Below, piece by piece: positions 1-64,000 of a stretch of 64,000 nt of DNA (the first letter of the stretch is position 1; each line of letters opens with the position of its first letter). Source of the DNA: Prochlorococcus sp. HOT208_60m_813B04 (lineage in GTDB: Bacteria; Cyanobacteriota; Cyanobacteriia; PCC-6307; Cyanobiaceae); NCBI GenBank assembly GCA_002025975.1, contig MWOU01000114.1, forward strand, positions 1 through 64,000. The letters are read 5' to 3'. Made by a program: the position numbers and the translations under genes. The notes under the pieces were generated by a model. It saw only the letters and a program-made list of their open reading frames with translations, searched no databases and was not told the DNA's origin.

Positions 1-879
1 AATAAAAGTTGTTAATGTTCCTAAACCAATATTTCCAGAAGTAACAAGATATCCTCCAACTGCCAAAACCAACGAAACTGCTGCAAGAGAAATCCATTCT
101 ATAAATGCCGAAATACTACTGTCATAAAATATTGTTCCATTAACTGCATTCTTATAAGCAACTCCAGTTTTGGAAAATTTCTTGCTATTGAAAGCCTCTC
201 TTCTGAACATCTGAACGACTTCTAAACCTTGAAGATTCTCTTGAAAATCAGAGTTTAGTTGAGACAATTCTTCTCTTACTTGGTAATTGGCTCTTCGATA
301 ACGTTTTTGAAGCCAAATAATAAAATATGAAACTGGGATTTGAGTCAAAAGTAATAAAATGGCAAGCCCTCGATCAATTGACAGCATTGTCAAAGAAATT
401 ACTATCAAACTAACGAAGTCAGCAATGACTCCAACTGCCCCACTACCAAAAACCTCGGCTAAAGCATCAACATCATTTGTTAATCTCGTTAATAATTTAC
501 CTACAGGCATTTTATCGTGATACTTAAGAGATAAAGATATTGAATGATCAAAAAGTTCTCTTCTTATTCTCGCTGTTAAACGTTGACCAACTGCTTGGAT
601 ATTGTAAGTTTGGTATCCCTGAAGAACTAATCTGAATAATACAGTTATAAATAAAGTTAGTATTATGGCATTTATTGACTGCCCAAAGAAAGTTTTACTT
701 AGCCAAACATCTGTAGTTTCGTTCTTAAGAATAGTAATTGCTTGACCAACTAATAATGGTTGAATAGCTCCAGAGAAAGAAACAGGTAACAAAACTATCA
801 ATATTAGATAGATTGTTTTTTTATCTTTAGTTAAATATTTACCTAATTTTTTAATCCTTCTAAAATCTTTAAAAAACAT
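1..879 (-). CDS. ABC transporter, transmembrane/ATP-binding family (MsbA/MDR-like), partial; C-terminal part lies beyond the window edge
   Basis: Open minus-strand frame from ATG at 877-879 to the window edge; translation MFFKDFRRIKKLGKYLTKDKKTIYLILIVLLPVSFSGAIQPLLVGQ...HDKMPVGKLLTRLTNDVDALAEVFGSG resembles an ABC exporter type-1 TM domain. Not in the ORF track because it runs off the edge. Confidence 0.85.
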   Translation of the reverse strand, partial: MFFKDFRRIKKLGKYLTKDKKTIYLILIVLLPVSFSGAIQPLLVGQAITILKNETTDVWLSKTFFGQSINAIILTLFITVLFRLVLQGYQTYNIQAVGQRLTARIRRELFDHSISLSLKYHDKMPVGKLLTRLTNDVDALAEVFGSGAVGVIADFVSLIVISLTMLSIDRGLAILLLLTQIPVSYFIIWLQKRYRRANYQVREELSQLNSDFQENLQGLEVVQMFRREAFNSKKFSKTGVAYKNAVNGTIFYDSSISAFIEWISLAAVSLVLAVGGYLVTSGNIGLGTLTTFI

Positions 880-891
880 TTAGCTAATCTT

Positions 892-1530
892 CTATAAAGA
901 ATTATTAGATTCTATTGATAAAATAGTATCTTTGAGATGATTATCATCTAATCTCATGGACAAAGGATTTCCAATTAGTCTTGCAGTCGAGTAGTAAAGA
1001 TCATCAATTTTAATTAAACCATTCTCTTTAAGAGTCTTTCCAGTTGCTACCAAATCAATTATTGCCTCTGCCATACCTGTAATAGGACCAAGCTCTACAG
1101 ATCCTGTCAAATGAACTATTTCTACAGGAATATTTAATTCTTCAAAATAAGATCTTGCTGTTTTTATAAATTTACTTGCTACTTTACAATTCGCTGGCAG
1201 ATCAGTTGGTTTTGAATAATTGCTATTTTTCTTAACCGCTAAAGACATATGACAACCGCCAAATCCTAAATCTAATAACTTTGCGACTTTTAATTCAGAT
1301 TCTCGTAAAACGTCGTACCCGACAATACCCAAATCAGCCTGACCATAACTTACATAAACAGGCACATCTCCATTTCTTACTAATAAAGCTTTTGCCCTTT
1401 TGCAATTTGATTCAAAGGTTAATGATCTATTATTTTCGTTCAACGCACCCGAGAAATCTAACCCAGCTTTTTTAAAAGTTGAAATTGAATCTTTTAACAA
1501 TGCTCCTTTTGGTAAAGCTATAGTAAACAT
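892..1530 (-). CDS. hisG: ATP phosphoribosyltransferase, short form
   Basis: [16 protein letters not shown]...[10 protein letters not shown]...[20 protein letters not shown] motifs of HisG. Confidence 0.95.
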
Positions 1531-1570
1531 AGATCAATTTCTTCCAAGGATTCTTTATTCTAAATTAATA

Positions 1571-2311
1571 ATGGAATTTAATAAAGCTCGAAATATAATA
1601 GGACTTAGAGTTTTAATGGATAACATCATTTGGTTGTGGGTAAAAGATAAATCCGTTGTGGTTATAGATCCATCTGTTCACGAACCAGTTATTAGATATA
1701 TAAATGAAAACAATTTTCATTTAGAGGCTATTTTGCAAACTCATCATCATTCAGACCATATTGGGGGGACGAAGTCTCTTATTAAAAGATGGCCAAATGT
1801 AAAGGTGATTGCTTCCTCTAAAGAAAAAAAGCGAATACCATTTCAAAATGTATCTGTGGAAGATGGAGAAACTTTGAATATTTTAGGTGAAGAAGTAAAA
1901 ATAATTGAAGTATTAGGACATACAAGCTCACATATTGCCTTCTTTTTGAATGGGGAAAATCCTGTTCTTTTTATTGGTGATACTTTATTTTCTGGAGGCT
2001 GTGGAAGAATTTTTGAGGGAACTTATCAACAAATGTATTCTTCGTTAAAAAGAATCAAATCTTTACCAAAAAATACTCTCATATATTGTGCCCATGAATA
2101 TACAAAGGCAAACATATTGTGGGCATTGAATCTCAAGCCAAAAGATCAAGATCTAAAAAATAAATTTTTGGAAGTTGAAAAAAAACTTTCTCTTAATGAA
2201 TTGACAATCCCATTTTTACTTGATGAAGAGATGAAAATAAACCTTTTCTTAAGAGCAAAAAATTTAGAAGAATTTACTTTTTTAAGAGCAAATAAAGATT
2301 TATGGGTTTAA
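1571..2311 (+). CDS. gloB: Hydroxyacylglutathione hydrolase / metallo-beta-lactamase fold hydrolase (glyoxalase II-like)
   Basis: [41 protein letters not shown] motifs. The ORF-track start (1400) lies inside hisG antisense; ATG at 1571 ([21 protein letters not shown]) is more plausible. Confidence 0.88.
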
Positions 2312-2335
2312 ATAGATAGGTATCTTCTTAAACAA

Positions 2336-2728
2336 ATGTCCCTCAAACAAGTAATTAAAACATCAAATGCTCCAGATCCAGTAGGGCCTTACAATCAAGC
2401 AATAAAAGCTGGGGATTTTATCTATTGTTCTGGTCAAATCGCTATAGACCCAGCTTTAAATGAAATAACATGTTTAGGTGATATTGAGAAGGAAACTATT
2501 CAAGTTTTAAAAAATCTCGCAGAAGTTCTTAAAGCTGGTGGAGCCAAAATAGAGGATGTAATAAAAACAAATATCTACTTAACAGACTTAAGTAATTTTC
2601 AAATTGTCAATAAAATATATGGTGAATTTTTTAATATAGATAATCCTCCAGCAAGAGCCTGTGTGGAAGTTTCATCTCTACCAAAAGGAGTTTTAGTTGA
2701 AATAGATTGCGTCGCATTTCTTGATTAA
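2336..2728 (+). CDS. ridA: RidA/YjgF/YER057c family reactive intermediate deaminase
   Basis: APDPVGPYNQAIKAGDFIYCSGQIAIDP ... RACVEVSSLPKGVLVEIDCVA signature. Confidence 0.93.
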   Translation: MSLKQVIKTSNAPDPVGPYNQAIKAGDFIYCSGQIAIDPALNEITCLGDIEKETIQVLKNLAEVLKAGGAKIEDVIKTNIYLTDLSNFQIVNKIYGEFFNIDNPPARACVEVSSLPKGVLVEIDCVAFLD

Positions 2729-2813
2729 TTTCTAATTATTGAGAAATTTGAAATATGAACCAATTCTGCACCATAGTTGTATAGATTATTAGTTAACAAT
2801 TCATCTTAGATCT

Positions 2814-3041
2814 ATGTCAGTAGCTAAGCTAAATATAGATGAACTAGAAGCAGGTTATCCTTTATTTTGCAAAGCTCTTAGACTATTAATTTTAAAAGGA
2901 AGATCAGTTAAAGATATAGAAAAGACAGTGTGTTGGAGTCATCTTGAAACTTTAAATAGATGTCTACCTGGTAGATATAAAGCACCAACATATTTAATGG
3001 CTTTAATCAAAAGAGATATTGCAAAGCCAAATAATTATTAA
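2814..3041 (+). CDS. Small conserved hypothetical protein (75 aa)
   Basis: ORF convergent with the carboxysome operon; no domain recognised. Confidence 0.6.
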   Translation: MSVAKLNIDELEAGYPLFCKALRLLILKGRSVKDIEKTVCWSHLETLNRCLPGRYKAPTYLMALIKRDIAKPNNY

Positions 3042-3047
3042 AAAAGA

Positions 3048-3308
3048 CTAATTTTCTAAATAAAATTTATCAATATCCATTGAAAAGTCTTTTTCCTTGT
3101 TGGATATTTCCTTATTTTCTAAAAATATTGAAAGGCTTACAAAATTCTTACCGAAGCTGATATTGGGATAGATATCCCTTTCTTTGCATAATTTCTCAAT
3201 TTGCCCCATGAATTTACTAATTTTTGAGTATTGATCAAATTCAAATCTTTTTTCAATCCTCAAAGGTGATTCTCTTTCGTTCCACATTACATTATTTATT
3301 AAGGACAA
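3048..3308 (-). CDS. Pterin-4a-carbinolamine dehydratase-like protein of the alpha-carboxysome locus (candidate Rubisco assembly factor acRAF)
   Basis: Last gene of the cso cluster; PCD-like length and pattern, but lacks the HHP catalytic motif. Confidence 0.75.
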   Translation of the reverse strand: MSLINNVMWNERESPLRIEKRFEFDQYSKISKFMGQIEKLCKERDIYPNISFGKNFVSLSIFLENKEISNKEKDFSMDIDKFYLEN

Positions 3309-3361
3309 GTTACACTATATAGTTAACAAAGTTTCTCAATAAATTTTTGAAGTTTAAATTT

Positions 3362-3610
3362 TTAGTCACTTTCCCAATAATCAATAATCCCGCCAATTGT
3401 TAAATCGGTTTGAACTTCTGGATTAGGGCATGCAAATCTAGCCGCAGAGCCACTAGAAGTAAAAACCCAGTTACCTTCTCTAGCTCCAACAGGATCAACA
3501 GCAACTAATTTCTTTCCTTTATTATTTACTAAAATTCGTAAATTCATATGACCTAAGCCAGCGACTCTTTGAGTGCATACCATCCTACCTAAGACCTTCA
3601 TAATTTCCAC
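3362..3610 (-). CDS. csoS4B: Carboxysome vertex protein CsoS4B (CcmL/EutN family)
   Basis: MEIMKVLGRMVCTQRVAGLGHMNLRILVN...KLVAVDPVGAREGNWVFTSSGSAAR; second of two tandem EutN/CcmL paralogues. Confidence 0.93.
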   Translation of the reverse strand: MEIMKVLGRMVCTQRVAGLGHMNLRILVNNKGKKLVAVDPVGAREGNWVFTSSGSAARFACPNPEVQTDLTIGGIIDYWESD

Positions 3611-3627
3611 AATTTACATTCTCCTTT

Positions 3628-3879
3628 TTAAGACTTGTCAGGATCCCAATGATCAATTATTCCAACAATCGTTAAATCGCTTGGATAAGATTTACTTCCC
3701 GCTGCTTCCCTAGCAGCAGAACTTCCAACACAAATAACCCAATCTCCTGGCTTACAGCCAACAGCATCAACTGCAACTTTATTAGAAGAACCATCTAATA
3801 CAACCTGCAGATGTTTATGTTCAAAACCAGGAATCCTATTGGTAGAAACAAGTGGTTTTACAACCTTGCAAATTAACAT
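3628..3879 (-). CDS. csoS4A: Carboxysome vertex protein CsoS4A (CcmL/EutN family)
   Basis: MLICKVVKPLVSTNRIPGFEHKHLQVVLDGSSNKVAVDAVGCKPGDWVICVGSSAAR. Confidence 0.94.
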   Translation of the reverse strand: MLICKVVKPLVSTNRIPGFEHKHLQVVLDGSSNKVAVDAVGCKPGDWVICVGSSAAREAAGSKSYPSDLTIVGIIDHWDPDKS

Positions 3880-3881
3880 AA

Positions 3882-5411
3882 TTAGTGAGCCTCCTCTGTT
3901 TTTTTATCTAAAGACATTCCAATAATTTGGGCGGAATGAATGTTGTCCCTATCTCTAATAGTAGAGCAAGTATGTAACAAACCTTGATCAACTAAATTTT
4001 TATATCTAATTGATATCGCATTATTAACTCTTTCACAATCATTTATTGCCCTCTCTTTTGCTCCGGGAACTTTTCCAGAGTAATCAAATCTTATTACTAC
4101 CGGAATAGGTAGATCTTGAGAAACATTTAATCCAGTAAAAATCTTCACTCCTACATCTAAATCTGGAGCACCTTCTTCGACTGTATCTAAATGAGCAAAA
4201 TAAGTTAAATTCCTGAGATGTACTTCTTTGAAACCTATACCTACTCCAATAAACCTCTCTGCATGTCCAATATCTTCATAAGAACCATTATGAAAACTCT
4301 TAACATAATCAATTTGAGAAATATTATTGACAATTAATTTATACGTAAATTTTTCCAATCCACTTAGTTTATCTTTTGAAGATTGCTTAGAGATTGTCTG
4401 GCAAATTTCTCTCTCCGCATCCTCTTTTGAAAAATTTATTGTTGAATTATAAATTTCTAATGTAGAAATGGTTTTTTCTAAATCTATACCGCCATCGCTA
4501 GTTGATAAATGTATTTTTAATGAATCAGTGTCTGTATCAAGTCCAATTAAAATTAAATCCACAGAAGCTCCGCAGCAAAAGCTATTCTCTACAGCCTCTT
4601 TGAAAGCATATAATTTATTTCTACCCTCTGCTGCAGCTAACTCGTCATTACTCCCATGAGCTGCGCATCCCTGATGCAAAGGATCTACTGAACTGAAATG
4701 ATAAGTTACAACTTTTAAGTACCTAGTATCTTTATGAGCTTCATTAGGAACATTCTCTCTATATCTTTTATGTTCAGTTTTAACCCATCGATTAACGGTA
4801 TTTTCAATATCAAACAGTGCTCCAGCATGAGATCTTCTTCTTACTGAACTAAAAGGTATTCTCATTACATAAGCAACTGAATGAGCTAATCTTCCATCTG
4901 AACAAGGAGTTATATCAAGTAAATGTATTCCACAATCTAAGAGGAATTTTTCAAAGTCTTCCGCATCCCTACTTCCAGCAGCACCTTCAAGTGGATCATT
5001 ATTAAAAAAATTGTCGCTAAGTTTATCATGCTGTTTGAAAGCACACCATGCATATAAAGCTCTCATATCAAGAGGTTTAACCCAAGATTTATCTAATACA
5101 TGGAGAGGTAAATCTATTCCTAAATTTTGTCTTGATATTTTCTGAGCCTTATTTATAAAATCTTCGTGATGTTGAATTCGAGCAATTTCCTTGAGAGTTG
5201 GAACAATTTCATCAAAATCACTTTTTATTTTGCTTTCATACCTAAATAGATTTTCATTTTGAATATTATTGGTTAATTTATGAGACTTTCCAGAATTTCG
5301 TAAATTATTTGATTCTTTAGTTTGTATATGGATATTTTCAGTAAAAGTTTTCATTGGAGCGGTTGGCCCCAATGTGAAGTTCTTGGCTTTAGCCAGTCCT
5401 CTTAAAGGCAT
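3882..5411 (-). CDS. csoSCA: Carboxysome shell beta-carbonic anhydrase CsoSCA (CsoS3)
   Basis: Position between csoS2 and csoS4A; Cys/His segments CSDGRLAHSVAYVMRIPFSSVRRRSHAGALFDIENTVNRW, HQGCAAHGSNDELAAAEGR. Confidence 0.95.
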   Translation of the reverse strand: MPLRGLAKAKNFTLGPTAPMKTFTENIHIQTKESNNLRNSGKSHKLTNNIQNENLFRYESKIKSDFDEIVPTLKEIARIQHHEDFINKAQKISRQNLGIDLPLHVLDKSWVKPLDMRALYAWCAFKQHDKLSDNFFNNDPLEGAAGSRDAEDFEKFLLDCGIHLLDITPCSDGRLAHSVAYVMRIPFSSVRRRSHAGALFDIENTVNRWVKTEHKRYRENVPNEAHKDTRYLKVVTYHFSSVDPLHQGCAAHGSNDELAAAEGRNKLYAFKEAVENSFCCGASVDLILIGLDTDTDSLKIHLSTSDGGIDLEKTISTLEIYNSTINFSKEDAEREICQTISKQSSKDKLSGLEKFTYKLIVNNISQIDYVKSFHNGSYEDIGHAERFIGVGIGFKEVHLRNLTYFAHLDTVEEGAPDLDVGVKIFTGLNVSQDLPIPVVIRFDYSGKVPGAKERAINDCERVNNAISIRYKNLVDQGLLHTCSTIRDRDNIHSAQIIGMSLDKKTEEAH

Positions 5412-5418
5412 TATTTAC

Positions 5419-7722
5419 TTAACCTCTTGCACCACCTGAAAAGGTAACAAGTTGTCCTTCACGAGTATTACCACTAGATCCAGTTATCAAGAAATCTGGT
5501 TTTTCTGTTTCCTCATTTCTTTTATCTTCCATGGGAGGCATTGCACTCATGAATCCTGCTCTTGATGGATTTCGCTTTCTAGAAGAAGCTCCCTCTGTGC
5601 CTGTTACCTTATCACCGCGATCCCAATCATCACCAGTTACGTTTCCCACTGATTGTCCTTCACCAGTAATCCTTGAAGCAACTCTTTTTTCTGGTGTTTT
5701 TGCAGCACGGTCTGCCTCTTCAATTTCCATTTTTTGTTTATAAGTAATATTTTTATTCGGTTCAAATCTAAATTTTTCAGTACCAGTGACCTTATCAACT
5801 GCCATATCAAAAGGTCCTGTTACCTTTGAACCATTTTCATATTCATTACCCGTAACACCTTGAGTATTTTTTTCAGAATATTTATCTCTTGATGGTGATT
5901 TAACAGAGAATTCATTCCAAGAGTTCCCTGCTGACTTTTCCGAATTCGCATAAGCATTATCATTTGGAGGATTATCACAAACTTGCGAGAACTGATCTCC
6001 ACCAACATAAGGAGTCCCTGTTAGGTTTTTACAAGCACCTTTCTTAGCACCTGTCATTACTCCGCCAATTCCTGGTTGTTGTCCTGTAAGTCTGGCATTT
6101 GAATTATTTCCAGAATTAACTGTTGCTCTTGATTTCATATCTTCAGAAGTTTCAGTATTACAATTCTTATTAATCTGATCTAAGCCTGCGTATGGTGTTC
6201 CAGTTAAGACTTTGCATGAACCTGGTTCATCTCCAGTTACTATTTCTGATCTTCCTGTCATAGTGCCGCTTATTAAATTTGACTTTGAAGAGAGGCTTAA
6301 ACCTACTTTTCTAGCTTCTGGTTTTGGTTTTGAACCGCAAAACTTGTCGTATTGTTGAGATCCTATATACTCATCACCAGTTACATTCTTACAACTCCCA
6401 TGTTCATTGCCTGTCATATGGTCTGATCTTCCAACCCCTGTACCAGTTACATTATTCCCATTAAGAGTGTTGTAACTACCTACTTTTTCAAATGCTTTGC
6501 CTTTTGGATTTGGCTCAGAGCCAAGATATTGATCTCCAGTTAACTGATGTCCAGAACCTGATTCATCTCCAGTAACTAGGGTTGATCTACCAGGAAGTGA
6601 TCCAGATACTTTTAATCCATCGGTTGTAGTACTGTGTTTAACCTTTGAAGGATTTTTTGAAACATCACCACAATACTTCTGTGATTGATTAGAAGATACA
6701 TATTCAGTACCTGTAAGGTTTTTACAAGTCCCTGGCTCATCGCCTGTGACCCTATCAGATCTACCAACTTCATTCCCAGTCACTTTATTTCCTGATGTTG
6801 TTGCAGTAACAGTAGATCTAAGTGGTTGTTTATAACTTGGTCTATCTTGACAAAATTGATCAACTACTTCTGCTCCCATGTATTGGGTGCCAGTCACTGT
6901 TCTGCATGTACTTGCTTCATTACCTGTAGTTTTTACAGATCTATTAGCTTGTGTTCCAGTCACTATTTGACCTGAATCAGTTTCACTTTTACCAACTTTC
7001 CAGCTAGCATCTGCAATATTTTGTTTGGCGCCATTTTTATTTGGACCACATGGTCTACATTTACCATTACCTTTTTTGCCTGTAGCACCAGTTTTACTTC
7101 TTAACTCTCTCACTCTCTGAGAAATTTCTCTACTACTTAAATCTGGATCTCCCCTTCTAGCTAAAGAAGCGGCACTGGTATTTTGTTTAATTGCTGATTT
7201 ACCATGCTTAGATTGAGCTTCTCTTCTCGCTAAAACAATATCTCTACTTGTATTAGTAATAGGCTTTCTCTTCTGATTAATTCTTCTCTTAACGCTGCGT
7301 TTGAGGGACTTAGATTCTGTACTAGTTGAATCCTGACTTTCTTGATTTTTACTTATAGTTGATTTAACTATGTTTACAGGACTTTCTTTTTTAACATCAG
7401 TACGTGTTCTATCGGATGAAGTTATAGCTGATTTTCCATGGGTAGACATTGCTTTTCTTCTCTCTATTACTAACTCTTTACTAGTTAAAGTTGTTGAAGA
7501 ATTTCTTTTTACTTGAGTTTTTGGAATATGTTTTGAAGCTGGTTTTGAAATATTATGATTATTAGGAGAAGACTGAGTCCCAGAAATATGTATATCTTGA
7601 GAAGATCGAACTCTATCTTTGGTAGTTGAAGAATAAGCAGCAGCTTTTTTACCGCTATCACTCATCGCCTTTCTTCTTTCAAGTGCAATCTCTCTGCTAG
7701 TTTTTTTTGACATAATCTTCAA
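5419..7722 (-). CDS. csoS2: Carboxysome assembly scaffold CsoS2
   Basis: Four N-terminal S-R/K-E-x-x-x-x-R-R basic repeats, six VTG...GxCxxxTGxxY middle repeats, C-terminus ...VTFSGGARG. Confidence 0.96.
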   Translation of the reverse strand: MKIMSKKTSREIALERRKAMSDSGKKAAAYSSTTKDRVRSSQDIHISGTQSSPNNHNISKPASKHIPKTQVKRNSSTTLTSKELVIERRKAMSTHGKSAITSSDRTRTDVKKESPVNIVKSTISKNQESQDSTSTESKSLKRSVKRRINQKRKPITNTSRDIVLARREAQSKHGKSAIKQNTSAASLARRGDPDLSSREISQRVRELRSKTGATGKKGNGKCRPCGPNKNGAKQNIADASWKVGKSETDSGQIVTGTQANRSVKTTGNEASTCRTVTGTQYMGAEVVDQFCQDRPSYKQPLRSTVTATTSGNKVTGNEVGRSDRVTGDEPGTCKNLTGTEYVSSNQSQKYCGDVSKNPSKVKHSTTTDGLKVSGSLPGRSTLVTGDESGSGHQLTGDQYLGSEPNPKGKAFEKVGSYNTLNGNNVTGTGVGRSDHMTGNEHGSCKNVTGDEYIGSQQYDKFCGSKPKPEARKVGLSLSSKSNLISGTMTGRSEIVTGDEPGSCKVLTGTPYAGLDQINKNCNTETSEDMKSRATVNSGNNSNARLTGQQPGIGGVMTGAKKGACKNLTGTPYVGGDQFSQVCDNPPNDNAYANSEKSAGNSWNEFSVKSPSRDKYSEKNTQGVTGNEYENGSKVTGPFDMAVDKVTGTEKFRFEPNKNITYKQKMEIEEADRAAKTPEKRVASRITGEGQSVGNVTGDDWDRGDKVTGTEGASSRKRNPSRAGFMSAMPPMEDKRNEETEKPDFLITGSSGNTREGQLVTFSGGARG
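5600..7015 (-). repeat. csoS2: Protein-level repeat region of CsoS2 (six M-repeats plus the C-terminal VTG region); boundaries approximate
   Basis: Recurring (V/L)TGxExGxCxx(V/L)TGxxYxG modules read from the translation. Confidence 0.85.
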
Positions 7723-7754
7723 GTTTGAAATTCTTTAAAAACTTTTTTGAAAAA

Positions 7755-7782
7755 CTTTCTCCAAAAAATTTTTTGGAGAAAG
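7755..7782. promoter_or_regulatory. 28-bp perfect palindrome in the rbcS-csoS2 intergenic region (RNA hairpin or processing/attenuation element)
   Basis: CTTTCTCCAAAAAATTTTTTGGAGAAAG equals its own reverse complement. Confidence 0.85.
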
Positions 7783-7804
7783 ATATTAACTACGATAAGT
7801 AGCT

Positions 7805-8146
7805 TTAACGTCCTTGGAAAACTACAAAAGCTGTCCCTTGACTTTGAGTGTAAGCATCGTATCCGATGATTCTTACATGATGATCAGGGTATGCTCTATG
7901 ACATGCCTCTAATTCGCTCACGATCAAGTTAAGATCTTTTTCCCCAAAGAATGGGAGTTTCCAATAAGACCAATAAGTTTGCATACATCCACTTGGATGA
8001 ACATGCTCAATAACTGGACTCCAACCTTGAGCAATTATGTACGCAATTTGGTCATATATTTCTTCCTGGGTCATCGGTGGTAAGAAACCGAATGTTTCCA
8101 GGGTTGCAACTGTTTGATAGTCGCTTACTGTGCTCTGGAAAGGCAT
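7805..8146 (-). CDS. rbcS: Ribulose bisphosphate carboxylase small subunit
   Basis: MPFQSTVSDYQTVATLETFGFLPPMTQEEIYDQIAYIIAQGWSPVIEH...YWSYWKLPFFGE. Confidence 0.98.
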   Translation of the reverse strand: MPFQSTVSDYQTVATLETFGFLPPMTQEEIYDQIAYIIAQGWSPVIEHVHPSGCMQTYWSYWKLPFFGEKDLNLIVSELEACHRAYPDHHVRIIGYDAYTQSQGTAFVVFQGR

Positions 8147-8172
8147 AATTAATCAAAATGTGAATGTAATTA

Positions 8173-8186
8173 CTCGTAAAAACGAG
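8173..8186. promoter_or_regulatory. Small stem-loop in the rbcL-rbcS intergenic region
   Basis: CTCGT-AAAA-ACGAG inverted repeat. Confidence 0.55.
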
Positions 8187-8197
8187 ATTTTAATAAG

Positions 8198-8222
8198 ATT
8201 GAGGAGAATTAATCTCCTCAAT
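8198..8222. promoter_or_regulatory. Stem-loop in the rbcL-rbcS intergenic region (10-bp perfect stem, 5-nt loop)
   Basis: ATTGAGGAGA-ATTAA-TCTCCTCAAT. Confidence 0.75.
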
Positions 8223-8235
8223 TTCGAAACTTGAG

Positions 8236-9651
8236 TTAACCCTGAACGTCAAGCTTGTCGACAGTGTCAAACTCGAACTTAATTTCCTTCCAAGTTTCTA
8301 GAGCAATAGCTAATTCAGGACTATGCTTAGCAGCTTCCATAAGAATGTCTCTACTCTCTTTTTCGATTTCGCGACCAGCATTACGGGCTTTTACACAAGC
8401 TTCTAAAGCAACTCTGTTAGCTGCAGCTCCAGCAGCTGAACCCCATGGATGACCATGTGTTCCTCCACCGAACTGAAGACAGGAATCATCCCCAAAGATC
8501 GCAAGAAGTGCAGGCATATGCCAAACATGGATACCACCTGATGCGACTGCAAATACTCCAGGCATTGAACCCCAATCTTGATCAAAGAAGTTTCCTCTTG
8601 ATCTATCTTCAGGAACAAATGACTCTCTTAAGTTGTCAATATAACCAAGAGTTGTTTGACGATCACCTTCTAGTTTTCCAACCACGGTTCCAGTATGTAG
8701 TTGGTCTCCTCCAGATAGTCTCAAACATTTTGCAAGAACTCTGAAGTGAATACCATGCTTTGGATGTCTATCAATAACAGCATGCATAGCTCTGTGAATA
8801 TGCAGAAGCATGCCATTTTTACGACACCAATTAGCTAATCCAGTATTTGCAGTAAAACCACCAGTTATATAATCATGCATGATGATTGGCATATCTAGCT
8901 CTTTTGCAAATTCAGCTCTTTCATAGAGTTCTTCAGGAGTGTTGGCAGTACAATTTAGATAGTGACCTTTAACTTCTCCAGTTTCTCGCTGAGCAAGCTT
9001 AACTGCTTCTGCAACAAACTCAAATCTTTCTCTCCAACGTTGGAATGGTTGAGAATTAATATTCTCATCATCCTTCGTTAAATCAAGACCGCCTCTAAGA
9101 CATTCATATACAACTCGACCATAGTTTTTACCAGATAATCCTAATTTAGGTTTGATGGTACAACCAAGTAGAGGTCTTCCGTATTTGTTAAGTCGATCTC
9201 TTTCAACTACGATTCCGTTTGGTGGACCACCGCAAGTTTTAATGAAAGCAATTGGGAATCTAATATCTTCTAGACGTAGATGTCTTAGAGCTTTAAATCC
9301 AAAAACGTTTCCTACAAGAGATGTTAATACGTTTGTAATTGAGCCTTCTTCAAAAAGATCTAAAGGGTATGCAATAAAAGCATAGAAAGCTTCAGGATCT
9401 CCAGGAACGTCTTCGATTCGATAACAACGTCCTTTATAAAATTCTAAGTCTGTAAGTAACTCGGACCAAACTGTTGACCAAGTACCTGTTGAAGATTCAG
9501 CGGCAACAGCTGCTGCAACTTCTTCTCTTGGAACACCTTCCTGACCTGTACATTTGAAACAGGCTAGTAAATCGGTGTCTAGGGGTACATATTCTGGAGT
9601 CCAGTAGGTATCTCTGTACTCCTTTACCCCTGCGTCATACTTCTTACTCAT
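8236..9651 (-). CDS. rbcL: Ribulose bisphosphate carboxylase large subunit (form IA-like)
   Basis: [79 protein letters not shown]; inside the cso locus. Confidence 0.99.
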
Positions 9652-9720
9652 AAGGATAAATTTAGGTCTGTGTAGGGAAAATAATTATTTTGCAAAATTT
9701 ATAAATCTTGCTTTATTTAA

Positions 9721-10032
9721 TTAGTCCTTTTGACCAAGAAATTCACCATTACCTAGAGCAGGTTCAACTTCTCTATGAGGACGAGCAATAATGTGAGCTG
9801 CAACTAAACCGTCACCAACTCTTTCACAAGCATCAGCACCAGCTCTTACAGCTGCGTTAACTGCGCCTGTTTCGCCTCTAACTAATACTGTGACATAACC
9901 GCCACCAACGAATTCACGACCAATAAGGCGAACTTCTGCTGCCTTTGTCATTGCGTCTGCTGCTTCGATTGCAGGTACAAGTCCGCGTGTCTCGATCATG
10001 CCGAGAGCGATACCCATTGTTTCTGTAGCCAT
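9721..10032 (-). CDS. csoS1: Carboxysome shell hexamer protein CsoS1 (BMC domain)
   Basis: ETMGIALGMIETRGLVPAIEAADAMTKAAEVRLIGREFVGGGYVTVLVRGETGAVNAAVRAGADA. Confidence 0.98.
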   Translation of the reverse strand: MATETMGIALGMIETRGLVPAIEAADAMTKAAEVRLIGREFVGGGYVTVLVRGETGAVNAAVRAGADACERVGDGLVAAHIIARPHREVEPALGNGEFLGQKD

Positions 10033-10255
10033 TGTCTACTAAATACTAAATGTGGAATGTTCACTTCGAAGAATGCTTCATTAAGTACTTATAAGTCAAG
10101 CGTTTTCGACAAAATCTCCATTAATGTTTTTTCTATTATTCATAAGTTAAACTTATCACCCTTGGTACTATTGATATGTCAATACTTATGCAAATTAGTT
10201 AGTGCATCAAAACATACTGTTGTGTTAAGAAAAAATTTACATTATGTTATTTCCG

Positions 10256-10312
10256 TACGAGACAGGCCCTGTCTACACAGGTGTGGAATGTTCAACCTTT
10301 CCTGTCTCCGTA
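10256..10312. ncRNA. Candidate structured RNA / leader element in the csoS1-rdgB divergent intergenic region (strand undetermined)
   Basis: Outer stem TACGAGACAGG / CCTGTCTC(C)GTA with one bulged C; alternating ACAGG-CCTGT-ACAGG-CCTGT segments inside allow alternative hairpins. Confidence 0.5.
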
Positions 10313-10360
10313 TCAAGCTTTGAAGTAAGATAACATTCACAATAAATTTTTTATATTATT

Positions 10361-10945
10361 TTGAACCTTCCAGTTCTAACTATTGCGAGTGGCAATCAAA
10401 GAAAAGTATCTGAAATCTCAGAGATGCTGGATGTTTTGTCTTTAAAGGTTGAGAAGCAACCAGAATATCTAAATGTCGAAGAAACTGGGAAAACATACTT
10501 TGAGAATGCACTACTTAAAGCCAAGGCAGCTTCTCTAGAGACAAAAACTTGGTCATTAGCTGATGACTCGGGTCTTGAAGTAGATGTTTTAGATGGTAGA
10601 CCAGGAATTTATTCTGCTCGATATGCCAAAAATAATGTTGAGAAAATTAAAAAATTAATTAATGAACTTTCTGATAGTCCTTACAGGAGCGCAAGATTTA
10701 TAAGTTGTATGGTTTTGTGCGATCCATCAGGAAACTTAGTTAAAGATACAACAGGAATATGTTGGGGAGAAATTCTTAAAAACCCCAAATATCCTAATGG
10801 GGAGTTCGAATCTATTTTTTGGGTTAAAGAAGCTAATTGTGTTTACGGTGAGCTCTCACAATCACAACTAAATAAATTAGGTAGTAGAGGTAAAGCTGCA
10901 AAAATTATGTCACCTTTTTTAAAAAAAGAAATAGGTTTAAGTTAA
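10361..10945 (+). CDS. rdgB: dITP/XTP pyrophosphatase (Ham1/RdgB family), TTG start
   Basis: LTIASGNQRKVSEISEML...TGKTYFENALLKAKAA...WSLADDSGLEVDVLDGRPGIYSARYA. Confidence 0.93.
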   Translation: MNLPVLTIASGNQRKVSEISEMLDVLSLKVEKQPEYLNVEETGKTYFENALLKAKAASLETKTWSLADDSGLEVDVLDGRPGIYSARYAKNNVEKIKKLINELSDSPYRSARFISCMVLCDPSGNLVKDTTGICWGEILKNPKYPNGEFESIFWVKEANCVYGELSQSQLNKLGSRGKAAKIMSPFLKKEIGLS

Positions 10946-10968
10946 AAAAAGGTTTAAATAAAAATTTC

Positions 10969-11739
10969 TCAATAATTTGAAATTTCTTCAATTGCTCTTA
11001 TAGCAGCAGCTGCTGCCTCTTCTACATCTCCTTCTTTCCCGGCGAGAGTTAATCTACCAAAAGCTCCAACTGCTTTAACATCAACAACAGTTATATTAGA
11101 TGCCTTTTCAGCTTCATTAGCTGCTTTCAAAACATAACCAGCTGGTTCAGTTTCTAATATAAACATACTCATCCCAGATTGAATCATTGATCCACTCCTG
11201 TTTTGTCTATTTATTAAAACAGCATGATCGGGAGTAATAGCTCGAATAACTTCTGTCCAACTTGTTGAAGGTTTGGTTCTTTTTCTAACTTCACTACCAA
11301 TAGCATCTAGAACAACATCCCCGGAATGCAAAACAGTACTTTGATCTTTATGGTAAAGGGCAAGAGAACCAAATGCTCTCTCAACGATCATCTGTCCAAG
11401 TCTTACATTACTAGCCTTTAAGGCAATATCAGTGACTCTATGCACGGCCATCCCAGGTGAAACTTCCATCCATAGGCATGAATCTCCAGGGATTGGTAAA
11501 AAACCTCTACTAACAGTTCCCATATATGCAGCCAATTGAGGCTGAAGAGAATCTAAAAAAACATATGTTCTTAACTCAATTTGTTCTACTTGACTTGCTT
11601 GTCTGGATACCAAAGACTTTTCTGAGTCAGTTGTAATAAAACAGCTTGCACCACTAGCCTGAGATTGCACCTCAGATCCTGTGACAAGAGAACTCCCTTT
11701 CTTTCGTTCCCCTCTGTTTAAACTAGAAGTTGGTTCCAT
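10969..11739 (-). CDS. csoS1D: Carboxysome shell tandem-BMC protein CsoS1D
   Basis: 256 aa; [74 protein letters not shown] and a second BMC half; near the cso operon. Confidence 0.93.
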
Positions 11740-11836
11740 TCACGCGACTATAACGGATAATGGTTCATTTTTTCCATTAAATTTACTTGCATGCTTCCCA
11801 CAAAACGATAACTTCAAGTAAAAGATATGCATTTTT

Positions 11837-12205
11837 ATGGGAACTTCTCAAAAAAAAGAACCAAATGTTTCTGGCACTGAAAAAGAATTAACTCCTGATC
11901 AAACTCTTGGATTAGTCAGCCTAAGCTTGATGCAAAAATTATCTCAGAAAGATCCATCTTTTAGTTGGTTAGAAGAAGATAAAATCGAGAAGGTAAATCT
12001 TAAGAACCTTAGAGACAGATTGGAGTTAACGCAATTAGCTATAAATACTGGAGCACCTTTAACAACTTCAGAAGTGACAGCTTTAATTGGAGCAAAGCCC
12101 GGAAAATCTAAGTTAGAAAGAGCAGGCTTATTAGCAACTAAAATAGCTAGAAATGTATGGAAAATCTCAAAAACAAGTCAAGGAAATTCCTTCTACAGAA
12201 ATTAA
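11837..12205 (+). CDS. Conserved cyanobacterial hypothetical protein (122 aa)
   Basis: Complete ORF upstream of chlN; possible small helical/HTH-like fold (TTSEVTALIGAKPGKSKLERAGLLATKIARNVWKIS). Confidence 0.7.
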   Translation: MGTSQKKEPNVSGTEKELTPDQTLGLVSLSLMQKLSQKDPSFSWLEEDKIEKVNLKNLRDRLELTQLAINTGAPLTTSEVTALIGAKPGKSKLERAGLLATKIARNVWKISKTSQGNSFYRN

Positions 12206-12354
12206 AATAAGCCCAAAAAGTTTTTTTTCATAATTCCCATTTAAGTATTTAAACATTCATATAAGTTTTTTAAATGTGTTTATTTTGTAAGAGAACTTAT
12301 TAATTACTTTCTTAAATTAAAAAGTTTATGCAAGCTTGAAATATAAGCTCTTGA

Positions 12355-13620
<1,266 letters not shown>

Positions 13621-13625
13621 AAACT

Positions 13626-15197
13626 ATGGAATTAACTCTTTGGACGTATGAAGGACCACCACATGTTGGTGCTATGAGAATTGCCTCTTCAATGAAAGAC
13701 ATTCATTATGTGCTTCATGCCCCCCAAGGAGATACATATGCAGATCTTCTCTTTACCATGATCGAGAGGAGGGGGCAAAGGCCTCCAGTAACTTATACAA
13801 CTTTTCAGGCTAGAGATCTTGGAGGCGATACAGCAGAATTAGTGAAAAAAAATATTAAGGAAGCAGTTGAACGTTTCAAACCCAAAACTCTTTTAGTCGG
13901 AGAAAGTTGTACAGCAGAACTTATCCAAGACCAACCTGGAGCACTTGCGAAAGGGATGGGGTTTGATATGCCTATTGTTAATCTTGAATTACCTGCTTAT
14001 AGCAAGAAAGAAAATTGGGGGGCCTCAGAAACCTTTTATCAACTAACAAGAACCCTTTTAAAAGAAAAAGTAAGTTCTTCTGACAAAATAAATCCCCTTA
14101 GGTGGAGGGAATTAGGTAGGAGACCAAAAGTTAATATACTTGGCCCTTCATTACTAGGATTTAGATGCAGAGATGATGTAATCGAAATCCAACGCATACT
14201 TTCGGAACAAGGTATAGATACAAACGTAGTTGCTCCATTAGGTGCTAGTCCTGATGATATTGAAAGACTAACTGATGCTGAAATAAATATTTGTCTTTAT
14301 CAAGAAATTGCAGAAGCTTCATGTGAGTGGCTTAAACGGAACTTTGGAATGGAATATACGAATACTATTCCTATTGGAATAAAAAATACAATTGAATTTA
14401 TAAATGAAGTTCATAAGAAATTAGATCTTCCTTTAACGAATAAAGAAGAATTAGAAAATAAATCAAAACTTCCTTGGTACTCAAAATCAGTTGACTCTAA
14501 TTATCTAACTGGTAAAAGAGTTTTTATTTTTGGTGATGGAACACATGCAATTGCAGCAGCCAAAATTGCTAAGGAAGAATTGGGTTTTGAAGTAGTGGGT
14601 CTTGGAACATACAGCAGGGAGATGGCCAGGCAAGTAAGAGCTACTGCAAAAGATCTTAATGTAGAAGCTCTGATAACTAACAATTATTTAGAAGTGGAAG
14701 ATGCCATGAAAAAGGCCGCCCCTGAACTAGTTTTAGGGACCCAAATGGAAAGGCATAGTGCAAAAAGACTCGGCATTCCATGCTCAGTAATTAGTACTCC
14801 AATGCATGTTCAAGATGTTCCTGCAAGATATAGCCCTCAAATGGGATGGGAAGGAGCAAATGTGATTTTTGATGACTGGGTACATCCCCTCATGATGGGA
14901 TTAGAAGAGCATCTTATTGATATGTTCAAACATGACTTTGAGTTTGTTGATGGTCATCAAAGCCATTTAGGACATACAGCGACAAACACCAATAAAAATT
15001 TAAATTCTGACGAGAAAAAAGAAAAAAATAATAAAGAAGGAATTATCTGGACTGAATCTGGTAGAGCTGAATTAACAAAAGTTCCATTTTTTGTAAGAGG
15101 TAAAGTTAAAACAAATACTGAAAAATACGCAATCTTGAGAGGAATTCCAGAGATAAGCGATGAAACTCTTTATGATGCTAAAGCATATTTCAATTAA
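13626..15197 (+). CDS. chlB: Light-independent protochlorophyllide reductase subunit B
   Basis: [49 protein letters not shown]. Confidence 0.98.
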
Positions 15198-15225
15198 ATC
15201 TTTACTAATAAAATATAATTAAGTC

Positions 15226-15243
15226 ATGAGTATTTTCACTCAT
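15226..15243. other. Short inverted repeat downstream of chlB
   Basis: ATGAGT-ATTTTC-ACTCAT. Confidence 0.4.
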
Positions 15244-15387
15244 AATTCAATAGATTTAATCCTAAAAATTCAGTTATAAGGACATATTTCACAGTTTTAA
15301 TACAATTAAATACATATTTGTTTAGAAACATATTTCATGTGTATTTGCGCTGCAAGAATATAAATAATAATGTGTTTTAAGCTTTAA

Positions 15388-16275
<888 letters not shown>

Positions 16276-16281
16276 TCTAAA

Positions 16282-17292
16282 TTAATCTAATCCAACCAAT
16301 TGGCTTGTTAAATCATATGTTTGTTGAGAGGTCTTCATATCAATTATTCTTTTTGACAACTTTTGAGAAAAAGCTTTTCTACCAGTTTTCTGACGATTTC
16401 CCCAGCTCCAATGGACTGATGGTTTAGCAAATTCTTTATGAGTTGCCACTTGAGCAACTCTCTCTCCTGCCAGTCTTTGTGAAACATATCCTTTTGTTAT
16501 GAATTTTTGAAATATCGGGAAAAGGAATCTAAATAACCAAGGTGTATCTCTAAAAAGTTTTGTATCAGCAACACATCCAGGATATAGAGAATTTACAATG
16601 ATCTTCTCTGCAGAATATCTTTTTGATAATTCCTGAACGGTCACCATATTGCAAAGTTTACTATCCTTATAAGCCTTACCAGGTTTAAATTTCTTTCCAT
16701 TCGCCATACTTATTGGAGATAAAAAACCATTTTTGAATCCAGATAAATCTCCCAAATCAGCTGGGGCAGGTATGGGGATCCTTCCTCCAAGTTCTGAATA
16801 ATTAGCTGTAACAGTCCCTAATACTGTAATTCTTGGCTTGAATACAGTTGATTTGCCATTTAAAATGATTTCTCTTTCAGAAGATAAAATATTTTCTATA
16901 AGTAGGTTTATCATAAGAAAATGCCCAAAATGATTTACTGCCATAGAGTTTTCAAACCCCTGTGCAGACCTCTCAGGTCTCTTTAGTCTCGGTTTATAAA
17001 CTGCTGCATTACAAATAAGAGAATTTATTGGCTTCTTAAATCTTTCTAATATTTCATCACAACCTTTTCTAACATCATCCAAGTTAGAAAGATCTATTTC
17101 TATAAAGTGAACATTTTTAATTTCCTCTTTTGTCAAGGATTCCTCAGCTATTTTTATAGCTCTATTATTTGATCGATTAACTGCTATAACCTCCCATCCA
17201 AATCTTAATAGAGGTTTTATAGTATTTAATCCAACTCCTGAAGTTGTTCCTGTTATTAGGACTAAACCCTTAATGTTCTTACTCACTAGCAA
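16282..17292 (-). CDS. por: Light-dependent protochlorophyllide oxidoreductase
   Basis: SDR fold TGTTSGVGLNTIKPL; YKDSKLCNM; NSLYPGCVADTKLFRDTPWLFRFLFPIFQKFITKGYVSQRLAGERVAQV typical of POR. Confidence 0.96.
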   Translation of the reverse strand: MLVSKNIKGLVLITGTTSGVGLNTIKPLLRFGWEVIAVNRSNNRAIKIAEESLTKEEIKNVHFIEIDLSNLDDVRKGCDEILERFKKPINSLICNAAVYKPRLKRPERSAQGFENSMAVNHFGHFLMINLLIENILSSEREIILNGKSTVFKPRITVLGTVTANYSELGGRIPIPAPADLGDLSGFKNGFLSPISMANGKKFKPGKAYKDSKLCNMVTVQELSKRYSAEKIIVNSLYPGCVADTKLFRDTPWLFRFLFPIFQKFITKGYVSQRLAGERVAQVATHKEFAKPSVHWSWGNRQKTGRKAFSQKLSKRIIDMKTSQQTYDLTSQLVGLD

Positions 17293-17340
17293 AAAAGTAA
17301 ATTGAAAAATGAAGATTAGAATGATTCAAGATCATCCTTA

Positions 17341-17688
17341 TCATCGCCATATTACTCTGATAATGTCCCTAGAAATTATTTGATCCTGATCCTTCATAAA
17401 TCTTTGCTCACCTTCAGAAGAGAATAAATCATCAAACTTATCCGTTAAAACATTAAATCTATATTTTTCGTATAAAAATGAGTCTTCAATTTCCCTTAAT
17501 CTGGTCAACCTTACTTTAGAACTATAGCCAAGCTTAAGCAGGCTTATAATTGCTAAAAGGGAAAAGCTAATTTTTATAATTAAAAAAATCAATGATACAA
17601 AATTATCTTGTTTCTGTTGTCTTTTTATAGATACAGATCCTAAATATTTTTTGTGGAAAATACTATTTTTATAAAAAGATTTTGACAA
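17341..17688 (-). CDS. Hypothetical protein with one predicted TM segment
   Basis: 115 aa ORF; NFVSLIFLIIKISFSLLAIISLLKLGY hydrophobic stretch. Confidence 0.6.
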   Translation of the reverse strand: MSKSFYKNSIFHKKYLGSVSIKRQQKQDNFVSLIFLIIKISFSLLAIISLLKLGYSSKVRLTRLREIEDSFLYEKYRFNVLTDKFDDLFSSEGEQRFMKDQDQIISRDIIRVIWR

Positions 17689-17773
17689 ATTAAGTATGTG
17701 ATATTTTTACTGAATAAATTAATTCAGTCTTACTTTATTATTACCTTATAAATTTTAAATTTTCTAATAGACT

Positions 17774-17878
17774 TTAGTTCCTACCTAAACTAATTCCTAG
17801 TCTTAATGCTAAAACTCCTGCATGCATTACAACTATGAGGCTTAATGCAATAAGATTTATTGTTTGAGTTGGCTCCAT
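17774..17878 (-). CDS. psaM: Photosystem I reaction center subunit XII (PsaM), 34 aa; absent from the supplied ORF track
   Basis: Reverse-strand ATG...TAA translates to [34 protein letters not shown]. Confidence 0.95.
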
Positions 17879-17979
17879 GGTAAAAAAATTATTTTCTATA
17901 TTCTCCACCGAAAAGAGAAGATTTGAAACACTATTACAAAATGATGTTACGTAATTAACAAATTGAAAGAAAAAATTTA

Positions 17980-18717
17980 TTGAAAATTATCATAAATAAA
18001 CCTACAAAATTAATTTTGAGAATTGAAAATCAGGCTTTAATTTTTTCAACAAATATTTTACCTGGATTTGATCAAATGGCTCTAGATTTAAATTCTTTAG
18101 ATCAGACAATTTCGAATCCCGATATAATTCTCACATTGAGGTTCTACTATTGGACTGGGGATTGGCTTTCAATTGGCTATCACCAAAAGGAAATTCCTCT
18201 TCATTGGACAAATTTATTATCAAATGGGGAAATTAATATTGTTAGACGTCCATCTGGAGGGGGGGCTGTTCTGCATTCAGGAGGAATAACATATGCATTA
18301 ACATTTAAAAAAACTTACTATAAAGTCTTTAGTTATGAAATGGTTAATAATTGGTTAATTAAAAGTTTTAAAGAATTAGGTCTAAACTTGCAATATGGTA
18401 ATTTACGAAAATCAAGCATTAAAACAAATTGTTTTGGGACTTCATTAATTTCTGATTTAGTTGATCAAGATGGTTTTAAGAGAATAGGTAGTGCTCAATT
18501 TCGTAAAAAAGGTGCATTCCTTCAACATGGAGAAATTCAAACAAATCCTTCAAGAGATATGTGGTTCAAATTATTCAAAGAAGAAGCTCCACCAAGAGTA
18601 AATTTAAAACTAACAAATGACGAAATAGTTCAATATTTGAGAAATTCATTCCTGAAAAATAACTCAAATATAAATTTCAAAAATATTGCCATAGATAATA
18701 AAAATAGGAAACTTTAA
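17980..18717 (+). CDS. Biotin/lipoate-protein ligase A family protein (start codon uncertain, TTG as given)
   Basis: [16 protein letters not shown]...[22 protein letters not shown]...[18 protein letters not shown] typical of LplA/BPL family. Confidence 0.88.
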
Positions 18718-18729
18718 TGACCAGAATTA

Positions 18730-19953
18730 TTAAAGATCTCCTTTCTGCTTCATTGAATTAATTATTCTTGGCAATTCAATTCCTAAGGGATAATGATTAT
18801 TAAAGTTTAATTTATTAACTATCTCTGAAGGCAAATTAAAACCTAATTTATTCAATACGAAGTTTCCAATTTTTGACCTATCAATTATTCCCAAAGGGAT
18901 ATCTGCAGCATTGAGAACCAATAAAAATCCTTCATTTGTTTCTTCAAGTTTTTCTATAGTTCTCCATAATTTATCGTTATAAGATACGCTTGCAAAACTA
19001 TCGATTGGTTTCTTAAAATCTCCAACAAAGTTCCGTTCCCATTTTTTTAAAGAAACGGTTTTTAAAATATTCTCTTCAACAAAACCAGTCCATCTACCAT
19101 TATTCGTAATAAAAAAATATTTATCCGATCCATCCTTTTTATTTTTTATTAAATTATTAAACTCTGAGAAATTTGAATCGTATTCAATTTTCCTCAAAGG
19201 CTTCAATTTGATCTCAGAAATTTTACTAAATTTAAGGATATTTTCAATTTTAAAAAATTGACTTTCAGATTTTGAAGAATTAACTCCAAACAATCCCAAA
19301 AAAGAAAGAATAAAACCAAAGTAAAAGTTAAATCTAAACAAACAAACTATCCCAAAAAATAAAATAAGAAAAGATAATAATAAATTTACTTTATTGAGGA
19401 AATTTCTTCCTTTGTTCTTACTCCCGGAGAAATGCCAAATAATACTTTTTAATAAATTTCCTCCATCTAAAGAACGAATTGGGATCAAATTTAAGAAACC
19501 TAAGAATAAATTAAATATACCTACTCTAGAAATTATATTAACTGCTATTTGTTCTTGAGATGCACTGTTATTACTAATCAAAAGTAGGATAAATGCTGTA
19601 GCGAAACATAAAAGAGGTCTAACAATTGCAATTTTTATATTACCTAAAGCAGTTTGACAATACTTATCTATTTGTAAAATTGCTCCTAGAAAATAAAAAG
19701 TAATTTTTTTTATTTTTACACCCTGATTGACTGAAACAAAAGCATGAAAAACCTCATGAAAAATAATTGAAGATAAGAAGAAAAAAGAAGTTAAAAATCC
19801 TATAACCCAAGATTCTCTAATATTATAAATATCACCTGAACTTAAATTAACCTGATTACTTATACTCCATGAGAATAAAAAGAGAATAGCAAACCAATAA
19901 GGATGAACTTTAAAGGGAATTCCCCATATTTTAAAAATTTGCCAGCTTCTCAA
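18730..19953 (-). CDS. Site-2-protease-like zinc metalloprotease (M50)
   Basis: FHEVFHAFVS zinc motif; LNLIPIRSLDGGNLLKSIIW; multiple TM; C-terminal CBS-like region (NNGRWTGFVEE..., LVLNAADIPLGIIDRSKIG). Confidence 0.88.
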   Translation of the reverse strand: MRSWQIFKIWGIPFKVHPYWFAILFLFSWSISNQVNLSSGDIYNIRESWVIGFLTSFFFLSSIIFHEVFHAFVSVNQGVKIKKITFYFLGAILQIDKYCQTALGNIKIAIVRPLLCFATAFILLLISNNSASQEQIAVNIISRVGIFNLFLGFLNLIPIRSLDGGNLLKSIIWHFSGSKNKGRNFLNKVNLLLSFLILFFGIVCLFRFNFYFGFILSFLGLFGVNSSKSESQFFKIENILKFSKISEIKLKPLRKIEYDSNFSEFNNLIKNKKDGSDKYFFITNNGRWTGFVEENILKTVSLKKWERNFVGDFKKPIDSFASVSYNDKLWRTIEKLEETNEGFLLVLNAADIPLGIIDRSKIGNFVLNKLGFNLPSEIVNKLNFNNHYPLGIELPRIINSMKQKGDL

Positions 19954-20009
19954 AAATAATCTCCGCTATATTTAGCAATAATATTAATCTTACATAAAGG
20001 CTAAATTAT

Positions 20010-20666
20010 ATGCCCAAGAGTAATACTTTAATTAAAATTTGTGGCCTAACGTCAGAGGAACAAGCTCTTCAAGTCGCAAAATTAGGAGCGAATGCTATCG
20101 GCATTATTTCAGTGGAAGAGTCTCCAAGATATATATCAGCTGAAATTAAGAAAAATATTTTTACAGCCTTAGAAAGGTTGTACCCAAAAATCGAAAGGGT
20201 ATCGGTTGTACAAAATTGTCCAATAGACTTAATTATTAAAAATTTCTTGGGAAACCCGAGTGAAACTATCATTCAATTACATGGAGATGAAGATATTGAT
20301 TATTGCAAAAAAATAAGGGAAAAAATTCCCAATATTGGCCTATGGAAGGCTTTCAGAATAAAAACGGAAAAGGATATAGATAAAATAAAACCTTTTGAGG
20401 ATTTTGTAGATGCGATACTACTTGATTCTTGGAATAAAGAAACTTATGGAGGTTCAGGGGAAAAAATAAACTCTATATATTTAAAGAATTTGCAATTTAG
20501 CAAACCATGGTGGTTGGCAGGTGGAATATCAATTGAATGGATTGATGAAATCCTAACTGACTTCAAGCCAGATGGATTAGACATTTCAAGTAGTATTGAA
20601 ATATCTCCAGGTTTAAAGGATATTAAAAAAACAGAAGATCTTTTTAAGTTTTTAAAAAGAAATTAG
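20010..20666 (+). CDS. trpF: Phosphoribosylanthranilate isomerase
   Basis: IKICGLTSEEQALQVAKLGANAIGI...IIQLHGDE...WWLAGGI...GLDISSSIEISPGLKD. Confidence 0.95.
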   Translation: MPKSNTLIKICGLTSEEQALQVAKLGANAIGIISVEESPRYISAEIKKNIFTALERLYPKIERVSVVQNCPIDLIIKNFLGNPSETIIQLHGDEDIDYCKKIREKIPNIGLWKAFRIKTEKDIDKIKPFEDFVDAILLDSWNKETYGGSGEKINSIYLKNLQFSKPWWLAGGISIEWIDEILTDFKPDGLDISSSIEISPGLKDIKKTEDLFKFLKRN

Positions 20667-21403
20667 TAATTATTAGTAGCTGACTGCTGTTTCACAAGCT
20701 CAAAAAATTCTTGTTTTAAACTTAAATCGTGTCTAAAATCACCTCTAACCACAGAATTAATCATACTTGTATTTGGTTCTTTGACTCCCCTCCACTTCAT
20801 ACAATAATGTTGGGCCTTTACAATAATGCCTAAACCTTTAGGTTCACAAAGTTTTTCAATTTCATCTGCAAGGATCATTACAGCTTCTTCCTGAATATGA
20901 GGTCTTGAAAAAACCCAATCAGCAACTCTCGCAAATTTTGAAAGTCCTATGACTTTATTTCCAGGTTTAATACCTATCCAACAATCTCCTAGAATTGGAA
21001 CTAAGTGATGTGAACATGCAGATCTGACCGAAATTGGACCTACTGTGTAAATTTCATCAAGATTCTTGTCATTAGGGAAACTTGTAACTTTAGGTTGTTC
21101 ATGATATCTGCCTTTAAAAACTTCATTTAAATACATTTTTGAAACTCTTTCAGCAGTTTCTTGCGTATTATGATCATTTTCAACATCTATTACGAGGGAC
21201 TTTAATAAGTCTTTAACTCTTGAAGCTACTTCTTTTTCTAAAATTTCTAATTCACCAGGATTTATAAAATCAGAAATATTATCGTTAGCACTAAATCTTG
21301 TCTCAGAATTCTTAATTCTGTCTCTTATAATTTCAGAAATTAGTTTATTAGTAATCTGGTCGTCAAAGTTTCTAATATTATCGTTGGGTAATGTAGAGGT
21401 CAT
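20663..21403 (-). CDS. folE: GTP cyclohydrolase I
   Basis: DPQETAERVSKMY-like segment; SACSHHLVPILGDCWIGIKPGNKVIGLSKFARVADWVFSRPHIQEEAV. Confidence 0.96.
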   Translation of the reverse strand: MTSTLPNDNIRNFDDQITNKLISEIIRDRIKNSETRFSANDNISDFINPGELEILEKEVASRVKDLLKSLVIDVENDHNTQETAERVSKMYLNEVFKGRYHEQPKVTSFPNDKNLDEIYTVGPISVRSACSHHLVPILGDCWIGIKPGNKVIGLSKFARVADWVFSRPHIQEEAVMILADEIEKLCEPKGLGIIVKAQHYCMKWRGVKEPNTSMINSVVRGDFRHDLSLKQEFFELVKQQSATNNY

Positions 21404-21556
21404 AAAATTCTTAACAGAAAATGTTATGCAACTTAATTTACTGTATCTTCAAAAAGCTTAATTGCTCATATACTATATCACATTCTTTTGTTCAATCGGG
21501 TTCAAATAGCACTAAAAAAAATCACTGTTTTAAGATTAGGCAGATAAACAAAATGT

Positions 21557-22306
21557 TTAAAAGGCTCCACCAGAAGGCATCAAAGTCAAGTCTTCAATCA
21601 ATTGTGATTCAGGTTTTTGAGCCATGTAGAGAATAGTTTCTGATACCTCGTTTGAGGAGAGCATAAAAGTTCTATCAAAATCAGAATTAATTGATTCGGA
21701 GTCCCAAAGAGGAGTATTTACTGAACCCAGAGTTATTGTGCACGCTCTTACTGAATTAGATCTCTCCTCCTCTCTCAAGCATTTAGTAAACATAGCTAGT
21801 GCAGATTTTGAAACACAATAAGCTCCCCATTGGGGGAATGCATTATAAGAGGCATGACTACTAACATTGATAACTAAACCACCATTTTTTCTCATTTGAG
21901 GAATTATTAAACTACAAATTTGAAAAACGCTCGTAAGGTTTATTTGGATAGTTTGTTCCCATTGAGCTAATTCCATTTCAACTAAAGGGCCATTAAATGC
22001 GCAACCGGCATTATTTATCAATACTGAAGGGCACCCATACTTCTCAATTGCCTCTCTAACACAATGCTCTATTTCTAGAGGATTAGAAAGATCACATTTT
22101 ACTAGGTTAATTTTTGATTTAGTGGTCAACAGTTCGCTCTTTAGTTTCTCCATTAAATCCATATTCCTGGAGAGCAAAATCAAGTCCCAGCCAGCATTGG
22201 CAAAAGTAATTGCGGTAGATCTACCAATCCCTTTCGTAGCACCCGTTATAAAAGCTAGTTTCAAGTTATTCAGTTTTTTAGGGGATTTCACTATAAATCT
22301 CTTCAA
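21557..22306 (-). CDS. Short-chain dehydrogenase/reductase family oxidoreductase
   Basis: [29 protein letters not shown]...[13 protein letters not shown]...[15 protein letters not shown]. Confidence 0.9.
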
Positions 22307-23273
22307 TATTATTTGATTCGATAAATTTACCTAAAACCCTAAACTTTTTGTATCTTTCCTCAATTAATTCGTCTTCAGGCATTTGCAGTAAAGCATTAAG
22401 GTGTTTCTCAATAGCCTCTTTTAGTGTGTTACCAGCATCTAAAGGGGCCCAATTATTCCCACCAGAAGGTTCTGGTAATACCTCATCTATTATACCTAAT
22501 TTAAGTAAATCTTTACCTGTGATTTTAAGAGCTGATGCAGCTTCTGGTGCTTTCGCAGCATCTCTCCACAAAATTGATGCACATGCTTCCGGACTAGCAA
22601 CTGTGTAAACACTATGTTCAAACATTAGTAACCTATCGGCAACACCTATTCCAAGTGCTCCTCCAGAACCTCCCTCTCCAATGACAGTAGCCACAATTGG
22701 AACTTTCAATCCAAACATCTCTCGAAGGTTTCTTGCAATCGCTTCACCTTGACCTTGTTCTTCAGCCTTTAAACCAGCATAAGCTCCAGGAGTATCAATA
22801 AATGTAAGAATTGGCAAAGAAAACCTATTTGCATGCTGCATTAATCTAAGAGCTTTTCTGTAACCTCCTGGTTTTGCCATCCCAAAGTTTCTTACTACAT
22901 TTTCTTTTGTGTCCCTTCCTTTCTGATGCCCTAACATCAACACTGGTCTATTATTTATAGAACCTATCCCCCCAATTAGTGCCATATCATCGCCACCATT
23001 TCTGTCTCCATGTAATTCGATCCAGTCATCACAAAACATTTGAACAAAATCCAAAGTACTAGGTCTTTGAGGATGTCTAGCTACCTGAATCTTTTGAGCA
23101 GGGGTGAGAGATTTAAATATTTCTTCTCTTCTTCTAGTAGCCAAGGTTTCAAGCTGAAGAAGCTGTTGACTAACATCTACTTCTGAATCTCGAGCTAATT
23201 CTTTAATTTGTTCTATCTGCTTCTCAAGTTCAACAAGAGGCTTTTCAAAATCAAGAAGGTAACGTTTAGCCAT
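22278..23273 (-). CDS. accA: Acetyl-CoA carboxylase carboxyltransferase subunit alpha
   Basis: [27 protein letters not shown]...[60 protein letters not shown]. Confidence 0.97.
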
Positions 23274-23276
23274 AAT

Positions 23277-24317
23277 TTAAACAGTTAGTACTTTAGGCTG
23301 CTTATCAAGTCCTATCGCAGAAAAACCATGCTTTAAAGATGCTGCTCCAATAAATTCCATCTTTTCAAGGGAAATGTTATTTCTTCCCCAACTAAAGTTT
23401 GTATGGCACTTTTCAAATTCTAAAATCATAGCTTCTGCAAAGCAAGCAAACATCTCTCGCTGAGGGTTTTGCATTTCCGCAAGTTCCATCATATTCCAGC
23501 CAATATCATTGAAAAACTCTACTATCCCCCCTTTTAAAACATGAATATTCTCACCCTGAAATTTCTCATCAAGATTTTTGGGGTATCCGCCATCAATCAT
23601 TAAACATGGTTTTTTTAAGTTATCTGTATCAATTTCAATAGTTTTAGGCATACTTGCAACCCATACAACAATATCCGCCTGAGGCAGTGCCTCATTTAAG
23701 CTTGTTACTGTGCCACCATCTAATTCTTTTTGTAACATCGCTAGTGGTTCTTGTTGTCTTGCTACCATAAGAAGTTCTGAAATCCCAGTTTTATTGATAA
23801 GCCATCTACAAACAGCACTACCAATATCACCTGTAGCTCCAATTACAGCAACAGTTGCTTTTTTAAGGTCTATCCCAATGCGAGGCGCATTTATTTCTAG
23901 TTGCTTACAAATAACCCAGGCGGTATGAGTATTGCCAGTAGTAAACCTTTCCCACTCTAATGAAGTATTTCTAATTTGTTTATGCTGTAGAAGATTAAAA
24001 TTCTCAAAAATAATAGAAGTAAATCCTCCTAAAGCTGTAATGTTAATCCCTTTTTTTTGAGCTAGTTCCATAGCATTTAGTACTTTTCTTCTAGCCGTTT
24101 TAAACCTTGAAAGCATTTCAGGAACAAAGCACGAATCTATGTAAGAACCTTCAATAGATATTCCGGTAGCACTTTTAACTTCTACATTTTCAACAAGCTG
24201 AGGAGGAGCAGTACACCAAACATCCAAGTCCCCATCAGCAATATGATCAAAGCCTAGCATCGAAGCTTTTCTTTTTGCATCTTCAAAACTGGTTGAGTGG
24301 CCTATTAACCCAAACAT
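23277..24317 (-). CDS. aar: Long-chain acyl-[acyl-carrier-protein] reductase (alkane biosynthesis)
   Basis: [35 protein letters not shown]...[15 protein letters not shown]...[12 protein letters not shown]...[16 protein letters not shown]; next to ado. Confidence 0.96.
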
Positions 24318-24424
24318 TTAAAATTTATAAATGGTTGATATACGATGTTATGAACAATAGCACAGAGGTAACTACTTAAATAGGATTGATTAATTATTAA
24401 AATTCTTAATTATTAGAAATGTAA

Positions 24425-25180
24425 TTAGACGATGGCTGCCATAGCCATTCTCGCAATTTCTCTATTATCTAGACCTATTTCCATCAATGTATCTTGATAA
24501 GCAATCATAAATTCTTCCATTAATTCTTCTCTGTCCATAGCTAAAACTGATGCGTCATCTGCCACTTCATCTAACATCTTTTTGATTAATGGGAGATTAA
24601 CCTTGTTAGCTTCCATTAATTCCTCTTTACAAGTAGATAAATTCTCTTTAAGCCACTCTTGACCATAATTTAAATGAAGATATTCATCTTTAACCACTCC
24701 CTCTGTAATTTTTTTTGCAAAAGGATCAGCAACTCTTATGTAGACGTTGTAAGCAGAAATTGCAAATGCTTCAATTAGAATTGCTTGTATTAATAGACAT
24801 GTTGTTAAATTTCCTTTTTTAAGAGCCACTTGAAAATTACCATGTAATTTAGAAAAGAATTTTTTAGCAAATTCCATATCAGCTACTACACCTAAATTTC
24901 TCCCACATGCGGTAAAGCCTTTTTTATGCTTTATTTCCATTCTCGCCAATTTAGTTAACTCCTCTAACTCATTTGGAATTAAAGTTGCTATTGATATGTA
25001 ATTATCATGAGCCTCTTGCTCTCCCTCTATGACAATTGCATTTATTCTGCTGTATGCATCCTTATAAGAATCTGTAGTGAAATCGGGCAAATCCAAAGAA
25101 ATCTGATTAGTCGATTCTTCAATAGTTTTTTTATTTGATTCTAGAGTTTGCATGTCAGTAATCTTTAGCTCATTATGCAT
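24425..25180 (-). CDS. ado: Aldehyde deformylating oxygenase
   Basis: SYKDAYSRINAIVIEGEQEAHDNYISIATLIPNELEELTKLARMEIKHKKGFTACGRNLGV...VVKDEYLHLNYGQEWLK. Confidence 0.97.
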   Translation of the reverse strand: MHNELKITDMQTLESNKKTIEESTNQISLDLPDFTTDSYKDAYSRINAIVIEGEQEAHDNYISIATLIPNELEELTKLARMEIKHKKGFTACGRNLGVVADMEFAKKFFSKLHGNFQVALKKGNLTTCLLIQAILIEAFAISAYNVYIRVADPFAKKITEGVVKDEYLHLNYGQEWLKENLSTCKEELMEANKVNLPLIKKMLDEVADDASVLAMDREELMEEFMIAYQDTLMEIGLDNREIARMAMAAIV

Positions 25181-25264
25181 GAATATTACACGATTATAGA
25201 GAGTTTATTTAAATATGATGAAAATAGTTTCAATTGTTAAGTCACATTTTTTACTTAAACTTAT

Positions 25265-26059
25265 TTAAGAATTGTTTGGCCAATCCGATTGCATCAGGTT
25301 CATAATCAATTTGAACCAATGATTAATCAATAATTCCTTTAAATTTTTCCCTAAAGACACATTTGCTCCTCTACTATCTCCAATAACACCTGATTTACTG
25401 AAGTCGTCAGTAAGCCAAGCAATAGGCGCATTGCCTTCTAGACTCCAACCTTCAGGGATCTCTACTTTATTTCCCTCATTTGGGCGTTCATCTCCTACCA
25501 ATTCTGGTTTCAAAGCAAGCATCAAACTTGTTTCAGCTAAAGAAGCATGAAGTCCATCTTCAATCTCAGTTTTTGTTAACAATTCACTCAATCCATTCAC
25601 ACCACTCCATAAAAAACAAGGGAAAACTGCCATCTCTGGTGCGACACTTCTTAGCTCTCTTGCAGCTGTATTTAATAGTGAAATTTGACCTCCATGTCCA
25701 TTAATTAATATCAATCTTTTAAAACCCATTGCAGATAATTGACCTCCGACTTCCTTTATCATTGAGGTTATTAAATTTGAGGAAAGTGAAATTGTCCCTG
25801 CAAAACCCTTATGTTCTGGAGAAAAACCAATATATTGAGTTGGAAGTTTTTTTAATGGAATATCGGCAGAGAATAATTTAAAAACTTCGCTAATAATTTC
25901 ATCAACAAAAATACTGTCTGTAGCAAGAGGCAAATGCGGCCCATGTTGCTCAACAGCACCGAATGGCCAAATCACTGTTGATCTTTTGTTTTTTGCAACA
26001 CACTCGATTTCTTGCCAATTTAAATATTCAAATTTATTAGGTATTGGTTTAAAGTTCAT
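25265..26059 (-). CDS. Creatininase family protein (amidohydrolase)
   Basis: VIWPFGAVEQHGPHLPLATDSIFVDEI...LINGHGGQISLLNTAARELR...DGLHASLAETSLML. Confidence 0.9.
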   Translation of the reverse strand: MNFKPIPNKFEYLNWQEIECVAKNKRSTVIWPFGAVEQHGPHLPLATDSIFVDEIISEVFKLFSADIPLKKLPTQYIGFSPEHKGFAGTISLSSNLITSMIKEVGGQLSAMGFKRLILINGHGGQISLLNTAARELRSVAPEMAVFPCFLWSGVNGLSELLTKTEIEDGLHASLAETSLMLALKPELVGDERPNEGNKVEIPEGWSLEGNAPIAWLTDDFSKSGVIGDSRGANVSLGKNLKELLINHWFKLIMNLMQSDWPNNS

Positions 26060-26125
26060 TAATTTTAATTTTGAGTAATAACATTTAGAGTATGTTAATA
26101 ATTAATTATTCTTATTTTACCTACG

Positions 26126-27331
26126 ATGGGAGTCAGAAATAAAAATGCCCAAGATAATATCCAACCAAAGGGCAATAAAAAACCTCTTCAGGTACTTCAC
26201 ATAAGCAAGAAAGATACTCAAAAAATAGAGAATGAGCAAACCAATTCGCAAGAAGAAATAAAAAAAGAAGATATCGCAATCAAACCTCAAATCATTAATA
26301 ATGACTCAGTAAAAAAAATTGAGGACAATAATGAAAACACTAAGGATTTTGATATTTCCCAACAAAATTTAACTCAACAAGATTTAAATAGGCCCTTTAA
26401 TTTTTCTGAGCAAAACACAGATTTTCAATTAGAAAGAACAGTTGATGAATTCGATTTTGATGAAAGTGCTTTTTTGGAGGCTTTAAATGCAAATGAGCCA
26501 ATTGGGGCTACAGGAGAAGTAATTTCAGGTAAGGTTATAGCAATCGAAAGTGATGGACTATATGTTGACATTGGAGGAAAAGCACCAGGATATATGCCCA
26601 AAAAAGAATGTTGTTTGGGTGTCATTACTAACTTTAAAGAAAAGTTTTCTATAGGCCTTGAAATGGAAGTTTTGGTTATCAAAGAACAAAATGCTGATGG
26701 GATGGTAACAGTGAGCGCTCGGGCATTAATTCTCAGGCAAAGTTGGGAGAAAGTATCAAGTTCTGCAAAAAATGGAGAATTAATTAACGTTTTAATTAAT
26801 GGATTTAACAGAGGTGGGCTTACGTGTGATGTGGATGGATTAAGAGGATTCATCCCAAGATCCCAACTTGAAGATGGTCAAGATTATCAATCTTTTGTTG
26901 GCAAAACTCTAAAAGTAGCGTTTCTTGAGGTGAATCCAGAATCCAGAAAATTAGTTCTCTCTGAAAAAAAAGCATTATTAGTCTCTAAACTTACAAGTTT
27001 AGAATTAGGTCAATTAATTGAAGGAGAAGTTTTAGCAGTAAAACCATATGGCTTCTTTATAGATTTAGGTGGAGCTAGTGGACTTCTTCATCAATCCTCG
27101 CTAACAAATGGAGCGATTCGTTCTTTAAGAGAAGTTTTTAAAGAAGGGGAAATGATAAAAGCTTTAATATCTGAAATAGACCTCGAAAAAGGTCGTATTG
27201 GTCTCAATACAGCACTCTTAGAAAACTCTGCTGGAGAATTAATTATTGATAAGCAAAAAGTTATGCTAGAGGCCACAGAGAGAGCACTAAAAACTAAAGC
27301 ACTCTTCGATAAACAAGAACAAGATAAATGA
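26126..27331 (+). CDS. S1 domain RNA-binding protein (ribosomal protein S1-like paralogue)
   Basis: Three S1 motifs: GEVISGKVIAIESDGLYVDIGGKAPGYMPKKE; INVLINGFNRGGLTCDVDGLRGFIPRSQL; IEGEVLAVKPYGFFIDLGGASGLLHQSSL. Confidence 0.92.
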   Translation: MGVRNKNAQDNIQPKGNKKPLQVLHISKKDTQKIENEQTNSQEEIKKEDIAIKPQIINNDSVKKIEDNNENTKDFDISQQNLTQQDLNRPFNFSEQNTDFQLERTVDEFDFDESAFLEALNANEPIGATGEVISGKVIAIESDGLYVDIGGKAPGYMPKKECCLGVITNFKEKFSIGLEMEVLVIKEQNADGMVTVSARALILRQSWEKVSSSAKNGELINVLINGFNRGGLTCDVDGLRGFIPRSQLEDGQDYQSFVGKTLKVAFLEVNPESRKLVLSEKKALLVSKLTSLELGQLIEGEVLAVKPYGFFIDLGGASGLLHQSSLTNGAIRSLREVFKEGEMIKALISEIDLEKGRIGLNTALLENSAGELIIDKQKVMLEATERALKTKALFDKQEQDK

Positions 27332-28233
27332 ACACTAATAAAAAAATGGAGTCAAGTCTTAAATTAAAAATTTCAGATTGGGAATTAGACTTTTACTCAA
27401 GACCAATTATTGAATCAAATGGAAAAAAAAGGTGGGAATTAATTATTTGCTCTACAAGAAGTTATGAGACAAAAGATGTTTTTCATTGGAATAAAAAGTG
27501 CCCTGCTAATGAAGTTAATTCAGTTTGGCTTACAAAGGCACTCAATCAAGCGATAAGTGAAGCAAAAAAACAAGGGTGGGAGAAACCTTCTATAGTTCGA
27601 TTCTGGAGGCCGTCAATGAAATCGATCATTCAGAAATCTCTGGAGGCCGTAAGTATTGAGGCTATCGTAAGTAGAAGAACTTACAATTTATTAGATAGAA
27701 TCGAATTTCTTGAGAAAGAGATTTATCCAAAGGAAAAAGGTTATGTAAGAGGTGTATTAGCTCCCACTTTTACTTCTAAAATTGAAAACCCTCCTACACC
27801 TCTACCAGATGCAGTAAGGGGTGATGCTTTAACTATCTCTGAGATATCAATTGGTGAATTAAAATCAGCAGAAAATTGGCCTATGGAATTTGGAGATGTT
27901 TTCCCAATTCAGCAAGATTTAGATGATAACAACTTAGTTCCAGGATTAAGACTTTTTAGCAAAGATAGATCTTTGGCACTTTCTGCATGGTTTAGTTGTT
28001 TAGAACCTATTAAATTAGTAGTAAATAAGAACCAACTAATACTTGAAGCTTCAGAAGATGATAAGTGGTTGGTAACTGATTTACCAGAAAAAAATGCAAA
28101 CATTTTGAATACAAAGTTTTTAGAGAATAAAAAAAATTCTTTTGGTTATCAATTTATTTCCATACAGTCAACGCCATATATCGAAAAATTTGCAGGATTC
28201 TGGATCTTAAGAGATATTGAATTAATATCATAA
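27328..28233 (+). CDS. Tab2/Atab2 family RNA-binding translation factor (photosystem mRNA translation)
   Basis: WELDFYSRPIIESNGKKRWELIIC...RFWRPSMKSIIQKS...SRRTYNLLDRIEFLEKEIYP typical of the Tab2-like family. Confidence 0.88.
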   Translation: MNTNKKMESSLKLKISDWELDFYSRPIIESNGKKRWELIICSTRSYETKDVFHWNKKCPANEVNSVWLTKALNQAISEAKKQGWEKPSIVRFWRPSMKSIIQKSLEAVSIEAIVSRRTYNLLDRIEFLEKEIYPKEKGYVRGVLAPTFTSKIENPPTPLPDAVRGDALTISEISIGELKSAENWPMEFGDVFPIQQDLDDNNLVPGLRLFSKDRSLALSAWFSCLEPIKLVVNKNQLILEASEDDKWLVTDLPEKNANILNTKFLENKKNSFGYQFISIQSTPYIEKFAGFWILRDIELIS

Positions 28234-28255
28234 ATTCAGTTTAGGAGCAGGAACT

Positions 28256-29038
28256 ATTCCTTACAAAGAAATATATTTCTCAAAAAATAAAATTTGTATT
28301 CAAAACAAAGAATTTGAGTATTATTCATCACCTATTCTTAGTCAAAATAATTTCCAACATGCCTACTTCACAAACTCTTGCTCTGAGAAATTTCTTCAAT
28401 TATTAGGGAATCATTTTAATGAACATTCCATAAATTGTATTTCCAATCAAATTCACAGTAATGTGATAGTGTTTGGATCTAATTTGCAAAACGGAACTAA
28501 GACTGATGCAGATGGTTTTGTTAGCGATAAATGCAGTCAAAACTTATGGGTTTATACAGCTGATTGTATGCCAATATTTTTTGCAGATAAAAGGACAAGA
28601 AATGTAGCAAGCTTGCATTGTGGAAGAAAAGGTTTAGAAAAAAAAATAATAAAAAATCTGGTAAAAATTTTCGATACTTTTGGGACATCTAGAGATGACT
28701 TACTTGTTGCAATAGGACCAGCAATTTCTAAGGAACATTATTTAGTTGATAAATTGACACTCAAAGAATTTTATAGAAAGGCCGAAAACGAAAACGTAAC
28801 TGTCAAATTGAATAAAATTAAAAAACATCTTTGTTTTAGTGATTCAAATCACTTCAGAGAGCAAAACTTAAATCAACTTGATCTAAAAAAATCTGCCTAT
28901 AGACAACTTTTAAATGAGAACATCCTTCATACAAATATAGATATCTCAAATTTATGCACATACAAATTCAATAATGAATTTTATTCCTGGAGAAGGAGTA
29001 AAACACTCTCGAGACAATGGAATCTTATTTGCTCATAA
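28256..29038 (+). CDS. YfiH/polyphenol-oxidase (DUF152) family protein; probable ATT start codon
   Basis: Frame continues upstream of the ORF-track start (28463) with family-like N-terminus (PYKEIYFSKNKICIQ...NNFQHAYFTNSCSEKFLQLLG). AGGAG at 28243-28247 is 8 nt before ATT 28256; no ATG/GTG/TTG between the upstream in-frame stop (28223) and 28463. Core: ADGFVSDKCSQNLWVYTADCMPIFFADKRTRNVASLHCGRKGLEKKII, AIGPAIS. Confidence 0.82.
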   Translation: MPYKEIYFSKNKICIQNKEFEYYSSPILSQNNFQHAYFTNSCSEKFLQLLGNHFNEHSINCISNQIHSNVIVFGSNLQNGTKTDADGFVSDKCSQNLWVYTADCMPIFFADKRTRNVASLHCGRKGLEKKIIKNLVKIFDTFGTSRDDLLVAIGPAISKEHYLVDKLTLKEFYRKAENENVTVKLNKIKKHLCFSDSNHFREQNLNQLDLKKSAYRQLLNENILHTNIDISNLCTYKFNNEFYSWRRSKTLSRQWNLICS

Positions 29039-29044
29039 AGATAA

Positions 29045-29395
29045 TTAACTTGGACAAACTTCACTACTTAATTTTTTAGCGACCAATAATTCCGTCATCT
29101 CCTTAGTACCTTTAATATTAAAAACTTTGGCTAACAAAACATCCTCTTTGAAACCAAAAGGCTTTATTTTCACTTTGCTCCCCCTTGGGAATTCACTCTT
29201 GAGTAGATTAGTTGCTTCAATTTCATTATTTTCATTTACATCTACACAAAATAATCCAATAGTTAAATTTCTATTTTGATCCCCCACCAAAATAATATTT
29301 GAACTTTTAATTTGAAGAATTTCTGCCGAGTTTACTATTACAGGATTAAGAACAATCAAGTTGATTATAATTAAAATTTTTGATAATTTTTTCAA
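29045..29395 (-). CDS. Predicted exported protein, degenerate staphylococcal-nuclease-like
   Basis: N-terminal signal peptide; LTIGLFCVDVNENNEIEATNLLKSEFPRGSKVKIKPFGFKEDVLLAKVFNIKGTKEMTELLVAKKLS resembles an SNase strand/helix pattern without the catalytic residues. Confidence 0.6.
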   Translation of the reverse strand: MKKLSKILIIINLIVLNPVIVNSAEILQIKSSNIILVGDQNRNLTIGLFCVDVNENNEIEATNLLKSEFPRGSKVKIKPFGFKEDVLLAKVFNIKGTKEMTELLVAKKLSSEVCPS

Positions 29396-29464
29396 TTCAG
29401 AAATATCTAATTTTTTAAATAATATTAAAGTGTATTTTTTTAAAATGACAAATTTTAAAAAAAA

Positions 29465-31228
29465 TTAGTCTTCACAATTAACATATCCAACCATTTGAGC
29501 ATTACTTTTACCTGGAGGGACCATTGGATAACAATTTTCACCTCTTCTGACAAGGATATTAATCAAAGCAGGGCCGTCATGATCAAGCGCATTTTTTAAT
29601 TCATTCTGTAATTGTTTTCTATTAGAAATTAAGTATCCTTTAACTCCAAAAGACTCAGCAAGTTTTACAAAATCAGGTTCACCATAACTCATATCAGATG
29701 CTGAATATCTTTCATCATAGAAACTTTCCTGCCATTGTCTTACCATCCCTTGCCAGCGATTATTGATAATAATCAATTTCACCTTAAGACCATATTGAGA
29801 TAAGGTTCCTAATTCTTGAATATTCATTAAGACACTTGCATCTCCTGCAATACAAATTACATTTGAATTAGGTAAGGCTGCTTTTACTCCAATTGCCGCT
29901 GGTAATCCAAAACCCATAGTTCCTAAGCCTGCACTACTAATCCATTTTCTTGGAGAATTCCTAAGATATTGAGCAGCCCACATCTGATGTTGTCCTACAT
30001 CTGTAGTTATATATGCTTCTGGTGAAAGTTCCCTCACTTTTAAAAGAACTTCCTGAGGATAAATTTCTCCTTCTTTAGGCGGGTCATATAAAGGGTGTTT
30101 ATGTTTCCAAAAATCAATTTTTTCTAACCAGTTTTTCGTCTGACATATAAATTTGTTTTTTAGAGATTGTTCATTAATTTTCAGAACAGCTTTTGAAACA
30201 TCAGCAACAATTGCAACATCTACACGTCTATTTTTATTAACTTCTGCTGGGTCGATATCTATATGAATTACCTTTGCATTAGGTGCAAAAGTATCTAATT
30301 TTCCTGTCACCCTATCATCGAATCTAGCTCCAATAGCAATTAAAAGATCGCATTCTGTAACAGCAAAATTTGCATAGGCAGTTCCATGCATTCCTAACAT
30401 CCCGACTGATAAATTGTCTTTTTCATCAAAAGCTCCCTTCCCCATTAAGGTTGTGGTAACTGGTATTTGATAATTCTTTGCCAAAGTTTTTATTTCATCA
30501 TGAGCTCCTGAAGATATTGCCCCACCTCCTACGTATAGAAGAGGTCTTTCAGAATCTTCTATTAATTTAATTACTTTGTTGATATCGCAATCATTAATTT
30601 CTCCATTCCTTTTAAATCCTTTAGGAATAATCTCACCAGGCAAAACTCTTTGGTAATTAAAGAACTCCTGACCTACATCTTTGGGTATATCAATTAAAAC
30701 AGGACCAGGCCTCCCAGATGAGGCTATAAAAAAAGCTTCAGAAACTACTTTCGCGATATCTGAAGGATCCCTTATTACCCATGAATGTTTCACTATTGGA
30801 AGAGTTATGCCAAAAATATCAGTTTCTTGAAAAGCGTCTGTCCCTATAGCAGGTCTAGGGACTTGACCTGTAACTACAACTAGAGGGACAGAATCCATTT
30901 GCGCAGTGGCAATGCCAGTTACTAAATTTGTTGCACCTGGGCCTGAGGTTCCAAAACATACTCCTACTTCACCAGTAGATCTTGCATATCCATCAGCCGC
31001 ATGTGAACCACCTTGTTCATGCCTAACCATATAGTGCTTTAACCAACCATCTTGTTCTGCCTTATGAACAGCGTCATATATTGGTAGTATGGCTCCCCCA
31101 GGATATCCAAATATAACTTTTACTCCATGAATTTTTAAAGAATCCATTAGTGCATCTGCACCAGTTATCCAAACTGGATTTTCATGTTTTGAACTACCCT
31201 TTGAAAAGGATCTCGAAGTAAGGGTCAC
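29465..31228 (-). CDS. ilvB: Acetolactate synthase large subunit
   Basis: [19 protein letters not shown]...[46 protein letters not shown] domain [12 protein letters not shown]. Confidence 0.96.
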
Positions 31229-31365
31229 TAAAGAAATTCAATATTTACTATAAATATTAAACTCAATTAAATACTTTTGCTTCATTTAGAAATGTAATGT
31301 CAGAAATGTATTCAAAAAAATCTTTTAAAAAATTTAAAAATTTTCAAATAAATAACAATTTTGCT

Positions 31366-32541
31366 TTATAAAATGCCTAACTTATGTAGAGGTCCAGAGC
31401 CTGAAATAAGTTCAATAAAAAGCACAAGAAAAATAATCATTGCAACCCTTCCGTTCCACACCTCTGAACTATTATTCCAACCCCATTGCCACTTCTCCTG
31501 AGGATAAAGTTTAACTTTTTCAGGCAACTGAGAAGCCTCCTCTAGATTAACTAGAGGCCCTTCCAAGCAGGAAATAACTAGATCACTAAGACCTTCAATA
31601 AAAGTAGGATGAGTATTTAGAGCTTTAACTCTCCGAAAGTTTTTAATACCAGCCTTTTCAGCAATTTCTTTATATTCAATATCAATTTCTTGCAATGTTT
31701 CGATATGCTCTCCAACAAAACTTATAGGGACAACAATCAGATCATTAACATTTGATCTTCCAAGATCAGCTAACACTTCTTCTGTGTAAGGCTTCAACCA
31801 TTCAACAGGACCAACTCTACTTTGATAAGAAAGTGTATGAGGATTACTATGACCTAAACATTTTTCCAGCTCATTTATAATTAACAATGAACAATCTTCA
31901 ATTTGTTCTTTGTAAGGGTCTCCAGCTTCTTCTACGTAACTCTTAGGAACTCCATGAGCAGTAAAAAATATATGGGCTTTTGAAGGTGATTCACAAAGTG
32001 AAATCTGTTCAGAAATTAATTCGACCATAGACTTTAAATAACCTGATTGACTGAACCAACTCCTTACACATCTCATTGGAACCTTCTTAAATTCATCATC
32101 AGAATCTCGCAGTTTTTTTAATTCTCTAAAGCTCGAACCACTAGTACTTATAGAAAAATGCGGATACAAAGGAATCACAACAACTTGATCTATGCCATCT
32201 GCTTTCATATCAGCAATTGCTGATTCTGTAAAAGGATGCCAATACCTCATAGCAATGTATGTAGTGGCATTAAAACCCTTGTCCCTTAATTTAGATTGTA
32301 ATTCTCTTGCTTGTTGTTCAGTTATTCTTCTGATAGGTGAACCTCCACCTATAGAAAGGTAGGCCTGTTGTGAAGTAGTACTCCTAAGCGTACTAATTAA
32401 CCAAGCTAGAGGCTTTTGAAAAACAGGGAAAGGTGTTCTGATAATTTCTGGATCAGAAAAAAGATTGTATAAGAATGGGCCAACATCATTAATGCGTTCA
32501 GGCCCTCCTAAATTCATTAGTAAGACGCCTATTTTATCCAT
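31366..32541 (-). CDS. hemH: Ferrochelatase with C-terminal CAB/HLIP-like TM segment
   Basis: [34 protein letters not shown]...[16 protein letters not shown]; tail [32 protein letters not shown]. Confidence 0.96.
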
Positions 32542-32606
32542 TTAAAATTTATGGAGATTGAAAATCAACTTTAAAAACGTCATGATATGGTCAATTATAT
32601 AAGTAA

Positions 32607-33776
32607 ATGAACGTAATTCAGGAAATTAATAATGTCAATGATAAATTTGCTACTCAAGGCAGCAAGCTTAAAATTGAGAAAAGAGGAGAGAAATTAAATA
32701 TTCGTGGTTCACTACCCTCCAAAGAAGATAACAATAACTTTAAAATTCAAAGAATATCTCTTGGCTTAAAGGCTGATATTTCGGGATTAGAGGAAGCCAA
32801 AAAAAAATTACAATTAATCAATTTGCAATTGGAATTGAATCAATTTGATTGGATTAATTGGATAGGCAAACCTTATAAAAAGGAAATAAAAGATGGTTTT
32901 GAATTCCCAAAAAGATTAGATCAATTTGAGGAATTTTTTTTTAAAGAAAGTAAAAGTGATTTTCGAACCAGCACTAGAAAAACTACCTGGAGAAGTTCTT
33001 ACAAACCATATATGAAAAGAATCTTAAATATTTACAATGACCATGAGAATGCAGCTCTAGAAAAAATATTTCAAAAAACACTTGAAAGTTATAAAGAAGG
33101 TACAAGAAGTAGGAAACAATGCGCTACTTCTTTAAGTGTTTTGGCTAAGTTTTTGGACATTAAAATACCAGAAGATTGGAAATTAAATTCCAGAGGATAT
33201 GGTCTGAACAAAGCAGGATTCAGGGAATTACCTAAAGACGAATTAATAGAGAAACTGTGGGAGAAGATACCAAACAGTTCTTGGAAATTTGTTTTTGGTC
33301 TGATGGCTACTTATGGATTAAGGAACCATGAAGTATTTTTTTGTGATTTAAGTTCTCTTACTAATTTTGGGGACAAAATTATAAGAGTTTTGCCTACGAC
33401 TAAAACTGGGGAACATCAAGTTTGGCCATTTCATCCTGAATGGGTGGAAAAGTTCGAATTATCAAAACTTGGAGAAAATCCAGAACTTTTACCAAACATT
33501 AATAGAGACCTTAAAGTTACAACCTTACAGAATATTGGGAAAAAAATTACAGACCAATTTAAGCGTTACTCTTTACAAATAAAACCTTATGATCTGAGGC
33601 ATGCTTGGGCAGTTAGAACAATTTTTTATGATTTACCTGATACTGTGGCTGCCAGAATGATGGGGCATTCGGTTAGTTTACATACTCAAACTTATCACCA
33701 CTGGATTACTAAAAGAGATCAACAACAGGCAGTAAATAATGCCCTTTTAAAAGTTAAAAGAGTTAAAAATATTTAA
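32607..33776 (+). CDS. Tyrosine recombinase / phage integrase family protein (chromosomal orphan)
   Basis: ATYGLRNHEVFF, KPYDLRHAWAVRTIF, AARMMGHSVSLHTQTYHHW: R, (x)LRHxxxxR, GH, Y pattern. Confidence 0.88.
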   Translation: MNVIQEINNVNDKFATQGSKLKIEKRGEKLNIRGSLPSKEDNNNFKIQRISLGLKADISGLEEAKKKLQLINLQLELNQFDWINWIGKPYKKEIKDGFEFPKRLDQFEEFFFKESKSDFRTSTRKTTWRSSYKPYMKRILNIYNDHENAALEKIFQKTLESYKEGTRSRKQCATSLSVLAKFLDIKIPEDWKLNSRGYGLNKAGFRELPKDELIEKLWEKIPNSSWKFVFGLMATYGLRNHEVFFCDLSSLTNFGDKIIRVLPTTKTGEHQVWPFHPEWVEKFELSKLGENPELLPNINRDLKVTTLQNIGKKITDQFKRYSLQIKPYDLRHAWAVRTIFYDLPDTVAARMMGHSVSLHTQTYHHWITKRDQQQAVNNALLKVKRVKNI

Positions 33777-33810
33777 AGATTTATAATAATTAAATAAAAA
33801 TAAGGGTCAT

Positions 33811-34503
33811 ATGCAAGAAAAACCTCCATCTTCCGAGAAAATATTTAACCTCGATAGTCAAGCAAATAAACTTGGAATGGGAGGTAAATTAGCACCAGAT
33901 GGCGATGAGAGCTCATATAAAAAAAGAATGCAGCAAAGAAAAGATATTCAAGCCGAAAGACTACAAATTAGAAAAACAAAAAAAGGATTATTGATTGTTT
34001 TTACAGGAAATGGTAAGGGCAAGACAACTGCATCTTTGGGTATGGCTTTAAGGACGATAGGGCATGGCTATAAAGTAGCGATAATTCAATTTATCAAAGG
34101 AGGCTGGACCACTGGAGAAGAAAAAGCACTTAAAAACTTGTCTTCAAACATATCTTGGCATTCATTAGGAGAGGGATTTACGTGGGAAACACAAGACAGA
34201 ATAAGAGATGAAAAATTAGTTCAGGACGCCTGGCAACTAGCCAAAAAATACATCCAAAACGAATCTTATAAACTTATCATTCTTGATGAAATTAATATTG
34301 CGACAAAACTTGGTTATCTTGCACCCGAAGAAATAATCACTTTTTTAAAAAGCTTAAATAATAGAAAAAATCATATCGTTTTAACTGGAAGGGGAGCCTC
34401 CGATTCAATTATCAATTACGCTGACCTAGTTACTGAAATGAAACTAATAAGACATCCATTTAAAGAACAAGGAATAAAAGCACAAAAGTGTGTTGAATTT
34501 TAG
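33811..34503 (+). CDS. cobO: Cob(I)yrinic acid a,c-diamide adenosyltransferase
   Basis: LLIVFTGNGKGKTTASLGMALRTIGHGYKVAIIQFIKGGWTTGEEKAL...LIILDEINIATKLGYL...HIVLTGRGA. Confidence 0.95.
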   Translation: MQEKPPSSEKIFNLDSQANKLGMGGKLAPDGDESSYKKRMQQRKDIQAERLQIRKTKKGLLIVFTGNGKGKTTASLGMALRTIGHGYKVAIIQFIKGGWTTGEEKALKNLSSNISWHSLGEGFTWETQDRIRDEKLVQDAWQLAKKYIQNESYKLIILDEINIATKLGYLAPEEIITFLKSLNNRKNHIVLTGRGASDSIINYADLVTEMKLIRHPFKEQGIKAQKCVEF

Positions 34504-34630
34504 TTGAAGTAAATTATTATTTAAATTTTCTTTAGTCAGGTTTAGAAATGTTTAAAGACGCAAGCAATATCTGAACAAAAAATAAATTTGGTGCATTTAC
34601 TTGCTAAGGTCTTAAAAGTAGAATCATTGA

Positions 34631-35335
34631 ATGACTTACAAAAGAGTTCTCTTAAAACTTAGTGGTGAAGCACTAATGGGTGAAAAACCATATGGTATTG
34701 ATCCTGCTATAGTTCAGTCAATTGCAGAGGATGTTTCAAAAGTAGTCGAAAATAATGTACAACTTGCAATAGTTGTTGGTGGTGGAAACATTTTTAGAGG
34801 GCTTAAAGGATCTGCAGATGGAATGGATCGCGCGACGGCTGATTATGTAGGGATGTTAGCAACAGTAATGAACGCAATTTCACTTCAAGATGGTCTTGAA
34901 AGAGTAGGAGTTGCAACCAGAGTCCAAACTGCAATCGAGATGCAGGAAATTGCCGAACCCTACATTAGAAGAAGAGCCATGAGGCACCTTGAAAAAGGTA
35001 GAGTTGTAGTTTTCGGAGGTGGATGCGGAAATCCATTTTTTACAACTGATACTACGGCAGCTTTGAGGGCAGCAGAGATAAACGCTGAAGTTGTTATGAA
35101 GGCTACTAAAGTTGATGGAGTATACGATCGTGATCCTAATCAATTTAAAGATGCAAAAAAATATTCCTCTCTAAGTTATCAACAAGTTCTTAGTGATGAA
35201 ATTGCAGTAATGGACAGTACTGCGATTGCACTTTGCAAAGATAATAATATCCCAATTATGGTTTTTGATATATTCAAAAAAGGGAACATTTCTAAAGCTG
35301 TTGCTGGTGAGCCAATAGGCTCTTTAATTAGTTAA
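34631..35335 (+). CDS. pyrH: UMP kinase
   Basis: [33 protein letters not shown]...[36 protein letters not shown]. Confidence 0.97.
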
Positions 35336-35356
35336 AGATCATTTAATTTTTTAATT

Positions 35357-35905
35357 ATGAAAGAAAAAGAAATTCAAGAAAATATGAATAAAAGTATTGA
35401 AGCCACACAAAGAAACTTTAATACAATTAGGACAGGAAGAGCTAATGCTTCCTTGTTAGATAGAGTAAGTGTTGAGTACTACGGAGCAGAAACACCAATC
35501 AAATCGCTTGCCACTATAAGCACTGTTGATTCGCAAACAATTTCAATACAACCTTTCGATATTTCATGTTTACAAGCGATAGAGAAATCTATTTCTATGA
35601 GTGATTTAGGTATTACTCCAAATAATGATGGGAAAGTAATAAGAATAAATGTTCCTCCTTTGACAGAAGAAAGAAGAAAAGAATTTTGTAAATTAGCCTC
35701 TAAATATGCAGAGGAAGGAAAAGTAGCTTTGAGAAATATCAGAAGAGATGCTGTTGATAAAGAAAAAAAAGACGAAAAAGATGGCCTTATTTCTATTGAC
35801 GAATCGAGAGATAATCAATCTGAAATTCAAAAAATTACTGATAAATATATTGCTTTAATAGAAACTAAATTGTCTGAGAAAGAGAAGGAAATTCTAAAAG
35901 TTTGA
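35357..35905 (+). CDS. frr: Ribosome recycling factor
   Basis: [46 protein letters not shown]. Confidence 0.97.
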
Positions 35906-37035
35906 TAGTATTTGATGTTGTAATTATTGGTGGAGGTTTGTCAGGATCTTCCACCGCTCTTAACTTATCAAAGAAAGGATATTCAGTTTTAATTATTGAA
36001 AAAGAAAAATCCCAAGATTACAAACCATGTGCAGGTGGAATGGCTTCTTCAATGCAAAAATTTCTTTCTCTAAATATAGAAGATTGCATAGAATCAAAAA
36101 TTAAGAATGTTGAATTCAGATGGAAAGCTGCAGATAATGTAACTGCTGATCTGACTGGTGAATCCCCATTTTGGATTGTTAAAAGAGAAAAACTAGATCA
36201 ATCATTACTTGATGAATCCTTGAGTAATGGAGCCCAGATAATGAGACCATTATTTATAGAAAAAATCGTAAAAAAAAATGATAAATGGGAAATTACTTGC
36301 AATAACAACATAAAATATATTACAGAATTTCTTGTAATTGCAGATGGATCCCAATCGAAATGGGTGAGTTATTTCAATTTAGGGCCAAGAAAACCTAAAT
36401 TTGCGAACACACTCTCATTAAGATTGAAAGGGTTAGGTGAAATACCTAGAGATGCAGTTAGATTTGAGTTTGGATTTATAAAATATGGTTTTGCATGGGC
36501 ATTCCCCTTAAAAGAAAGCTTAAATATTGGTTTAGGTACTTTTATAAATAATGGTCTCTTAGAAAATCAGGTTATAAATAAACAAGTTATCAGAAGCTTC
36601 GGTTTTGATGAATTCCCTTACAAAACAATTAGTAAGAAACTGAGAATATGGAATGGCTTCCACTCAATTAATGGTGACAAAGTTTTAGCGGTTGGAGATG
36701 CAGCATCTCTATGTGATCCTTTTTTAGCTGAAGGAATTAGACCTTCTTTAATTAGCAGTTTTTATGCTGCAGAATACATAGATCAGTGCCTATCAGGAAA
36801 AGTAGATAATTTAAATCTTTATACGAAAAAAATTAACAACATTTGGGGTAAATCAATGGTTTGGGGTAGGAGAATAGCCCAAGTATTTTATAGATTTCCT
36901 AGAACTGGATACCAATTAGGTGTCAAAAGAAAAACAGCACCTAAACGTATTGCTCAAATATTATCAGGAGAAATGAGTTATGAAGATATTGCAAAAAGAG
37001 TTATTAGAAGACTTTTAACAAAAAGTGGAACTTAA
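35902..37035 (+). CDS. Geranylgeranyl reductase family FAD-dependent oxidoreductase (TTG start overlapping the frr stop)
   Basis: [43 protein letters not shown]...[25 protein letters not shown]. Confidence 0.88.
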
Positions 37036-37060
37036 TTCTTTTTTCAATTCAAACTTAAAT

Positions 37061-38062
37061 TTAGTTAGCAGAAATCAATTTATGATTTTTAATCTTTGAA
37101 TATCTCTTTAGTAACAACTCTTCCAATTCTTCTATAGCCTTACTGAATCCAGTGATACCTTCACTAAGCTTTTCACTTGCCATTTGATCTTCTAACATAC
37201 TTAATCTGAAATCTTTTTCTTCAAATTCGTAGTCAATAGAATTATTTATTTGGATACTTACATCTAATTTTCTAACTAACTCTCCTTTTTCTTTTTTCAG
37301 TTCCTCAAGAAATTTTGGTGCGATTGTTAAAAGATCGCAACCTGCTAATTCTTTTATTTCATCAAGATTTCTAAAACTCGCTCCCATTACTTCTGTCTTG
37401 AATCCCTTTTCTTTAAAGTACTTGTATATTTGTGTAACCGAAATAACACCAGGGTCTTCAGCACCAACAAAACTAGTTTTACCAGTTTTTGCTTTATGCC
37501 AATCCAATATACGTCCAACGAACGGGGAAATTAGAGTTATTTTTGCATTGGCACAAGTTACCGCTTGGCAGAAGTTAAAAAGTAAAGTTAAATTGCACTT
37601 AATACCTTCTTTTTCCAAAATTTCAGCTGCCTTAATTCCTTCCCAAGTTGCAGCAATCTTAATCAAAATTCTTTCCTTTTCAATTCCAAAATTTTTGTAA
37701 AGATTGATCAATTTTCTCGCTTTTTTTACCGTAGCTTCGGTATCAAAGCTCAGTCTTGCATCAACTTCTGTCGATACGCGCCCTGAAATAATTTTCAATA
37801 TTTCTTTTCCAAAAAATACTGAAACTTGATCAACAGTTTCTTTGATTAATTCAATTTCAGAGAATCCTTGAGGCAATGCATTTTCTGAACTTTCTAAAGC
37901 TTTATCAATTAATTTCACATAATCAGGATTTTTAGCAGCAGCAAGTATTAGCGATGGATTGGTGGTGGCGTCCCTTGGTTGAAATTTTTTTATAGAATCT
38001 AAATCTCCAGTATCAGCAACAACAACGGTCATTGAGGACAATTGTTCTAAAATTGATTTCAT
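37061..38062 (-). CDS. tal: Transaldolase
   Basis: [38 protein letters not shown]...[33 protein letters not shown]. Confidence 0.97.
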
Positions 38063-38152
38063 ATCTAGTTAATCATACATATATATAAACTAGCTTTTAT
38101 TCCAAATGAAATCATCAGATAATGAACTAAATGTTTATAAAATTGGAAAATT

Positions 38153-39907
38153 TTAGGGTTTTTTAACAATCATTCCATGATCTTTAATCTTGGGAGGTAT
38201 TTTTTCAATAACTATCAAACTTTCGATAATTTCTTTGGCAACTGGTACGGCAACAGTTGAACCATATGCATAAGATTTAGATGGCTCATCAACAACCACT
38301 AAGACAGCATATTTCGGATCATTAACTGGTAAGGTCGCCACAAAACTGCAAACTTTTTTACTTGTATAGGAACCATTTGAGGCTTTTTGGGAAGTGCCCG
38401 TTTTCCCTGCTATCCTATAACCCTCGATTTTCACTCCAGATCCACTACCTTTTTCAACTACGCTCTCCATCCATTCAAGAACAGTTTTAGAGACTTCGCG
38501 TGAAAAAAATTGTTTTTTTGGATTTTTATTAACTCTTTCTTTGAAATTTGAGGTTACATGAGGAGTCACTTCAAAACCACCATTTGCTAGAGCCGCATGA
38601 AGTTGAACCAATTTAAGTGGCGAGATTGAGAACCCTTTACCAAAAGAAGTTACAGCAGGCTCAATTGATTGATTTACAAATAAATCTTTTCTCTTTAGTT
38701 GGCCAGCATTTGATTCAAATAAGTCAGTCTCTAAATTTTTATTTATACCTAAATTTTTTAACCAATCCCAATAAATTGTGGGATCTAAATTTTGCATTAT
38801 TTTTACCATCCCAACATTACTTGAAACCTGCAATACTTTCGGATAGTCAATGTATCCATTGCCTTTTTTATCCCAATTAGAAAGTGTCCATCCTCCAACA
38901 TTAATTTTTCCACTATCTTCGACAAATCCATCTTTCTGAATTACTTTTTCTTCTAACGCCAAGGCAAGATTAATGGGTTTAAAAGTTGAACCAGGCTCAA
39001 ATAAATCTTGAGAATACCAACCCCTAAAGAGTTCAGAATCATACTGCCAAAATTTATTTGGATCATATGACGGAGCTGAAACCAAGGAGAGAATCCGACC
39101 ATCATTAACATCCATAACTATGGCAAATCCCTTCTTTGCTTTCCATTTGCTTACTTGCTTTGATAATGAATTGAATGAAGCTTTCTGTAATTTTGAATCT
39201 ATAGTTAGTCCTAAACTTTTGTAATCAGAAATAAAATCACCTGGCGCTGAATTATCCGGTAGAGGAGTTCCATCTCCTCCTCTTTTTATTAAATTACTTT
39301 TATTAAAAACTTTAATTTGATTATCTAAATGAAGCTCTAAACCCGCTGAAGCTATATTCTCATCATTAACAAAACCGACAAGACTAGAGTAAAGCTTCCC
39401 TTGTGGATAATATCTCTGCGAATATTTAAACAAATCAAGTCCGCTTATTTGAAGGTTCTTAATTTTTTCTGCTTTTTCTTCGGAAATTTTATCCAAAAGC
39501 TGAATACCACTCATTTTATTATTAAATTTACTCAAGAGTATTTCACCATTTATATCCAAGATAGGTGACAATTTTTCTAAAACTTCTTCAACACTCCGAA
39601 CTCTGTTAATTGAATCACCAGGAAAATTAAAATATTTTGGATGGGCCCATAATTTATATAGCGGTTTATCGTAAGCAATTAGTCTATGATTTCTATCAAC
39701 AATCGCTCTCCTTTTTTTTAAAGCATTAGTTTTAGAAGACTGAATTAATCTAGCTTTTCTTTGCAAATCAGAGGCATTAAAGACTTGCAATTTTACTAAC
39801 CTACCAAACAAACAAACTATTAATAGTAAGCTAAAAATATAGAGAAATTTAAATCTTCTTTGATCAAGAGGTAATAGACGAACAATTTTCTTGTATTTTT
39901 TCATCAA
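38153..39907 (-). CDS. ftsI: Penicillin-binding protein / peptidoglycan transpeptidase FtsI
   Basis: FEPGSTFKPINLALALEE (SxxK), QVSSNVGMVKI (SxN), IAGKTGTSQKA (KTG). Confidence 0.94.
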   Translation of the reverse strand: MMKKYKKIVRLLPLDQRRFKFLYIFSLLLIVCLFGRLVKLQVFNASDLQRKARLIQSSKTNALKKRRAIVDRNHRLIAYDKPLYKLWAHPKYFNFPGDSINRVRSVEEVLEKLSPILDINGEILLSKFNNKMSGIQLLDKISEEKAEKIKNLQISGLDLFKYSQRYYPQGKLYSSLVGFVNDENIASAGLELHLDNQIKVFNKSNLIKRGGDGTPLPDNSAPGDFISDYKSLGLTIDSKLQKASFNSLSKQVSKWKAKKGFAIVMDVNDGRILSLVSAPSYDPNKFWQYDSELFRGWYSQDLFEPGSTFKPINLALALEEKVIQKDGFVEDSGKINVGGWTLSNWDKKGNGYIDYPKVLQVSSNVGMVKIMQNLDPTIYWDWLKNLGINKNLETDLFESNAGQLKRKDLFVNQSIEPAVTSFGKGFSISPLKLVQLHAALANGGFEVTPHVTSNFKERVNKNPKKQFFSREVSKTVLEWMESVVEKGSGSGVKIEGYRIAGKTGTSQKASNGSYTSKKVCSFVATLPVNDPKYAVLVVVDEPSKSYAYGSTVAVPVAKEIIESLIVIEKIPPKIKDHGMIVKKP

Positions 39908-40332
39908 TATCCCCTTTGGTATTTGCTATCGCTAAAACCTTCAATGAAACTACTTAAATTTTTCTTAAATAAACTTTCTTTTGTTTCTTGAAGTTTATCT
40001 AGATAAATTAAATCTTCAGGTTTAGTTTTTCTATAAGTATTAATAGACTCAAGTTCACTAATATAAAATTCCTCAATTTTAGAAATATAATCAATGAGAT
40101 TATTATTAATAGCTCTTGTTTTAGATAAGTTTTTATATGTATTAGACCATTTTCTTTGACTATCAAAAGACAAGGAAAATAAGGTGAAAATTAATGCCAA
40201 AAGAGAGATATTAATGGTATCGAAAATTTGATGTATTAATTTGATATTAATTATGTATATTTTTTCAGAATTTTTTCTACTTAAATATGAAACTTTTTTT
40301 TTTAAATTAAGTTGATTCCCATAAGGTTTCAT
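39904..40332 (-). CDS. Small single-TM protein directly upstream of ftsI (FtsL-like candidate)
   Basis: Short basic N-terminus, one TM (FDTINISLLALIFTLFSLSF), then a helical region; 4-nt ATGA overlap with ftsI. Confidence 0.65.
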   Translation of the reverse strand: MKPYGNQLNLKKKVSYLSRKNSEKIYIINIKLIHQIFDTINISLLALIFTLFSLSFDSQRKWSNTYKNLSKTRAINNNLIDYISKIEEFYISELESINTYRKTKPEDLIYLDKLQETKESLFKKNLSSFIEGFSDSKYQRGY

Positions 40333-40417
40333 CTAAAATTTATTATTTAAATAAAAGAAGTGTTATAAATTAAATAAACATCTTTTTGTTTGATTCGCAA
40401 GTATAAAAATAAATTCT

Positions 40418-41779
40418 TTATGTCCTCAATAAAAACAAATTTAAGAAAGTCAATCCATTCCATAAAGAATGCATAATCACTGAGGAAAACAAACTCCCTG
40501 AAGCAATTCTTGTAATTGCTAATCCAATCCCTAGAACAAATAATGGTGGCATTTCTCCCAAACTTAAATGGGCTAATGCAAAAATAAAAGCTGAAACTAT
40601 GATGCCGGGAATTACTCCAAAATCTCTTGAAAGAGTTGGCAGTAAAATACCGCGAAATATAATCTCTTCAAATAGAGGAGCTAATAGAGTTGTTGTTACA
40701 AATAATAGAAAAAATGATAAGTAATTATCATTATTAAGAACAATTTCCAGCAAGGGGTTACTACCATTCTGATTATCGATCAGACTATTCATAATTAGAG
40801 AGATCAATAAAACAAAAGGAACAATTGTTAACCAACCTTTAATTCCCCGAATAATTGCATATTTTATTGGCAAGAAATTGAACTGTAAATAATCCTTTTT
40901 AAAAGAAAACTCACCATTCAAGGATTTAATTTGATAAAAAACTATCCATAATGGAGGAATAGCCATAAAAAGATATCCAAAGAAAATTTTTAAAGATTGA
41001 GACAATTCATTAGAGATATTTTTAGAAAAAAGTTCGACTAAACTGATAGAAAATAAAGGTGATACCACTTCTCCTAAAACAACAAATCCACCTGCAATTA
41101 ATAAAACCATATCTATTAATTCTAGATCTAAGGATTTAATTTCTTTCCAACCAAACTTTTTCAAAGATATAGTTTTCCATAATATTTTTAAAGCCAGAAT
41201 AGAGCCAATAAGTATTGTTAAAAGTGGTATTAATCTTATGGCTAATATTTTAAAAAACATTTTGCTTGAAAATGATTTTGTTATTAATGCACTATCGTCA
41301 AAATCAAATTTCAGGCTTAAAAGGTGATATAAAAATCTATCACCTTTAATTAAATCAAATTTTTCAGGATTTACTTTATATGAATTATTATAAGATTTTT
41401 TTTCTATCTCATCAATCAGAAATTTATAGTTTTCATCTTCAAAATCTTTGGAAAAACTATTATAAAATAAAGGATCATTTGATTCTGAAGTAATTATTCG
41501 AATTAATTTATTTCTTTCTGTTAGCTCTTCAAATGAGACATCAGAGAGTGATTTATTTATCTGGTCAACAGGATCATTAATGATAAAAAATTTTTTAAGA
41601 TTTACAGGTATTGATTGGACAGATAATTCAGCAATTTCTTGCTCTTTTTGACTAATATCAAATGCAACAGATGGTCTATTTAAACTGTCTCTTAATCCTT
41701 GTTGCCATACAAAAAAAGTTATGACGATAGAAATAAAAGCTAAAGTGAGTTTTGACTTAGAAGTATTTTTAAAGATCAT
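40418..41779 (-). CDS. CPBP family intramembrane metalloprotease
   Basis: APLFEEIIFRGILLPTLSRDFGVIPGIIVSAFIFALAHLSLGEMPPLFVLGIGLA...HSLWNG; EExxxR and HxxN-type motifs. Confidence 0.9.
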   Translation of the reverse strand: MIFKNTSKSKLTLAFISIVITFFVWQQGLRDSLNRPSVAFDISQKEQEIAELSVQSIPVNLKKFFIINDPVDQINKSLSDVSFEELTERNKLIRIITSESNDPLFYNSFSKDFEDENYKFLIDEIEKKSYNNSYKVNPEKFDLIKGDRFLYHLLSLKFDFDDSALITKSFSSKMFFKILAIRLIPLLTILIGSILALKILWKTISLKKFGWKEIKSLDLELIDMVLLIAGGFVVLGEVVSPLFSISLVELFSKNISNELSQSLKIFFGYLFMAIPPLWIVFYQIKSLNGEFSFKKDYLQFNFLPIKYAIIRGIKGWLTIVPFVLLISLIMNSLIDNQNGSNPLLEIVLNNDNYLSFFLLFVTTTLLAPLFEEIIFRGILLPTLSRDFGVIPGIIVSAFIFALAHLSLGEMPPLFVLGIGLAITRIASGSLFSSVIMHSLWNGLTFLNLFLLRT

Positions 41780-41895
41780 AACTTATTATATTCTTGAAAA
41801 CTATAGTTAGTTATCATTGGATTTCCTTATATTTATGTATCTATTTTAATCACGCCATGAGATGATTAAATTATCTTAATTTTCAAATTTATATA

Positions 41896-43224
41896 ATGGC
41901 TATAAAATTAGTTTTAGTTAGGCATGGACTAAGCAGTTTCAATGCAAAAGGATTAATTCAAGGAAGAACAGACGATTCATTATTAACTGATGAAGGATAC
42001 GAACAAGCCCAAAAAGCAGGAAAAGCATTATCAAAAATAAACTTCGAAAAAATCTATTCCTCCCCACTTGTCAGAGCGGCAGAGACTGCAAAAACAATTA
42101 AAAATACCTTCAATAAAGAACAAAATATTGTATTCGACGATAATTTGCTGGAGGTAGATCTTAGTGAATGGTCTGGTCTAAAAATTGATGAAATAAAAAA
42201 GAAATTTCCAGAAATTTACCCTGTATGGAAAAATGATCCAGAAAATCTTATCTTAAAAAGAAATGATAATAAAACTTATAAACCAATTCAAGAGTTATTT
42301 TATCAAGCAACAAATTTTGTAGAATATATTTTAAAAATTTATCTAGACAAAGATGATGTAAATATTTTAGTTGTTGGACATAATGCAATTCTCAGATGTT
42401 TAATACTCTTGTTATTAGGAAAGCCTAAGCAAGGTTTTAGAAAAATAAGATTAGAAAATGCCTCTTTCTCGATACTCAATATTTCAAAGAAAGATAACTG
42501 TTTTAAGACTCAAATTGAATGCTTAAATCAAACATCCCATCTTAATAAAAATATTCCAAATAAAATTGGAGATTCCAGAATATTTCTTGTAAGGCATGGT
42601 GAAACTAACTGGAACAAAGAAGGCAGATTTCAAGGCCAAATTGATATCCCTTTAAATGAAAACGGAAAAGATCAAGCTAGAAAAACTTTTGAATATTTGA
42701 GAAATATTTCTTTTAATAAGGCATTTTCAAGTTCAATGCAAAGGCCTTATGAGACTGCACAAATAATCCTTCAAAATAACAAAGATTTAAAAATTGAGAA
42801 AATAGATTCGCTCGTAGAAATCAGTCACGGATTATGGGAGGGTAAATTGGAAGCAGAAATTAGAGAAGAGTGGCCTGCTTTACTAAAAAATTGGCATGAT
42901 AAACCTGAAGAAGTAATAATGCCCGAAGGTGAATCTATAAAAGATGTTTCAGAAAGGTCAGTAGAAGCTTTTGACAAAATTTGTTTATCTCAAAAGGATA
43001 ATGATCAAACCCTCATGGTTGCTCATGATGCAGTCAATAAAACTCTTATTTGTAATATCCTTGGAATCAATTATTCAAATATTTGGATGATAAAACAGGG
43101 TAATGGCGGAATAACTATAATTGATCTTTTTAATGATCCCAATAAGCCCCCTGTGATTAGCGCTCTTAACATTACAACACACTTAGGGGGAATACTTGAT
43201 TCAACTGCTTCAGGAGCACTTTAA
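41896..43224 (+). CDS. Two-domain phosphoglycerate mutase / histidine phosphatase family protein
   Basis: Two RHG domains: LVLVRHGLSSFNAKGLIQGRTD and FLVRHGETNWNKEGRFQGQID. Confidence 0.93.
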   Translation: MAIKLVLVRHGLSSFNAKGLIQGRTDDSLLTDEGYEQAQKAGKALSKINFEKIYSSPLVRAAETAKTIKNTFNKEQNIVFDDNLLEVDLSEWSGLKIDEIKKKFPEIYPVWKNDPENLILKRNDNKTYKPIQELFYQATNFVEYILKIYLDKDDVNILVVGHNAILRCLILLLLGKPKQGFRKIRLENASFSILNISKKDNCFKTQIECLNQTSHLNKNIPNKIGDSRIFLVRHGETNWNKEGRFQGQIDIPLNENGKDQARKTFEYLRNISFNKAFSSSMQRPYETAQIILQNNKDLKIEKIDSLVEISHGLWEGKLEAEIREEWPALLKNWHDKPEEVIMPEGESIKDVSERSVEAFDKICLSQKDNDQTLMVAHDAVNKTLICNILGINYSNIWMIKQGNGGITIIDLFNDPNKPPVISALNITTHLGGILDSTASGAL

Positions 43225-43276
43225 ATTAAGCCTTGTTAAAAATTTATTTTGATTAAGTCAGAGTTAGAAAAAGGCT

Positions 43277-43936
43277 TCATTCACTGAAAAAGCCAAATTG
43301 ACTGAGAGGCCAAAATCTGAAATATGCTTTACCAATTATCTCTTTTTTATGAAGAAATTTACTTCCAGGCCAATATCTTCCATCCCAGCTATTTGCCCTA
43401 TTATCTCCTAAAACTAAAAAGTGATCTTTTGGCACTTTTATGTTTTCAAATTTACCACAATTATTAAATAGGGATAATGAGCATTTATAAGAGACATAGG
43501 GTTCAGGAATTAATTTATTATTTATTATTAATTCACCATTAGAGTTTACACTTACAGTTTCTCCTGGAAGTGCCACCACTCTTTTAATATAAGCATCGCA
43601 AGCTTGATCCCTCAAACCAGGAATAAACGACATTGGAGGTAAACTCATAAAAATACAATATCTTTTTTTTGGTAAAGGCTTAGATCTTGATGAGATTAAT
43701 TTTTTATCAAACGAGTAAGGTGAGTTAAAAACAACAATATCTCCTCTTTTTGGTAAAGAGTTTCTTAACGAAAATTTTTCAATAATTAACCTATCATTTA
43801 TTTGTAATTCTGGGAGCATTGAACCAGAAGGGATATAACGTGGTTCTGCAAAAAATGATCTACAAGAAGAAACAAAAAAAGTTAATAGAATTAGTAGACC
43901 CCATTCTTTTAAAAAACTTTTTATTGAACCAGGCAT
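43277..43936 (-). CDS. lepB: Signal peptidase I
   Basis: YIPSGSMLPELQINDRLIIEK; KRVVALPGETVSVN; VLGDNRANSWDGRYWPG. Confidence 0.96.
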   Translation of the reverse strand: MPGSIKSFLKEWGLLILLTFFVSSCRSFFAEPRYIPSGSMLPELQINDRLIIEKFSLRNSLPKRGDIVVFNSPYSFDKKLISSRSKPLPKKRYCIFMSLPPMSFIPGLRDQACDAYIKRVVALPGETVSVNSNGELIINNKLIPEPYVSYKCSLSLFNNCGKFENIKVPKDHFLVLGDNRANSWDGRYWPGSKFLHKKEIIGKAYFRFWPLSQFGFFSE

Positions 43937-43965
43937 AGGATTAATAAAGTCTTGATTTTCTAAAC

Positions 43966-44322
43966 TTATATAAATTGTTTTGCATATTCAAATTCGTTAA
44001 AACCTAATATTACTTTTTTTCCTTCGTAAATCAAAAATGGTCTTTTTATTAATTTGCCATCACTTAAAAGAAGTTGAATAATTTCTTCCTTTGACAAACT
44101 ATCAATATCAAGATTAAGAGTTTTAAAGGCTTTACCTCTTGTATTAAAAATCTTTTTCTTTTCATCAGAGTATTGGTCTAAGACTAGAATTAAATAATTA
44201 ACAAGCGGAGGTTCTTTTAAAATATCAATTAACTGAAATTCAAAATCTTTGCTTTCAAGCCACTTTGCAGCTTTTCGGCATGTAGAGCATTTTAAATAAC
44301 TATAAAAAATTATTTTTTTCAA
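43966..44322 (-). CDS. ArsC/Spx family protein (arsenate reductase-like)
   Basis: FYSYLKCSTCRKAAKWLESKDFEFQLIDILKEPP (CxxC); RPFLIYEGKKVILGFNEFEY. Confidence 0.9.
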   Translation of the reverse strand: MKKIIFYSYLKCSTCRKAAKWLESKDFEFQLIDILKEPPLVNYLILVLDQYSDEKKKIFNTRGKAFKTLNLDIDSLSKEEIIQLLLSDGKLIKRPFLIYEGKKVILGFNEFEYAKQFI

Positions 44323-44323
44323 T

Positions 44324-44878
44324 TTAATTTAATTTGCTAATATTTGATTTCTTGAGTACTTTAAAGTTTTTCTTTTTTGGAGGCATACAACTTTTCAATA
44401 AATTTTCAACTACATCAAAATCCCTCCAACCATCAATTTGAACTGTTCTTCCATCGAGTCCTTTACTTGTTCTAAAAAATTCTGCAACATCCTCAAGCTG
44501 ATTAGGAGCAATTTGATTAATACTTACTATATTAGCCTGCCTAGGATTAGCAATAGGCACACATAAAAGTTTTCCATCATACGCACCACAATCATGCATA
44601 TCCAAAACTCCAATAGGTCTAGCTTTTATTAGACAACCTGCAAAAGTAGGTTCGTCCATAATCACCATTGCATCAAGGGGAGCTCCATCATCAGCAAGGG
44701 TATTTGGGATAAAACCATAATCAAAAGGATACCTCACTGAAGAATGTAATACTCTGTCTAGGGCCATTATTCCTGCATCAGAGCAATATTCATATTTATT
44801 CCTACTCCCTGCAGGTATTTCAACAACAATATTCACTATTCCCTTCATTGGAGATGGAGGTATTGAACTAAGGTCCAT
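44324..44878 (-). CDS. Inorganic pyrophosphatase (paralogue with substitutions in conserved active-site positions)
   Basis: EIPAGSRNKYEY, RYPFDYGFIPNTLADDGAPLDAMV, ARPIGVLDMHDCGAYDGKLLCVP. Confidence 0.9.
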   Translation of the reverse strand: MDLSSIPPSPMKGIVNIVVEIPAGSRNKYEYCSDAGIMALDRVLHSSVRYPFDYGFIPNTLADDGAPLDAMVIMDEPTFAGCLIKARPIGVLDMHDCGAYDGKLLCVPIANPRQANIVSINQIAPNQLEDVAEFFRTSKGLDGRTVQIDGWRDFDVVENLLKSCMPPKKKNFKVLKKSNISKLN

Positions 44879-45122
44879 CTTTTTTAAAATCGTGATTATG
44901 AATTATCTCGTTTACTTGAGATAGAGGTCTGCCAATTAAAATGCTTATTGAAGGTAAAAAAATTGTCAAAAAGGCAAAAATAATACCTAAAGATGTTATG
45001 GAAAAACTCCTTATACTTAAGGGGTCATCATCATCTCTTTCAAAATCATTTCGATCAGAACCATGAGAAGATTCTTCACTTGATTTACTTTGAATAAACT
45101 GTTCTAATTTCGTGTAACTCAA
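44868..45122 (-). CDS. Small hypothetical single-TM protein
   Basis: 84 aa; SFSITSLGIIFAFLTIFLPSISILI hydrophobic segment. Confidence 0.6.
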   Translation of the reverse strand: MSYTKLEQFIQSKSSEESSHGSDRNDFERDDDDPLSIRSFSITSLGIIFAFLTIFLPSISILIGRPLSQVNEIIHNHDFKKDGP

Positions 45123-45218
45123 GAACTCTTAATGGGTAAATATTAAGGAGATAATTAAACATCATTATCCTACATTCAAAATGTCAATAAATCAAAACAT
45201 CGATTGGTGATTTTTTAA

Positions 45219-45569
45219 TTACTCTTTTTCCAGCAAAGACCTAATAGATTTTAGTTCGTCTAATATTTGCGCCAGTATATTTTGAGCAGCGGATGAAGGT
45301 GTATTAAAGACCTCTACAGTAACTTCCTTTATTCTTAAAATATCTTTTGCAAATCTTGCTACTTCATTAGGATGGAATTTTAAAGGATCTTTTTGATCAG
45401 TCCTAAATTCAGGATTTAATTTTCTTGGATTAAAACTAGGGTTTAGATTTCTTAAATCTGTATTTGTATACCTATAGACAGAAGCTCTTGATCTATTAAG
45501 GAATTTTTGAACTTCATCAATACCTACTAATTCCTCTTCACTAGAAATATTGGAATCTATATTTTCCAT
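45219..45569 (-). CDS. Conserved hypothetical protein with HTH-like N-terminus
   Basis: ELVGIDEVQKFLNRSRASVYRYTNTDLRNLNPSFNPRKLNPEFR resembles a helix-turn-helix/excisionase-like start. Confidence 0.6.
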   Translation of the reverse strand: MENIDSNISSEEELVGIDEVQKFLNRSRASVYRYTNTDLRNLNPSFNPRKLNPEFRTDQKDPLKFHPNEVARFAKDILRIKEVTVEVFNTPSSAAQNILAQILDELKSIRSLLEKE

Positions 45570-45743
45570 AAACTTAAGAAAATGATTAAGTAATAATGAA
45601 TTTTGTAAAAAGTTTGAACTTCATTACAGAAGAAGTTAGCAGAAAGAATATTCTTAGACTAGCCGCGTTGAGGGACTCAAGACACTTTAAATTATTTTTT
45701 CATCTTAATTGATAAAATTAAGTATCATTAAGGATTTTTCTGT

Positions 45744-47546
45744 ATGCGCGTGACAACCTCATTTCCTCTGGGGACACTTCGTGACACACCTTCTGAAGCT
45801 GAGATTATTTCACATCAATTACTCTTAAAAGCTGGGTATATTCGCAGAGTTAACAGCGGTATTTATGCATATATGCCACTAATGCTTAGAGTTATTGAAA
45901 AAATATCCGCAATAATAGAAAAAGAACTTAATAGTATTGGTTGTACAAAATTACTATTACCCCAACTTCATCCTGCAGATTTATGGAAAAAAAGTGAAAG
46001 GTGGCAAGGATATACCGCAGGTGAAGGAATAATGTTTAATCTCAAAGATAGACAAGGTAAGGAATTTGGTTTAGCACCTACTCACGAAGAGGTGATCACG
46101 AGTATTGCATCAGAGACCATCAACTCCTATAAGCAATTACCTCAATGTTTTTACCAAATTCAAACAAAATTTAGAGATGAAATAAGGCCAAGATTTGGAT
46201 TGATGAGAAGTAGAGAATTCATAATGAAAGATGGCTATTCTTTTCATTCTTCAGAAAACGACCTAGCTACTTTCTATGAAAAGGTGGGCAAAGCTTATGA
46301 AAATATTTTTAAATCTTGTGGACTACAGACAGTAGGGGTTGAAGCTGATAGTGGAGCAATTGGCGGTGCTTCATCTAAAGAATTTATGGTCACTGCTGAT
46401 GCTGGGGAAGATTCCATTTTGTTCACTAAAAGTGGTTCTTATGCTGCCAATATCGAAAAAGCTGTTTCTCTACCCTCTCAACCTATTCCACTAAAAGATA
46501 ATATTCCAGAGTGGTTGGAAACGCCTCATCAAAAAACAATCCTAGAAGTTTGCGATAATAACAATTTAGACCCAAGTCAGATTATTAAGGTAGTAATATT
46601 CCTTGCACAGTTCGAAGGTGATTTTAATGTCCCAATTCTTGCATCCATAAGAGGCGATCAACATATTAATGAAGTAAAGCTTTTTAACTTAATCAATAAA
46701 CTTCATCACTTCAATCTCCTTAATCTTAAAAAGATTGAAGACAAAAATACTATCGAAAAAAATCTGGTTGATTTACCTTTAGGTTTTATCGGGCCAGATT
46801 TAGATAATAAAACTATTAAAGCTAGTTCTAGTTGGAAAAAAAAATGGACAAGAATAATTGACCATTCTGCAAGTGACCTTTCAAAATTTATAAGTGGTGG
46901 GAATAAAGTTAATTTCCATAAATTTTTTCAAGAATTTTCTTTTGATTCGAAAGACTATCTAATTGGGGATATCAGGAATGCCAAAAAAGGAGATAAAATT
47001 AGTATTTATGATGATGAAGAACTTAAAGAAAAAAAAGGTATCGAGATTGGACATATTTTCCAACTAGGTCAGAAATATAGTGAAAAATTAAATGCAAAGT
47101 TCTCTGATAAAGACGGTCAGCTAAAAAATTTATGGATGGGTTGTTACGGAATAGGAGTGACAAGAATAGCTCAAGCCGCTATCGAACAGAATCATGATCA
47201 AAAAGGCATTTGTTGGCCTATCCAAATTTCTCCTTTTGAAGTTATTATCATCCCAACAAACCTAAAAGATCCTATTCAAAGTGATCTTACTGAGCATATC
47301 TATAACAACTTTTTAATTAATAAAATTGATGTACTTCTTGATGATAGAAAAGATAGAGCTGGAGTGAAATTTAAAGATGCGGAATTAATTGGCATTCCTT
47401 TTCAGATAATTATTGGCAGAGATTCCATTAATAAAGAAGTAGAGCTTTTATGCAGAACAAATAATACTAAGCTTAAAATTAGTACTGATAAATTGTTAGA
47501 AACATTTATTTCCGAATCTGAAATAATGTACAATAAAAAGTCTTGA
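45744..47546 (+). CDS. proS: Prolyl-tRNA synthetase
   Basis: ASHQLLLKAGYIRRVNSGIYAYMPL-like start; LAPTHEEVITSIA; YQIQTKFRDEIRPRFGLMRSREFIMKDGYSFH. Confidence 0.97.
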   Translation: MRVTTSFPLGTLRDTPSEAEIISHQLLLKAGYIRRVNSGIYAYMPLMLRVIEKISAIIEKELNSIGCTKLLLPQLHPADLWKKSERWQGYTAGEGIMFNLKDRQGKEFGLAPTHEEVITSIASETINSYKQLPQCFYQIQTKFRDEIRPRFGLMRSREFIMKDGYSFHSSENDLATFYEKVGKAYENIFKSCGLQTVGVEADSGAIGGASSKEFMVTADAGEDSILFTKSGSYAANIEKAVSLPSQPIPLKDNIPEWLETPHQKTILEVCDNNNLDPSQIIKVVIFLAQFEGDFNVPILASIRGDQHINEVKLFNLINKLHHFNLLNLKKIEDKNTIEKNLVDLPLGFIGPDLDNKTIKASSSWKKKWTRIIDHSASDLSKFISGGNKVNFHKFFQEFSFDSKDYLIGDIRNAKKGDKISIYDDEELKEKKGIEIGHIFQLGQKYSEKLNAKFSDKDGQLKNLWMGCYGIGVTRIAQAAIEQNHDQKGICWPIQISPFEVIIIPTNLKDPIQSDLTEHIYNNFLINKIDVLLDDRKDRAGVKFKDAELIGIPFQIIIGRDSINKEVELLCRTNNTKLKISTDKLLETFISESEIMYNKKS

Positions 47547-47572
47547 GGCTTATTTTTTTTAGGAGCTTAGTT

Positions 47573-48010
47573 ATGTTACTGAAATGGACATCAAAATTAT
47601 TTTTTAAGAACTTTACGAAAGCTATATCTTTTGCAATTTCCTTAATTGTTGCGTTTACACTCTTTAGTTCCCCTTCCATAGCTGCAAAAACAGCTATGAC
47701 AGGTGACTATACAAAAGATACAATTTCAGTTGTTAAAACATTACAAACAGCTGTTGATACTCCAAAAGATTCTCCAAATAAAGATGAAGTAAGAAGTGAA
47801 GCTCTTACACTCATAACTGACTATATTTCCAGATATAGAAATAGAGGGATGGTGAATAAAACGCAATCATTTACCACAATGCAAACAGCATTAAATGCGA
47901 TGGCAGGCCATTACAAAAACTTTGCAAGTAGACCTTTACCAGATAAACTTAAAGAGCGTTTAACCAAAGAATTTTCTCTTGCTGAAAAAATGGTTCTAAG
48001 AGAAAGTTGA
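47573..48010 (+). CDS. psb27: Photosystem II assembly protein Psb27
   Basis: MTGDYTKDTISVVKTLQTAVDTPKDSPNKDEVRSEALTLITDYISRYRNRGMVNKTQSFTTMQTALNAMAGHY; ATG at 47573 preferred to TTG 47543. Confidence 0.94.
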   Translation: MLLKWTSKLFFKNFTKAISFAISLIVAFTLFSSPSIAAKTAMTGDYTKDTISVVKTLQTAVDTPKDSPNKDEVRSEALTLITDYISRYRNRGMVNKTQSFTTMQTALNAMAGHYKNFASRPLPDKLKERLTKEFSLAEKMVLRES

Positions 48011-48037
48011 TACAATTCATTTACTTTTTAAAAGTAA

Positions 48038-49402
<1,365 letters not shown>

Positions 49403-49417
49403 TTTCATTTAAATTAA

Positions 49418-50428
49418 ATGAAGGGATCTTTTAGAGATTTTGAAAATAATAAAAAGGTTGATCTCATTGGTCTGGGCAACGCAATAGTTGATATTATTGT
49501 CAATGTTGAAGATGAGTTTCTTAAAATAAATAATCTGGATAAAGGATCAATGAATCTAATTGATTTTTTTGAATCTCAGAGATTGTTAGAAAATTGCAAA
49601 GTTATCAAACAAATATCAGGGGGATCCTCAGCAAATACTGTTGTTTGTTTAGCAGAATTAGGTAATAATGTGCAATTTATTGGAAGGGTTAAAAATGATC
49701 AATTTGGTAATTTCTTTTCTGACGATATAAAAAAAAGTAAAACTATATTCAATACTCCACCAACTATTGAAGGTGCTTCAACAGCTCATTCAATCATTTT
49801 GATTACACCTGATGCACAAAGAACTATGTGCACTTACCTAGGCGCATCTATAGAGTTTGAACCAAAAGATATAGATTATAGTCTTATCAAAGAAAGTAAA
49901 TACTTGTATTTAGAAGGATATTTATGGGACAGCGAATTAGCTAAAAATGCTTTTCTTAAAGCCGCTCAAATTGCAAAACAATCTCATACAAAAATAATTC
50001 TTTCATTATCTGATTCATTTTGTGTAGACAGACACCGTGTGAGTTTCTTGGAATTAATTGATAATTATGTAGATATAGTTTTTTGTAATGAATCGGAGGT
50101 GTTGAGTCTATTTAAAAAGGATAAATTAGCAAACTGCCAAGGAGACCTATCCACCCTATGCGAATTATTCGTAGTAACTTTAGGTAGCAATGGTTCTCTA
50201 ATAATTAACCAAAATGTTGTCGAAGAAATTAAGTCAATTACGAAAGGGAAGATTATTGACACAACAGGAGCAGGAGATATGTATGCAGGAGGATTTATTC
50301 ATGGATTAATAAATAATTATTCCCTTAAAAAATGCGGAGAGATAGGTTCAATTTGTGCTGGGCAAATAATTACACAATTAGGATCTAGATCTAATATCGA
50401 TTTAATAGAGTTAATAAGAAAAATTTAA
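49418..50428 (+). CDS. PfkB family carbohydrate/adenosine kinase
   Basis: LIGLGNAIVDIIVNVEDEFL...GGSSANTVVCLAELG...IDTTGAGDMYAGGFIHGL. Confidence 0.92.
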   Translation: MKGSFRDFENNKKVDLIGLGNAIVDIIVNVEDEFLKINNLDKGSMNLIDFFESQRLLENCKVIKQISGGSSANTVVCLAELGNNVQFIGRVKNDQFGNFFSDDIKKSKTIFNTPPTIEGASTAHSIILITPDAQRTMCTYLGASIEFEPKDIDYSLIKESKYLYLEGYLWDSELAKNAFLKAAQIAKQSHTKIILSLSDSFCVDRHRVSFLELIDNYVDIVFCNESEVLSLFKKDKLANCQGDLSTLCELFVVTLGSNGSLIINQNVVEEIKSITKGKIIDTTGAGDMYAGGFIHGLINNYSLKKCGEIGSICAGQIITQLGSRSNIDLIELIRKI

Positions 50429-50734
50429 TCAAAATGTATTTTTGACCCAATCATAATATTTCAGCTCAGAATAGTATTTTTTGTAAATAATTTGTGGGAC
50501 ATCATATGTAGAAATTTTATTTAAGAACTCTATTAAATAATCTTTAAATTCTGGTTTACTTTTTATTGTAATTTCAAACTCTTTAGTTTCTTCAATATTA
50601 TTATCCCACTTATAAATTGAAAAAATTTGCTTTATCGAAACACAAGCTGCAAGTTTATTTTGTATGAGCAATTTAGCCATTCGCAAAGCATTTTCTCTAC
50701 TTGATTCAGTCGTGATCATAACTAATACTTCCAT
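50429..50734 (-). CDS. cutA: Divalent ion tolerance protein CutA
   Basis: MEVLVMITTESSRENALRMAKLLIQNKLAACVSIKQIFSIYKWDNNIEETKEFEITIKSK. Confidence 0.92.
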   Translation of the reverse strand: MEVLVMITTESSRENALRMAKLLIQNKLAACVSIKQIFSIYKWDNNIEETKEFEITIKSKPEFKDYLIEFLNKISTYDVPQIIYKKYYSELKYYDWVKNTF

Positions 50735-50747
50735 AATGAATTAAACC

Positions 50748-51545
50748 TCAATATTTTTTAATTATGTGATTTATCAAATTTTGGTATTGGTTAAAAGAGT
50801 AAGAATAATCATTTTTAACTTTAGGCCTTTTAACCAAAAATAACTTCATTTTACTTCCAGAAACTATACTCTCCCAGTTTTTCTGAGAATAACTTCCAGA
50901 TTCTCTGCATAAAACATAATCTATCTCCCATAAATCACAAAGTTTTTTTTCTAAAATACTTTCGTTATTTTTACTCGGTTCAAGTATCGCTATATTTGAA
51001 TTTTTAATACATGATCCAAAAGCTTTAGTTATACCCTCATAGGTTGGAAGTACCCTTGTAAATACATTTGCTTTACAATTTATATAATACATAGCTGTAT
51101 CGTTAAGGAATCTTGATCCAATTGCCAGAAGAATATTCTTATTTACTAGATCAGCTTTACTTATATCTTTTAAATCATCAATATAAAAAAAATTATTGGT
51201 ATTATTTATCAGAGACTTTCGTTCAAAAACTAAGAGAGGTATATTAATCTCTTTACATGCATTAATAAGTTTTTTAGAAATTATCAAGGCAAACGGATGA
51301 GTTGCATCGACAACGCATTTGATTTTATTTTTTTTTATGAAATTTATTATTTGATCTTTATTATTTAATTTACCCGTAATGATATGTAACTTTGGATTTT
51401 CAATATAAGCTTGCCCTGCTTTATAAGTTAAAACAGTTGCAAAAACTGAATAATTAAGTTTAAGAAGCTTATTAGCTATTACAGGTCCATCCGAAGTTCC
51501 TGATAGGATCCAAACATTTTTATAGCAATTTTCTTGATTCTGCAT
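50748..51545 (-). CDS. cobK: Precorrin-6A reductase
   Basis: VWILSGTSDGPVIANKLLKLNYSVFATVLTYKAG...KCVVDATHPFALIISKKLINAC...RVLPTYEGI. Confidence 0.9.
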   Translation of the reverse strand: MQNQENCYKNVWILSGTSDGPVIANKLLKLNYSVFATVLTYKAGQAYIENPKLHIITGKLNNKDQIINFIKKNKIKCVVDATHPFALIISKKLINACKEINIPLLVFERKSLINNTNNFFYIDDLKDISKADLVNKNILLAIGSRFLNDTAMYYINCKANVFTRVLPTYEGITKAFGSCIKNSNIAILEPSKNNESILEKKLCDLWEIDYVLCRESGSYSQKNWESIVSGSKMKLFLVKRPKVKNDYSYSFNQYQNLINHIIKKY

Positions 51546-51573
51546 CAGTATGTCTTTAATTAAATAGTAAATA

Positions 51574-51999
51574 ATGAATCATTGTTTAATTCAGGCGGTA
51601 ATTAATAGCGCTCCACAAATGAGGTACACCAAAGAGAACCAAACGCCAATTGCAGAAATGATTGTTAATTTTAAAGGATTACGTAGTGAAGATCCCACCA
51701 GAGATCTCAAGATCATAGGATGGGGAAATATTGCCCAAGAAATGATAAATGAACTAAAAGAGGGGCAAAATATTGTTATTGAGGGACGTCTAAAGATGAA
51801 TTCTGTCACGAGAAAAGACGGAACAAAAGAAAAGCAACCAGAACTAACAGCTTCAAAGATTCATCAAATATCGCCAGTTGAAGTTATTAAGTCTGATCAA
51901 AAAGATAATAATGAGTCAATTGAAAGTAAAGATAGCACCAAAAAATCAAGTTGGGATAGTTCACCTCTAGTACCTGAAGTTGACGAAATACCTTTTTAA
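51574..51999 (+). CDS. ssb: Single-stranded DNA-binding protein (SSB-like)
   Basis: OB-fold pattern LKIIGWGNIAQEMINELKEGQNIVIEGRLKMNSVTRKDGTKEKQPELTASKI; acidic C-terminal tip EVDEIPF. Confidence 0.85.
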   Translation: MNHCLIQAVINSAPQMRYTKENQTPIAEMIVNFKGLRSEDPTRDLKIIGWGNIAQEMINELKEGQNIVIEGRLKMNSVTRKDGTKEKQPELTASKIHQISPVEVIKSDQKDNNESIESKDSTKKSSWDSSPLVPEVDEIPF

Positions 52000-52000
52000 A

Positions 52001-52207
52001 TCAAATATCAACACTATTTTCTTGAACACTTATAATGAGTTTGCTTATTTTTCTTTCAAGCGCGGCAAGTTCGTTTCTGATTTCTGGCCATTTACCCTTA
52101 TCAAGATTTTCTAATAGCCAAGCTCTATCTTGGTCAAGTTTAAAAATTAAATCTCCTTGATTTGCAGTCTTAGGATCTTGCATAATACTTTTTAACCCAT
52201 TTAACAC
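52001..52207 (-). CDS. Conserved small hypothetical protein
   Basis: 68 aa ORF tail-to-tail with ssb. Confidence 0.65.
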   Translation of the reverse strand: MLNGLKSIMQDPKTANQGDLIFKLDQDRAWLLENLDKGKWPEIRNELAALERKISKLIISVQENSVDI

Positions 52208-52225
52208 TAATTCTACTAAATCAAA

Positions 52226-52756
52226 ATGAAGAAATACTTATCGCCTGGAAACTTAATCGTAACCATTGGGGGTATATTAGCTTTTGTTGGAATGACGGCT
52301 TATTTCACAGACTCAGTAAATTTAAGTGTACCTACTTTTTTTTATGGAGTACCTATTTTTCTCATTGGATTAGGTTTAAAGACTTCCGAAATACCTCCTG
52401 TAGAGTTGTTTGACAAGACAAATTTTGCGACAAATAAATTTAATAGACCAAAAGAACTAACAGCACTAGTTAAAGATGTTACAAGATGGAGGTATGGGAT
52501 AAAAGCTCATCTTGAATCTTCATTAGAATCTTTAAATTTGTGGGACGAGGATAATCCCCCTCAACTAAAAGAAATAGAAGAAATTACAAAGGAAGAAAAA
52601 AATGGTCTTAGAATGCGTTTCGAATTAAACGCTGTCCCTCTAGAAAAATGGATTGAAAAACAAGAAAGATTAAACAGGTTTTTCGTCAAAGGTCTTGAAT
52701 CAGAATTTATTATCGACGAAAATAAAAAAGAATTTGATTTTATTCTCTTTTATTGA
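52226..52756 (+). CDS. DUF2854-like membrane protein
   Basis: MKKYLSPGNLIVTIGGILAFVGMTAYFTDSVNLSVPTFFYGVPIFLIGLGLKTSEIPPVE. Confidence 0.8.
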   Translation: MKKYLSPGNLIVTIGGILAFVGMTAYFTDSVNLSVPTFFYGVPIFLIGLGLKTSEIPPVELFDKTNFATNKFNRPKELTALVKDVTRWRYGIKAHLESSLESLNLWDEDNPPQLKEIEEITKEEKNGLRMRFELNAVPLEKWIEKQERLNRFFVKGLESEFIIDENKKEFDFILFY

Positions 52757-52821
52757 ATAAAGGTATATATTTGTAAAAACCTAATTTCTCAATCCAATCA
52801 AGTTTTAATGAATTTTTAATA

Positions 52822-53673
52822 ATGAATGATTCTCAAAGAGTATCAATATTAAGCGAAGCACTTCCATATATACAAAGTTTCTCAGGTAGAAAAATTGTTA
52901 TCAAGTATGGAGGTTCGGTTATGGAGAATGATAATTTAAAAAATGCTTTTTTTAGAGATATAGCACTTTTATCAACCGTTGGGGTTTGTCCAATAGTAAT
53001 TCACGGAGGCGGACCTGAGATTAATAATTGGTTAAAGAAATTAGAAATATCTCCTAAATTCGAAAATGGATTAAGAATTACTGATCAAAAAACAATGGAC
53101 ATTGTCGAGATGGTTCTAATGGGTAGAGTTAACAAACAAATTGTAAAAGGCATTAATAAAACTGGATCCTTAGCTGTGGGAATATCAGGTCTTGATGGCA
53201 ACTTAATTCAATCTAGAGAACTAGGAGATGGCAGCCATGGGTTAGTGGGAGAGGTTACAAAAATCAATCCTGAAATATTAGATCCTCTTATTTCTAGAGG
53301 ATATATCCCAATTATTTCTAGCATTGGGTCAACCTTGGAGGGTATTTCCCATAACATCAATGCAGATTTTGTTGCTGGAGAAATTGCTGCTGCAATAAAT
53401 GCAGAAAAACTTATTCTTCTTACTGATACTCAAGGGATTTTAAAAGAAAAAGATAACAAAAATAGTCTTATTGAAAAAACTAATCTTAAAGAAGCAAGAG
53501 ATTTTATTGATAAAAAAATTGTGACTGAAGGTATGATTCCAAAGACAGAATGCTGTATAAGAGCTTTGGCACAAGGAGTCAAAGCAGCTCACATAATTGA
53601 TGGAAGAATAGAACATTCATTACTTCTTGAAATTTTTACAAATTCCGGGATAGGTACAATGATAGTCGCCTAA
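52822..53673 (+). CDS. argB: Acetylglutamate kinase
   Basis: [47 protein letters not shown]...[13 protein letters not shown]. Confidence 0.97.
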
Positions 53674-53676
53674 CCC

Positions 53677-54786
53677 ATGAAAACTTATGAGCAAGTTTTA
53701 GAAACAGTAGAACTTGCTTTAGCAAAAGGTGAGTATCAATATTGTATTGAATTTCTTTTGCCCAGAATCGAATCATTTCCTTTAACAAGCAAAGAGGGAG
53801 TTAATTTAAGAACAATCTTAATTACTGCTCTTTGTGGTATCAATAAAAAAGAGGATGCTAAAAGGTTTTGTAAAGAACTTCTAAAATCTTACGATAATAA
53901 GACGAGAGAAAATGCAAAATATTTGATGGAAGTTATAGACTCTCCTGACATTAAAAAGCCAGAAAATTGGAACGTACAGTTTGAAAGCGACTCACAACTC
54001 AATAAAAAATCTCTTAACTCACTGCGCAAAAAAAGAGAAGTATTGAAGAAAAAAAAATTTATTAATGTAACTGAGACACCAACTGGTGAAACAAAACCCT
54101 TTCAGAAGGGATTTTCACTGATCATTTTTTTAATACTATTATTATTAATTCCACTTTTAAGTGGCTGCGTAAGAATTGAGAATACCCTTGATCTTAGTGA
54201 ACTTGATTCAATAACCAATGATTTAGTGATAGAAAGTAAATACATAAAAAAATTTCCTTGGCAATTAAAATTTGAAGAGAAGATGAAAGATATTTTTCCT
54301 GACGCAGAAATTGAACAAGACGAATCAACCTTTTCTTTGAAACATAAAAATCTCAATTTAGAGGATACAAAGCAAGTTCTTAAAATCACCCAAAATACAG
54401 CTGGAGAGTTAGCGGGAGAATTAACAAATATAAAAATTAATACTACTCAAAAAAACTTCATTTTTTTTAAAAAATACTTTTACAGGTTAGATTTGGATCT
54501 AAACTCTATTAAAGGCATTGATAATTTAGAACTCATTTTCAAAATTATTCACCCTAATAAAGCTATCCTTATCGATAAAAATAATTCGAATTTAGAAATC
54601 ACAAAAAATCTAATAATTTGGGATTTAAATCAAGGGCAGATAAATATTCTTGAATTTTCTTTCTGGAGCCTCAACAAACTTTTAATTGGGATATCTATTA
54701 TTTTAATAATTATGATATTTGCTTATTTATTAAGGTTCTATAGATTTAAATTAGGTACAGATTTACCTCAACTTCCATCAAAGTAA
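53677..54786 (+). CDS. DUF3153-like membrane protein
   Basis: Internal LLLLIPLLSGCVRIENTLDLSELDSI and C-terminal TM; typical cyanobacterial DUF3153 arrangement. Confidence 0.75.
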   Translation: MKTYEQVLETVELALAKGEYQYCIEFLLPRIESFPLTSKEGVNLRTILITALCGINKKEDAKRFCKELLKSYDNKTRENAKYLMEVIDSPDIKKPENWNVQFESDSQLNKKSLNSLRKKREVLKKKKFINVTETPTGETKPFQKGFSLIIFLILLLLIPLLSGCVRIENTLDLSELDSITNDLVIESKYIKKFPWQLKFEEKMKDIFPDAEIEQDESTFSLKHKNLNLEDTKQVLKITQNTAGELAGELTNIKINTTQKNFIFFKKYFYRLDLDLNSIKGIDNLELIFKIIHPNKAILIDKNNSNLEITKNLIIWDLNQGQINILEFSFWSLNKLLIGISIILIIMIFAYLLRFYRFKLGTDLPQLPSK

Positions 54787-57063
54787 TTACAACTCTGCAG
54801 GATTAACATCTATTGTTAAAAAAACATTTTTTGGAATAAGTTTCCATAATATTGATCTATCAGGTAAAGGTATCTTTGTTCCTTCAGGACCATGTATTAA
54901 TATCTGCCATCTGAATTTTTTACCGACTTTAGCAATTAAACTAGGAGCAGGACCAATTAATTTCCAGTTCTTTTTCTCACAAAAATTGAGTAGATATTGT
55001 GCTAATTTTATTGCAATTGACTCAGTTAATTCATGATTTTCACCTGATAATTTAAGAAGGCAAATCGTGCAAAATGGAAATAAATTAGCATCCTTTCTCA
55101 ATCTCGAGTTTTCAATTAAGAATCTTTCATAATCTCTTTTTTGAAGATACGAAATCACCGGGTGGTTAGGTTTATATGTTTGAAAAATTACTTTCCCTTT
55201 TTTTTGTGCCCTGCCAGCCCTTCCTGCTACTTGCAAAAATAATTGTAATGATTTTTCTTCTGCTGAAATATCTGGGCGATGAAGCAACCCATCTGCTGCA
55301 ATAACTACTGAAAGAGTAATATTGGGGATATCAATACCTTTTGCCAACATCTGAGTACCGACAAGAATATCAGCATCACCTTTAGAGAACTTTGAAAGAA
55401 TATCTCTATGACCATCCTTTCCTGAAGTTGTATCTCTATCAAAGCGAAGAACCCTTAAGTCAGGAAATTCTTCATTTAAAAACTCTATTACCCTTTGCGT
55501 ACCAATTCCAAAAGGTTTGAAAGCAGTTGAATGACAATCTGGACAACGATTGAGCAATCTTGATTTATGATCACACCAATGACACCTTAACCATTTTTTC
55601 CCTTGTGATCCGAGATGAACTGACAAAGGAACGTCACAGTTGGGGCAATTTATTAAATATCCGCAATTTCTACAACTTAAAAATCCACTATGCCCCCTCC
55701 TAGGGATCAAAATTATTGCTTGCTCATTTTTTAAGCGTAATTGAGGAAGCAATTGTAATAATTCATTGGAAAAAATTTTAATATTTCCCTTCTTGAACTC
55801 ATCCCGCATATCAATAATTTTTATTTCAGGAGTCTCATTACTGGATATCCTTTGAATCATTCTTACCAATTTAAAATTCCTTTCAAAAATACACTTTTTC
55901 CAAGTCTTCATTGATGGGGTTGCACTCCCAAAGATTAACTTTGCAGAATTCCTTTTTACTATTTCAATAGCAATCTCTCTTGCGTCATAGCAAGGCATGG
56001 GACTATCTTGCTTATAAGAGACATCATGTTCTTCATCCATTATTATTAATCCCAGATTTTTGATTGGAAGAAAAACTGCCGACCTTGTACCTATTACTAT
56101 TAAAGGTTCATCAGCATTAATAATTTTCTTCCAAACTAAAGTTCTATGATCGGGAGAACAATTACTATGATATTCGTAAACGACATTATTAAATCGCCTA
56201 CTAAACCTATCAATAAGTTGAGGAATTAATCCAATTTCTGGTGCTAGTATCAAACAACTTTTTTTCTTAAGAAATTGATCTTCAGCAATTCTCATATACA
56301 CTTCTGTTTTACCTGAACCTGTTTCGCCCCAAAGAAGTAATGCATCTCCTGGTTTCATTGTTTGAAATTCTTGAAATGCAATTTTTTGCTCATTTGTAAG
56401 ATTTGGTTTTTTTGTTGCGATATGATCTTTAAAAAAGGAATTTAATTTACTATTTATATTTTTTTTTCTTTTAGATTTAGCAAGATAATTTTTACTGACC
56501 ATTGAGTTAATTAGAGTGTAATTAAAACCAGACTTTATTAATTCACTTTGCCAATTACCTTTTTTAGATAAAGTATCCATTAAAAAAAATTCTTTTTTGG
56601 TTAATCCATTTTTCTTAATATCAAATTCTTTTTTAGTTTCAATCCATATTTGATCTTTTAAACCTTTAGAGAAATTTTTATATTTACCAATCCAGCCAGG
56701 AGGAAATGCAGTTTTAAACATTTTTAAATTACTAACCATATAAAAAGAGGCTAGAGAGTCTATCAATTCACTCCAAGATTCATCAATTATTTTTTTCTGC
56801 AAAATACTTTCAACAAACAAATATCTTATGCTTTTTTCTCCAGTAATATTTGATTCATCATTATTAAATGTCGAAAAATCTTTTTTGGAGATCACCAACC
56901 CATTCAATAATCTCCCCCTTAGTCTCACACTTACAATATCTCCAACTTCTGCTCCAAGATTATTTCCATCTAAATAGTAAAAGCTTTCATTACTACTACC
57001 TATATCAAGCAAAATTTCCAATTTATAGGAGATATTTAACAACTGATTACTTGCCGGCTTCAA
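54787..57063 (-). CDS. priA: Primosomal protein N' (replication restart helicase PriA)
   Basis: LLLWGETGSGKTEVYMRIAEDQFL; LIIMDEEHDVSYKQDSPMPCYDAREIAI; zinc cluster CRNCGYLINCPNCDVPLSVH...CHWCDHKSRLLNRCPDC. Confidence 0.96.
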   Translation of the reverse strand: MKPASNQLLNISYKLEILLDIGSSNESFYYLDGNNLGAEVGDIVSVRLRGRLLNGLVISKKDFSTFNNDESNITGEKSIRYLFVESILQKKIIDESWSELIDSLASFYMVSNLKMFKTAFPPGWIGKYKNFSKGLKDQIWIETKKEFDIKKNGLTKKEFFLMDTLSKKGNWQSELIKSGFNYTLINSMVSKNYLAKSKRKKNINSKLNSFFKDHIATKKPNLTNEQKIAFQEFQTMKPGDALLLWGETGSGKTEVYMRIAEDQFLKKKSCLILAPEIGLIPQLIDRFSRRFNNVVYEYHSNCSPDHRTLVWKKIINADEPLIVIGTRSAVFLPIKNLGLIIMDEEHDVSYKQDSPMPCYDAREIAIEIVKRNSAKLIFGSATPSMKTWKKCIFERNFKLVRMIQRISSNETPEIKIIDMRDEFKKGNIKIFSNELLQLLPQLRLKNEQAIILIPRRGHSGFLSCRNCGYLINCPNCDVPLSVHLGSQGKKWLRCHWCDHKSRLLNRCPDCHSTAFKPFGIGTQRVIEFLNEEFPDLRVLRFDRDTTSGKDGHRDILSKFSKGDADILVGTQMLAKGIDIPNITLSVVIAADGLLHRPDISAEEKSLQLFLQVAGRAGRAQKKGKVIFQTYKPNHPVISYLQKRDYERFLIENSRLRKDANLFPFCTICLLKLSGENHELTESIAIKLAQYLLNFCEKKNWKLIGPAPSLIAKVGKKFRWQILIHGPEGTKIPLPDRSILWKLIPKNVFLTIDVNPAEL

Positions 57064-57082
57064 AACTTTTTCTTAGTATTGG

Positions 57083-57212
57083 ATTGTTGAACATTCCACA
57101 AAGTGTTTTTTGCACATTGTAAGTATCCTGCTCTTAAGGGAGACATGAAGCTCTGATCATTGACTGAAAATTCAAAAATGATCTGCCTGTCTGAGAAATC
57201 CCAAGACTTTTT
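57083..57212 (+). ncRNA. Candidate structured non-coding RNA (or structured rpoD leader) in the priA-rpoD intergenic region
   Basis: Two hairpin blocks: ACAAAGTG-TTTTTTG-CACATTGT (one mismatch) and nested GGGAGACA ... GATCATT ... AATGATC ... TGTC ... TCCC followed by TTTTT; carries shared motif TGAACATTCCACA. Confidence 0.45.
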
Positions 57213-57384
57213 ACTTTAGGTAATCTATAGCACTATTTAAATTTTTCAACAATTTAGAAAACTTTTCTTATTCTCATTTTGTGAAAAAGTTTTTTAAACA
57301 TTAAGGGGACTTTACTACTAAATGTTCAAATTAACCCTAAATAAAATTTTATCTAGTTAAATTCACCGTAGAAAGGAGTCAATT

Positions 57385-58569
57385 ATGTGTCCAGTCGCAG
57401 CAGAATCAAAGAATTCCAAGCCTAGTTCAAAAAAAAAGATCAATAAAAAAATTAATACAAATTTAGAAACAGTAGTTGAGGAAGATAGTAATAAAAATAA
57501 TCAACCTTTACAGACATCTGCTGAGTTAAACGAAAGCAATATTGAAAATAACAATAATGAATTTAGTGATTCTGAAGAAGAAGATAAAGGGCTCGGGAAT
57601 ATAAAGCTTGGGCCAAAAGGTATCTACACTGAAGATTCAATCAGAGTTTATCTCCAAGAAATTGGAAGAATTAGACTTTTAAGACCAGATGAAGAAATTG
57701 AGCTTGCAAGAAAAATTGCTGACTTACTCCAATTAGAAGAGCTAGCAACTCAATATGAGTCAGAAAAAGGGCATTTCCCATCTGTAAGAGAATGGGCCGA
57801 GTTAATAGATATGCCTCTTCCTAAATTTAGAAGAAGACTTCTCTTAGGGCGCAGAGCTAAAGAAAAAATGGTTCAATCAAATTTAAGATTAGTTGTTTCC
57901 ATTGCTAAAAAATATATGAACAGAGGTTTATCATTTCAAGATTTAATCCAAGAAGGAAGTTTGGGTCTAATTAGGGCAGCGGAAAAATTCGACCATGAAA
58001 AAGGTTATAAGTTCTCTACATATGCAACTTGGTGGATTCGCCAAGCCATTACAAGAGCAATTGCGGATCAAAGTAGAACTATTAGATTGCCAGTTCACTT
58101 ATACGAGACAATATCCAGAATTAAAAAAACCACAAAAGTTCTTAGCCAAGAATTTGGCAGGAAACCTAGTGAAGAAGAAATCGCTGAAAGTATGGAAATG
58201 ACAATCGAAAAACTAAGATTTATAGCTAAAAGTGCGCAACTTCCTATTTCTCTAGAGACTCCAATAGGTAAAGAAGAAGACTCAAGACTAGGAGACTTTA
58301 TAGAAGCTGATATAGAAAATCCAGAGCAAGATGTTTCTAAAACTTTACTAAGAGAAGATTTGGAAGGAGTATTAGCCACTCTTAGTCCAAGAGAAAGAGA
58401 TGTTCTCAGATTGAGATATGGAATTGATGATGGAAGAATGAAAACTCTTGAAGAAATTGGCCAGATTTTTGATGTGACGAGAGAAAGAATTAGACAAATA
58501 GAGGCAAAAGCCCTTAGAAAACTTAGACATCCAAATCGAAATGGGGTTTTAAAAGAATATATAAAATAA
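57385..58569 (+). CDS. rpoD: Principal group 1 RNA polymerase sigma factor
   Basis: [31 protein letters not shown]...[58 protein letters not shown]. Confidence 0.97.
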
Positions 58570-58666
58570 AAAAAGTTAAATATAATATTCAGCTTTAAAA
58601 ACTGGCAAAATAATAGCTTAAGATAGATTCGACTTAATTTTTAATTCAAACTCAAAATAATATTTA

Positions 58667-59617
58667 ATGACTAATTTTAAGCTAAAAATAGCTAGTAGAA
58701 GAAGTAAGCTAGCAATGGTTCAAACTTTATGGGTTAAAGATCAACTAGAAAGGAATATTCCAAATTTAGAGGTATCTATAGAAGCTATGGCAACTCAAGG
58801 TGACAAAATCCTTGATGTAGCCTTAGCAAAAATAGGCGACAAAGGCTTATTTACAAAAGAACTTGAAGCACAAATGCTCGTAGGCCATGCAGATATAGCT
58901 GTACATTCTCTGAAAGATTTACCAACCAATTTGCCTAATGGCCTTAAATTAGGATGCATTACAAAAAGGGAGGATCCTGCAGATGCTTTAGTAGTAAACA
59001 AAAAAAATGACTGTTATAAACTAGAAACCTTACCTGAAGGTTCGATTGTTGGAACAAGCTCTCTAAGAAGACTTGCACAATTAAGAAATAAGTACCCACA
59101 TCTTGTTTTCAAAGATATCAGGGGAAATGTTATTACAAGAATTGAAAAATTAGATGCAGGAGAATTTGATTGTATAATTCTTGCGGCCGCTGGTTTAAAG
59201 AGATTAGGCTTTGAATCAAGAATTCACCAGATTATCCCAAGTGAAATTTCCCTTCATGCCGTTGGCCAAGGAGCACTAGGCATTGAATGTAAATCTGATG
59301 ATAAAAAAGTTTTAGAAATTATAAATATCTTAGAAGATAAACCCACCAGTCAAAGATGTACAGCAGAAAGGGCTTTTTTAAGAGAGCTTGAAGGTGGATG
59401 CCAAGTCCCAATAGGTGTGAATAGTAAAATTCAGAATGAACAACTTTGCCTTACTGGTATGGTTGCATCTCTTGATGGAGAAAGGCTTATTAAAGATCAA
59501 TATATTGGCAATATTAATGAACCCGAAGAAGTAGGCAAAGAACTAGCTAAAAAATTAAAGCAGCAAGGTGCCAAAGAAATACTAAGCGAAATATTTGAAA
59601 AATTTAGAGAAAAATAA
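58667..59617 (+). CDS. hemC: Porphobilinogen deaminase
   Basis: [23 protein letters not shown]...[34 protein letters not shown]...[12 protein letters not shown]. Confidence 0.97.
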
Positions 59618-59623
59618 AATTTG

Positions 59624-60215
59624 TTAATTTACTAACTTAGGATCAATTTCTTTTTTGTATCTCTCTTCACAATCTTTAATCACTTTAACAGCTTCTTCTA
59701 TCCCAAAAAAAACCATTTACAGTACATGTTCCTGGTTTTTTGAGATCTTTGTAGTGCTCCCAATAATACTTTGTTTCTTTTAACCAATGATCTCCAAGGT
59801 CTTCATAACTTGAGATATGATCCATTCTTTTATCATCCGCGAGAACCGCTATTACCTTATCATCGACCTCTCCACCATCATCAAATTTCATAACCCCAAT
59901 AATCCTTGCTTCCACAATAGATCCGGGTATCAATGGCTCAGTTACTCCAACAATTTCTACATCAAGTGGATCTCCATCTTCATCCCATGTCCTTGGAATA
60001 CATCCATAAGCAAAAGGATACGCAAGTGATGAATAACCTACCCTATCAAGTTTAAGATGACCCGTTTCTGTAATTAATTCATATTTATTTATGGTATTAG
60101 AGTTCAATTCAACAATAGTGTTTATTATTGTATTTGAGCTATCAGTGAATGCACTTAGTATGTGTAATAAATTGGGGGTAACCCTGCTTGGGGGCTGATT
60201 TAGATTTGCCATCAA
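59624..60215 (-). pseudogene. ppa: Inorganic pyrophosphatase, frameshifted at an A8/T8 homopolymer (59705-59712); the as-read ORF ends early at 59685
   Basis: Intact motifs DEDGDPLDVEIVG, KFDDGGEVDDKVIAV, HYKDLKKPGTCTVNGFF; removing one T restores GFFGIEEAVKVIKDCEERYKKEIDPKLVN*. Sequencing/assembly error is as plausible as a true pseudogene. Confidence 0.85.
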
Positions 60216-60274
60216 GAAATTATTTTTGTTTATTTTACATCCTCACACCTAACCAAATTTTTAAAAGTAATGTT

Positions 60275-61780
60275 TCAGCAAAAATCATTTATTTTAGACC
60301 TTAAATGATTAATAAAATAGTTTGGCGATAGTTCTTCATTAGTTACAGCTCTTACCAACTCCATACAATTAACTGATCTGCCATATTCATGTATATTATT
60401 TTTTAACCAAAAGATGATCTTTTGATATTCACCATTTTCAATTAAGTTGTCAATCAAACCTATGTCTCTTTCCATTTGAGAAGATATTTGCGCACTTATA
60501 ACATGTCCTAACAAATATGAGGGGAAATATCCAAACGCCCCTTCACTCCAATGAACATCTTGAAGACAACCTTCTGAATCATTAGATGGTTTAATTCCTA
60601 GGAGTTCATCATATCTTTTATTCCATTCTATTGGAATATCTTCAGCTGGTAACCCTCTTTCAATTAAATCTATTTCAAGTTCGGTTCTTATTAATATGTG
60701 TAAGCCATAAGTCAATTCATCCGCTTCAACCCTATTTAATCCTGCTTCCAAATGATTAATAGATTTCCATAGTTCTAAATAATTATTAAGAGTACATCCA
60801 GCCGAAACAAATTTGTTAAAAAATCTTTTTGAAAAAAATTTGGATTTAACTATTCTATTTTCCCAAAATAAAGATTGACTTTCATGAATACCCATAGAAG
60901 TTGCTTGACCTAAAGGCCAAGCAAACCATTGATGACTTTGAGATGGCAAACCCTGCTCATAAATAGAATGCCCCCACTCATGCGCAGTTGCTAAAAAACT
61001 TGATAATGGTTCACCTTCAACAATTCTTGTCGTAATCCTGTAATCATTAGGCCCTAATGTAATCGAAAAAGGATGGGGAGATTTACCAACAACAACTAGA
61101 TCTTTATCTCTCCCAAACTCATCAAGTAATTGAGAACATAAATTATGTTGAGATTCTGGACTCAAATCCCAGTGATATTTTTTAGATTTATTAATCCCTC
61201 TAATCAAGTCTGGGAGAATGTCTTTCAAAGGCTGAAATATTTTGTTCAGCCACTGTAAAGTTAATTCAGGCTCAAAGGGTTGGGCTAAAGTTTCCCATGG
61301 TGAATATTGATCTGATATTTGTTTTGCCTCTTCAATCCGCAATTTAACTAATTCTTCAAAAAAAGGAAGAAAAATTTTAAAATCTGATTTTTCCTTAGCT
61401 TCTTGCCAGCTTTCATAACCTTTAGATTTTGCCTTTGCTAGAGACTCAACTAATTTAGGATCTAAATTCCTCTCTCTATTAAATTCCTTCAATAAAAGAC
61501 TAATATTTCTTTCTTTATCTTTTATAAAAAGTTGATTATCGAAATTTCGTTCAATATCTGCTAGTTCATTTTTAGCAGATCGTATTAAATTAGAAAATTC
61601 CTCGGAAGAATTTCTTTCATGCAGTATTTTTGCAATATAAGTAAGTTGTTCAGACCTCCAAGAAGCACCTTTCTTTGGCATTCCAGTATTCTGATCCCAA
61701 TAAAGTGTATTTTGGATTGAACCTAATATTTGTGTTTCTTTAAGGTAAGCACCCAGCTTATTCCAATGAGTTTCAGCCAA
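60275..61780 (-). CDS. Carboxypeptidase Taq (M32) metallopeptidase
   Basis: TAHEWGHSIYEQGLPSQ (HExxH-like; here HEWGH), MGIHESQSLFWENRI, ADELTYGLHILIR. Confidence 0.93.
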   Translation of the reverse strand: MAETHWNKLGAYLKETQILGSIQNTLYWDQNTGMPKKGASWRSEQLTYIAKILHERNSSEEFSNLIRSAKNELADIERNFDNQLFIKDKERNISLLLKEFNRERNLDPKLVESLAKAKSKGYESWQEAKEKSDFKIFLPFFEELVKLRIEEAKQISDQYSPWETLAQPFEPELTLQWLNKIFQPLKDILPDLIRGINKSKKYHWDLSPESQHNLCSQLLDEFGRDKDLVVVGKSPHPFSITLGPNDYRITTRIVEGEPLSSFLATAHEWGHSIYEQGLPSQSHQWFAWPLGQATSMGIHESQSLFWENRIVKSKFFSKRFFNKFVSAGCTLNNYLELWKSINHLEAGLNRVEADELTYGLHILIRTELEIDLIERGLPAEDIPIEWNKRYDELLGIKPSNDSEGCLQDVHWSEGAFGYFPSYLLGHVISAQISSQMERDIGLIDNLIENGEYQKIIFWLKNNIHEYGRSVNCMELVRAVTNEELSPNYFINHLRSKINDFC

Positions 61781-61888
61781 AGATTTAAATGGAAATTTGA
61801 TTTATCTTAAGATAAAAATTTTAATATCTGCAGTAAAATATGCATCTTTATCCATAATAGGATATTGATTAATTAAGTTTTAAATTAT

Positions 61889-62344
61889 ATGGAACAAATA
61901 TTTTCAAAATTAAAATTCATAACCCATGGCGAGGGTTTTATTGATATCACATATGATTTAAATTTATGTGTTGAAAAAAATAATTTTCATTCCGGAATTT
62001 TAAATTTAACTTCACTTCATACAAGTTGCAGTTTAACTATTAATGAGAACGCAGATCCAAATGTACTGAGGGACCTAAAAAAGTATATGCAATCGATAGT
62101 TCCCTATGATTCTTACTTAACCTTATCAACAAATAGAGAAGAAATATCCTATAAACATTATCAAGAAGGGGCTGACGATATGCCAGCACATATTAAAACA
62201 TCCTTAACAAATTCTTGTTTATCTTTGAGTTTTCAAGACGGAAAAATTATGCTTGGCACATGGCAAGCAATTTATTTATGGGAACATCGATTTGATCAAA
62301 AGGAAAGAATCATAAATGTACATATAATTGGTGAGAAAAAGTAA
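61889..62344 (+). CDS. YjbQ/UPF0047 family protein
   Basis: GILNLTSLHTSCSLTINENADPNVLRDLKKYM...EGADDMPAHIKTSLTNSCLSLSFQDGKIMLGTWQAIYLWEHR. Confidence 0.92.
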   Translation: MEQIFSKLKFITHGEGFIDITYDLNLCVEKNNFHSGILNLTSLHTSCSLTINENADPNVLRDLKKYMQSIVPYDSYLTLSTNREEISYKHYQEGADDMPAHIKTSLTNSCLSLSFQDGKIMLGTWQAIYLWEHRFDQKERIINVHIIGEKK

Positions 62345-62380
62345 GACATTTATAATGTAATAAGTCAGATTTCTAATTTA

Positions 62381-62671
62381 ATGGAACCCTACATTTTGCA
62401 AGATGAAGAACTGAATGAATTAGTTGTCAAAATACCTGGCTGGGAAATTAAATCTAAACAAATCCAGAGAGAATTTAACTTCGCTAATTTTATTGAAGCC
62501 TTTGCTTTTATGACTAAGGTTGCTTTAATCTGTGAAAAATACAATCATCATCCTAACTGGGAGAATGTTTATGCAAAAGTAATAATTAAATTAAATACAC
62601 ATGATCTAGGAGGTATTACGAATCTGGATCAAACATTAGCTTCCGAAATCAACAAAATTTTCGATCAATAA
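62381..62671 (+). CDS. phhB: Pterin-4a-carbinolamine dehydratase
   Basis: GWEIKSKQIQREFNFANFIEAFAFMTKVALICEKYNHHPNWENVYAKVIIKLNTHDLGGIT; HHP motif present. Confidence 0.94.
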   Translation: MEPYILQDEELNELVVKIPGWEIKSKQIQREFNFANFIEAFAFMTKVALICEKYNHHPNWENVYAKVIIKLNTHDLGGITNLDQTLASEINKIFDQ

Positions 62672-62700
62672 AAATATAAACTTGTTTTCAACTATTCAAA

Positions 62701-63810
62701 ATGTCTAAAAAATTATTGCCAGTTACTATTATTAGTGGATTTTTAGGTTCTGGCAAAACTACACTTCTCAATCATATTTTAAAAAATCAAGTTGGTATTA
62801 AAACAGCTGTTTTAGTCAACGAATTTGGAGAGATCGGAATAGATAATGACTTAATAATAGAAGGCTCAGAAGATATGATCGAATTAAATAATGGATGTAT
62901 ATGTTGCTCTATCAATGGCGAATTATTAAATACCGTATCCAAAGTTTTAGAAAGAGCTGAAGAAATAGACTATCTGATTGTTGAAACAACTGGATTAGCA
63001 GATCCATTACCAGTAGCCATGACTTTTGCGGCTGGTGATCTTAGAGAAAAAGTAAGATTAGATTCGATAATCACTGTCATTGATGGAGAAAATTTTGATT
63101 TTGAAATTAATAATACAAGTGTCGCCTATTCTCAAATTTTATACGGAGATATCCTTCTTCTTAATAAATCTGATTTAGTAAATGAAAAACAATTAAAGAA
63201 AATAGAGGAGTTTATAAATAAAATAAAAAAAGAACCAAGGATTTTGAGATCAACTAATAGTGAAGTTGCATTACATACAATAATGAGCGTGGGTCTATTT
63301 GAGACGGATTCTTTTGAATTCGAGAAAAATAAAAAAAATATAGAACAAAATTCCCACGATCACTCTTCTCATTCCCACGATCACTCTTCTCATTCCCACG
63401 ATCACTCTTCTCATTCCCACGATCACTCTTCTCATTCCCACGATAACTCTTCTCATTCCCACGATCACTCTTCTCATTCCCACGATCACTCTTCTCATTC
63501 CCACGATTTGAACAATAATATCGAGGGTTTTACCTCAGTTTCATATGAGACGTTTGAACCATTTTCTTTAAGAAAGTTTCAATATTTCTTAGATAATCAA
63601 ATCTCACAAAATGTTTTTAGAGCAAAAGGAATATTATGGTTTATGGAAAGTGAAAGAAAACACATTTTTCACCTATCTGGAAAGCGGTTTTCTCTAGATG
63701 ATGAGGAATGGACAAAAGAAAAATCTAACAAGATAGTGTTAATTGGGAAAAACTTAGATCACCAAACTATTAAAAATCAACTGTCATCATGTAGATTTAA
63801 TTCAGATTAG
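62701..63810 (+). CDS. CobW/COG0523 family GTPase (putative metallochaperone) with His-rich repeat linker
   Basis: LPVTIISGFLGSGKTTLLNHILKN; NNGCICCSINGEL (CxCC); His-rich (SHDHSSH)n; CobW C-terminal domain. Confidence 0.95.
   Translation: MSKKLLPVTIISGFLGSGKTTLLNHILKNQVGIKTAVLVNEFGEIGIDNDLIIEGSEDMIELNNGCICCSINGELLNTVSKVLERAEEIDYLIVETTGLADPLPVAMTFAAGDLREKVRLDSIITVIDGENFDFEINNTSVAYSQILYGDILLLNKSDLVNEKQLKKIEEFINKIKKEPRILRSTNSEVALHTIMSVGLFETDSFEFEKNKKNIEQNSHDHSSHSHDHSSHSHDHSSHSHDHSSHSHDNSSHSHDHSSHSHDHSSHSHDLNNNIEGFTSVSYETFEPFSLRKFQYFLDNQISQNVFRAKGILWFMESERKHIFHLSGKRFSLDDEEWTKEKSNKIVLIGKNLDHQTIKNQLSSCRFNSD
63352..63507 (+). repeat. In-frame 21-bp tandem repeat, 7 full units plus 9 bp, encoding SHDHSSH
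   Basis: TCCCACGATCACTCTTCTCAT repeated; one C>A variant in unit 5 (63436-63456, CAC>AAC). Confidence 0.97.
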
Positions 63811-63836
63811 AGTTCATATTAGGATTTAATTAATTT

Positions 63837-64000
63837 TTGAAAATACGCACTAAAGGGTTTAAAAAAACATTAACAGAATTAAATTTTCTTTATTTCACTT
63901 CGTTTATTGTTTCACTTTTAGTAATCATTCCAATTTCAAATTTTCTTCTGGAGGGATTTGATTACATTATTAGTGGAAATTTTTCATTAGGTATTGCTGG
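63837..64000 (+). CDS. Membrane protein N-terminus, probably ABC transporter permease (partial at window end)
   Basis: Open frame from TTG 63837: KIRTKGFKKTLTELNFLYFTSFIVSLLVIIPISNFLLEGFDYIISGNFSLGIAG; hydrophobic, permease-like. Confidence 0.55.
   Translation, partial: MKIRTKGFKKTLTELNFLYFTSFIVSLLVIIPISNFLLEGFDYIISGNFSLGIA

Follow-up and report, generated by a model that had tools for sequence, protein, structure and literature searches.

Cross-genome comparison points to an AUU start codon for yfiH in high-light Prochlorococcus

Introduction

In the window (the whole stretch of 64,000 nt that was analysed), a gene of the peptidoglycan editing factor family, yfiH or pgeF, raises the question of where its translation begins. 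Enzymes of this family hydrolyse UDP-MurNAc-L-Ser/Ala. The frame of the gene is open far upstream of its first canonical start, and an ATT stands in the open segment at a short distance behind an AGGAG motif. Annotation pipelines usually permit only ATG, GTG or TTG as starts, and, to our knowledge, AUU starts with good support are few in bacteria; no report of AUU starts in Prochlorococcus was found in the literature searched.

A sequence-only reading of this DNA had proposed initiation at the ATT, with an indel that removed a start codon and a frameshift from the preceding gene as alternatives. When rechecked on the window, its coordinates for the bounding TAA, the AGGAG, the 8-nt spacer, the ATT and the GTG all proved exact (Table 1). 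The N-terminal segment indeed lacks any ATG, GTG or TTG before the GTG at codon 70, and its estimate of about 260 residues from the ATT agrees with our count.

An AUU-type start shared by 140 genomes of Prochlorococcus, a phototroph abundant in the sea, and matched by an ATG at the same codon in a close sister group, would constitute a natural experiment on the effect of start-codon choice.

Table 1. Features of the yfiH locus in the window and further candidate genes in the sister genome G041
Feature	Position	Strand	Basis or remark
Tab2/Atab2-like gene, directly 5' of yfiH	27328-28233	+	PF06485/PF20429
In-frame TAA bounding the YfiH frame upstream	28223-28225	+	Window sequence; frame opens at 28226
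Tab2 stop TAA	28231-28233	+	22 nt before ATT
AGGAG Shine-Dalgarno motif	28243-28247	+	Kept in AUU-type genes, missing from ATG relatives; matches anti-SD CCTCC
Spacer AGGAG-ATT, 8 nt	28248-28255	+	Window sequence
Inferred start codon ATT (AUU)	28256-28258	+	Cross-genome comparison
yfiH/pgeF, peptidoglycan editing factor family, 260 codons + stop	28256-29038	+	TIGR00726, Pfam Cu-oxidase_4, catalytic residues
GTG, start in the mechanical ORF list	28463-28465	+	Internal Val70 codon; not conserved; 3' of the Gln65/His67 pair
yfiH stop TAA	29036-29038	+	Window sequence
FA_desaturase-family gene	G041:C1:235223-236254 (L384-L413, L444-L452)		ATT 35/ATC 4 at codon 6, 39 genomes
cobS	G041:C1:266895-267671 (L414-L443, L459-L463)		ATC at codon 6, 35/35 genomes
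mpg, methylpurine-DNA glycosylase	G041:C1:234172-234756 (L354-L383, L453-L458)		ATA at codon 2, 34/36 genomes
ComB-like gene	G041:C1:622405-623166 (L480-L509)		Conserved ATT at codon 13; inspection of 30 loci

Materials and Methods

The window comes from an assembly of 1.21 Mb (65% complete), where it lies on contig C19. The relatives compared are named Prochlorococcus and include the isolates MIT 9201, MIT 9302, MIT 9314 and MIT 9107; we infer that the source genome is a high-light (HL) Prochlorococcus. The clade names are used in the same inferred sense, HL-type being the label of the clade bearing ATT and LL-type that of the clade bearing ATG. Matches to yfiH were found in 128 of the 151 genomes of the genus, and 121 of them were aligned. 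In addition, a scan for coding sequence located 5' of the first canonical start covered 655 kb of the sister genome G041 and the 611 genes there that are conserved in G060.

Results and Discussion

The segment ahead of the internal GTG

When read from the ATT, the predicted product is a full-length member of the YfiH/PgeF family, with a score of 154.1 bits over residues 26-255 against the NCBIfam equivalog TIGR00726 (cut-off 141.15) and 139.5 bits against Pfam Cu-oxidase_4. On the basis of the residues and roles described for the E. coli enzyme (PMC8844914) and of an alignment to a solved homologue, Gln65, His67, Asp86, Cys104 and His121 can be equated with E. coli Gln69, His71, Asp89, Cys107 and His124. 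The active-site residues of PgeF/YfiH are thus in place: among the 121 orthologues, Gln65 and Asp86 are found in all, and His67, Cys104 and His121 in 120 each, the last two with one gapped row each. The protein would differ from the TIGR00726 family by its AUU instead of an ATG.

Values of dN/dS were 0.22 for codons 2-69, 0.29 for the rest of yfiH and 0.63 for the ten codons 5' of the ATT, which indicates that codons 2-69 are under purifying selection and that this selection is relaxed 5' of the ATT. The earlier suggestion that the segment before the GTG is the normal N-terminus of the family was borne out by this selection, by the TIGR00726 match from residue 26 onwards and by the presence of Gln65 and His67 inside it.

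GTG 28463, the first canonical start of the window genome, is the one picked by the mechanical ORF list, and the open segment upstream would then be untranslated. A protein begun there would lack both Gln65 and His67, two residues that show little or no variation among the orthologues, and would leave unexplained an upstream segment selected like the remaining gene and matched by the family profile. Furthermore, this GTG is missing in many relatives. Across 103 genomes the first canonical codon 3' of the ATT is 28 to 104 codons away, and its place and kind vary. No canonical start explains the conserved N-terminus. The comparison refutes a start at GTG 28463, to which we attach almost no probability.

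Start codons among the relatives

In the alignment, the column of the window's ATT holds ATT in 97, ATC in three and ATA in three of the 103 HL-type genomes. A second collection of 37 further genomes gave ATT 35, ATC 1 and ATA 1 at the same codon, and the pooled column of 140 HL-type genomes thus contains ATT 132, ATC 4, ATA 4 and not a single ATG, GTG or TTG. In 14 LL-type genomes the same column is occupied by ATG (13) or GTG (1), and the distance from it to the conserved YYSSPIL segment is equal in both types. Four more distant genomes apparently start with TTG, and in other genera of the family a usably placed ATG, GTG or TTG was found in nearly all loci examined. When the start codon was left out of tree building, a single change was needed to separate canonical from AUU-type starts on the resulting tree; its direction is not beyond doubt, since two ATT genomes (L102 and L103) branch near the base.

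As a ground for abandoning the AUU start, the sequence-only reading had named orthologues with an ATG at the same place combined with an indel here. The first part was found, as LL orthologues do carry an ATG at this place, but the difference consists in a replacement of the codon and not in an indel that moves the frame. The idea that an indel had removed the start codon did not survive either: the ATT is kept in 140 genomes, and the N-terminal length is the same as in ATG-starting relatives. A wider form of this idea, in which the start was lost to a recent indel or substitution and the gene is decaying or mis-assembled, gains something from the many single-cell or metagenome assemblies in the sample. 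It is nevertheless refuted by the comparison, as the ATT-type start is common to 140 genomes, including the cultured isolates listed above, and yfiH is under purifying selection; the probability of this reading is practically nil.

In 94 of the 103 HL-type genomes, the stretch from the in-frame stop to the ATT is free of ATG, GTG and TTG codons. The other nine have a canonical codon 3-13 codons 5' of the ATT, which counts against the AUU start.

Two groups of loci were observed besides. In L095, L097 and L098, all of the HL clade, an ATG or GTG is present 3-7 codons 5' of the conserved ATT/ATC, perhaps as a local replacement of the AUU start. In the draft assemblies G142 (L118) and G108 (L123), yfiH is split or lies on two strands, as a result of assembly error or gene decay.

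The junction with Tab2

The distance from the Tab2 stop to the ATT is 22 nt in 91 of 103 relatives, and the length of the linker is changed in 16 of the 103 genomes. Tab2 ends 8 nt after the opening of the YfiH frame in the window, and this geometry had led to the proposal of a +1 shift, in which programmed frameshifting near the Tab2 stop would yield a Tab2-YfiH fusion. Such a fusion requires that no stop interrupts the YfiH frame past the point where Tab2 ends. However, in 11 genomes a stop in the YfiH frame is located 3' of the Tab2 stop, 3-5 codons before the ATT; in L061 (which agrees with MIT 9302 in contig and position), L062 and L087 the ATT comes only three codons after this stop. The 11 genomes therefore allow no Tab2 fusion, and no start 5' of the stop. 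The variable linker and the ATG of the LL relatives also speak against the frameshift, which we consider extremely improbable and which the comparison refutes for the 11 stop-bearing genomes.

With the canonical starts and the fusion set aside, initiation at the AUU is the only reading of these sequences that fits every comparison. The conservation of codon, frame, Shine-Dalgarno (SD) motif and spacing supports the original proposal, and yfiH of HL Prochlorococcus is very probably translated from AUU 28256.

The ribosome-binding site

An SD of 4 to 6 bases was present in 100 of the 103 AUU-type yfiH genes, most commonly as AGGAG with a spacing of 8 nt (80/103), that is, at a usable distance from a near-cognate codon. 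The three genes without a 4-base SD count against this pattern. None of the 14 ATG/GTG relatives has an SD before yfiH. The 3' end of the 16S rRNA carries the standard CCTCC anti-SD, and strong (5-base) SDs are otherwise rare, occurring in 2 of 54 window genes and in 10 of the 611 genes of the sister genome (about 2%). The yfiH ribosome-binding site is unusually strong for this organism.

RNA folding around the yfiH start gave no structure beyond chance (z of 0.21 and -0.22), and hence no support for a regulatory switch there.

Proposed mechanism of initiation

These elements suggest the following course of events. Pairing of AGGAG with CCUCC would position the 30S subunit at the yfiH start, probably with the assistance of ribosomes that have just finished Tab2, whose stop is 22 nt away. 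The fMet-tRNA would pair imperfectly with AUU, and IF3, which discriminates against codons other than AUG, GUG and UUG, would make initiation slow; for this reason little YfiH should be produced, although the strong SD would offset the weak AUU in part.

Several known systems resemble this arrangement. In S. aureus, cvfC1 (AUU) and ccpN (AUA) have conserved starts with extended SDs and reach about 10% of the expression obtained with AUG (PMC13009471). As at yfiH, the near-cognate starts of ccpN (S. aureus and Bacillus) and of staphylococcal cvfC1 are conserved together with a strong, well-spaced and conserved SD (PMC13009471). They belong, however, to other genes in another phylum, and ribosome profiling together with reporter assays served to map them, whereas the yfiH start is derived from sequence comparison and lies directly behind Tab2. 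Streptomyces sigR likewise keeps a non-canonical start with its ribosome-binding site over a whole clade and was misannotated under the ATG/GTG/TTG rule; unlike yfiH, it uses GTC or GTT, has a known regulatory role, and its GTC start is repressed by IF3 in experiments (PMC5472188). In E. coli, AUU initiation of the kind proposed for yfiH limits translation of infC (PMC5472188) and, according to a title cited in PMC13009471, of pcnB. In Nostoc 7120, a distant cyanobacterium, a proteogenomic study reported ATT/ATA starts from peptide evidence (PMC8557916), so that AUU/AUA initiation as proposed for yfiH would have a parallel within the cyanobacteria.

The autoregulation of E. coli infC, which encodes IF3, had been cited as the best-known case of AUU initiation, but the link does not carry over: the gene considered here is yfiH, and infC starts with ATG in 29 Prochlorococcus loci. 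The AUU of yfiH is thus not the infC loop, and infC was rejected as a second AUU gene. Alternatively, yfiH could sense the status of initiation factors (IF3 level or growth rate), by analogy with sigR and ccpN, whose conserved non-canonical starts and SDs give an IF3- or medium-dependent output (PMC5472188, PMC13009471). As infC itself starts with ATG here, we regard such a sensor as rather unlikely. We know of no link between YfiH and translation.

The AUU may also be used without any regulation, if ribosomes tolerate AUU, AUC and AUA and the codon drifted from ATG, under a low need for the product, after a strong SD had arisen. The three codons do interchange at yfiH, other candidate genes with such starts exist, and the third base of the ATT varies to the same degree as fourfold T sites of a comparable kind; no selection for AUU over AUC or AUA was seen in this comparison. 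On the other hand, no return to ATG, GTG or TTG has occurred in 140 genomes although ATG is one base change away, and the presence of an SD in a genome that has few of them suggests that the entire site is under selection. To conclude from the lack of ATG revertants that AUU is selected was judged a weak argument by itself, since T-to-G changes are rare at such sites: G makes up 3 of 39 minor alleles at fourfold T sites, from which about 0.5 G would be expected per six changes. All in all, unregulated use is a serious contender with a probability a little short of even.

Other candidate genes in the genus

Besides yfiH, the scan of G041 returned four genes with long, synonymous-biased extensions, namely crtR, cobS, mpg and comB (Table 1); short extensions that showed no synonymous bias were discarded, as were matches falling in rRNA-like sequence. 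The FA_desaturase-family gene is probably crtR, encoding beta-carotene hydroxylase. It has no canonical start before codon 45-103 in nearly all genomes, a stop lies one or two codons 5' of the ATT/ATC in 6 of the 39, and a TATATTAT box precedes the conserved codon. For cobS, a TATTAT box is found upstream of the ATC, and a canonical TTG follows eight codons after it in many genomes, though not in all. In mpg, a stop is located one codon before the ATA in 26 genomes; an alternative start would be a TTG, out of frame by one base, ahead of an A-run on which slippage could occur. The ATT of the ComB-like gene stands 7-8 nt after an AAGGA-like motif, with indels up to that point and, in most loci, a TTG two codons before it.

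These four starts are less certain than that of yfiH because crtR, cobS and mpg have no evident SD and are immediately preceded by A+T-rich, -10-like sequence, and comB has a nearby TTG. Taken together, the candidates suggest that AUU, AUC and AUA starts form a small but real class in the genus. We lean slightly towards the view that Prochlorococcus has a stable set of such genes, amounting to roughly 1% of all genes and maintained throughout the genus or its HL clade; yfiH, crtR, cobS, mpg and comB would belong to it, perhaps together with others. If so, start-codon selection would be relaxed or regulated in these phototrophs, the smallest that produce oxygen, and the genes of the set would be systematically mis-annotated. 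As at least four other genes resemble yfiH, some annotated Prochlorococcus gene starts are probably wrong; the N-termini of yfiH, and probably also of the pigment-pathway gene crtR, are predicted to be wrong across the genomes.

A conserved region near a csoS1-like gene

In the window, a scan hit at 9886-10323, with 57 conserved codons before the first start, was rejected as coding sequence, as it overlaps the opposite strand of a CsoS1-like gene and its frame contains stops in many genomes. No Rfam family was matched in the window. Within this candidate, positions 10030-10320 are very conserved, apparently non-coding DNA located 5' of the minus-strand csoS1-like gene (carboxysome shell). The region contains two copies of TGTGGAATGTTCA, at about 10051 and 10282, and is possibly a long regulated leader or a promoter region.
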